From Candidatus Altimarinota bacterium (GTDB taxonomy: Bacteria; Patescibacteriota; Gracilibacteria; JAHISY01): DNA of 33,443 bases. The DNA is taken from positions 1-33,443 of the forward strand of contig JAIPGZ010000010.1 of assembly GCA_021735425.1 (NCBI GenBank). The letters are read 5' to 3'. Below, piece after piece: positions 1 to 33,443 of the stretch (position 1 is its first letter; each line of letters begins with the position of its first letter). The notes under the pieces are model-generated. The model was not told the origin of the DNA, made no database searches, and worked only from the letters and a program-made list of their open reading frames with translations. A program made the position numbers and the translations under genes.

Positions 1-24
1 TGGGTTTACAGTAAGAAAAACAAC

Positions 25-48
25 TAAAAAAACCGCTCAAAAGCGGTT
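25..48 (-). terminator. Rho-independent terminator (distal)
   Basis: A 7-bp perfect stem (AACCGCT/AGCGGTT, four-base loop) is followed on the minus strand by a run of T. It lies downstream of the minus-strand hypothetical gene at 219-777 and is the second of two hairpins there. Confidence 0.7.
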
Positions 49-141
49 CAGGTACCCTAAAAAAACCTAAAATTTTCCAAAAACGTGGTTAGGCATCCTA
101 AAACTTTTTTAGGAAGGGTGTTTTTCAGAGGTTCCTTTAAT

Positions 142-164
142 AAAAAGGCGTGGATACTACCACG
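142..164 (-). terminator. Rho-independent terminator (proximal)
   Basis: A stem CGTGG/CCACG with a six-base loop is followed on the minus strand by CC and five T. It is the first hairpin reached by transcripts of the minus-strand gene that ends at 219. The short stem makes this weaker than the distal hairpin. No gene is visible in 1-218. Confidence 0.5.
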
Positions 165-218
165 ATGTCAGTGAGAGTCAAACTTAGAAATAACCAAGCA
201 TGCTAGAAAATCCAAAGC

Positions 219-542
219 TTACTTTCTTTTGGCCTCAAATTTATCCAGCCATTGATTGGCTTTGTCAGTATGAAAATTAATTTCCATACTATTTCGACCA
301 TAAGATATAGACCAATGTATGTGGACTCTCTGATTTTTAGCGACTTTTCCAAAAACTGGAATCAAGTCCTTCAGCTGCAGCTTCCCACTCCGTAATTTCT
401 TAATTCTTAAAATAATATTTTCATCATTTTGCTTGTCGCTACATAATATAAGCTTTTGTCCCTGTGTCGCACAAATTAAATTTTCTCCATCAAATATCAA
501 CTTCCCAAAGCCTCTAATGGAAACATCTTCATGGTTTTTTTT
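219..542 (-). CDS. Hypothetical protein, C-terminal part (frameshifted)
   Basis: An open frame that can start at a TTG at 500 (93 aa) but stays open upstream to 542, where it meets a run of eight A (minus strand). Removing one A would join it directly to the upstream fragment at 529-777 and give one protein of about 185 aa. The joined reading passes through a plausible segment (VSIRGFGKLIFDGENL), which supports a single broken gene. The segment mixes short strands with Lys-rich stretches and has no signal peptide or membrane helix. I recognise no family. The alternative is a separate small gene using the weak TTG start. Confidence 0.5.
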   Translation of the reverse strand, partial: KKNHEDVSIRGFGKLIFDGENLICATQGQKLILCSDKQNDENIILRIKKLRSGKLQLKDLIPVFGKVAKNQRVHIHWSISYGRNSMEINFHTDKANQWLDKFEAKRK

Positions 543-777
543 CTAGCGCAGTTTTTATTCCACGCTTCTGTAAGTTATCTTCTTCGAACGAAGTAAAACT
601 TGGCATTGGTTCACTCTGAAGTTTCACATGCAAAGAAATAAGTCCTTTACGATAAATTGCACCCAACTCTCGCTTAGCTTTTGCAATAGCAAGTTGAGTT
701 TCAAAATCGTCGGGAAATGAATTTAAAATTTCTCCTCTCATAAAAAATTTAGTGCGCGAGTGTAACAATTTTTCCAC
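529..777 (-). CDS. Hypothetical protein, N-terminal part (frameshifted)
   Basis: 82 codons from an ATG at 777, ending in TGA just after an A8 homopolymer. It is divergent from htrA, 59 bases away. Residues 20-60 look helical and carry no recognisable motif. The reading frame of the downstream fragment (219-542) overlaps the homopolymer, so both most likely belong to one gene interrupted by a one-base A insertion, either a true mutation or a sequencing error. No function can be assigned. Confidence 0.5.
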   Translation of the reverse strand: MEKLLHSRTKFFMRGEILNSFPDDFETQLAIAKAKRELGAIYRKGLISLHVKLQSEPMPSFTSFEEDNLQKRGIKTALEKKP

Positions 778-806
778 TTGAAATCAAAAAAACATCCTCC
801 TATAAT
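778..806 (+). promoter_or_regulatory. Sigma70-type promoter of htrA
   Basis: TTGAAA (778-783), a 17-base spacer and a perfect TATAAT (801-806), 30 bases ahead of the htrA ATG. No Shine-Dalgarno is seen before the start. Confidence 0.8.
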
Positions 807-836
807 TTCTGCGCTTTATTCTTTAACCCCCTTACG

Positions 837-2081
837 ATGAAAATATCTCGCCCCCAAGAAATCGCGTTGTTCACGCTTGTCGCTTTTCTGAGTGGAATTT
901 TCGGCAGCTATATTTTTTCGAAGAATGTCCCGACCTCCGCTCCAACTGTTGAAAATTCTGAAGCGACACAACAGACCGAAACCATCCGCGAAGTAATTCC
1001 CGAAAACGCCGTAACTGAAGTGGCGGAAAAATATCGTGACAGTGTCGTCAGTGTCATCGGTGAAAAAGAGTTGGCGACGGTAATGCGCGATCCGCGCAGT
1101 TTATTTTTCAATTTGAACGACCCATTTTTCAACCAATTTTTCGACACACCAGAAACACCAGACAATAGTGGCGGCAATCAGCCGGAAGGCAAAACAGAGA
1201 AAAAACAAATTGGTGCCGGCACCGGTTTCGTAATCTCGGACGACGGAATGATTCTCACCAATAAACATGTCGTCGCCGATACGGAAGCGGACTACACGGT
1301 AATCTTCGCCGACGGTGAAAAATTGGCAGCTGAGGTCATCGCCCGCGACCCGACCAACGATTTGGCGGTGTTGAAAATCAAGGAACCAGGTGAGCGAAAA
1401 TTCAATCCGGTGGACTTCATCGCCGATACGGAAAAAGTGAAAATCGGGCGCTTCGTCATCGCGATCGGCAACGCCCTCGGACAATTCGACAACACCGTCA
1501 CGCTCGGCGTGATTTCGGCGAATGGTCGCAGCATCACCGCCGGCGACGGACGCGGCTCGTCGGAAAATCTGAGTCAATTGTTGCAAACCGATGCGGCGAT
1601 CAATCCGGGCAATTCCGGCGGACCTTTGGTCAATCTGACCGGCGAAGTTTTGGGGGTCAATACCGCCATCGCAGGCGGCGAAGGCATCGGCTTCGCGATT
1701 CCGCTCGATGCGACGCGAATTGAAAAAATGCTCGGTCAAATCGCGGAATTCGGCAAAATCGTCAAACCCTTCCTCGGCGTCCGCTATCAGCTAATTACCC
1801 CCGATCTGAACGAAGAATTGAAGCTCGGCAGCGACAGCGGCGCTTGGCTGAAGGGTGAAAACGACCTCCCCGCCGTCATCGCCGACACCCCCGCGGCGGC
1901 AGCCGGATTGAAAGGCGGCGACATCGTCCTCGAAGTTGACGGCACGAAAGTCGATTCGGACAATCCGCTGGCGGACATTCTGAATAAATATTCGCCAAAA
2001 GATGAAGTCGAATTTACCATCCTCCGCGACGGCAAGGAAGAAAAATTAAAAGTCGTTTTGGGGGAATGGGAGGAGGAGTAA
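837..2081 (+). CDS. htrA: HtrA/DegP-family serine protease
   Basis: A 414-aa envelope quality-control protease that degrades misfolded extracytoplasmic proteins. Residues 9-28 form an uncleaved-looking membrane anchor, followed by a linker and a trypsin-like domain. The catalytic triad is visible: H144 in TNKHVVAD, D175 in NDLAVLKI and S260 in NPGNSGGP. A single PDZ domain fills about residues 300-405, with the carboxylate-binding region near FLGVRY. One PDZ and an anchor make it DegS/HtrA-like in layout rather than DegP-like, which has two. Length is normal for the family. It has its own strong promoter and is convergent with leuC, with no clear terminator in the 143-base gap. Product is certain; the specific substrates are unknown. 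Confidence 0.97.
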   Translation: MKISRPQEIALFTLVAFLSGIFGSYIFSKNVPTSAPTVENSEATQQTETIREVIPENAVTEVAEKYRDSVVSVIGEKELATVMRDPRSLFFNLNDPFFNQFFDTPETPDNSGGNQPEGKTEKKQIGAGTGFVISDDGMILTNKHVVADTEADYTVIFADGEKLAAEVIARDPTNDLAVLKIKEPGERKFNPVDFIADTEKVKIGRFVIAIGNALGQFDNTVTLGVISANGRSITAGDGRGSSENLSQLLQTDAAINPGNSGGPLVNLTGEVLGVNTAIAGGEGIGFAIPLDATRIEKMLGQIAEFGKIVKPFLGVRYQLITPDLNEELKLGSDSGAWLKGENDLPAVIADTPAAAAGLKGGDIVLEVDGTKVDSDNPLADILNKYSPKDEVEFTILRDGKEEKLKVVLGEWEEE

Positions 2082-2224
2082 CTAAAAATCGCAGCAAATT
2101 TTCAATTTTGAGTGGGCAATGGTCAATTTCCGCTTTCCAATAGGAGAAAGTCAATTTTTACGTCAAAAACCCGTTTTTGGCTGTTTACAACTACGGCGTG
2201 TTTTGCGCCTTAAATGTCACATTT

Positions 2225-3478
2225 TTAATCCGAAATAATCCCGACCACAGCACTCGTCGCCACAATCCTCGGCGAAGCTAAATAGACTTCACTTTCTTTC
2301 GAGCCCATCCGCCCGACGAAGTTACGATTCGTCGAAGCAATCGCTCGCTCCCCTGCTGCCAAGACTCCCATGTGACCACCCAGGCAAGCACCGCAAGTCG
2401 GGGTCGAGACCGTCGCTCCTGCTGCAGTAAAGATTTTAAATAAACCCTCCGCCTCGGCTTGATTCCAAATGTCGGTCGTCGCCGGAACCACAATCATCCG
2501 CACACCTTCGGCAATTTTTTTATTCTTCAAAACCGCTGCTGCTTCACGTAAATCCTGAATCCGCCCATTTGTACAAGAACCCAAATAAGCTTGATCGATT
2601 TTAATTTTGTCATTTTTAGCAACTGAAATCGGCTTGGAATTCGACGGCAGATGCGGATAAGCCACCATTGGCTCGAGAGCGGAAACATCTATTTCAATAG
2701 TCTTTTCGAATTTAGCATCGTCGTCAGATTTAAAAACCTCGTAATCCTTCAGACCTCTCTCTTCGACATAATGAATCGTTTTTTCATCCGGCGGAATAAT
2801 GCCGCAAGTCGCCCCCACCTCGACCGCCATGTTAGAAAAAACCACGCGATCTTCAACCTCCAGCAAATCAATCACCTCGCCGCCAAACTCGATGACCCTA
2901 TTCGTCGCGCCGTCCACACCGAGTTGGCGGATGACTTCGAGCATCGCATCTTTCGCGAAAACGCCGGGTTGTAATTTGCCGACTAAATTAATGCGAATCG
3001 TTCGCGGCACTTCCAACCAAACTTCGCCGGTCGCAATCGCCGCCGCGACATCCGTCGTCCCAACACCAAAAGAAAAAGCTCCGACGACACCGTGGGTGCA
3101 GGTGTGACTGTCCCCCGCAATCGCGACCATCCCTGGTCCGATGTGACCTTGTTCGAGGAAAATTGTATGGCAGACACCGTGTCGTCCGATGGGATAATAA
3201 TTTTTGATGCCAGCAGAACGAACCCAGCTGTCTAATTTTTTCGCCAAAGCGGCCGACTTTTCATCCTTCGCTGGGACGAAGTGGTCGGGTGTGACGACAA
3301 TTTTATTGACATCAAAAATCTTGGTAATCCCACTTTTTTCCAACATTTCCAGTGCCGGAGGTGTCGTCACTTCATGGCAAAGCAGCCGGTCGATTTTAAT
3401 TTTCACAAAACCGCCTTCCTGCAAATCACCAGAAACCAAATTTTTTGCGATAATTTTTTCGACTAAAGTCTGAGACAT
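2225..3478 (-). CDS. leuC: 3-isopropylmalate dehydratase, large subunit
   Basis: Isomerises 2-isopropylmalate to 3-isopropylmalate in leucine synthesis, as the [4Fe-4S] subunit paired with LeuD. At 417 aa it matches the shorter archaeal/homoaconitase-like LeuC group rather than the ~465-aa E. coli type. The aconitase signatures are intact: GDSHTCTHG (122-130), cluster ligand C302 in GSCTNGR, and C362/C365 in PTCGACLGG. No leuD, leuA or aconitase-swivel gene lies beside it, and leuB is 26 kb away. The start is the ATG at 3478; a -10-like TAAAAT sits six bases upstream with no Shine-Dalgarno, suggesting a leaderless mRNA. The short-type family also includes homoaconitase and methylcitrate-like enzymes, but leuB in the same window favours LeuC. 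Confidence 0.95.
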   Translation of the reverse strand: MSQTLVEKIIAKNLVSGDLQEGGFVKIKIDRLLCHEVTTPPALEMLEKSGITKIFDVNKIVVTPDHFVPAKDEKSAALAKKLDSWVRSAGIKNYYPIGRHGVCHTIFLEQGHIGPGMVAIAGDSHTCTHGVVGAFSFGVGTTDVAAAIATGEVWLEVPRTIRINLVGKLQPGVFAKDAMLEVIRQLGVDGATNRVIEFGGEVIDLLEVEDRVVFSNMAVEVGATCGIIPPDEKTIHYVEERGLKDYEVFKSDDDAKFEKTIEIDVSALEPMVAYPHLPSNSKPISVAKNDKIKIDQAYLGSCTNGRIQDLREAAAVLKNKKIAEGVRMIVVPATTDIWNQAEAEGLFKIFTAAGATVSTPTCGACLGGHMGVLAAGERAIASTNRNFVGRMGSKESEVYLASPRIVATSAVVGIISD

Positions 3479-3484
3479 AGGAGG

Positions 3485-3490
3485 ATTTTA
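3485..3490 (-). promoter_or_regulatory. -10 element of leuC, leaderless position
   Basis: TAAAAT on the minus strand ends six bases before the leuC ATG, so transcription would begin at or next to the start codon. No convincing -35 lies 17 bases upstream. Confidence 0.45.
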
Positions 3491-3536
3491 TCATTTTTTC
3501 ATGAAATGTTTCGATTATTCAGTCAATCAGCTTGAT

Positions 3537-3568
3537 TTGACTTGTAACTCAGTTTTTGATAAGATAAT
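3537..3568 (+). promoter_or_regulatory. Promoter of the small membrane protein at 3598
   Basis: TTGACT (3537-3542) is followed by TAAGAT at 17 bases or GATAAT at 20 bases. An opposing copy of TTGACT sits at 3521-3526 on the other strand, ten bases away, forming an inverted pair between divergent genes. Confidence 0.5.
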
Positions 3569-3597
3569 ATGATTTCTTATTATTAATTCATCAAAAA

Positions 3598-3999
3598 ATG
3601 TCTCTTCTGATAGAAAAAATCCGTCACCATAAATATATTTGGATGGTTGCGATAACAGCAATCTTGCTACTCGTTTTTAGTGCTGTCTCAAACAGTAATA
3701 AACTCAGCAGCTCAGTGATGGGAAGCATCGATACCTCAACCTATCAGTCCATCCATCTCGACACTGGTAAAACCTATTTCGGCAAAGTAATCGAAGCAAA
3801 CGAAGAGTTCGTCACTATTAAAGATGTTTTTTATTTTCTTGATGATTCCAAAAAGAAACTCGTCAAACGCGGCGAGGAAGCTCAGAGCGGCAACGACTCT
3901 TTAACTCTCAACCGCAGCCATATTTTGACGACTGAAAACTTGAGCCGAGATGGCGCCGTAGTGCAAGCCATCCTTAAATATAATAAAAACAAAAATTAA
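3598..3999 (+). CDS. Small membrane-anchored hypothetical protein
   Basis: 133 aa. Residues 13-31 are one hydrophobic helix preceded by Lys/Arg/His, so the rest is probably outside the cytoplasm. The soluble part begins YQSIHLDTGKTYFGKVIE, a short beta-rich motif that I recall from uncharacterised CPR proteins (a Gly-Lys/Gln-x-Tyr-Phe-Gly-Lys core); this is memory, not a search result. The C-terminus is Asn/Lys-rich. A rho-independent terminator follows at 4074, so it is probably monocistronic. It precedes the FecR/Ig-like protein on the same strand. No enzymatic residues are evident and no function is claimed. Confidence 0.85.
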   Translation: MSLLIEKIRHHKYIWMVAITAILLLVFSAVSNSNKLSSSVMGSIDTSTYQSIHLDTGKTYFGKVIEANEEFVTIKDVFYFLDDSKKKLVKRGEEAQSGNDSLTLNRSHILTTENLSRDGAVVQAILKYNKNKN

Positions 4000-4004
4000 A
4001 TATT

Positions 4005-4027
4005 CTCCCGCCACTAAGTGGCAGGAG
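4005..4027. other. Hairpin after the small membrane gene
   Basis: A 10-bp inverted repeat with one mismatch (CTCCCGCCAC, loop TAA, GTGGCAGGAG). No T-run follows, so it is not a classical terminator; it may stabilise the mRNA end or be a small repeat element. Confidence 0.4.
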
Positions 4028-4073
4028 GCCAAACACAAAAATAAACTGTAAAAAAACAAAACAAAACAAAAAG

Positions 4074-4099
4074 CCCACCAAAAATCCGGTGGGTTTTTT
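4074..4099 (+). terminator. Rho-independent terminator
   Basis: CCCACC, an eight-base loop, GGTGGG and six T. An A-rich tract on the left could let it act on both strands. It ends the transcript of the gene at 3598-3999. Confidence 0.85.
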
Positions 4100-4108
4100 G
4101 TCTCCAAT

Positions 4109-4137
4109 TTGTAGGCTTGAGAAGATTTTGCTAAATT
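4109..4137 (+). promoter_or_regulatory. Promoter of the FecR-domain gene
   Basis: TTGTAG (4109-4114), a 17-base spacer and TAAATT (4132-4137) preceded by TGC, an extended -10. It is 28 bases ahead of the ATG at 4166. Confidence 0.5.
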
Positions 4138-4165
4138 TAGGGCTGCTCTTCTTAATCTAATTGGC

Positions 4166-5644
4166 ATGAACCCACGTCCCCCTTACCGCAGCAGCAAAGA
4201 TTATCTTCTGCCCTTTTTGATAATCATCTCCATCGGGATTATCGCCGCCCTACTTATTCGCCTACTAAGCATAATGGGAGAAGATGAGGACAGCAACAGT
4301 CTCGCACTTTCAGGCAAAGCGGAGTTAAGCGCTGTCGCCGGAGGCATCGAAGTCTATCTCCCCGCCGCACAAGCTTGGAAAATCACGACCGAATCCGCCA
4401 ACCTAAACCCCGGTGAGATGGTCCGCAGCGACGCGAGCGGCCGCGCTGTTTTGACTTTTGAAGATGGCAGCGTAGTACAGCTCAGTAATTCCAGCGAATT
4501 ACAGATTGTGGATTTGAGAAACTCCATTTCCAAAAAAGAAGTCAGCCTCAAACTCACCAAAGGAGTAGTGCTGGTCAATGCCGGCACTTTGAACGCAGAT
4601 CTTGAAATTGCGACCGCATTTTTAAAATTGAAAAACCCCGATGGGAAGTTTTTGATTTCGACCGATGAAAAAGGAGATGTCGCGACAGCCGTCGCAGGCG
4701 GATTTACCGCGACTGTTTTGGATTCTCAAAATTCGAATAATTCAGAGCTGAAAAATTTCGTGGTAGAAGCCGGTCAGACTTTGGAAATTTCCGAACGGAG
4801 AGTCAATTTACTACGAATCGGTGGTGAGATTGATTTAGTCAAAACGACACCAGCAGAAATTTTAAATTCCAAAAACTATCTCGCGCTGATGAGTGGAGCA
4901 ACAGAGACAGTGGAGACGACAAATCTTGAGGCAACTCCGAATCCCGATGAAATCACGACCGACGCCGAGCGCGACACTCTACCTGCACCATTGGTGGTCA
5001 CGGGCAACGGCAACATCACCGCGGTGGTCGAACCAGTGAAAGTCAGCGGAAAAGTTTCGCCCAAAATCGCCAAAGTCGAGGTGGTCGCAGGCGACGGAGA
5101 AGCTTTCGCACTTTCGAAATTCGTAGCGGAATCGGGAGAATGGAGCTATAACGCCTCGCGCACTTTTGAAAATTTAAAAGTCGGGGTGAATAACTTCACC
5201 GTCATCGGCTATGACGCGGAAGGAAATAAGACTCCCCCTGCGAATTTTCAAATTAACTTCAATCCAGAAGGCGTCACAGAAACCCCTACCGAGATCCCAG
5301 AAACAACCACTCCCGTTGTCACAGAAACAGATGGAATTCCCCAAGTAGGTGGAGAAACTTTCGGTCTTCCAGAAGTAATCGAACCACTCGACGGCGCTAC
5401 TTTCACGACCGCTCCGGTCCGTTTCGAGGGCAAAGTCCCCGCCGGCACAAAAGAGGTTTTGGTGAATGAATACAAATTGAGCAGCTTCACCGCGGGAGAG
5501 ACCAGCTGGATTTACAACGCCGATCCGAAGTACGAGAATTTGAAAGTCGGTGAAAATGAGTTCGAAATCGTGGCGGTGAGCGAGACCGGAGATAAAAGCA
5601 GCCTGACGATTAAGATTACTTATTCGCCAGAGGAAGAGGAATAA
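4166..5644 (+). CDS. FecR-domain protein with two Ig-like repeats
   Basis: 492 aa. A short basic N-terminus and a membrane helix (residues 13-34) anchor it, with the rest outside. A FecR-like domain follows at about residues 45-130, with the typical run GEMVRSDASGRAVLTFEDGS and then SVVQL. Past an acidic, Thr/Glu/Pro-rich linker there are two related beta-sandwich repeats (about 275-375 and 405-488). Each ends in a matching block, seen as ASRTFENLKVGVNNF in the first and ADPKYENLKVGENEF in the second, resembling bacterial Ig-like surface modules. In iron regulation FecR works with the sigma factor FecI, but none is nearby; as in many FecR-only proteins the domain is probably structural. Likely a cell-surface protein; its ligand is unknown. 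Confidence 0.85.
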   Translation: MNPRPPYRSSKDYLLPFLIIISIGIIAALLIRLLSIMGEDEDSNSLALSGKAELSAVAGGIEVYLPAAQAWKITTESANLNPGEMVRSDASGRAVLTFEDGSVVQLSNSSELQIVDLRNSISKKEVSLKLTKGVVLVNAGTLNADLEIATAFLKLKNPDGKFLISTDEKGDVATAVAGGFTATVLDSQNSNNSELKNFVVEAGQTLEISERRVNLLRIGGEIDLVKTTPAEILNSKNYLALMSGATETVETTNLEATPNPDEITTDAERDTLPAPLVVTGNGNITAVVEPVKVSGKVSPKIAKVEVVAGDGEAFALSKFVAESGEWSYNASRTFENLKVGVNNFTVIGYDAEGNKTPPANFQINFNPEGVTETPTEIPETTTPVVTETDGIPQVGGETFGLPEVIEPLDGATFTTAPVRFEGKVPAGTKEVLVNEYKLSSFTAGETSWIYNADPKYENLKVGENEFEIVAVSETGDKSSLTIKITYSPEEEE

Positions 5645-5739
5645 GGAATAAGTGTGAAAAAGTGTGTTTTTTGTCTTCCAAAAGACAATTAGCGTTAAAA
5701 TTTCTACTGTCCCCTATCCCCTAAACCCTGCCCCCTAAT
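5645..5739. other. Intergenic, C-rich tract and weak hairpin
   Basis: It contains a 7-bp stem TTGTCTT/AAGACAA (5671-5688) without a following T-run, then repeated CCCCTA-like words (5710-5735). No gene is visible. Confidence 0.35.
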
Positions 5740-5768
5740 TTGCTTTTGAGGCTGTTTTTTGGTAAAAT
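5740..5768 (+). promoter_or_regulatory. Promoter of the three-gene cluster
   Basis: TTGCTT (5740-5745), 17 bases, TAAAAT (5763-5768), with AATA following. The same -35, spacing and -10, plus similar spacer bases, occur at 22410-22438 ahead of the TraD-like ATPase. Confidence 0.65.
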
Positions 5769-5805
5769 AATACGAAAATTAAAACTAAATTCGCAACAAA
5801 AATAA

Positions 5806-8361
5806 ATGCTAAAACAGTTTTCTGATTTCGATTCCGAGAATTTGCGGGAGCGGAGGTTGGTTTTTGAAGCTGCGGAAAGTCTGGATAATTCAGATTTACA
5901 AGCTCGCGCTGCTAAAATGAGCCGGCAAAAGGCTTATGATCAGCTGCCTTTGGAGGAATTTGAGGCGGCAGATAAATCTGGCTGGTTTAGTGATTCGGTA
6001 CCTCCAAATGGAAGTAGGGCAGACGTAGAGAAACCTAACCTAGAGGTTATTGAGGGGGGAGGAAAAACAAAAGATATTACTGAAGGCCTAGAAGATGCCA
6101 AAAAAGCTGAATATCCTGAATGGATGCAAAAAGAGCTAGCTCGGATGGATGGAGATATTAATGGGAATATGATGGAGGTAGATGTGGATAATATCAATGT
6201 CATGCAGCATGTTCTCAGCCAGCGTGATGATATTACTCGAGTACTTGAAACAAACGAAGAAGTTATTAATCGCTTAGTCACTGAAGACATTCGAACAAAG
6301 ATAGAGAATCTTGTAAAAGAAATACACGCTGCAAAATATGGAAAAGGTAGAGAAATTTCAGCGAAAAAACTCAAAAGAGAAACTGATAAAAGAATGTATG
6401 GAGAAAAATTATCCAATCGTATTTCAAATAGAATCAGAGGCCCAATGTACCCAGGTTATGCAAGAGAATTAAATTCCTTGAGCGCTATTAAAACTAGAAT
6501 TACAACTTTAGAAGGAATGCTGAGCCCACACTCAAGACGACCTACCTTACCAAATCGCAACGTACTTGAAGCAGAACTCCGAGAATTAAAAACCTTACGC
6601 AAGGCTTGGCACGAATCTGAAGAAAACATCCGCACCGAGCTTTCTCTCGTCAAAAATACTAAAGACACTTACCTCAATGAGACTTGGGGATTCATCAATC
6701 CAGAATTCCGCACCAATCCAGATGGTAGCCAGACTAGTTCTTTGGAAGATTGGTTTTCGACTCAGACAATGCAGGGGCTGCCAATTACCCCCGCCGAACA
6801 AAATTTGTTTAGAAAAATTCTTCGAGATGGACACTTAAAAAAGTTAATTCTTAAAGGAGATACTGTAACAGGCAGTGGCGACTTCTACGATTGGATAAAT
6901 AGCTCACCATATTCTGTGCCTGAAAGAAATATGATTAAAACTTTTTGGGACTCTCCTGAATTCCAAACTTATCGTGAACTAGCCTCTGTCACGAATAATG
7001 ATGATTTGCGTAATTGGGACAAAACCGAAGATGGAAAACTCATGCTTAGTTTTTTGAGTAATCAACAAAATCATACATATCTGCATGGTGGGATAACTAC
7101 CCCTCCTGGTCATGATAACCCGATTGAGGTTGTCGGTATTTTACAGGAAATGAAGGGCGACGAGGCTATTGAGAATATCGACGTAGCTTTAAAAAAAGCT
7201 GAGTCTAAAAGAAATAAGTTGAAGCTAAAAATTGACGGCGTGCCTACAGTCACTCCCCCTGTGCCTGGCTTGAAAGAAAAATTAGAGAACTCAAAGTCAA
7301 TAATGGAAATCGAAAAGAAAAAACTGGAAAGATATCAAAACCATTTGGAGGTTGTAAAAAATCGAAAAGCGCGAGAATTGCAAGAAGAATGGATAAAACT
7401 TAATCAAAAAGAAAAAGATTTGGGTAGCGATATCAGGAGTATAAAAAAAGAACTTTCTGGAATGGGGGGAACTTCTGCGATTGAAGCAAATGCGAGAGCA
7501 AAAACAAGAGACTTACTTTTAAAAAGGCAAGAAGAGTTGAATGATGCAAAAAGCAAAAAAGAGACCAAACAGGATGAGATGAGTAGATTTTACGAGGATT
7601 CTCATCCTACTGGAATTGCTCATAGCGGTACGAATTTTAATATTTTTGAAGATAATTTCCGAACAGATATTTTCGGTACAACTACAGGAACTACGATAAC
7701 TGGAGTATACGGAAATCAAAATCCAGCAATGGCAGTTGTAAGTGGAAAACTTTCAGATGTTCAAGCAAAATTCGGAGATGTTGAAAGAAAACACAACGCG
7801 ATAAAAATTGAGTTTGACAAAGTTAACACCGCGTTCATCGAGGCGGATGCCAAGGTTCACACACTCAAGCTCAATCAAAGTACTCTCAGTATTCCTGGAG
7901 CGCGAAATGAAAACATCACCAAGCGAGAAAGTGTTGCGAATATTTATACGCGCTTGCGCGCAAAATCTCGCGAAGCTGCCATGGCTGCCGAATTGGGCAA
8001 GAAAAGCACAGCTGATCTAAGTGCGACCGAAAAAGAACAGTGCCTAAGTGAAGCCACAGGAATGATTGATGAACAAAAGAAAACCCTCAAAAGTGCCGAC
8101 AAAGGTAAAAGGGTTGAGGGAGTTTTGAATGATTATTTAAGTCAGAGACCAAACCTCTCTCGCAGCTTTAGCCAATTTGTTTCAAACGCCCCTCGCAACA
8201 CTTGGGACTGGCTCCAAAAACCAGTCGGAGAAACTTGGGGTGGGAAAAAACTAGCGCAAGGAAAAGAGCTCGCCGGCACAGGAGTCAAAAAAACCGTCAC
8301 TGGCGGAAAAATATTGGGCGGTTTTGCTAATCGCATTTTTCGCTCAGTTCAACCCTCATAA
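5806..8361 (+). CDS. Large coiled-coil protein of unknown function
   Basis: 851 aa with no signal peptide or clear membrane helix, so probably cytoplasmic or peripheral. Charged heptad-like stretches rich in Lys/Glu occur at about residues 130-215, 235-290, 455-600 and 650-770. The middle (about 300-450) is less charged and may be globular. The end is different: from about residue 800 it turns Gly/Lys-rich and amphipathic (KKTVTGGKILGGFANRIF), possibly a membrane-contact segment. It heads a tight cluster: the next gene starts three bases after its stop and the third one base after the second. Codon use is AT-rich compared with htrA or the TraD-like gene. I recognise no family. Structural or secretion-associated roles are possible but not shown. 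Confidence 0.85.
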   Translation: MLKQFSDFDSENLRERRLVFEAAESLDNSDLQARAAKMSRQKAYDQLPLEEFEAADKSGWFSDSVPPNGSRADVEKPNLEVIEGGGKTKDITEGLEDAKKAEYPEWMQKELARMDGDINGNMMEVDVDNINVMQHVLSQRDDITRVLETNEEVINRLVTEDIRTKIENLVKEIHAAKYGKGREISAKKLKRETDKRMYGEKLSNRISNRIRGPMYPGYARELNSLSAIKTRITTLEGMLSPHSRRPTLPNRNVLEAELRELKTLRKAWHESEENIRTELSLVKNTKDTYLNETWGFINPEFRTNPDGSQTSSLEDWFSTQTMQGLPITPAEQNLFRKILRDGHLKKLILKGDTVTGSGDFYDWINSSPYSVPERNMIKTFWDSPEFQTYRELASVTNNDDLRNWDKTEDGKLMLSFLSNQQNHTYLHGGITTPPGHDNPIEVVGILQEMKGDEAIENIDVALKKAESKRNKLKLKIDGVPTVTPPVPGLKEKLENSKSIMEIEKKKLERYQNHLEVVKNRKARELQEEWIKLNQKEKDLGSDIRSIKKELSGMGGTSAIEANARAKTRDLLLKRQEELNDAKSKKETKQDEMSRFYEDSHPTGIAHSGTNFNIFEDNFRTDIFGTTTGTTITGVYGNQNPAMAVVSGKLSDVQAKFGDVERKHNAIKIEFDKVNTAFIEADAKVHTLKLNQSTLSIPGARNENITKRESVANIYTRLRAKSREAAMAAELGKKSTADLSATEKEQCLSEATGMIDEQKKTLKSADKGKRVEGVLNDYLSQRPNLSRSFSQFVSNAPRNTWDWLQKPVGETWGGKKLAQGKELAGTGVKKTVTGGKILGGFANRIFRSVQPS

Positions 8362-8364
8362 AAT

Positions 8365-8694
8365 ATGAATAATTTAGTATCGTTACATGCCGTCGCCAAA
8401 AGGTTGCCCGCTCAGATAATCCGCGAACTTGGGATGCATCACCTGTCTCCCGAAGACAAACGCGCATTCGCCGAGGATGTATGGCAACGCGTTGATGAGC
8501 GACTGTATGAATTAATTTGGGAGGGTGCTGCGAATGATGAGGTGATGGACTCACTACAAACAGAATACGAAATCAATCCTAACCTAACCCCTGAAGAAGT
8601 AATTACAATTCTGATGGAATCTCAGCCAGATTTACCAGAAAAAATTGAACAAGAACTAGAAAATATTTATCAAGAGTTAATTAAACATAATTAA
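8365..8694 (+). CDS. Small acidic helical protein, DUF5663-like
   Basis: 109 aa, predicted all-helical and acidic. The first half (IIRELGMHHLSPEDKRAFAE, then a VDERL-type segment) resembles my memory of DUF5663, a short helical CPR domain; this was not checked. It lies three bases after the 851-aa gene and one base before the 389-aa membrane gene, so the three are surely co-transcribed and probably act together. A small acidic protein between two larger partners could be an adaptor or chaperone, but that is only positional inference. Confidence 0.75.
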   Translation: MNNLVSLHAVAKRLPAQIIRELGMHHLSPEDKRAFAEDVWQRVDERLYELIWEGAANDEVMDSLQTEYEINPNLTPEEVITILMESQPDLPEKIEQELENIYQELIKHN

Positions 8695-8695
8695 A

Positions 8696-9865
8696 ATGGC
8701 ATCAGATGCTAAAAATATCGAAACAACAGGACCAAATATCCAAGATCTCGACGCATACGAGGCTCCAAAAGAAAATGTCGGCAAGGAGGCTTTGAAGAAA
8801 AAAATCGGGGTAGACACGAAAATTCATCTCTCAGATATCCAGGCCAGAATAGAGAAAGACAACACAGGCAAAAGTGCGAGCGAGGCGATAAATCCATCTA
8901 AATGGATTGCCGACCAAAAAACTATTGAACAAATTGAAAAAGTTTTACCTGCTTCAAAAGCTCGTGATGCCCTCATCCATGGTTTAAAATTAAGAATCGA
9001 AGGACCGTTGAACACCGCAGATGAACCATTTGCCATGAAGGCTGAAGAAAAACTTAGCCTGATCAAATCTCAGCTACTCGAACGAGGTGCGTTTCGTCAG
9101 GAAGTGGAAGATCATAAAACTGAACTTCTTAAAGGTGGAGTAATCAAAAATACTGGAAAATCCCTCGAAAGATTAGGTGAAAAACTTAAAGGTCTGGAAG
9201 GTGTAGAGTTGGTGCTAGCTGTTGGAGTTGGGATATTCGCCCTCACCAGCCTTTATAATATTTTCAAAAAGGAGGGAGGCAAAGAATCAATCCTCAAAGT
9301 AGCAGCCCGCTGGGGCGCCTTGGCGCTTGCTGGAAATTTTGTTGTCTCTGGCTTGAGAAAAGATGGTAAAGGATTATTTGGATCTGCTAAAGAACTTTAT
9401 GCCAAGACTCTAGATAGCACGGGAGTCAAAGGTGAAATACCAACTTCTGAACAACTCAAAGATAAAAATATTAATTTAAATAGTGATTTTGCTGAAGAAA
9501 TCATAGCAACGTCAAATATCTCACTTGAAACAACCATCGCAACTTGGCACGCTAATCGAAACAAAAAAAGTATTTCTCGCCAAGAGCTTGGCATTTCTTC
9601 TAAATTCGAAGGCAAACTTAATGATAAACAGTTATTTAGTTTGGTGGACTCACTCCTTCGAGAATACCCAAAAAACATGAAGTCATATTTTAAAAAAGGT
9701 TCAGAGGAAGAAAAAATCCTCCAAGCAGATGAAAATGATGGCTACCGACTGGTTGAAAAATGGTACCTCAATAACCCTGAGATTAAAGAAAACATGACCC
9801 TTGGAAAACTTTGGATGGATTACATGCTTGACGACCCTCCTCCAGGATATGAGCAACTGGCGTAA
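8696..9865 (+). CDS. Membrane protein of the three-gene cluster
   Basis: 389 aa. A long hydrophilic N-terminal half (1-165) is followed by two hydrophobic helices at about 169-189 (ELVLAVGVGIFALTSLY) and 199-219 (ARWGALALAGNFVVSGL) with a short basic loop between, so both ends face the same side, probably the cytoplasm. The C-terminal region (about 260-389) is helical and charged and ends in a Pro-rich LDDPPPGYEQ tail. Pairing with a coiled-coil partner and an acidic small protein suggests a membrane-linked complex. No known domain is recognised. Confidence 0.85.
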   Translation: MASDAKNIETTGPNIQDLDAYEAPKENVGKEALKKKIGVDTKIHLSDIQARIEKDNTGKSASEAINPSKWIADQKTIEQIEKVLPASKARDALIHGLKLRIEGPLNTADEPFAMKAEEKLSLIKSQLLERGAFRQEVEDHKTELLKGGVIKNTGKSLERLGEKLKGLEGVELVLAVGVGIFALTSLYNIFKKEGGKESILKVAARWGALALAGNFVVSGLRKDGKGLFGSAKELYAKTLDSTGVKGEIPTSEQLKDKNINLNSDFAEEIIATSNISLETTIATWHANRNKKSISRQELGISSKFEGKLNDKQLFSLVDSLLREYPKNMKSYFKKGSEEEKILQADENDGYRLVEKWYLNNPEIKENMTLGKLWMDYMLDDPPPGYEQLA

Positions 9866-9893
9866 AAATTTATTTCTCACGTCCTCCCCTCTC

Positions 9894-9902
9894 TGCTAAA
9901 CT
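9894..9902 (+). promoter_or_regulatory. Extended -10 ahead of the Gly/Cys micro-ORF
   Basis: TGC TAAACT, an extended -10 of the kind repeated across this window, 29 bases ahead of the ATG at 9932. The -35 is poor. Confidence 0.35.
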
Positions 9903-9931
9903 ACCTCTTGTTTTTCATTTAACTTTTTACT

Positions 9932-10018
9932 ATGAAAACTTTTGAAGGTGGCTGCGGCGGCGGATGCTGCTCATTCGATGGCGGTTGTGGCGGAAATTGC
10001 GGAAGCTGCGGAAAATAA
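9932..10018 (+). CDS. Gly/Cys-rich micropeptide (28 aa)
   Basis: A 28-codon ORF, ATG to TAA, starting MKTFEGG and ending GSCGK. It has six cysteines (residues 8, 12, 13, 19, 23, 26) and twelve glycines, with spaced GGC motifs. Both TGC and TGT, and GGC, GGT and GGA, are used, so the pattern is at the amino-acid level rather than a DNA repeat. It stands alone between the 389-aa gene and ispE (tail to tail, one base apart) with an extended -10 upstream. Cys/Gly-rich short peptides include metal binders and precursors of modified peptides; no maturation enzyme is seen here, so function is open. It could also be a chance ORF. Confidence 0.5.
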   Translation: MKTFEGGCGGGCCSFDGGCGGNCGSCGK

Positions 10019-10019
10019 T

Positions 10020-10868
10020 TCAACCACGGATTTTCGCGACGAAGACTGAGCCGAATTTGTCGAGTTTTTGAATAATCTCACGATTCGGTCTTTTTTGGAA
10101 AAGCCCAAAAATCGCTGACCCACTCCCCGACAAGCTTGCCAATTTGGCACCATTTTTGGTGAGCTGATTTTTGATTTTTCGTAACTCCGGAAACTGTCTG
10201 AAAACAACCTTTTCGAAATCATTTCGCAGTTGGCAGTTAGCAGTTAGCAGTTTGCAGTTTTTTTTCATTTTAGAATTTGGAATTTGGAATTTATTTGAAA
10301 ATTGAAAATTAAAAATTGAAAATTTCGAAAACGCCCAGCCTGTCGAAATCGAAATCGGCGGAATAACCACCACCACATTTTTAGGAAAACTTTCAGCCAA
10401 TTCTGCGTTTTCGAGCAACTCTCCCCGTCCCCGCCCGCGTTGAATCCCCGCCTCGAGAAAAAAAGGCACATCCGAGCCAAGGCTCTCCGCCAGACTTTTT
10501 AGCTTCGCTTTTTTCAATTTCAGCTGCCAAAGTTTATTCAGACTTTTCAGCGTCGTCGCTGCATCGCTACTCCCCCCACCCAGCCCAGCGCCAATTGGAA
10601 TTCTTTTTTTGAGGAGAATGTCGACTCCCACTTTGCGAGAAGTGAATTTTTGAAGCAACCACGAGGCTTTCCATACCAAATTTTCTTTAGGAATAATTTT
10701 CGCATTCTCTACTTTGATGCGAATCTTCCCATCCTCACGAAGTTTGAACTCCAAATCATCATACAAACCAATCCGCGCAAAAATCGTCTCCAAATCATGA
10801 AAACCATCAGCTCTTTTACCGAGAATTTTTAGACCGAGATTAATCTTGGCAAAAGCTCTAGTTTTCAT
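10020..10868 (-). CDS. ispE: 4-diphosphocytidyl-2-C-methyl-D-erythritol kinase
   Basis: Phosphorylates CDP-methylerythritol with ATP, the fourth MEP step. GHMP-kinase features are present: AFAKINLGLKI at the N-terminus with K9, the ATP loop PIGAGLGGGSSDAA (91-104), catalytic D133 in GSDVPFF, and the C-terminal SLSGSGSAIFG (245-255). I place the start at the ATG at 10868 because the conserved sequence begins MKTRAFAKIN; an upstream start would add 17 AT-encoded residues. Length is 282 aa. Residues about 184-215 are an in-frame insertion encoded by simple repeats (see findings), between STGWAFSK and NDFEK. It follows ispDF and dxr on the same strand, 115 bases downstream of ispDF, with no Shine-Dalgarno. 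Confidence 0.92.
   Translation of the reverse strand: MKTRAFAKINLGLKILGKRADGFHDLETIFARIGLYDDLEFKLREDGKIRIKVENAKIIPKENLVWKASWLLQKFTSRKVGVDILLKKRIPIGAGLGGGSSDAATTLKSLNKLWQLKLKKAKLKSLAESLGSDVPFFLEAGIQRGRGRGELLENAELAESFPKNVVVVIPPISISTGWAFSKFSIFNFQFSNKFQIPNSKMKKNCKLLTANCQLRNDFEKVVFRQFPELRKIKNQLTKNGAKLASLSGSGSAIFGLFQKRPNREIIQKLDKFGSVFVAKIRG
10224..10328. repeat. Simple-repeat tract inside ispE
   Basis: Two tracts lie side by side: about five copies of a GCAGTT(A/G/T) unit (10226-10260) and AATTTGGAATTTGG / AAAATTGAAAATT-type words (10270-10328). A 16-base piece, CAGTTTGCAGTTTTTT, recurs in the intergenic region near 20720 (opposite strand). Confidence 0.7.
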
Positions 10869-10983
10869 AATTTTTACAATTTTGTAATTTTTAATTTTAT
10901 AAATAAAGCTTAAATCCAAATTTTTAAAAATTATAAAATTAAAATTTATTTAAAAATTAGAAAAATTCAAAAATTAAAAATTC
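10869..10983. other. AT-rich spacer between ispDF and ispE
   Basis: About 115 bases made almost only of A and T in overlapping AAAATT/TTTAAAA words, similar to the spacer near 27410-27440. No gene or clear promoter is seen. Confidence 0.5.
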
Positions 10984-12087
10984 CTACAAACTCTTTAGCA
11001 ACACAACGACAAACACTTGCAATCCTTCCCCTCTCCCAAAGGCGGTCAGCCCTTCACCCGTCGTCGCGACGAGACCGATTCGCGAACTTTCGAGCGCGAG
11101 CATTTTGGACAAATTTTTTCGAATTTTGGGAAAATGTTTTTCCAAAATTGGCCGACTACCCTCGATTGAGATTGCTAAATTTTCAATCGTGAAATCGGCC
11201 TTCTTTAGTTTGGTTAGAACGACCGCCAAATATTTTTGAGAATCTTTGACGCCTCGACCACACATCGCGTCAGAAAAAGTAGAAAGCGAACCGCCACCGA
11301 GTGCCGTTGAAATTGCGTTCGTGAGCGCGTGCAAAATTACATCGCCGTCAGAATTCGCCTGCAAACCGCCGGTCGGAGAAATCCGAACACCACCAAGAAT
11401 AAGCGATTTTTTCTTTTCGGAAAATTTGTGAGAATCGTGACCGAGACCGACTCGGTTTTCTTTTGGCAAATCTCCTGGTCGGGTAATTTTGCGATTCCGT
11501 GAATCCGCCGCGAGAATTTTAATTCTGGCACCAGCTAATTCAGCAAGCTGAATTTCATCCGTTGTTTCAATTTTTTGTGAATTCGCAATTTTCAAACCTC
11601 GCTCCAAAAAATCTTTTTTTGCGATTTGCGGTGTCTCCATCAGCCAAATTTTTTGACGTGGCAAAGTTTTTGTTTCAAGGCGAACTGTCGAATCAGCACG
11701 ACGCGCAGCTCCTGCCGCATCGTATTTTTTAAGAGAACTCGCGAGCCGTGAAATTTCTGATTTCGTCGCAAAAGGATTAGCCGCGTTGTGCGAAAGCACT
11801 ATTTTTTCGGAGCAAAATTGTAATCCAATTTCCAAACTTTTTTGGCGAAAATTGCCACCCGCCACAATTTTAGAAATTTTTTGAAAATCGGCGGTTAACT
11901 TTTTGGCGAGCGAAATTTCTGATTTTGGGACGACCAAAATGATTTCTGAAATCTCGGGGGAATTTTCAAAAAGTTCGAGGGAATGTAAAAACATTTCCCG
12001 CCCATCGGTTTTTACAAAAGCTTTCGGAGCTGGACTTTTCAAGCGCTCCCCGCCTCCTGCCGCAAGTAAAATTGCTGAAATTTTCAT
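10984..12087 (-). CDS. ispDF: Bifunctional IspD/IspF enzyme of the MEP pathway
   Basis: 367 aa that fuse two enzymes: an IspD cytidylyltransferase (about 1-205) and an IspF MECDP synthase (about 212-367). IspD shows the nucleotide-binding start ILLAAGGGERLKSPAPKAF. The usual HDAARPF motif reads HNAANPF (100-106), changing the Asp and Arg. IspF keeps the metal ligands D218 and H220 (GLGHDSH), H253 in SDGDVILHAL and the ATTGEGL...GRGEGL end (341-355). Its GDIGxHFPD loop is altered to GGSLSTFSD. Fused IspDF occurs in several bacterial groups. The ATG overlaps the dxr stop by four bases (ATGA), indicating translational coupling. Both activities are likely but the substitutions leave some doubt about IspD. 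Confidence 0.93.
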   Translation of the reverse strand: MKISAILLAAGGGERLKSPAPKAFVKTDGREMFLHSLELFENSPEISEIILVVPKSEISLAKKLTADFQKISKIVAGGNFRQKSLEIGLQFCSEKIVLSHNAANPFATKSEISRLASSLKKYDAAGAARRADSTVRLETKTLPRQKIWLMETPQIAKKDFLERGLKIANSQKIETTDEIQLAELAGARIKILAADSRNRKITRPGDLPKENRVGLGHDSHKFSEKKKSLILGGVRISPTGGLQANSDGDVILHALTNAISTALGGGSLSTFSDAMCGRGVKDSQKYLAVVLTKLKKADFTIENLAISIEGSRPILEKHFPKIRKNLSKMLALESSRIGLVATTGEGLTAFGRGEGLQVFVVVLLKSL

Positions 12088-13163
12088 CGGAAAGAATTTA
12101 CAGTCGCAAAAATATTTTTCAAATTCGCTGGTTTTTGTTGAATTTTTTCCAAACTTTTAGCAGTTAATTTCGCAATTTCAGGAAAGGCGATTTCACCAGC
12201 GAGGAATTTTTTTCCAAAAAATTCAGAAGCCGCTCCGGCAGCCGCCGGGAAAATGCCGCCACGTTTCGCGGCCTCGAGAGTCGTGAAAAAAAGCGGATAA
12301 CGATTTTTCTCAATTGGACGAAACTCTAAATTTCGCCCAACGAGATCTAATTTTGCGACCGAATCTTCTTGCCGTTCACCGCCGAAAAGCGCGAGTGAAA
12401 TTGGCAATTTCATCGACGGTAACGACATCTGAGCGAAAAGATTGCCATCAGTCGTCTCAACCAAAGCGTGGACGAAAGATTGAGGGTGAATGACGGCAGA
12501 AATTTTTTCGAGTGGAAAATCAAAAAGATGCGCCGCCTCAACAATCTCGAAAGCCTTGTTTGCCAACGTCGCGCAATCGAGCGTAATTTTCGGACCCATC
12601 GACCAAGTCGGATGGCGGAGAACTTTTTGTGGCGAGATTTTGGGGAATTTGGAAAGCGGCGTATCCCGCAGCGCCCCGCCAGACGCGGTCAAAATTATGC
12701 GGCGGACTTTTTCGCGTGGAATTTTTTCGAGTAATTGCCAAACCGCAGAATGTTCCGAATCGACTGGGAAAATTTTAACGCCGAATTTTTTGGCAGAATT
12801 CATCACAATTTTACCCGCCAAAACGAGCGATTCTTTGTTCGCCAGCGCGACGGAATTACGCGCCTGAATCGCGGCGAGCGTCGGTGGCAGACCGGCCACG
12901 CCAGCAATTGCCGAGACGACTAAATCGCATTTTTGGCTCGCCAGCTTGTTGAAAGAGATAATTTTTTGGTTTGGAAATTTTTCAGGACGATTTGTCGCGA
13001 TAAATTTGGGACGAAACTCGGAAATTTGCTTTTTAAGGAGTTGCCAATTGTTTCCCCCTGCCAGCCCGACAATTTTAAATTTTTTCGAAAATTCTCGGAC
13101 TAAATCGAGCGTTTGTCGACCAATTGAACCAGTCGAGCCGAGAAGAATTATTCTCCTTTTCAC
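12084..13163 (-). CDS. dxr: 1-deoxy-D-xylulose 5-phosphate reductoisomerase
   Basis: Converts DXP to 2-C-methylerythritol 4-phosphate with NADPH, the committed MEP step. Conserved features are visible: the Rossmann loop LLGSTGSIG near the start, ALANKESLVLAGK, metal-site VDSEHSAVWQ, ASGGALRD, and HPTWSMGPKITLD followed by NKAFEIVEAAHLF. I chose the GTG at 13163 (359 aa), which begins right before the conserved RRIILLGSTGSIG. The longer reading from 13226 would run into the divergent gene's promoter and start. It is first in the operon dxr-ispDF-ispE and overlaps ispDF by four bases. dxs, ispG and ispH are not in the window. Confidence 0.95.
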   Translation of the reverse strand: MKRRIILLGSTGSIGRQTLDLVREFSKKFKIVGLAGGNNWQLLKKQISEFRPKFIATNRPEKFPNQKIISFNKLASQKCDLVVSAIAGVAGLPPTLAAIQARNSVALANKESLVLAGKIVMNSAKKFGVKIFPVDSEHSAVWQLLEKIPREKVRRIILTASGGALRDTPLSKFPKISPQKVLRHPTWSMGPKITLDCATLANKAFEIVEAAHLFDFPLEKISAVIHPQSFVHALVETTDGNLFAQMSLPSMKLPISLALFGGERQEDSVAKLDLVGRNLEFRPIEKNRYPLFFTTLEAAKRGGIFPAAAGAASEFFGKKFLAGEIAFPEIAKLTAKSLEKIQQKPANLKNIFATVNSFR

Positions 13164-13186
13164 TCGCGGAATTTTAACGCAAAAGC

Positions 13187-13214
13187 TTGTTTTTTGGTGA
13201 GAATTGTTTAAAAT
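13187..13214 (+). promoter_or_regulatory. Promoter of the Pro-rich hypothetical gene
   Basis: TTGTTT (13187-13192), 16 bases, TAAAAT (13209-13214), ending ten bases before the ATG at 13225. It would give a leaderless or nearly leaderless mRNA. Confidence 0.55.
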
Positions 13215-13224
13215 TCTAATCAAC

Positions 13225-13761
13225 ATGTCTGATAAAAATACTCAAAATCCGAATCCACCATCTAATGCTGGTGCAACTCCTCCGCCACCACCAAAAGACG
13301 ATAGTGTGACCCCGCCGACCGACGGCGCGAAGCCAAAAGGTGCCTCACCACTACAGTCGGATGAAGAACTGTCTGAAGATCAATTCATCACCGGTGGCGA
13401 TGATCATAGCTTCATCACAAGTGTGCCTGTACCCACCCATCCGAATTCCCAATTTGACGAGAAGAAATTTTTAGAGCTTTTAGCAAAGTCGATTTCCCTT
13501 ACCAAGACCGAGAAGCAGCGGATTATTTCGTCGATTCCGAAACTGAGCCAATACCAAATTGACGAGCTAATGCGGATTTTTGAAGAAGAACAAAAGAAAT
13601 TTGCGGAGCTGAACAGTAAACACGAAGATCAACTCAAAGCGCTCGAAGACAAACACAAAGACGACTGGAACGATATCGAGCTACAATCAAAGCAGGACGC
13701 CAAGAAAAAAGAAGACGACGATGAGGCGACAAAATTACGTAAACAAATGGGACTGGAGTAA
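13225..13761 (+). CDS. Hypothetical protein, Pro-rich then helical
   Basis: 178 aa from the ATG at 13225; a TTG seven codons earlier overlaps the promoter. The first 55 residues are low-complexity with runs of Pro (ATPPPPPKDD), Asp and Gly, probably disordered. Residues about 80-115 contain a possible small helical domain (FLELLAKSISLTKTEKQRII), followed by a highly charged Lys/Glu/Asp-rich coil to the C-terminus. No signal peptide or membrane helix, so cytoplasmic. It is divergent from dxr. No family is recognised; a scaffold or adaptor role is possible but unsupported. Confidence 0.8.
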   Translation: MSDKNTQNPNPPSNAGATPPPPPKDDSVTPPTDGAKPKGASPLQSDEELSEDQFITGGDDHSFITSVPVPTHPNSQFDEKKFLELLAKSISLTKTEKQRIISSIPKLSQYQIDELMRIFEEEQKKFAELNSKHEDQLKALEDKHKDDWNDIELQSKQDAKKKEDDDEATKLRKQMGLE

Positions 13762-13768
13762 TATTTAA

Positions 13769-13902
13769 GGTGTTCAAAGTGTTCAATCGCTCGCTCCGCT
13801 CGCTTGTTCGAATTGTTTGTAAAAAGGCAAGAGCTGAATTTCAGTCAGCGGCACGTTTGAACATCTCGAACAATTAGAACATCTCGAACACTTCGAACAT
13901 CA
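13769..13902. repeat. Inverted GTTC/GAAC repeat element
   Basis: Left arm GGTGTTCAAAGTGTTC (from 13769) pairs with right arm CGAACACTTCGAACATC (13885-13901), about 14 of 17 matching. Further GAACATCTCGAACA-type copies fill the right side and a CGCTCG tract the left. It fills the whole gap between two convergent genes and touches the stop codon at 13900. No gene is seen inside. Confidence 0.6.
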
Positions 13903-14355
13903 CTTCGCCTTCCCCGTTTTCGACGCGCCGCAGTAAGGACAAATAGACCAATTTTTGGAAACAAGTTTGTGGCATTTTTTACAATGCTGGCGCGCTTCTT
14001 CACCACAGTGAGGACAAAACTGAAAAACTAAAGGCAACGGTTTTTCGCACTTCGGACAAAGCTCTTCGTTTTCTGCCAAAGCTTTGTGCTCCAGATCTTC
14101 GTGATATCTTTCAATTAAAGTTTTTTGCGGTCGAATAATTAGGTAAATCAACAAGCCAAAAACATTTAAAACAATCGCGAGTAAAATAACAAAAACCTGA
14201 AAAACAAGATTTTTAGTCCTCCCAACAACATCCCGCGCAACCCAAATAACCAACGCAACCCAAAGTACAAAAACATAAACAAAGATACCCCGCAGACTAA
14301 TCCCCATCCAATCGTTGGGTTGAAAATTAATAAGATAGTCCAAAATTTCATTCAT
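13900..14355 (-). CDS. Two-helix membrane protein with double zinc ribbon
   Basis: 151 aa. Two hydrophobic helices (about 20-40 and 50-73) are followed by a linker and two CxxC...CxxC zinc ribbons: C100/C103/C114/C117 and C125/C128/C139/C142. This is the common layout of membrane-tethered double zinc-ribbon proteins whose ribbon lies in the cytoplasm. It starts nine bases after the Lgt-like gene's stop, so the two are probably one operon. No DNA-binding or enzymatic motif is visible; a role in protein or membrane assembly is only a guess. Confidence 0.87.
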   Translation of the reverse strand: MNEILDYLINFQPNDWMGISLRGIFVYVFVLWVALVIWVARDVVGRTKNLVFQVFVILLAIVLNVFGLLIYLIIRPQKTLIERYHEDLEHKALAENEELCPKCEKPLPLVFQFCPHCGEEARQHCKKCHKLVSKNWSICPYCGASKTGKAK

Positions 14356-14364
14356 TGACCAAAA

Positions 14365-15141
14365 TTAATTGATGTTCAGCTCTCCGCTCCTCGCCTCATG
14401 AGCAGAATGTTTCATTTTGACGACGAGAGCCGCCGCGAGAATCGCCAAAAAGAGCGTGAAGTATTGCGAAGCTCGCAAAGGTCCGAAAACAACTGCCGAA
14501 TCACCCCGTAAAAAATCGAGAAAAAAGTAAGTCAGCGACAAAGTGAGTAAAAGAAAAACTCCCGCTTTACCAGCTTTAGTCGTATTTTTGAAAACAAAAG
14601 AGGCGGCAATAAAAAAACCTAAAGCAAAAATCGCCGCGTAGATTTGAGTCGGATGAATAGGAATTGTGGAATAACCCACCGCATCTGGATTAGTGAAAGT
14701 CACTCCCCATGGCAGCATAGTTTGGGTACCGTAAGCGCTACCAGCAAGAAAAGTGCCAAGATGGTGAAAAACTAAAGTAACCGCAGCAGTAAGCAAAATC
14801 AAATCTAGCCAAACAAAAAAGTTTTCGTTAAATTTGCGCGTCAGCACCCCAAGCGTAACGAGAAACCCGATTGAGCCACCAAAAAAACTGAAACCTCCAC
14901 TTTTGGATCCTAGAGAAAAAAAATCGAGCCAAGCATAGTTGTGAAGCAAAATCTCTGTCAATCTGGCACAAAACAAGGCGGCAAGCAGAAGAATAAAAAA
15001 ATTATCAGCCAGAAATCTAAGCACAACTCGCTTCCGCCGCGCCGCGAAAAAAAGCTGGATAGCCCCCGCCAAAATCCCAATTGCTAAGGCAATGTTGTAA
15101 GTCGGAATAAAAACACCCGCTATTTCAAAAAAAGGAAACAT
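14365..15141 (-). CDS. Lgt-like membrane protein, degenerate signature
   Basis: 258 aa, about seven membrane helices, aligning by eye to prolipoprotein diacylglyceryl transferase (Lgt), which lipidates lipoprotein cysteines from phosphatidylglycerol. Shared features are the start FEIAGVFIPTYNIALAIGIL, the GGSIGF segment, IHPTQIYAAIFAL (162-174) and the FLDFLRGD helix near 207-214. However, the Lgt signature G-R-x-G-N-F-x-N-x-E reads HHLGTFLAGSAYG (126-138), so the Arg, both Asn and the Glu are replaced, and the essential His before GG is Phe (FFGGS). It may be an active divergent enzyme, or a paralogue with another job. It starts its own operon with the zinc-ribbon gene. Confidence 0.75.
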   Translation of the reverse strand: MFPFFEIAGVFIPTYNIALAIGILAGAIQLFFAARRKRVVLRFLADNFFILLLAALFCARLTEILLHNYAWLDFFSLGSKSGGFSFFGGSIGFLVTLGVLTRKFNENFFVWLDLILLTAAVTLVFHHLGTFLAGSAYGTQTMLPWGVTFTNPDAVGYSTIPIHPTQIYAAIFALGFFIAASFVFKNTTKAGKAGVFLLLTLSLTYFFLDFLRGDSAVVFGPLRASQYFTLFLAILAAALVVKMKHSAHEARSGELNIN

Positions 15142-15150
15142 CGAGAGTTA

Positions 15151-15156
15151 ATTTTA
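15151..15156 (-). promoter_or_regulatory. -10 element of the Lgt-like gene
   Basis: TAAAAT on the minus strand ends nine bases before the ATG at 15141; the -35 is weak. This spacing predicts a leaderless or near-leaderless transcript. Confidence 0.45.
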
Positions 15157-15174
15157 CCCTCTCGAGACGAAGTT

Positions 15175-16389
15175 TTAAAGTAAATTCATCCCCGCAAAAA
15201 CAATCACCAACCCTCCAGAAAAAAATAATAATGAAGTACGTAGCGGGCTCCAACTTGTAAATTTTTCACGCAATAAAATTAATAATCGAACAAAAATAAA
15301 GACGCCTACAAGAAAAGGAATCATCGCGTTGCCTTTCAAGGTTTGCTCGGCCAAATCGGTAACTCTTGGAATATAAACATAAAGTGCCAAGGTGCCTATC
15401 GCGAAATAAACGAGAAAGACAGCCGCTAAGACGTCCACAATTTCCTCAAAGGCAATCCAAAATCTTTCAAAAATTGCTTTGCGCTGCATTACCGCCGAAT
15501 TTTTTTTATTAGCGATTGAAATCAAATCTATTTTCTTTGGTGGAAAAAGAAACAGTTTCGTTTCGTTCCAACCATCCTGCCGTGTTTTACCTTTTGGCGG
15601 AACGACAATTTCAGTCAATAAAAAATAAAACTTTCTAGATTTATCCGTAAGTTCAGGGAAAAAATTCTTAAACTTTTCCTTAAAAGCTTTTATTTTTTCT
15701 TGAAACTTTGATTTTTTTTCTTCCGCCCTACTTCCCCTTCCCTCGAGAATCTCAGTTTGAGGCGAAGATTCATCCTCTTTTTTTAACGAAAAATCGCCTT
15801 TTTTAATTTCCTCGGTATGTGGTTTGGCAGGATCAGCAACATCCACCGCCGTTTTTTTAGTGAGATCCTCCTCTCCCTCGTCAGAAAACTTTTTTAAATT
15901 CTCTAAACGCAATCGCTCTTCCCCATCTTCATCACTTTCTTTTGAGCCAATCTTTACAAGAGTTTTCAGACCACCAGAGAGAGTGCGTTTTTCCATTTCT
16001 TCCTTCTCTTCCTTTTCTTTTTGTTGCTTGTGGATAATTTTCTTTACGCCACTTTCTCGCGCCTGCATTTTTTCTTCTTCAGAGGCATCCGACCTACAGA
16101 TATAATTTATCCGTTTGAAATTAAACTCCCCAGCTAATCTATCAAAAACCTCGTCTTCGTTTTCTGCCAATATTTCTCCACTAAATTCTTCATCATTTTT
16201 TTGAATCACCAAAAATTCGAAAGCTCTGATATCTTCCCAAGCAGCAGGTTTCTCAGTTGTAATCGACAAAATTGCCATCCCTACTTTGTTCAATTTTTCA
16301 CGTGCCATTTTTTCATTTTCTGCCAAAACAATACCCTCAATCCTTTTTTTAGCAGAGTTCGAAACGGAGCTGTAATAAAATTTGGTCAC
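15175..16389 (-). CDS. Membrane protein with two GspF-N-like modules
   Basis: 404 aa, start GTG at 16389. Residues 1-45 (KFYYSSVSNSAKKRIEG, then AREKLNKVGMAILSI) match the pattern that opens type II secretion/type IV pilus GspF/PilC proteins. A second copy follows at about 56-100 (FEFLVIQKNDEEFSGEILAE); both share G-x-x-LAEN-E. A long charged, probably disordered region (100-270) follows. Then three hydrophobic helices lie at about 320-345, 355-375 and 385-402. The T2SSF core domain is absent, so it is not a normal PilC. It may be an accessory protein of a pilus system, but none is in this window. It has a strong promoter at 16425-16453. Confidence 0.8.
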   Translation of the reverse strand: MTKFYYSSVSNSAKKRIEGIVLAENEKMAREKLNKVGMAILSITTEKPAAWEDIRAFEFLVIQKNDEEFSGEILAENEDEVFDRLAGEFNFKRINYICRSDASEEEKMQARESGVKKIIHKQQKEKEEKEEMEKRTLSGGLKTLVKIGSKESDEDGEERLRLENLKKFSDEGEEDLTKKTAVDVADPAKPHTEEIKKGDFSLKKEDESSPQTEILEGRGSRAEEKKSKFQEKIKAFKEKFKNFFPELTDKSRKFYFLLTEIVVPPKGKTRQDGWNETKLFLFPPKKIDLISIANKKNSAVMQRKAIFERFWIAFEEIVDVLAAVFLVYFAIGTLALYVYIPRVTDLAEQTLKGNAMIPFLVGVFIFVRLLILLREKFTSWSPLRTSLLFFSGGLVIVFAGMNLL

Positions 16390-16424
16390 TTCTTGATTTG
16401 AATTTTTAGTTTTTACTTTGACTT

Positions 16425-16453
16425 ATTTTAACACATTACAACTTTATTTTCAA
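16425..16453 (-). promoter_or_regulatory. Promoter of the GspF-N-like gene
   Basis: TTGAAA (16453-16448), a 17-base spacer and TAAAAT (16430-16425) on the minus strand. It overlaps the last codons of the HEPN-like gene upstream. Confidence 0.75.
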
Positions 16454-16834
16454 GTCTAAAAGTGCTTTTCGGAAGTTCTCTAGTGCCAATCGAAATTCAA
16501 ATTCGGAGGGTCGATAATTAATTTCATGAGCCAATTTATTGCGCATTTTGTGAGCCACCCAAACCCCATTTTTGTCGGTGAAAAGCCGTTCCGCCTTTTT
16601 TAGTTTTTCTCCAAGGGAGCCAGAATAACCGTACTTTTCAAGCACGAAATCGAGTAATTTATCTGCCTCAATAATGTCGCTTTTTAGATTTTTGCCGAGT
16701 CCAATCATCCGCCACTGATTGCGAACAAAAGATTCCTCGCTCTCTGAAATTTTCTTTTGACGACGAGAAATCGCGACACCGAAAAAAATGGCGGCGGAGA
16801 AAGCGATGGCGGCAATCAAAAAAATTGGATTCAT
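16436..16834 (-). CDS. Membrane-anchored protein with HEPN-like motif
   Basis: 132 aa. One N-terminal membrane helix (about 4-22) is followed by a helical domain. Near residues 97-104 it has MRNKLAHE; R-x4-H resembles the catalytic motif of HEPN ribonucleases, and the phrase 'RNKLAHE' is common in HEPN/DUF-type helical proteins. Whether it is active is unknown. Its ATG overlaps the purD stop by four bases, so it is translationally coupled to purD. No nucleotidyltransferase partner is present, which argues against a classical HEPN-MNT toxin-antitoxin pair. Confidence 0.8.
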   Translation of the reverse strand: MNPIFLIAAIAFSAAIFFGVAISRRQKKISESEESFVRNQWRMIGLGKNLKSDIIEADKLLDFVLEKYGYSGSLGEKLKKAERLFTDKNGVWVAHKMRNKLAHEINYRPSEFEFRLALENFRKALLDLKIKL

Positions 16835-18162
16835 TCTCCACGAAGATTTTTGAGATGGCTAATTCTTTTTTCAACCAAAGATGGTGTCCCGATATCACGC
16901 CGATGAAAAAGTCGCCCCTCAATTTTTTGCATCCCCGCTTCGGAAATTTGCTCGGCAGCCGTCAGGCTCTCAGCAATTCCGACGACGGCAATCGCCCGGC
17001 TCGTTCCGGTCAAAACCTGACCCTCTGAATCTACGTCCACCGCCGCGTAAAAAATCTGACAACCAGCTGGCAGTCCGAGAATCTTGATCGGAGAACCAGC
17101 AACTGGATTATTAGGATAACCTTCCGGAACGGCATATTTCACGACCGTCGCCATTTTTTCAAATTCGAGCGGTAGCGAGACCAATTCTCCCGCGACGACT
17201 TTTTGACAGACGGCGACGAAATCAGTTTTGAGAATCGGAAAAACATTGAGAGCCTCTGGGTCGCCGAAACGGGCGTTGTATTCAATCAGTCGAACGCCAT
17301 TTTTCGTCACGATAAATCCGCCGTACATCACTCCGCGAAAAGTCTCGCCAGTCTCTTTTTGCAGCGCGACAAGAACTTGTTCGGTAATCTCCCGCGCCGC
17401 GGTTAAATCTTCTGGTTGTAAAAATGGGAGCGAATTTTTTTCGTCGGAATAACTCCCCATCCCTCCGGTGTTTGGACCCTTGTCGTCTTCGAAAGCCCTT
17501 TTGTGATCCTGCGAAACCGGCAACGCCACCAAAGTTTTGCCGTCGGTAAGAAACATTGCGGAAAATTCCTCGCCGACTAATTTTTCTTCAACGACGACTC
17601 GTCCGTCCTCGTTCAAACAACTCATCGCAAAATGCAGCCCGTCGTCAATCCCGGAAAGATGATCACCGACAACTTTGACTCCTTTGCCGCTTTTTAGACC
17701 ATCCGCCTTGACGACAAACTCGCCATTTAAACTTTTCATAAAGTCACGCATCGCTTTTTCCGTCTCTGAACCAGGAACAAAAACGGCAAAGTCGGGATTA
17801 CCGGGGATGCCATAATCTTGGAGTAATTTGCGGGTGAAACCTTTTGAACTTTCGAGTCGAGCGGAAGATTTTTTGGGCGCGACACAACCAACGCCCAATT
17901 CTTCGAGCAAATCTGCCGCCCCCGCGGCAATCGGCGCCTCCGGTCCGACGACGGCGAGCTCCGGTTTTTCGCGTTCGACGAGTTCTCGCAGCTTCACCAA
18001 ATCGGAAAGACTGTCGACTTTTTCATAAACTGTCGCAATCTTTTGCAAACCCGGATTGATTTTGTCAGCAAAAACTACGAGCTCCGGTTTTTGCGGCGAG
18101 CGAACAATCGCCTCACCGAGAGCATGCTCGCGCGCGCCATTTCCAATCAGGAGAAATTTCAT
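16831..18162 (-). CDS. purD: Phosphoribosylamine-glycine ligase
   Basis: ATP-dependent joining of glycine to phosphoribosylamine, the second step of purine synthesis. The start is put at the ATG at 18162, giving MKFLLIGNGAREHALGEAI, the conserved N-terminus; 443 aa is close to the usual 420-430. ATP-grasp features are visible: GPEAPIAAGAADLLEELG, SKGFTRKLL, the lid VKADGLKSGKGV and KGPNTGGMGSYS, and the metal-binding ARFGDPEALNVF. It is the only purine gene in the window. The next gene overlaps by four bases. An extended -10 (TGC TAAAAT) lies about 27 bases upstream, divergent from the tRNA-Leu promoter. Confidence 0.96.
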   Translation of the reverse strand: MKFLLIGNGAREHALGEAIVRSPQKPELVVFADKINPGLQKIATVYEKVDSLSDLVKLRELVEREKPELAVVGPEAPIAAGAADLLEELGVGCVAPKKSSARLESSKGFTRKLLQDYGIPGNPDFAVFVPGSETEKAMRDFMKSLNGEFVVKADGLKSGKGVKVVGDHLSGIDDGLHFAMSCLNEDGRVVVEEKLVGEEFSAMFLTDGKTLVALPVSQDHKRAFEDDKGPNTGGMGSYSDEKNSLPFLQPEDLTAAREITEQVLVALQKETGETFRGVMYGGFIVTKNGVRLIEYNARFGDPEALNVFPILKTDFVAVCQKVVAGELVSLPLEFEKMATVVKYAVPEGYPNNPVAGSPIKILGLPAGCQIFYAAVDVDSEGQVLTGTSRAIAVVGIAESLTAAEQISEAGMQKIEGRLFHRRDIGTPSLVEKRISHLKNLRGE

Positions 18163-18188
18163 TTTAGGGAAATTAAAAGAGTAAAGGG

Positions 18189-18197
18189 ATTTTAGCA
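18189..18197 (-). promoter_or_regulatory. Extended -10 of purD
   Basis: TGC TAAAAT on the minus strand, part of a TTTTGCTAAAAT word that also occurs ahead of tRNA-Leu on the plus strand. No good -35 is seen; TGn may compensate. Confidence 0.5.
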
Positions 18198-18253
18198 AAA
18201 AACTGGTTGTTCCCTGAAATTTTGGAAGAAAAAGCCACCCCTGCTTTTAATTT

Positions 18254-18262
18254 TGCTAAAAT
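18254..18262 (+). promoter_or_regulatory. Extended -10 of tRNA-Leu
   Basis: TGC TAAAAT ending nine bases before the tRNA-Leu 5' end at 18272, the right spacing for transcription starting just ahead of the mature tRNA. Confidence 0.55.
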
Positions 18263-18271
18263 CGCGTCGCT

Positions 18272-18358
18272 GCCCGGGTGGCGAAATTGGTAGACGCGCA
18301 CGCTTCAGGAGCGTGTGGAGGCAACTCCATGGAGGTTCAAGTCCTCTCCCGGGCACCA
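18272..18358 (+). tRNA. tRNA-Leu(CAG)
   Basis: A class II tRNA of 87 bases with CCA encoded. Acceptor GCCCGGG pairs with CCCGGGC. The anticodon stem CACGC/GCGTG holds loop TTCAGGA, so the anticodon is CAG at 18306-18308, reading CUG. A long variable arm (TGGAGGCAACTCCA) and a T-loop with GTTCAAGTC fit tRNA-Leu. Just after it, 18358-18386 can fold into a small hairpin (CCGA/TCGG inside AGCC/GGCT). Confidence 0.95.
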
Positions 18359-18406
18359 GCCTTCGCCCTCCGAGCTTCGGCTGGCTTCGCCACTTAATTT
18401 CACAAA

Positions 18407-18814
18407 ATGAATTTCTCCGCGAACGCACCGAGCTGGTACGCCACCCTTGCGAAACCGAGTTTCGCTCCACCACCGGAAATTTTTGGGATAGCTTGGGAAA
18501 TTTTGTATCCGATAATTTTCATCACTTTCGGAATCGTCTTTTGGCTTGCCGCGAAGAAAAAAGTTCCGCGAAATGTCGCCCTCCCCTTCGCGGCAAATCT
18601 CATTTTTAATTTTGCTTTCTCACCAATCGCGTTCGGATTACAAAATAATCTGCTCGCAAGCCTCGATATAATTCTGGTTTTGGCGACCTTAATTTGGGCG
18701 ATGGTGGCAATTTGGAAATATTCGAAAATTCTAGCGACAGTCCAAATTCCCTATTTTTTATGGGTTTCTTTCGCGACGATTCTACAAATTTTGATTACGG
18801 TTTTAAATTTCTGA
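18407..18814 (+). CDS. tspO: TspO/MBR-family protein
   Basis: 135 aa, about five membrane helices. The TspO signature is clear at the start: SWYATLAKPSFAPPPEIF, then GIAWEILYPIIF, and PYFLWVSFATILQ near the C-terminus. TspO proteins bind tetrapyrroles or tryptophan-derived ligands in the membrane and affect stress responses. It is slightly shorter than the usual 150-160 aa and its middle NFAFSPIAFG replaces the Trp-rich N-x-x-W-S version. Its 3' end overlaps the convergent RluD gene by 20 bases. It follows tRNA-Leu by 48 bases, so it may be read through from that promoter. Confidence 0.9.
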   Translation: MNFSANAPSWYATLAKPSFAPPPEIFGIAWEILYPIIFITFGIVFWLAAKKKVPRNVALPFAANLIFNFAFSPIAFGLQNNLLASLDIILVLATLIWAMVAIWKYSKILATVQIPYFLWVSFATILQILITVLNF

Positions 18815-19697
18815 GAACTTTTTCCAAATCATCCGGTAGCGGTGCCGAAAATTTAACCAACTTACCAGTCTTGGGGTGATGAAATTTTAATTTCCAGGCG
18901 TGGAGGAAAAGCCGCGGCGCGCTGATCGGTGAATTTTTGAAACCGTAAGTCGAATCGCCGACGACCGGATGCCCGAGAGAACTGAGATGAACCCGAATTT
19001 GGTGAGTCCTGCCGGTCAAAATTTTGACCTCCAGTAAGCTGGCACCGGGAAATTCCTCGATAACCTGAAACTCGGTAATCGCCTCCCGTGAATTCGAAGC
19101 GATGGAAATTCGGCGGCGTAAATGATTTTTGGAATCGCGCCCAATCGGCGCCTCAATTCGACCAGTCGGATTTTGCATTTTGCCGACGACCAAGGCGAGG
19201 TAAGTTTTGGAAACTTGACGGTCCGCGAACTGTTGGGAAATGTTTTTTTTGGCGAGCTCGGTCTTCGCCACGACGAGGCAACCGGAAGTTTCACGGTCAA
19301 GGCGATGAACTAGACCAGCGCGATTTTGCTCCCCTGGCAGATTTTTGAATTTTGATAACAAAGCGTTGACTAAAGTCCCGACAACATGCCCGCCATGATC
19401 AGTCGGATGACAGACCATCCCACTCGGTTTCACGATGACGAGAATTTCGGAATCTTCAAAAAGAATTTCGAGTGAAATTTTTTCGGGCAGGATTTTTAAA
19501 CTTTTAAGTGGAGGAATTTTGACTTCAATTAAATCTCCCGCCGCGATTTTTTGAGCCGGTTTCGCCAATTTGGAGTTAACTAGCAGCTGACTTTTCGCCA
19601 AAAAAGAGCGCGAGAATTGGGGCAACTCTGTAGCCAAAAACTTGTCGAGCCGTGTCGAAACTTCATCCTCACCGAGCTTGAAATGAAAATAAGCCAT
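18795..19697 (-). CDS. rluD: RluD-family 23S rRNA pseudouridine synthase
   Basis: 300 aa. An S4 RNA-binding domain at about 14-62 (TRLDKFLATELPQFSRSFLA) precedes the RluA/RluD catalytic domain. The active-site segment GLVHRLDRETSGCLVVAK places the catalytic Asp at 134. The substrate-binding RTHQIRVHLSSLGHPVVGD is intact near 228-246. The S4 domain and length fit RluD, which modifies 23S rRNA helix 69, though RluC or another RluA relative cannot be excluded. The start ATG at 19697 has an extended -10 (GCTAAAAT) 13 bases upstream, divergent from the 19756 gene. Confidence 0.92.
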   Translation of the reverse strand: MAYFHFKLGEDEVSTRLDKFLATELPQFSRSFLAKSQLLVNSKLAKPAQKIAAGDLIEVKIPPLKSLKILPEKISLEILFEDSEILVIVKPSGMVCHPTDHGGHVVGTLVNALLSKFKNLPGEQNRAGLVHRLDRETSGCLVVAKTELAKKNISQQFADRQVSKTYLALVVGKMQNPTGRIEAPIGRDSKNHLRRRISIASNSREAITEFQVIEEFPGASLLEVKILTGRTHQIRVHLSSLGHPVVGDSTYGFKNSPISAPRLFLHAWKLKFHHPKTGKLVKFSAPLPDDLEKVLRNLKP

Positions 19698-19702
19698 AAA
19701 AT

Positions 19703-19730
19703 TTGCCAGAATTTTAGCTTTATTATAAAA
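19703..19730 (+). promoter_or_regulatory. Promoter of the hypothetical gene at 19756
   Basis: TTGCCA (19703-19708), 16 bases, TATAAA (19725-19730), 25 bases before the TTG start. It interleaves with the divergent rluD -10 at 19711-19716. Confidence 0.5.
19711..19718 (-). promoter_or_regulatory. -10 element of rluD
   Basis: GCTAAAAT on the minus strand, 13 bases before the rluD ATG; leaderless or nearly so. It shares a short interval with the divergent promoter. Confidence 0.45.
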
Positions 19731-19755
19731 TCAATCCTAATTTTAATTTTTCATT

Positions 19756-20478
19756 TTGGATAAATACCAGGCAGGATTGAAAGAAATTGAAACAAAAAAC
19801 AAAGCTTTTTTGGAAAGCTTGATAGAAATTTCTCAAGCAATAAGAGCGTTGCTCGAAAGCTGCATGACTTTGGACAACGATTTGGGAAGATACCAGTTTG
19901 AAAGTTTTGCTAAAGAATTGCTCCAAGTTTTGGAGTGGAATGAAAATTGGAAAAACTTGGAAATAGATTTTGAAGAAATTCTCGAAATAATTCGTAAAAT
20001 TTATCTTAGAGTCAGATGCGGCAGAGATTTAGAAAAAATTAGACCAAAAATAATTCAATCGCTTAATGCATTGAGGTTTAATTTTTTGCAAAAATTTATC
20101 CCAAAAGTAGGCGAACTCCAAGATGATGATATTTGGAAAATATCAGGATGTTTTTGCGATCTGGAAAATGCGGAATTAAGAGCGAAAATCGTAAAAAATA
20201 ATATTGAAAATGCTTTAAAAATTATCGAAGTTTCCAAAAAATTTAATCCTCGTGCCGCGAGATGCTGGATTGATCATCTCGAAAATGAAGAATCGCGCGA
20301 AAAACTTCACGACGAATTAGATCAACTTTGCGTCGAATCGGCATTTCGCGCAAAGCAAGATGACAGTTCTGAAATGTATTTTTATTGCAAAGCGATTCAA
20401 AATAAAAATTTGCGAGAAAAAACTAGCAAGCAACTCCCGCCCGAATATATTTCGGAAAAAGAATTTTTAAAACGATGA
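19756..20478 (+). CDS. Hypothetical helical protein
   Basis: 240 aa from a TTG at 19756; no better in-frame ATG is near the start of the open frame. Almost entirely helical and AT-rich in its coding, with no membrane helix. The middle contains LRAKIVKNNIENALKIIEVS, a helical-repeat-like pattern reminiscent of TPR/HEAT solenoids, but no clear repeat is readable by eye. It is divergent from rluD and convergent with the zinc-ribbon gene 17 bases away. No function can be assigned. Confidence 0.75.
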   Translation: MDKYQAGLKEIETKNKAFLESLIEISQAIRALLESCMTLDNDLGRYQFESFAKELLQVLEWNENWKNLEIDFEEILEIIRKIYLRVRCGRDLEKIRPKIIQSLNALRFNFLQKFIPKVGELQDDDIWKISGCFCDLENAELRAKIVKNNIENALKIIEVSKKFNPRAARCWIDHLENEESREKLHDELDQLCVESAFRAKQDDSSEMYFYCKAIQNKNLREKTSKQLPPEYISEKEFLKR

Positions 20479-20495
20479 TTTTAATAAAAATCTTT

Positions 20496-20711
20496 TTATC
20501 CCTTAATCCGGTAATGATTGCGAATCGATTCCTCCGTCCCAAAAGCAATCTCATCCTTCCCGCATTTCGCGCAACGGAAAGTAAACTTTTTACGAGTCTG
20601 CTTTGCGTCAACCAACTCTCCGCATTTTTTGCAGAAAAATACGAGCTTGGCAGAAGGAACATCTTCCTCATTTTTCGGAACCGGCTGAATCTGTCTGGAA
20701 TCTGAATTCAT
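20496..20711 (-). CDS. Small zinc-ribbon protein
   Basis: 71 aa with one treble-clef/zinc-ribbon site: C27 and C30 in FFCKKCGE, C47 and C50 in FRCAKCGKDE. A short disordered N-terminus and a basic C-terminus (IRNHYRIKG) flank it. Such small ribbons usually bind nucleic acid or proteins. It follows the membrane gene at 20759 by a 47-base repeat-like gap on the same strand, so they may be co-transcribed. Confidence 0.8.
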   Translation of the reverse strand: MNSDSRQIQPVPKNEEDVPSAKLVFFCKKCGELVDAKQTRKKFTFRCAKCGKDEIAFGTEESIRNHYRIKG

Positions 20712-20758
20712 TTGAAAATTTAAAAAACTGCAAACTGTGAACTAAAAACTGTCGACTC
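20712..20758. repeat. Short CAGTTT-type repeat
   Basis: Read on the minus strand it has CAGTTTTTAGTTCACAGTTT followed by GCAGTTTTTT. The last 16 bases match the ispE insertion tract, so both belong to the same repeat family. Confidence 0.5.
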
Positions 20759-21328
20759 TTAAATATCGAGCTGCATCCTCGAATCTTCTTTTTCTTTTTC
20801 GGAATCCTCGCGAAGATTGAGATGATTCGGCGAATGTCGCCGTGGCAAATGAGCGAGCGGCTGCGTCGAGGAATGGCGTTCCGACGACTCTTCATTTTTG
20901 AGGAGATAGCCACCGAAAAAAACCAAAACGCTACCAATCAACGCAAGATGAATCCCAAGTCGCAAATCATAATTCGCAGCACGGGTCAAAGAAGTGGCGT
21001 GCATAATTGTCAAAACAAATAATAAAAGGGATGCTTCCCCGCCAAAAAAAACCAACATCCCGCCCTCTTTCCAACCGCTACGCGGTAGGTGAATCCCCAA
21101 TAACGGCAGTCCAATAATCGCAACTGCAGCAAACATAAACACAAAAGTAATAATCCCGACAATCATATTTTGATCTTGAAATCCGGTAAAAGAATGCGAA
21201 GTACCGAGTACCGCCGTCCCAACGGTATGCCACGGAGCGAATGTCGCGAAAAGTGCCAACAAACTACCCACAAGGGCAAACTGCCTTGCGCGAGACAAAC
21301 TTTTGACAGAATGGAGAACTCTTTTCAT
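20759..21328 (-). CDS. Four-helix membrane protein
   Basis: 189 aa from the ATG at 21328; the longer reading starts at a TTG and adds 12 weak residues. Four hydrophobic helices are visible (for example ALVGSLLALFATFAPWHTVG, IVGIITFVFMFAAVAIIGL, GEASLLLFVLTIMHA and LALIGSVLVFFGGYLL). The last 40 residues are hydrophilic and His/Arg/Glu-rich. The pattern resembles small DUF-type integral membrane proteins; no transporter signature is recognised. The -10 upstream is AT-rich and not decisive. Confidence 0.8.
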   Translation of the reverse strand: MKRVLHSVKSLSRARQFALVGSLLALFATFAPWHTVGTAVLGTSHSFTGFQDQNMIVGIITFVFMFAAVAIIGLPLLGIHLPRSGWKEGGMLVFFGGEASLLLFVLTIMHATSLTRAANYDLRLGIHLALIGSVLVFFGGYLLKNEESSERHSSTQPLAHLPRRHSPNHLNLREDSEKEKEDSRMQLDI

Positions 21329-21416
21329 CGGAAGAAGATTAAAGCTTATCGTCTTTATTTTCAAATCACTAAATAAGCTTTTGCGGAATCTTTTATTTTG
21401 AATTTGCTTTTTAAGC

Positions 21417-21422
21417 TAAAAT
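21417..21422 (+). promoter_or_regulatory. -10 element of corA
   Basis: GC TAAAAT (21415-21422), 18 bases before the corA ATG; the -35 is not clear. Confidence 0.4.
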
Positions 21423-21440
21423 TTTCCAAACTTTCTTCCA

Positions 21441-22361
21441 ATGCACTCTCACAAAAAAGCAATTTCGCACAAAGGTTTGAAATGGTATGATTTCGCGAAT
21501 CCAGATAAAACGACTTTGGAGTTTTTATCTAAGAATTTTAAATTTCATCCGCTTGATTTAGAGGATTGTTTGACAGAAATTCAGCGACCAAAAATCGATG
21601 AATACCCCAATTATCTTTTTATTGTTTTGCATTTTCCGATTTGGAATCAGCGGACTGGTCGAATCTCCACAGAAGAAGTCGACATTTTTATCGGTTCAAG
21701 TTTCGTCGTGACGCTCCACAAAGATTTGCTTCCGCCGTTGGAAAAAATCCGAGAGGAATGTAGTAAAAAACCTGGCTGCAAAAAATATTTAGAACAAGGT
21801 AGCGGTTATTTTTTATATCAATTGACGAGTAAGCTTTTCGATTATTGTTTTCCAATTTTGGACAAAATGTGGAAGCATGCAACAAAGCTCGAGAGTGATG
21901 TATTCGACGAAGAAGGTGTTCGAGATTTATTGAAAGACATTATGTTGTTGAAAAAAAATATCATCACTTTCCGCCGGATTATCCAGCCGGAACGACCGGT
22001 TATTTCCGCCTTGGAGCATAAGAATAAAAAATTCCTCCCCGAAACTTTGGAGGTTTATTTCGACGATGTGGTGGATAAAATCGAGAAACAGTGGAGCTCG
22101 CTTGATTCACTGAAAGAAGTAGCCGACACCCTGCAAGATGCGAACGAAAGTTTGATCTCCCACCGCAGCGGTGAAACGATTAAAGTTTTGACGATTTTCA
22201 GCGTGATAATGCTGCCGTTGACACTAATTTCGGGCATCTTTGGGATGAACGTAGGACTACCCTATCAAGAAAATGAAGTCGCCTTCCTCGGCATCGCCGG
22301 AGTAATGCTGACAACCGTAATTGCAATGATTTTTTATTTCAAGTGGAAAAAATGGTGGTAA
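21441..22361 (+). CDS. corA: CorA-type Mg2+ channel/transporter
   Basis: 306 aa. A large cytoplasmic N-terminal domain (to about 245) is followed by two C-terminal membrane helices. The signature GMN is at 268-270 in GIFGMNVGLPYQ, at the end of the first helix, and a basic WKKWW tail ends the protein. These are the defining features of CorA/MIT-family magnesium (and Co2+/Ni2+) channels, which work as pentamers. Length matches the family. It is monocistronic, followed by a 98-base gap with the promoter of the next gene. Confidence 0.95.
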   Translation: MHSHKKAISHKGLKWYDFANPDKTTLEFLSKNFKFHPLDLEDCLTEIQRPKIDEYPNYLFIVLHFPIWNQRTGRISTEEVDIFIGSSFVVTLHKDLLPPLEKIREECSKKPGCKKYLEQGSGYFLYQLTSKLFDYCFPILDKMWKHATKLESDVFDEEGVRDLLKDIMLLKKNIITFRRIIQPERPVISALEHKNKKFLPETLEVYFDDVVDKIEKQWSSLDSLKEVADTLQDANESLISHRSGETIKVLTIFSVIMLPLTLISGIFGMNVGLPYQENEVAFLGIAGVMLTTVIAMIFYFKWKKWW

Positions 22362-22409
22362 AAATCTGGTTTCTGTAAAGTTATTTTGAATAATCCCTCT
22401 TTCCTCTGT

Positions 22410-22438
22410 TTGCTTTTTTAGGCCTTTTTTGCTAAAAT
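22410..22438 (+). promoter_or_regulatory. Promoter of the TraD-like gene
   Basis: TTGCTT (22410-22415), 17 bases, TAAAAT (22433-22438) preceded by TGC. Almost the same arrangement as 5740-5768. Confidence 0.65.
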
Positions 22439-22459
22439 AATAAGATTTAAAAGCCATAA

Positions 22460-25339
22460 ATGGGTCTGATAATTCGCTTTCTCGCTCGCTTCTGGGAAAT
22501 ATTCTTAATCGCCGGAATCGCTCTTTGGCAACTCGCGGCAGGCTGGCTGACTATCGAAAAATTGAAAGGTTGGTGGGAATGGTTCATTAGTGAACCCGGA
22601 TTCCTCACCCATAGTTTTGAAATTTTTATTTTCCTAACAACTGCTTGGCTAATTTGGGATGGAATGAAATACGCCGTTCGGCTGACTTATCAATTGCGGT
22701 GGTCGAAAAATTTGGTTTGTCTAAAGATTACCCAACCACGGCAGGAGACCCATAAAGATCGGGAGGAGGCGACAGAAAAAGATTTCCGGGAAAAAATCGG
22801 CGTGATGGAACAGCTTTATCGGGCGTTGCATGAAATCAGCGAGATGAATCTCACGAACACCATCCGCTCGGCACTTTTTCAAACCGACTTGGTGAGCTTC
22901 GAACTTTTTTATGAAAATGAGAAAATTAATTTTTATGTCATCACAAATAAATATTATGTCGATGTCGTCGAAAAACAGATTACGAGTTTTTATCCCGACG
23001 CTTATGTTGAGCCGATAAAAAATTTGCCCGACCCGGCGCCGAAAGGTTCGAGTTCAAAATGTTTTTATTTTTACCAGAAAATGTCGAACTGGCGACCGTT
23101 TAAAACTTATAAAGTCAGTGAAAACGATCCACTGAATTCGACAACGAATGTTTTGTCCAAGCTGAAAAAAGACGATCGTGCTGCGGTGCAGGTCGTGATT
23201 CGACCACGGAAAGGCAGTCACCTCATCGGCGGCTGGCAGAAAAAAGCGCGAAAAGCTTTGAATCGTGAATTGCTGAAAAAGAAAAAATATTTTTCGATTC
23301 CCGGTTTCGGCTGGCTGATTTCATTTTTAAAAGTAATCGTGATGGGCGACGATTCGGCCATCTCTGAACTCGGCACGAATCAGCCCGGCGCAGGCGGTGG
23401 CGATCCTTTCACTGTCCGCGATCAAGCGACAGACGAAAACCTCAAACACATCGGGGAGAAAATCGCGCAACCGGCCTTCGACACTGTGATCCGAATCGTG
23501 GGGAATAGCGATAGTGAAGCGGCGGCAGAACAAATCACAAATGGAATGACGACAAGTTTTGGAATGTTTAAGAATGAATACCTTAATTGGTTGCAAAATC
23601 GACGGATGATCTTCCTCGATAAAATCAACGATAAATGGATGCTCTTTAATTTTCGGAAAAGATTACCGATGCAGGGAATCTTCCCGATTGCGGAAAAGGA
23701 GTGTCTCTTTGTGCCGGAAGAGTTGGCAAGTATTTTTCATTTCCCGACGAGCCGCTACAACTACACCCCGTTAATTGAATGGCTGAAATACAAAATCCTC
23801 GCGCCACCGGTCAATTTGCCAAAAAAAGAGGAAGCGCCACTTTTGCTCGGGCTGAATAAATATCGCGGCGAGACGAAAGAAGTGCGGATTAAACCGAATG
23901 ACCGCACCCGCCACTTTTATATGATTGGTAAATCTGGCTCCGGTAAGTCGGCGATGATTAGCTACATGGCGCGACAGGACATAGCGAATGGCGACGGCGT
24001 CGCGGTGGTCGATCCGCACGGCGATTTGATTGAAGATATTTTGAAATACATCCCAAAAGAACGAGCGAAAGACGTCATCGTCTTCAACCCAGCTGATCTC
24101 GAACGACCAATGGGCTTGAATTTGCTCGAAGCAAAGACGCCAGAGGAAAAAGATTTTGCCTCGCTCTCCGCAATGGAAATTTTTATTAAACTTTTTGGTA
24201 GCGAAATTTTTGGTCCTCGCATTCAGCATTATTTCCGCAATGGCTGCCTCACGCTGATGGACGACGAAGAAGAGGGCGCGACGCTAATTGATCTCCCCCG
24301 CCTTTTCACCGACGAGGAATTCAGCCAATACAAAATCTCGAAAATTAAAAATCCGGTTGTCCGAAGTTTTTGGGATCGGGAAATGGCGAAAACCGGCGCC
24401 CGCGAAAAGGAAGAAATGATTCCGTACTTTTCGGCGAAATTTGGTCCCTTCATTACAAACACGATGATGCGCAACATCATCGGACAGAAACACTCCGCCT
24501 TCGATTTCCGGAAATGTATGGACGAGAAAAAAATAATCTTGGTAAATCTGTCGAAAGGTGCCGTCGGCGACATCAACGCGCAGCTGCTTGGATTGATAAT
24601 CGTGAATAAACTGCAAATGGCGGCGATGAGTCGTGTCGATGTGCCAGAAGATCAGCGGCCTAATTTTTGGCTTTATGTCGATGAGTTTCAGAATTTTGCG
24701 ACGGACGCTTTCGCCACGATCCTGTCCGAAGCGCGGAAATACCATCTCGGATTAATAATCGCCCACCAATACATCGGACAGCTGACGCACAAAAAAGGAC
24801 CCGAAGGTGGAGGCGGCGAAGACCCGACCATTCGCGATGCAGTTTTTGGTAACGTCGGCACGATGATGAATTTCAAAATCGGCGCGGCGGACGCAGAATA
24901 CATGGCGAAAGAATATGCCCCGCTTTTGAGCGAGCAGGATGTGATTAATGTCGCGAATTATTGTGCCTACATCAAACTCAACATCGACAACACAACAACC
25001 CGACCCTTCAGCCTCTCGACGATTTGGGACACGACAGGGAAAAATGAAAAGGTCGCGAATTTAATCAAAGAATATTCTCGGCTGAAATACGGTCGGAAAC
25101 GAGAGTTCGTCGATCAGGAAATCGCGGCACGCATCGGAATCGATCTCGAAGCGAAACTCGAAGAGGTGAAAGATAAAGCTTTCGCACCACTCCCTGATGA
25201 GATGGAGAAAAAACCCATCGCCGGTGCGGAGGTAGAGAAAATCACGCCAGAGAAAGTGGCGGAGATGGAGCAGGCGCATGTGGAGAAAGCAGAAAATGTG
25301 AGCACAGCGCACGAAGACACAGCTGGCAAGAAGAAGTAA
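22460..25339 (+). CDS. TraD/VirB4-like conjugative-type ATPase
   Basis: 959 aa. Two N-terminal membrane helices (about 6-27 and 48-66) are followed by a ~370-residue domain and then a RecA-like ATPase. Walker A is GKSGSGKS at 490-497 and Walker B is LYVDE at 738-742 in the phrase NFWLYVDEFQNFATDAFATI. SEARKYHLGLIIAHQYIGQL follows, typical of TraD/TrwB/VirD4 couplers and their DUF87/VirB4 relatives. The C-terminus (about 870-959) is charged and disordered. Coupling proteins pump DNA or protein through a secretion channel; here no mating-pore, relaxase or pilus genes are nearby, so the substrate is open. A single such ATPase is common in CPR genomes. An HExxH protein follows 39 bases later. Confidence 0.88.
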   Translation: MGLIIRFLARFWEIFLIAGIALWQLAAGWLTIEKLKGWWEWFISEPGFLTHSFEIFIFLTTAWLIWDGMKYAVRLTYQLRWSKNLVCLKITQPRQETHKDREEATEKDFREKIGVMEQLYRALHEISEMNLTNTIRSALFQTDLVSFELFYENEKINFYVITNKYYVDVVEKQITSFYPDAYVEPIKNLPDPAPKGSSSKCFYFYQKMSNWRPFKTYKVSENDPLNSTTNVLSKLKKDDRAAVQVVIRPRKGSHLIGGWQKKARKALNRELLKKKKYFSIPGFGWLISFLKVIVMGDDSAISELGTNQPGAGGGDPFTVRDQATDENLKHIGEKIAQPAFDTVIRIVGNSDSEAAAEQITNGMTTSFGMFKNEYLNWLQNRRMIFLDKINDKWMLFNFRKRLPMQGIFPIAEKECLFVPEELASIFHFPTSRYNYTPLIEWLKYKILAPPVNLPKKEEAPLLLGLNKYRGETKEVRIKPNDRTRHFYMIGKSGSGKSAMISYMARQDIANGDGVAVVDPHGDLIEDILKYIPKERAKDVIVFNPADLERPMGLNLLEAKTPEEKDFASLSAMEIFIKLFGSEIFGPRIQHYFRNGCLTLMDDEEEGATLIDLPRLFTDEEFSQYKISKIKNPVVRSFWDREMAKTGAREKEEMIPYFSAKFGPFITNTMMRNIIGQKHSAFDFRKCMDEKKIILVNLSKGAVGDINAQLLGLIIVNKLQMAAMSRVDVPEDQRPNFWLYVDEFQNFATDAFATILSEARKYHLGLIIAHQYIGQLTHKKGPEGGGGEDPTIRDAVFGNVGTMMNFKIGAADAEYMAKEYAPLLSEQDVINVANYCAYIKLNIDNTTTRPFSLSTIWDTTGKNEKVANLIKEYSRLKYGRKREFVDQEIAARIGIDLEAKLEEVKDKAFAPLPDEMEKKPIAGAEVEKITPEKVAEMEQAHVEKAENVSTAHEDTAGKKK

Positions 25340-25378
25340 GTGGTTGCGGAAGATAAGTAAAATAAACAACCAATATAA

Positions 25379-26509
25379 ATGGAGTCTGAACAACTGCCTA
25401 AGCTCGAAAAAAAGAAATTTTTACCTGAAGCGAAGGAAGCTAACACCAGCCCAGATGAAGAAAAAAGACATCAAAGACTTCAGACCATCTACCGCGAACA
25501 CGAAAATGCTGAGCGATTAGATCCTAAAATGGACAGCTATCTTGATAAACTTTCATTGGATATCCGAAAAAAATACTTCGAACTACGTGAAGGATTTTTA
25601 AAAGAATTACAGGAATTTTCAGAACAAACTAATGGTCAATTAATTGACCCACTCATAAATCAAATTTTACTAGACTACCAAACCGGTATAGATGCAGCTA
25701 TGGTTGATTTTTTTGAAACTATCGGGTTAAAAGAAAATCCTGAAGTACAAGCACGAATTCTAAAAAATATTTCTGTCCCTGATATTCAAGCAGTAACCTA
25801 CAATCAGATAAGAGCGTATGGATCAACAGGATTTTGTTCAGAAACTGGTAGATATGTTTCAAAAATAGCGACTGATGCGCACGAAACAATTGGTGGGCTC
25901 AAAAGAACCTTAATTCATGAATTTTTACATACATATATTCAAACAGTAGAAAAACCGCCATATCACAATCGACCTCTAAATGAAGGAATTACTGAAATGT
26001 TGGCAACAATGAGTTTGAAAATTAAGCCTGCGTCCTATTTCTTAGAAGTCGAATTAGCTAAAGCACTTTATCAGTTGGACAAAAATGCTCTCATGGATTG
26101 GTACACGGGAGGTGATTCGTCTGAGCTTAAACAACGCTTGATAAATAAACTTGAACCCAAACTCGGCAAAGAAGATGCCAACAATGTGTCTAGCGAAATT
26201 ATCAAACTTAAAAATATTGACATCGATATCATGTTGGAAACTCAAGAAAAAAACGTAAAATTATTAATGAGCTTCTATAAAGATAAAACAAACTACACGA
26301 ATGATGTACATAGACTGTGGAATATCATCAAAATGCCCCTAGGAGAGAGATCAGAAAAAATCAGAGATATGTTTGGAGAAACCCTTGGCACTGATCTCAA
26401 TATCCAAATATTAGACTCAGAAATTGAAGCAATAGATCAAGTTTCAGAAGATCGAAAAAAATATTTTGGTGATTTGACTCAAAAGATTCGATTAGCTTTG
26501 GCAAATTAA
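25379..26509 (+). CDS. Putative zinc metalloprotease (HExxH), no signal peptide
   Basis: 376 aa. The zinc motif HEFLH is at 180-184 in LIHEFLHTYIQTVEKPP, and PLNEGITEMLAT follows with E202 about 18 residues after the second His. That is the spacing and shape of a gluzincin third ligand (EGxxE), as in M1/MA-like and minigluzincin families. The rest is helical and charged; the N-terminus is Lys/Glu-rich with no signal or membrane helix. It follows the TraD-like gene and lacks its own clear promoter, so co-transcription is likely. It could be exported by that ATPase or act in the cytoplasm; both are conjecture. AT-rich codon use matches the 5806-9865 cluster. Confidence 0.8.
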   Translation: MESEQLPKLEKKKFLPEAKEANTSPDEEKRHQRLQTIYREHENAERLDPKMDSYLDKLSLDIRKKYFELREGFLKELQEFSEQTNGQLIDPLINQILLDYQTGIDAAMVDFFETIGLKENPEVQARILKNISVPDIQAVTYNQIRAYGSTGFCSETGRYVSKIATDAHETIGGLKRTLIHEFLHTYIQTVEKPPYHNRPLNEGITEMLATMSLKIKPASYFLEVELAKALYQLDKNALMDWYTGGDSSELKQRLINKLEPKLGKEDANNVSSEIIKLKNIDIDIMLETQEKNVKLLMSFYKDKTNYTNDVHRLWNIIKMPLGERSEKIRDMFGETLGTDLNIQILDSEIEAIDQVSEDRKKYFGDLTQKIRLALAN

Positions 26510-26533
26510 TATCCGTAGATTAATCTAAATGTA

Positions 26534-26794
26534 ATGAAAATCCTCCTCTCTATCTGGCATCTCCCACGAAATTTTTTGCGCGGATTGATTTGGTTGTACC
26601 AAAAAACCCTCTCGCCCGACCACTCTTGGTTGCGAATTTTTTTTCCCCACGGAATGTGCCGCTTCACCCCGACTTGCTCGAATTACGGCAAAGGCGCGCT
26701 ACAAAAATACGGTGTCATCCGCGGAATACCGAAAATTATTTGGCGAATTATGAGATGCAATCCTTGGGGACGCGGCGGACACGACGAACCCTAG
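26534..26794 (+). CDS. yidD: Membrane protein insertion efficiency factor
   Basis: 86 aa. Features of YidD are present: an amphipathic start RNFLRGLIWLYQKTLSPDHS, then the Cys-rich FPHGMCRFTPTCSNYG and the end MRCNPWGRGGHDEP. YidD helps YidC insert inner-membrane proteins. Here rnpA, rpmH and yidC, its usual neighbours, are absent. It starts 25 bases after the HExxH gene, with no Shine-Dalgarno. Confidence 0.95.
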   Translation: MKILLSIWHLPRNFLRGLIWLYQKTLSPDHSWLRIFFPHGMCRFTPTCSNYGKGALQKYGVIRGIPKIIWRIMRCNPWGRGGHDEP

Positions 26795-26796
26795 AT

Positions 26797-26825
26797 TTTT
26801 GAAAAAGTTGCGGGAGTGTTAAAAT
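26797..26825 (+). promoter_or_regulatory. Promoter of the CvpA-like gene, leaderless position
   Basis: TTTTGA (26797-26802), 17 bases, and TAAAAT (26820-26825) preceded by TGT. The ATG at 26834 is eight bases after the -10, so the mRNA probably begins at the start codon. Confidence 0.5.
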
Positions 26826-26833
26826 TCCCCCCG

Positions 26834-27403
26834 ATGCAAATTCTGCCAACTTGGGATCTATTCATTATCGTTTTCTTCGCGATAATTCTCGCCTACTCTT
26901 TCATTGTTGGGAGAAATTCGACTTTGAAAATAATCATCGCGAGCTACATCGCTATCCTGACTGCCGACGGTTTTGGCAACATCCTCGACCGTTTCCTTCT
27001 TTCTCCGTCTAGGTTGGTTGACACTCCCGCAACTTTCGGACCAGAGAGTTTGGTGATTTTCAAAATCCTTGCCTTCGTTTTAGTGATTCTTTTGATTACC
27101 GTCCGTGGCAGCTTTTTTGTCGCAATGGATCGCGAACGCAGTTTGATTTTGAATCTCGTCACCACTGGAGCCTTTGGCTTCCTCTCAGCTGGACTGATAA
27201 TCGCGACCATTCTTGTTTACATTTCCGGTGGAGCCTTCGTGGGTAATGCCACTTCTGCAGTCGGTCTCGACATCACCGCTGATTCCATCCTAGCGAAACT
27301 AATGACTGAAAATTACAATATTTGGTTTTCTCTCCCAGCCGTCGCCTTCGTCGTGATGAGTTTCGTCGGAGGGGAGAAAGATGAAGCCGAGATAATTGAG
27401 TAA
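26834..27403 (+). CDS. Multi-helix membrane protein, possibly CvpA-like
   Basis: 189 aa from the ATG at 26834; an upstream GTG at 26816 would overlap the -10. Four hydrophobic segments are seen (9-24, 30-46, about 78-96 and 110-134) and another near 165-182. The start WDLFIIVFFAIILAYSFIVG resembles CvpA-family colicin-V-production proteins, but the match is weak. The acidic C-terminus (GEKDEAEIIE) is probably cytoplasmic. No catalytic residues are evident. Confidence 0.7.
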   Translation: MQILPTWDLFIIVFFAIILAYSFIVGRNSTLKIIIASYIAILTADGFGNILDRFLLSPSRLVDTPATFGPESLVIFKILAFVLVILLITVRGSFFVAMDRERSLILNLVTTGAFGFLSAGLIIATILVYISGGAFVGNATSAVGLDITADSILAKLMTENYNIWFSLPAVAFVVMSFVGGEKDEAEIIE

Positions 27404-27440
27404 TTTAAGATTTAAAATTAAATATTTAATATTTTTTTGA

Positions 27441-27800
27441 ATGCGTTTTAAAGGAGAAATAATTCCCGGACGAGGCGTCGGTCGAAATCTCGGCTTCCCG
27501 ACTTTGAATTTCGAGATTCCTGAGAATTTCGATTCGGAAGAGGGTGTTTTCGCCGCGCAGCTTTTTTTGGGTGAACAGAAATTTCCAGCAATCTTATTTT
27601 TTGGGAATCGTCAGACTTTCGACGGCGTGAAAAGTTTGGAAATTCACGTTTTAGAAAAATTCGACGAGTCTCCTGCTTCCGCCGAATTTGAGATTCTGGG
27701 AAAAATTCGGGAGGTGAAGAAGTTCGCGAATGAGGCGGAATTGAAAAAACAAATTGCAACAGATTGTGAAACTGCGCGCGAAATTTTGGGGGTGCGTTAA
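27441..27800 (+). CDS. Stand-alone riboflavin kinase
   Basis: 119 aa, covering just the flavokinase domain that makes up the C-terminal half of bacterial RibF. Visible features are the GRGVGRNLGFPTLNF nucleotide/flavin loop, EEGVFAAQLFLGE, the FGNRQTFDG segment in place of IGxRPTF, and the catalytic Glu in SLEIHVLEKFDE. The FAD synthetase (nucleotidyltransferase) half found in normal ~310-aa RibF is missing, so it would make FMN, not FAD. It is preceded by an AT-rich spacer and followed ten bases later by the MurE-like gene. Confidence 0.85.
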   Translation: MRFKGEIIPGRGVGRNLGFPTLNFEIPENFDSEEGVFAAQLFLGEQKFPAILFFGNRQTFDGVKSLEIHVLEKFDESPASAEFEILGKIREVKKFANEAELKKQIATDCETAREILGVR

Positions 27801-27803
27801 AAT
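27798..27803 (+). promoter_or_regulatory. -10 element of the MurE-like gene, leaderless position
   Basis: TAAAAT six bases before the GTG start at 27810; it overlaps the stop of the riboflavin kinase gene. No clear -35. Confidence 0.4.
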
Positions 27804-27809
27804 ATAAAA

Positions 27810-29111
27810 GTGCTCACCCAAATAAAAAAAATCGTCTCGCCGACCAATCCAATCCGCCTCGCCTGGCATTTCGTTTGGGATCTCGCTGCGACGATCTTTT
27901 ACCGCTTTCCAAGTAGATCCATCACTGTCATTGGGGTGACTGGAACGAATGGTAAAACTACGACGGCTAATCTGATTGCGAAAATTCTGGAGACAAATGG
28001 CGAAAAAGTCGCCCTCGCGACTACGATTAATTTTTGGCTGGGAGAGAAAAAATGGGACAACATCACAAAAATGACCTCGCTCGGTCGCGGAGGAGTTCAG
28101 CGATTTTTGCGACAGGCGGTAAACGCTGGTTGCAATTATGCCGTCTTGGAAGTCTCAAGCCATGCTTTGATCCAACATCGCGTCTGGGGGGTGAATTTCA
28201 ACGCCGCGATTTTGACAAACATCACCCATGAACATCTTGATTTCCATGGTAGCTTCGAGGAATACATCGCCGCCAAAGAGCTGCTTTTTTGGCGACTCGC
28301 GAAAAACCGAGAGAGTGGCGAAAAAATCGCGATTTTGCCGGCAGAGGACACGAGCATTGAGCATTTTTTACGAATTCCTGAGATCGGAATAATTTCTTTT
28401 GGATTCAAAAAAGGTGACTTGCGGGCGGAAAATTTACGGGTACGAGAAAGTTCGCAAAAATTCGAGGTCATCGGGATGGAAGAAAAATTCGAAATCACGA
28501 CCAAGCTGTTAGGAAATTTTAATGTTTCAAATATTTTGGCAGCGACCGCTCTCGCTCTTGCTTTGAAAATTCGACCTAAAATAATTCGCCAAGTTTTTCG
28601 CAATTTGAAACCACTGCCGGGAAGACTGGAAGCCATCGACGGCGGTCAAAATTTTCGAGTGATTGTTGATTTCGCCCACACCCCCGACGCGCTCGAGAAA
28701 TTGTTGCGAACTTTTCGGGCGGTGACCGAAGGTCGAGTCTGGCTCGTATTCGGCGCGACCGGCGACCGTGACCGCGCCAAAAGACCGGTAATGGGATCGA
28801 TTGCGGCGAAACTGGCGGACGAAATTATTCTGACCTCGGACGATCCTTTTTCGGAAGATCCGGAGAAAATTATTTTCGAAGTACGAGAAGGCATCCCGCG
28901 AACGGAGGGAGAAAATTTTTTGGTCGAAGTCGACCGCCGCAAAGCGATTCGTTACGCCTGCGAAAACGCGCAAAAAGAAGATACCGTTTTAATCGCCGGC
29001 AAAGGCTGTGAGCAATTTCAAGTGATTGGAAACAAAAAAATCCCGTGGGACGATCGAGAAATCAGTCGCAAATTTTTGGAAAAAAGATTCGCGAAATTAA
29101 GAAGGAAATAA
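27810..29111 (+). CDS. murE: MurE-like UDP-MurNAc-tripeptide ligase
   Basis: 433 aa; adds the third amino acid to UDP-MurNAc-dipeptide in peptidoglycan synthesis. Mur-ligase features are clear: P-loop GVTGTNGKTTT (42-52), VLEVSSHALIQHRVWG, ILTNITHEHLDFHGSFEEY with the carbamylated-Lys region AAKELLF, and the C-terminal GLPGRLE-like KPLPGRLEAIDG. The N-terminal domain of about 80-90 residues normal for MurE is reduced to about 36 residues. The specificity motif reads SDDPFSEDP instead of the DNPR typical of meso-diaminopimelate enzymes, hinting at another amino acid. The start is a GTG. Confidence 0.87.
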   Translation: MLTQIKKIVSPTNPIRLAWHFVWDLAATIFYRFPSRSITVIGVTGTNGKTTTANLIAKILETNGEKVALATTINFWLGEKKWDNITKMTSLGRGGVQRFLRQAVNAGCNYAVLEVSSHALIQHRVWGVNFNAAILTNITHEHLDFHGSFEEYIAAKELLFWRLAKNRESGEKIAILPAEDTSIEHFLRIPEIGIISFGFKKGDLRAENLRVRESSQKFEVIGMEEKFEITTKLLGNFNVSNILAATALALALKIRPKIIRQVFRNLKPLPGRLEAIDGGQNFRVIVDFAHTPDALEKLLRTFRAVTEGRVWLVFGATGDRDRAKRPVMGSIAAKLADEIILTSDDPFSEDPEKIIFEVREGIPRTEGENFLVEVDRRKAIRYACENAQKEDTVLIAGKGCEQFQVIGNKKIPWDDREISRKFLEKRFAKLRRK

Positions 29112-29167
29112 AAAAGTCTCCAACTTTTAGAAATTTTTGCTGTCAAAAAGTGGAAGCCTTAAAAAAA

Positions 29168-29257
29168 TTACCTTACAAAAAACGGCAAAATCGCCGTCCC
29201 GAGCAACGCGATGACGACAAATACGACGAAGATTTTTTGGGATAACTTTTTTTTCAT
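29168..29257 (-). CDS. 29-aa single-pass membrane micropeptide
   Basis: ATG at 29257 overlaps the leuB stop by four bases (ATGA) and runs 29 codons to TAA at 29168. The peptide begins MKKKLSQK and then has a long hydrophobic helix (IFVVFVVIALLGTAILPFF), ending in VR, the layout of a tiny inner-membrane protein. It is coupled to leuB by overlap. A terminator-like hairpin lies inside its last codons, which raises doubt that the full ORF is translated. No family is recognised. Confidence 0.5.
   Translation of the reverse strand: MKKKLSQKIFVVFVVIALLGTAILPFFVR
29177..29197 (-). terminator. Terminator-like hairpin downstream of leuB
   Basis: On the minus strand ACGGC, a six-base loop, GCCGT and then T5. 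It lies within the micro-ORF's last codons. The 5-bp stem is modest. Confidence 0.45.
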
Positions 29258-30336
29258 TCTAAATTTTTCGTTATTTCTTCGCCCATCTCGGCAGTTGAAA
29301 CTTTCTTTTCTCCGGCGAAACCAGTGAAAATGTCGGCGGTGCGGCAACCCGATTCCAAAGTTTTGAGAATCGCCTTTTTAATTGATTTCGTCGCCGCTAA
29401 CTCGCCAAACGAGATCTCCAACATCATCGCTGCCGAACCAATTTGGGCGATCGGATTCGCGATTCCTTTTCCGGCAATGTCGGGCGCCGACCCCCCCATC
29501 GGCTCGAACAAACCAAACTTTTGGGAATTAATTGAAGCCGAAGCTTGCAGCCCAATTGAGCCAGAAATTTGCGCCGCCTCGTCGGAAAGAATGTCGCCAA
29601 AAAGATTGCCGGCAAGAATGATGTCGAAATTTTGCGGACGGACAAGAATCTGCATCGTCGCGTTATCGATGTAAAGATGGTTCAACTCAATTTCGGGAAA
29701 TTCTTTGGCGTGAATTTCTTCGACGACCGACCGCCAGAATTGGGAAGTCGCGAGAACGTTTGCCTTGTCGATGTTGGTAACTTTTTGCCGGGAATTCCGA
29801 GCCAGCTCGAAAGCAACTCGGGCAATTCTTTCAACTTGCGACTTTTGGTAAATCATCAAATCCGAACCGAAATCTTTGGTTAATTTTTTCTCGCCGAAAT
29901 AAACATCGCCGGTCAGCTCGCGGACTACGGTGAAATTGAAACCGTCACAGATTATTTCAGGCTTCAACGGCGAGGAATTTTTGAGCATCGACAAAACGCC
30001 CGCTGGTCGGATGTTCGCGAAAAGGTCGAAGTGTTTGCGGAGTGGCAAAAGTGCCCCGACTTCGGGACGCTTTTCCGGTGGGAGAGAATTCCATTTTTCC
30101 CCGCCGACTGAACCGAAAAGAATCGCGTCAGAATTTTCGCAGGCCGTCAAAGTATCGGCAGGTAGAGCTTCTCCGGTCGCGTCAATCGCCGCCCCGCCGA
30201 CTAATTTTTCGTCGAACTCGAATCCGATTTGGAATTTCGAGGAAACTGTGGCGAGAACTTTTTTGGCTTCAACCATCACCTCATGACCAATTCCATCGCC
30301 GGCTAGAATCGCGATTTTATAATTTTTTGGACTCAT
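29254..30336 (-). CDS. leuB: 3-isopropylmalate dehydrogenase
   Basis: Oxidatively decarboxylates 3-isopropylmalate with NAD+, the third leucine step. The start is the ATG at 30336 (360 aa). Typical features: AGDGIGHEV (nucleotide/substrate start), LLPLRKHFDLFANIRP with the substrate-binding Arg residues, and NLFGDILSDEAAQISGSIG carrying the metal-binding Asps. FEPMGGSAPDIAGKGIANP completes the signature. Family members also include isocitrate and tartrate dehydrogenases, but LLPLRKHFDLFANIRP is the leuB form. An extended -10 (TGT TAAAAT) ends eight bases before the ATG. The micropeptide overlaps its stop. Confidence 0.96.
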   Translation of the reverse strand: MSPKNYKIAILAGDGIGHEVMVEAKKVLATVSSKFQIGFEFDEKLVGGAAIDATGEALPADTLTACENSDAILFGSVGGEKWNSLPPEKRPEVGALLPLRKHFDLFANIRPAGVLSMLKNSSPLKPEIICDGFNFTVVRELTGDVYFGEKKLTKDFGSDLMIYQKSQVERIARVAFELARNSRQKVTNIDKANVLATSQFWRSVVEEIHAKEFPEIELNHLYIDNATMQILVRPQNFDIILAGNLFGDILSDEAAQISGSIGLQASASINSQKFGLFEPMGGSAPDIAGKGIANPIAQIGSAAMMLEISFGELAATKSIKKAILKTLESGCRTADIFTGFAGEKKVSTAEMGEEITKNLE

Positions 30337-30344
30337 CAAAAATT

Positions 30345-30353
30345 ATTTTAACA
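30345..30353 (-). promoter_or_regulatory. Extended -10 of leuB, leaderless position
   Basis: TGT TAAAAT on the minus strand, eight bases before the ATG at 30336; no good -35. Confidence 0.5.
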
Positions 30354-30376
30354 TCCGCCGCGAATCTTGCCGACCA

Positions 30377-31654
30377 CTATTTTTTAGACTTCTTCTTATT
30401 TTCTTTTCCGACTTTCTGGTTCTGAATTTCTCCACCGCCATCTTTTGTTTCATGTTCCATGTTGTGTGTTTCATGAATCAAATCCAATCTTTTAGCCTGA
30501 TATTTTTGAATTTTTTTGAGAATCTCTTCGACTGAAGTTGAGACTTTGGCGTTTGGGATTTTGAAACCCGCCGCCCGGTGATGCCCTCCACCACCGAAAA
30601 TTCCCGCAATCTCCGAAGCCGAAACCGCTGGTGTCGTCGTCCGCAAACTGCCTGAAACGACATCACCCTTTTGCTTCAAAAGTAAAACCACCTCTGCCCC
30701 TGGCGCATTGGAAAGCAGCTCATCAATCAACCCGTCGGTCGAATTTTCTGGCGCCTCTGTCGCAGCGAAATCATCGGCGGAAACTGAGCTCCAAACAATG
30801 CGGTGCGGCTCGTCGAATTCAATTTTGGACAAAACCCGCCCCCATAATTTCAAAGTCGAAAGCTGTTTCGTTTTGTAAACATGCTGGATGATTTCTTGCT
30901 GCCGCGCGCCCGCTTCAATCAAGTCAGCGGAAACTTCGAAACTTCGCGGCGTCGTATTGGAATTTTGGAACGAGCCAGTGTCGGTAATAATCCCCGTGAG
31001 AACCAAAGTCGCGATGTCCTCGTCGAGTAATTTTTTATTTTCCTCTGATTCCAAAGTTTTGATTAATCGCAAAACGAGCTCAGAGCTCGAAGCCGCCGTC
31101 GTGTCAACGAAATTAACCTGCGCATAACCGGTATTGCTAGCGTGGTGGTCGATATTAATTAAAGGCGTCTCATAAAAAAGGTTGGGATTAGTCTCAAAAA
31201 GTTTTCCGAGCTGGGGAAAATCGGGAACATCGACGCAAATAATTAAATCAAAATCCGCTTCCCCTGCTGTGAATTTTGCCTCGTCGAAAGTGAAAGGCGC
31301 GCCGCCGACCGGCCGAACCGCAATTTTAAGAACACCATCATCAATTTTGTGAAAAACTTCAGCATCCTTCCTGCCTCCTAGTGGTAAAGAAATCACCAAA
31401 TCGCTCGCCCCGGCAATCGCCGTTTCGAAATTTTCGAGCGCCGGGAGAAAATCAAGAGTTTTCGGAACGGCATCAGCGCTCGCCGCCAGCACATTTTTAT
31501 TCAACTTACGTAGCGCAAGCAATAAAGCCAACGCGCTGCCGACCGCATCTCCGTCCGGATTTTGATGTCCGAGGATTAGAATTTTCTCACTTGTTTTGAG
31601 AAGATTAACGATCTGTTGCAGCGGGGTGGAATTCAATTTGTTGGAATGAAGCAA
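30377..31654 (-). CDS. DHH/DHHA1-family phosphoesterase
   Basis: 425 aa. The DHH domain shows GHQNPDGDAVGSALALLLAL (29-48), VDVPD (141-145) and the defining NIDHHAS (167-173). The DHHA1 domain ends in GGGGHHRAAGF (354-364). This is the layout of NrnA-type oligoribonuclease/pAp phosphatase or c-di-AMP phosphodiesterase; the choice cannot be made from sequence alone. Residues 85-135 look longer than in NrnA. The C-terminal 40 residues (388-425) are charged, Lys-rich and partly repeat-derived (THNMEHETKD). The start is TTG at 31654, as no ATG is near. A strong promoter lies at 31698-31726. Confidence 0.87.
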   Translation of the reverse strand: MLHSNKLNSTPLQQIVNLLKTSEKILILGHQNPDGDAVGSALALLLALRKLNKNVLAASADAVPKTLDFLPALENFETAIAGASDLVISLPLGGRKDAEVFHKIDDGVLKIAVRPVGGAPFTFDEAKFTAGEADFDLIICVDVPDFPQLGKLFETNPNLFYETPLINIDHHASNTGYAQVNFVDTTAASSSELVLRLIKTLESEENKKLLDEDIATLVLTGIITDTGSFQNSNTTPRSFEVSADLIEAGARQQEIIQHVYKTKQLSTLKLWGRVLSKIEFDEPHRIVWSSVSADDFAATEAPENSTDGLIDELLSNAPGAEVVLLLKQKGDVVSGSLRTTTPAVSASEIAGIFGGGGHHRAAGFKIPNAKVSTSVEEILKKIQKYQAKRLDLIHETHNMEHETKDGGGEIQNQKVGKENKKKSKK

Positions 31655-31697
31655 TAACTTTAAACTCTTTATTCTGTTTTGTAAATGTTATTATGAT

Positions 31698-31726
31698 ATT
31701 TTACCACTCTAACCAATAAAAGTCAA
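31698..31726 (-). promoter_or_regulatory. Strong promoter of the DHH gene
   Basis: TTGACT (31726-31721), 17 bases, TAAAAT (31703-31698) on the minus strand. It faces the rpsF promoter with only ten bases between the two -35 boxes. Confidence 0.8.
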
Positions 31727-31736
31727 GAGACAAACT

Positions 31737-31765
31737 TTGACTATTTACTGTCCCTTTTTTATAAT
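31737..31765 (+). promoter_or_regulatory. Strong promoter of rpsF-ssb-rpsR
   Basis: TTGACT (31737-31742), 17 bases, TATAAT (31760-31765): close to the sigma70 consensus. A 55-base leader follows, with a possible CTCG/CGAG hairpin near 31785-31798. Confidence 0.85.
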
Positions 31766-31820
31766 CCCCCAGCTTTTTTACTCCTCGCTTAGTCGAGCAG
31801 TAATTCATTCCACAAGAAGC

Positions 31821-32384
31821 ATGACTGCAAAAACGACCCATTCCGCACAATCTTACGAACTACTGACAATCTTCGCCGGTAGTTTGCGCGATTCTGAAAC
31901 CACAAAAGAACTGGAGAAATGGGAAGCTGAGCTAACAAAAATCGGCAAAATTCTAAATAAGGCAGTTTGGACGAATCGACTTTTGGCTTACAAAATCAAA
32001 CAAGAAGAACGCGGTACTTACTTGATTCTACAGGCTGAAATTGAGGGTGAAAAAATTGCGGAGCTGGAAAACAACCTACGTTTGGATCCCAAGGTGATTC
32101 GTCATCTGATTTGCAAAACTCCAAAAAAATATTTTTGGCGGGAATATTCAGAGGAAGATTTGGAACACGATTTCAAGAAGTTGGATAATTTGGAAGACGA
32201 CAAAATGGAAAAAAGATTCACCAAAACGAAAGGACCAGTCCGACCGGCAGCCTTCGTGAAAAAAGTCGAACCTAAAAAAACAGCAGCTGTTGAAAAGGAG
32301 GCAATCAAAAAGGAAGTCGAAAAACCTAAAGCTAATGTGGGAGAAATTGATAAAAAACTCGACGATATTTTGGCAGACCTGTAA
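31821..32384 (+). CDS. rpsF: Small ribosomal subunit protein bS6, extended
   Basis: bS6 binds bS18 in the platform of the 30S subunit. I start it at the ATG at 31821, right before the conserved YELLTIFAGSL (187 aa); an earlier in-frame start adds 28 unlikely residues and lies in the promoter. The S6 fold spans about residues 14-105, with NRLLAYKIKQEERGTYLI and the C-terminal strand. The last 80 residues are an extra Lys/Glu/Pro-rich tail ending in EIDKKLDDILADL. ssb and rpsR follow in the classic order. No Shine-Dalgarno is seen. Confidence 0.93.
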   Translation: MTAKTTHSAQSYELLTIFAGSLRDSETTKELEKWEAELTKIGKILNKAVWTNRLLAYKIKQEERGTYLILQAEIEGEKIAELENNLRLDPKVIRHLICKTPKKYFWREYSEEDLEHDFKKLDNLEDDKMEKRFTKTKGPVRPAAFVKKVEPKKTAAVEKEAIKKEVEKPKANVGEIDKKLDDILADL

Positions 32385-32421
32385 TCTGAATCCTTAGTTC
32401 TTTATCCTTAGTCCTTGTATC

Positions 32422-32940
32422 ATGAGAAGCGTCAACAAAGTGATTCTAGTCGGAAATCTCACTCGAGATCCAGAATTGAAAACAACTCAAGGCGGTCAGT
32501 CAATTTGTACCTTCGGAATGGCGACGAACCGACAATGGAAAGATGCCGAAGGGAAACCGCGTGATCTGGCTGAATTCCACGAAATCACCGCTTGGGGCGG
32601 ACGCGGCGATATCTGTCATCAGATTCTGAAAAAAGGTAACCTCGTCTACATCGAAGGCTACATTAAAACGAGAAACTGGCTCGACGAAGAAACGCAAAAG
32701 AAACGCTACCGCACTGAAGTCGTAGTCGACGATGTGATTAAGCTAGAAAAACGACCCCAAGGCGAAATCACCCCCGGCGACAAACCAGTAGTAGAAGTGA
32801 ATGAAGCGGAGGGCGCAGCAGCGACAGAGGCTTTCGGAGCAGAGCCAGAAGAAAAGCCAGAAGAAAAGCCAGAAGAAAAGCCAGAAGAAAAGCCAGAAGA
32901 AAAGCCAGAAGAAAAAGAGGAAATAACTGAAAATTTCTAG
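32422..32940 (+). CDS. ssb: Single-stranded DNA-binding protein
   Basis: 172 aa. The OB-fold covers about 1-112: MRSVNKVILVGNLTRDPELK, then ICTFGMATNR, and GNLVYIEGYIKTRNW. The remainder is an acidic tail with a 12-base unit (CCAGAAGAAAAG) repeated about six times, encoding EEKP. The tip is EEITENF rather than the usual DDDIPF, but keeps acidic residues and a final Phe, which normally recruits partner proteins. It sits between rpsF and rpsR, the standard bacterial arrangement. Confidence 0.96.
   Translation: MRSVNKVILVGNLTRDPELKTTQGGQSICTFGMATNRQWKDAEGKPRDLAEFHEITAWGGRGDICHQILKKGNLVYIEGYIKTRNWLDEETQKKRYRTEVVVDDVIKLEKRPQGEITPGDKPVVEVNEAEGAAATEAFGAEPEEKPEEKPEEKPEEKPEEKPEEKEEITENF
32845..32915 (+). 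repeat. 12-bp tandem repeat in ssb
   Basis: About six copies of CCAGAAGAAAAG in frame, giving EEKP repeats; the last copy is imperfect. Copy number may vary between strains. Confidence 0.8.
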
Positions 32941-32958
32941 TAATTATCAATTATTAAA

Positions 32959-33189
32959 ATGGTTAAAAATTCATCAGTCCGAGTAGTTTGCAAATTTTGC
33001 ACCGCCAAAACACAATTCATCGACTTCAAAAATGTCAGAATTTTGCGTCGCTACATCAATCTAGATGGCAAAATCCAACCACGTAAATATTCTGGCAATT
33101 GTCTGAAACACCAACGCATGCTGGTATCCGCTATCAAAAAAGCGCGCATTGTTGCCTTGGTGCCATTCGTCCGCGATGCAGTCTTGTAG
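32959..33189 (+). CDS. rpsR: Small ribosomal subunit protein bS18
   Basis: 76 aa. Core sequence DFKNVRILRRYINLDGKIQP and then SGNCLKHQRMLVSAIKKAR is the bS18 signature. The N-terminal CKFC pair and a further Cys in SGNCLKHQ could bind zinc, as in some bacterial S18. It ends the rpsF-ssb-rpsR operon. Confidence 0.96.
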   Translation: MVKNSSVRVVCKFCTAKTQFIDFKNVRILRRYINLDGKIQPRKYSGNCLKHQRMLVSAIKKARIVALVPFVRDAVL

Positions 33190-33282
33190 CCAGTAGTTTG
33201 TAGTTAATAGTTTGTAGATTTTTCTCAACTTATTGCTTGTTAATTACCATCTACCAACTACCTTCTACCTACTAAACAACCC
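33190..33282. repeat. Short AGTTTGTAG / CTACC repeats
   Basis: Tandem words AGTTTGTAG (about 33197-33218) and CTACCAACTACCTTCTACCT (about 33251-33270) fill the gap after rpsR. No gene is seen. They resemble the CAGTT-type tracts in ispE and near 20720. Confidence 0.5.
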
Positions 33283-33387
33283 GCCGCCGTAGCTTACCCT
33301 TCACCCTTCGGGTTACGGGGCACAGGCAGCAAAATAGGAACACCCATGGTAAGGGTGGGGTCACCCCGCCAAGCGGGGTCGGCGGCC
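33283..33387 (+). pseudogene. tRNA-Thr-like element with abnormal D-arm
   Basis: Acceptor GCCGCCG (33283-33289) pairs with CGGCGGC (33380-33386). An anticodon arm CACCC/ATGGTAA/GGGTG carries anticodon GGT (33348-33350), and a GGGTC variable loop follows. The T-arm has stem ACCCC/GGGGT but loop GCCAAGC, not TTCRANY, and can close further into a 7-bp hairpin. The D-arm region is about 49 bases instead of about 17 and lacks the AGTCGGTA loop. It shares GCCGCCGTAGCT and the anticodon arm with the tRNA-Thr 120 bases downstream. Likely a broken or remodelled tRNA copy. Confidence 0.55.
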
Positions 33388-33402
33388 ACTCTCAATAATT
33401 CC

Positions 33403-33443
33403 GCCGCCGTAGCTCAGTCGGTAGAGCACACCCATGGTAAGGG
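33403..33443 (+). tRNA. tRNA-Thr(GGT), cut by window end
   Basis: Acceptor GCCGCCG, D-stem GCTC/GAGC with loop AGTCGGTA, and anticodon loop ATGGTAA with anticodon GGT at 33436-33438. Only the first 41 bases are in the window; the T-arm and 3' end are missing. Confidence 0.85.

Follow-up and report, generated by a model that had tools for sequence, protein, structure and literature searches.

The Rickettsia palindromic elements, and repeats of a similar kind, are short palindromes that can lie inside genes. In T-even phages, the GIY-YIG homing enzyme SegB cuts DNA at tRNA genes and causes tandem amplification of tRNAs (PMC13096335, PMC2988022), and the tRNAOther gene of Bacillus cereus is a tRNA-like gene thought to be inactive in translation (PMC3399842).

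The stretch of DNA analysed here (the window, 33,443 nucleotides of a Candidatus Altimarinota contig) ends in tRNA-related sequence. An initial annotation had reported a 104-nt malformed copy of tRNA-Thr(GGT) with a GCCAAGC loop at 33283–33386, and direct reading of the letters locates it exactly there, as a hairpin-interrupted, full-length pseudo-tRNA-Thr(GGT) (copy 1); this and all the parts listed below lie on the + strand. The acceptor 5′ strand GCCGCCG (33283–33289) and the following TAGCT (33290–33294) form a segment (33283–33294) identical to the genuine tRNA-Thr(GGT); a 32-nt D-loop hairpin (TACCC..GGGGCACAGG, 33295–33326) is then inserted between TAGCT and CAG, and its insertion point and tail are common to many other tRNA copies. 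The anticodon arm CACCC-ATGGTAA-GGGTG (33341–33357) is unchanged, with the anticodon GGT at 33348–33350; the T-arm is replaced by the hairpin ACCCC-GCCAAGC-GGGGT (33363–33379), without T54-T55-C56; and the acceptor 3′ strand CGGCGGC (33380–33386) is followed, in comparison with the genuine gene, by CACT and not by TCCA. The next copy starts 16 nt past copy 1 and is cut by the contig end after its first 41 nt (33403–33443). The region preceding copy 1 (33190–33280), as well as locus L046, contains intergenic runs of short repeats resembling TAGTTTGTAG / CTACCAACTACC, which are found repeatedly before genes of this genus; further upstream, the single-stranded-DNA-binding protein gene ends in tandemly repeated sequence that encodes KPEE units (32842–32930).

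Fold computation indicated a complete cloverleaf for copy 1 (−47.3 kcal/mol), where the T-arm is a 7-bp stem with no T-loop. ARAGORN made no tRNA call on copy 1 in the window, the Rfam tRNA model gave no full-length match over 33283–33386, and with Rfam both the window end and relatives yielded only tRNA and chance-level matches. Compared with a functional tRNA, copy 1 has GCCAAGC in place of the T-loop consensus TTCRANY, and CACT in place of CCA or a standard discriminator; the genuine tRNA-Thr(GGT) has TTCAAAT and TCCA at these points. The combination of clear homology to an intact paralogue and disrupting changes is that of a tRNA pseudogene, which bears out the earlier suggestion of a pseudo-tRNA.

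Extension of the contig, proposed earlier as a check, was achieved by searching the genome to which the window belongs; the search identified contig C21, overlapping the window by 33 nt at its start, as the continuation of the Thr locus. C21 holds an 88-bp repeat (about 2.5 copies, 100% identity), each unit of which combines a normal D-arm with the broken GCCAAGC T-arm; after two such broken units come the genuine tRNA-Thr(GGT) (C21:169–244), the single gene for this tRNA among the 42 tRNA genes of the genome, and then rplU. The array, therefore, opens with copy 1, continues with two or more 88-bp units whose T-arm is broken and closes with the genuine gene; the contig break falls inside the repeat, so the count of at least three broken copies before the working gene is a lower bound. 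The 41 nt at 33403–33443 occur unchanged both in the broken 88-bp unit and in the genuine tRNA, and the window itself therefore fits either; the initial annotation was right about the position of this second copy, but its description as a normal-looking tRNA is doubtful, since the same letters fit the broken units, two of which lie on C21, and, judging by the sequence of the continuation, the copy starting at 33403 is probably another broken one. Chance does not account for the array, whose units repeat with 100% identity and have similar counterparts at many tRNAs, and we regard the window feature with high confidence as a pseudo-tRNA array. It is among the few arrays that keep both acceptor strands. 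The locus search found no GIY-YIG gene at the window Thr locus; such a domain is encoded at other tRNA loci with similar copies.

The order rpsR, tRNA-Thr(GGT), rplU is conserved in four relatives (G001, G003, G004 and G005). The look at relatives proposed in the initial annotation turned up copies in the congener G003, whose own tRNA-Thr(GGT) is accompanied by two malformed copies at the rpsR–rplU locus, but none in G001, G004 and G005, where the genuine tRNA stands there alone, without broken copies. G003 contains two further malformed copies before tRNA-Thr(CGT), and one of these (copy 2) shares with the window copy the D-loop hairpin type and the 17-nt T-arm replacement with the GCCAAGC loop. 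Since three relatives lack the copies and G003 has copies of its own, the copies come and go, following each species' tRNA, and the absence from the three also means that no group-conserved function rests on them.

Hairpin-interrupted partial tRNA copies were found beside about 30 tRNA genes in the window's own genome, where the reading covered the stretches around tRNAs and the search matches, and in G003 (85% complete; the genomes are mostly metagenome assemblies). Their placement was surveyed with the real tRNAs masked, counting copies of each tRNA's own 5′ 12-mer and own 3′ end. The numbers of 5′ copies upstream, 5′ copies downstream, 3′ copies upstream and 3′ copies downstream were 5, 0, 0 and 2 for 41 tRNAs of the window's own genome, 15, 0, 0 and 8 for 33 tRNAs of G003 and 2, 0, 0 and 2 for 33 tRNAs of an unselected set of class-mates, all of these counts resting on short exact-like words that miss old copies; mispaired controls gave 0 copies. 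The polarity is thus strict in 34 of 34 cases, not all of them independent events: 5′ copies lie only upstream and 3′ copies only downstream. For 53 tRNAs at loci picked by the hairpin pattern described below, the same four classes held 36, 1, 0 and 5 copies, with one chance match in the control.

The copies share a common plan. GC-rich hairpins are sited in the D-loop, anticodon arm or T-loop; a hairpin was recognised by eye in all 22 upstream copies, and a strict test demanding 6 perfect bp detected it in 16 of the 22 but in only 7 of the 51 upstream regions that have no copy (p = 1.6e-6). The 3′ acceptor strand is missing in 18 of 22 upstream copies and the 5′ acceptor strand in 13 of 15 downstream copies. 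Several loci have features of their own. At L086, the 5′ and 3′ pieces of one tRNA-Thr (GCCGCCT..AGGCGGC) enclose another, the intact tRNA-Thr(TGT), so that one tRNA is nested in the other, and L089 and L113 have a similar arrangement. Downstream of tRNA-Arg(GCG), Val(GAC), Leu(GAG) and Arg(TCG) (L154, L149, L150, L182 and L135), a conserved stretch of ~150–200 nt (GGTTC..GGTGGTGAGAA..GGCGGC..GAGCCAGCTTC) lies between the intact tRNA and the 3′ copy; no ORF was noticed in it and Rfam gave no match to it, and it might constitute a separate structured RNA element. A spliced split tRNA was considered for the Gly locus of the congener and rejected, the outer copy being without an anticodon arm and an intact tRNA-Gly(GCC) being present elsewhere in the genome.

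Searches with the D-loop hairpin pattern (TAGCTT..ACARGCAGC) extended this picture. A looser form of it gave 20 matches in 353 genomes of the class (7 in the reversed control); of these 20, 19 fall within copied tRNA 5′ ends that directly precede an intact tRNA, and the remaining one (L047) is a chance match. A stricter form found 43 stretches in GTDB genomes, belonging to Patescibacteria, Flavobacteriaceae (where the match is repeatedly at tRNA-Arg(TCT)), Marinimicrobia and others; a tRNA follows within 420 nt downstream in 40 of them, and the other three end at the contig end or the end of the fetched stretch. Only five of these 43 loci have a GIY-YIG gene. The viral contig collection contains no match to the pattern, so that this search revealed no phage source. 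Away from tRNAs, too, hairpins of this family are present, some of them inside coding genes; at L116 and L121, the element sits inside ORFs of conserved genes, apparently in-frame, the L121 gene looking like dapB.

Small ORFs in the tRNA flanks belong to the GIY-YIG family (PF01541). Of 34 stand-alone GIY-YIG ORFs, 24 have a tRNA on the same strand no more than 300 nt away (3 of 3 in the window's own genome, 8 of 12 in G003 and 13 of 19 in five relatives), while the share expected near tRNAs is ~2% per ORF (P about 5e-35). All seven GIY-YIG genes upstream of a tRNA have on their far side a tRNA copy beginning from position 1, and eight of the 17 downstream ones have a far-side copy reaching the tRNA 3′ end (two more have doubtful 11-nt matches and the rest none), the chance level with a shuffled tRNA being about 4 of 24. 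The far-side copies carry one hairpin in one arm. The nuclease gene is thus placed between pieces of its presumed target at these tRNA loci, not at the window locus. At the Asn locus of two species, the order is a hairpin-broken 5′ half of tRNA-Asn, the GIY-YIG gene, whose frame terminates inside tRNA sequence, and the intact tRNA; in the Flavobacteriaceae isolate Mesohalobacter halotolerans (L112), a pseudo-5′ piece, intact tRNA-Arg(TCT), a GIY-YIG gene and a pseudo-3′ piece with hairpins in the anticodon arm and T-loop follow one another. Partial copies are also commoner at tRNAs with a GIY-YIG neighbour in the window's own genome and G003, a modest link (p = 0.03).

On balance, these data incline us to suggest that GIY-YIG homing-type elements at tRNA genes made the window pseudo-tRNAs, a reading drawn from sequence comparison that would follow the phage SegB in part. 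The nuclease would break the tRNA gene; repair would import the nuclease gene together with sequence restoring one intact tRNA, while what remained of the old tRNA, displaced beyond the nuclease gene, would be marked and inactivated by hairpins. Such one-sided restoration of the target after a homing-type insertion predicts the polarity observed. Subsequent loss of the nuclease gene, or local tandem amplification driven by breakage, would leave broken copies alone, as in the window, whose array, having no nuclease gene and keeping both acceptor strands, may represent a late, amplified state of a locus where the nuclease was once present. Simple splitting of a tRNA fails to account for the window copies, because both acceptor strands are kept, and amplification and hairpin insertion have to be added. 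One possible effect of the hairpins is to protect the displaced copy from being cut again; alternatively, as the same family is found away from tRNAs and in coding genes, they may be independent palindromic repeats landing in redundant DNA. The earlier idea of a scar left by an element inserted at a tRNA gene agrees with the hairpin-broken copies of fixed polarity that bracket GIY-YIG genes elsewhere, and the pseudo-tRNA and the element scar would then be one and the same thing.

The alternative that survives best, which we nevertheless consider rather unlikely, is neutral decay: a tRNA duplicated in tandem by slippage, its redundant copy invaded by palindromic repeats, comparable with the Rickettsia palindromic elements, and left to decay, with the nucleases as incidental neighbours. 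The dispersal of same-family hairpins through the genomes, including in-frame positions in coding genes, fits this, as do the full-length tandem form of the window copies and the lack of a nuclease gene at the Thr locus. Random decay, however, would not be expected to give a polarity without exception in 34 cases or the exact loss of the inner acceptor strand in most copies, and GIY-YIG genes are positioned precisely between an intact tRNA and a partial copy.

A functional tRNA-like RNA, whether it acts as a regulator, resembles a Y RNA or serves a FemX-type enzyme as non-proteinogenic tRNA-Thr, appears improbable. Copy 1 and the 88-bp unit do keep a full cloverleaf, and the genome has a FemAB-family gene; but the T-loop and CCA are lost, most copies at other tRNAs are missing one acceptor strand, and three relatives have no copies at the same locus. 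YrlA Y RNA, a match to which overlaps the copy below threshold (21.5 bits against a cut-off of 69), was considered for copy 1 and dropped, no TROVE/Ro protein gene being found in the window's own genome or the congener. The regulator or decoy role proposed in the initial annotation likewise found no positive evidence, and the copies' absence at this locus in G001, G004 and G005 speaks against it. Still less probable are scars of classical integrase-driven islands with tRNA attachment sites: partial copies beside intact tRNAs resemble attachment sites, but here both 5′ and 3′ pieces are present and interrupted by hairpins, the intervals are usually about 50–370 nt, the gene in them encodes a GIY-YIG nuclease, and in the stretches that were read no integrase was noticed. 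An assembly artefact in a repeat, a doubt raised at the outset and suggested by the contig break within the array, is scarcely credible, because similarly built copies are present in an isolate genome and in the interior of long contigs from other genomes.

Beyond the Thr locus, the GIY-YIG homing-type reading can be extended, with somewhat more doubt than trust, to an undescribed and widespread class of GIY-YIG homing elements whose targets would be the tRNA genes of Patescibacteria, Flavobacteriaceae, Marinimicrobia and other bacteria; these elements would insert there, carry a rescue tRNA and leave hairpin-inactivated pieces in onion-like layers, having visited about half of all tRNA genes in some genomes. 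Literature searches did not find the pattern of hairpin-broken tRNA copies described in bacteria. If such a class exists, selfish nucleases would routinely attack an essential and supposedly untouchable class of genes in bacteria with reduced genomes, stand-alone GIY-YIG proteins beside tRNA genes would gain a role, tRNA fragments ignored by annotation would be explained, and the survival of a host whose single-copy tRNA gene is parasitised would become testable. The rule of 5′ copies upstream and 3′ copies downstream is a simple, searchable signature.

The comparison with described systems reveals partial likenesses in each case. The hairpins resemble the Rickettsia palindromic elements in being palindromes inside genes, here apparently in-frame in coding genes, but they are tied strongly to tRNA copies and have fixed insertion points in the D-loop, T-loop and anticodon arm. 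Unlike tRNAOther (PMC3399842), the copies form a tandem array adjoining the parent gene, show defined hairpin replacements and involve many tRNA types. The features shared with SegB are a free-standing GIY-YIG gene among tRNA genes and, in the proposed course of events, DNA breakage there with tandem amplification; the elements differ from SegB in that they are chromosomal and occur in bacteria of several phyla, their predicted proteins have a single domain and roughly 80–110 codons, cleavage is predicted from sequence, and hairpin-interrupted tRNA pieces bracket the gene.
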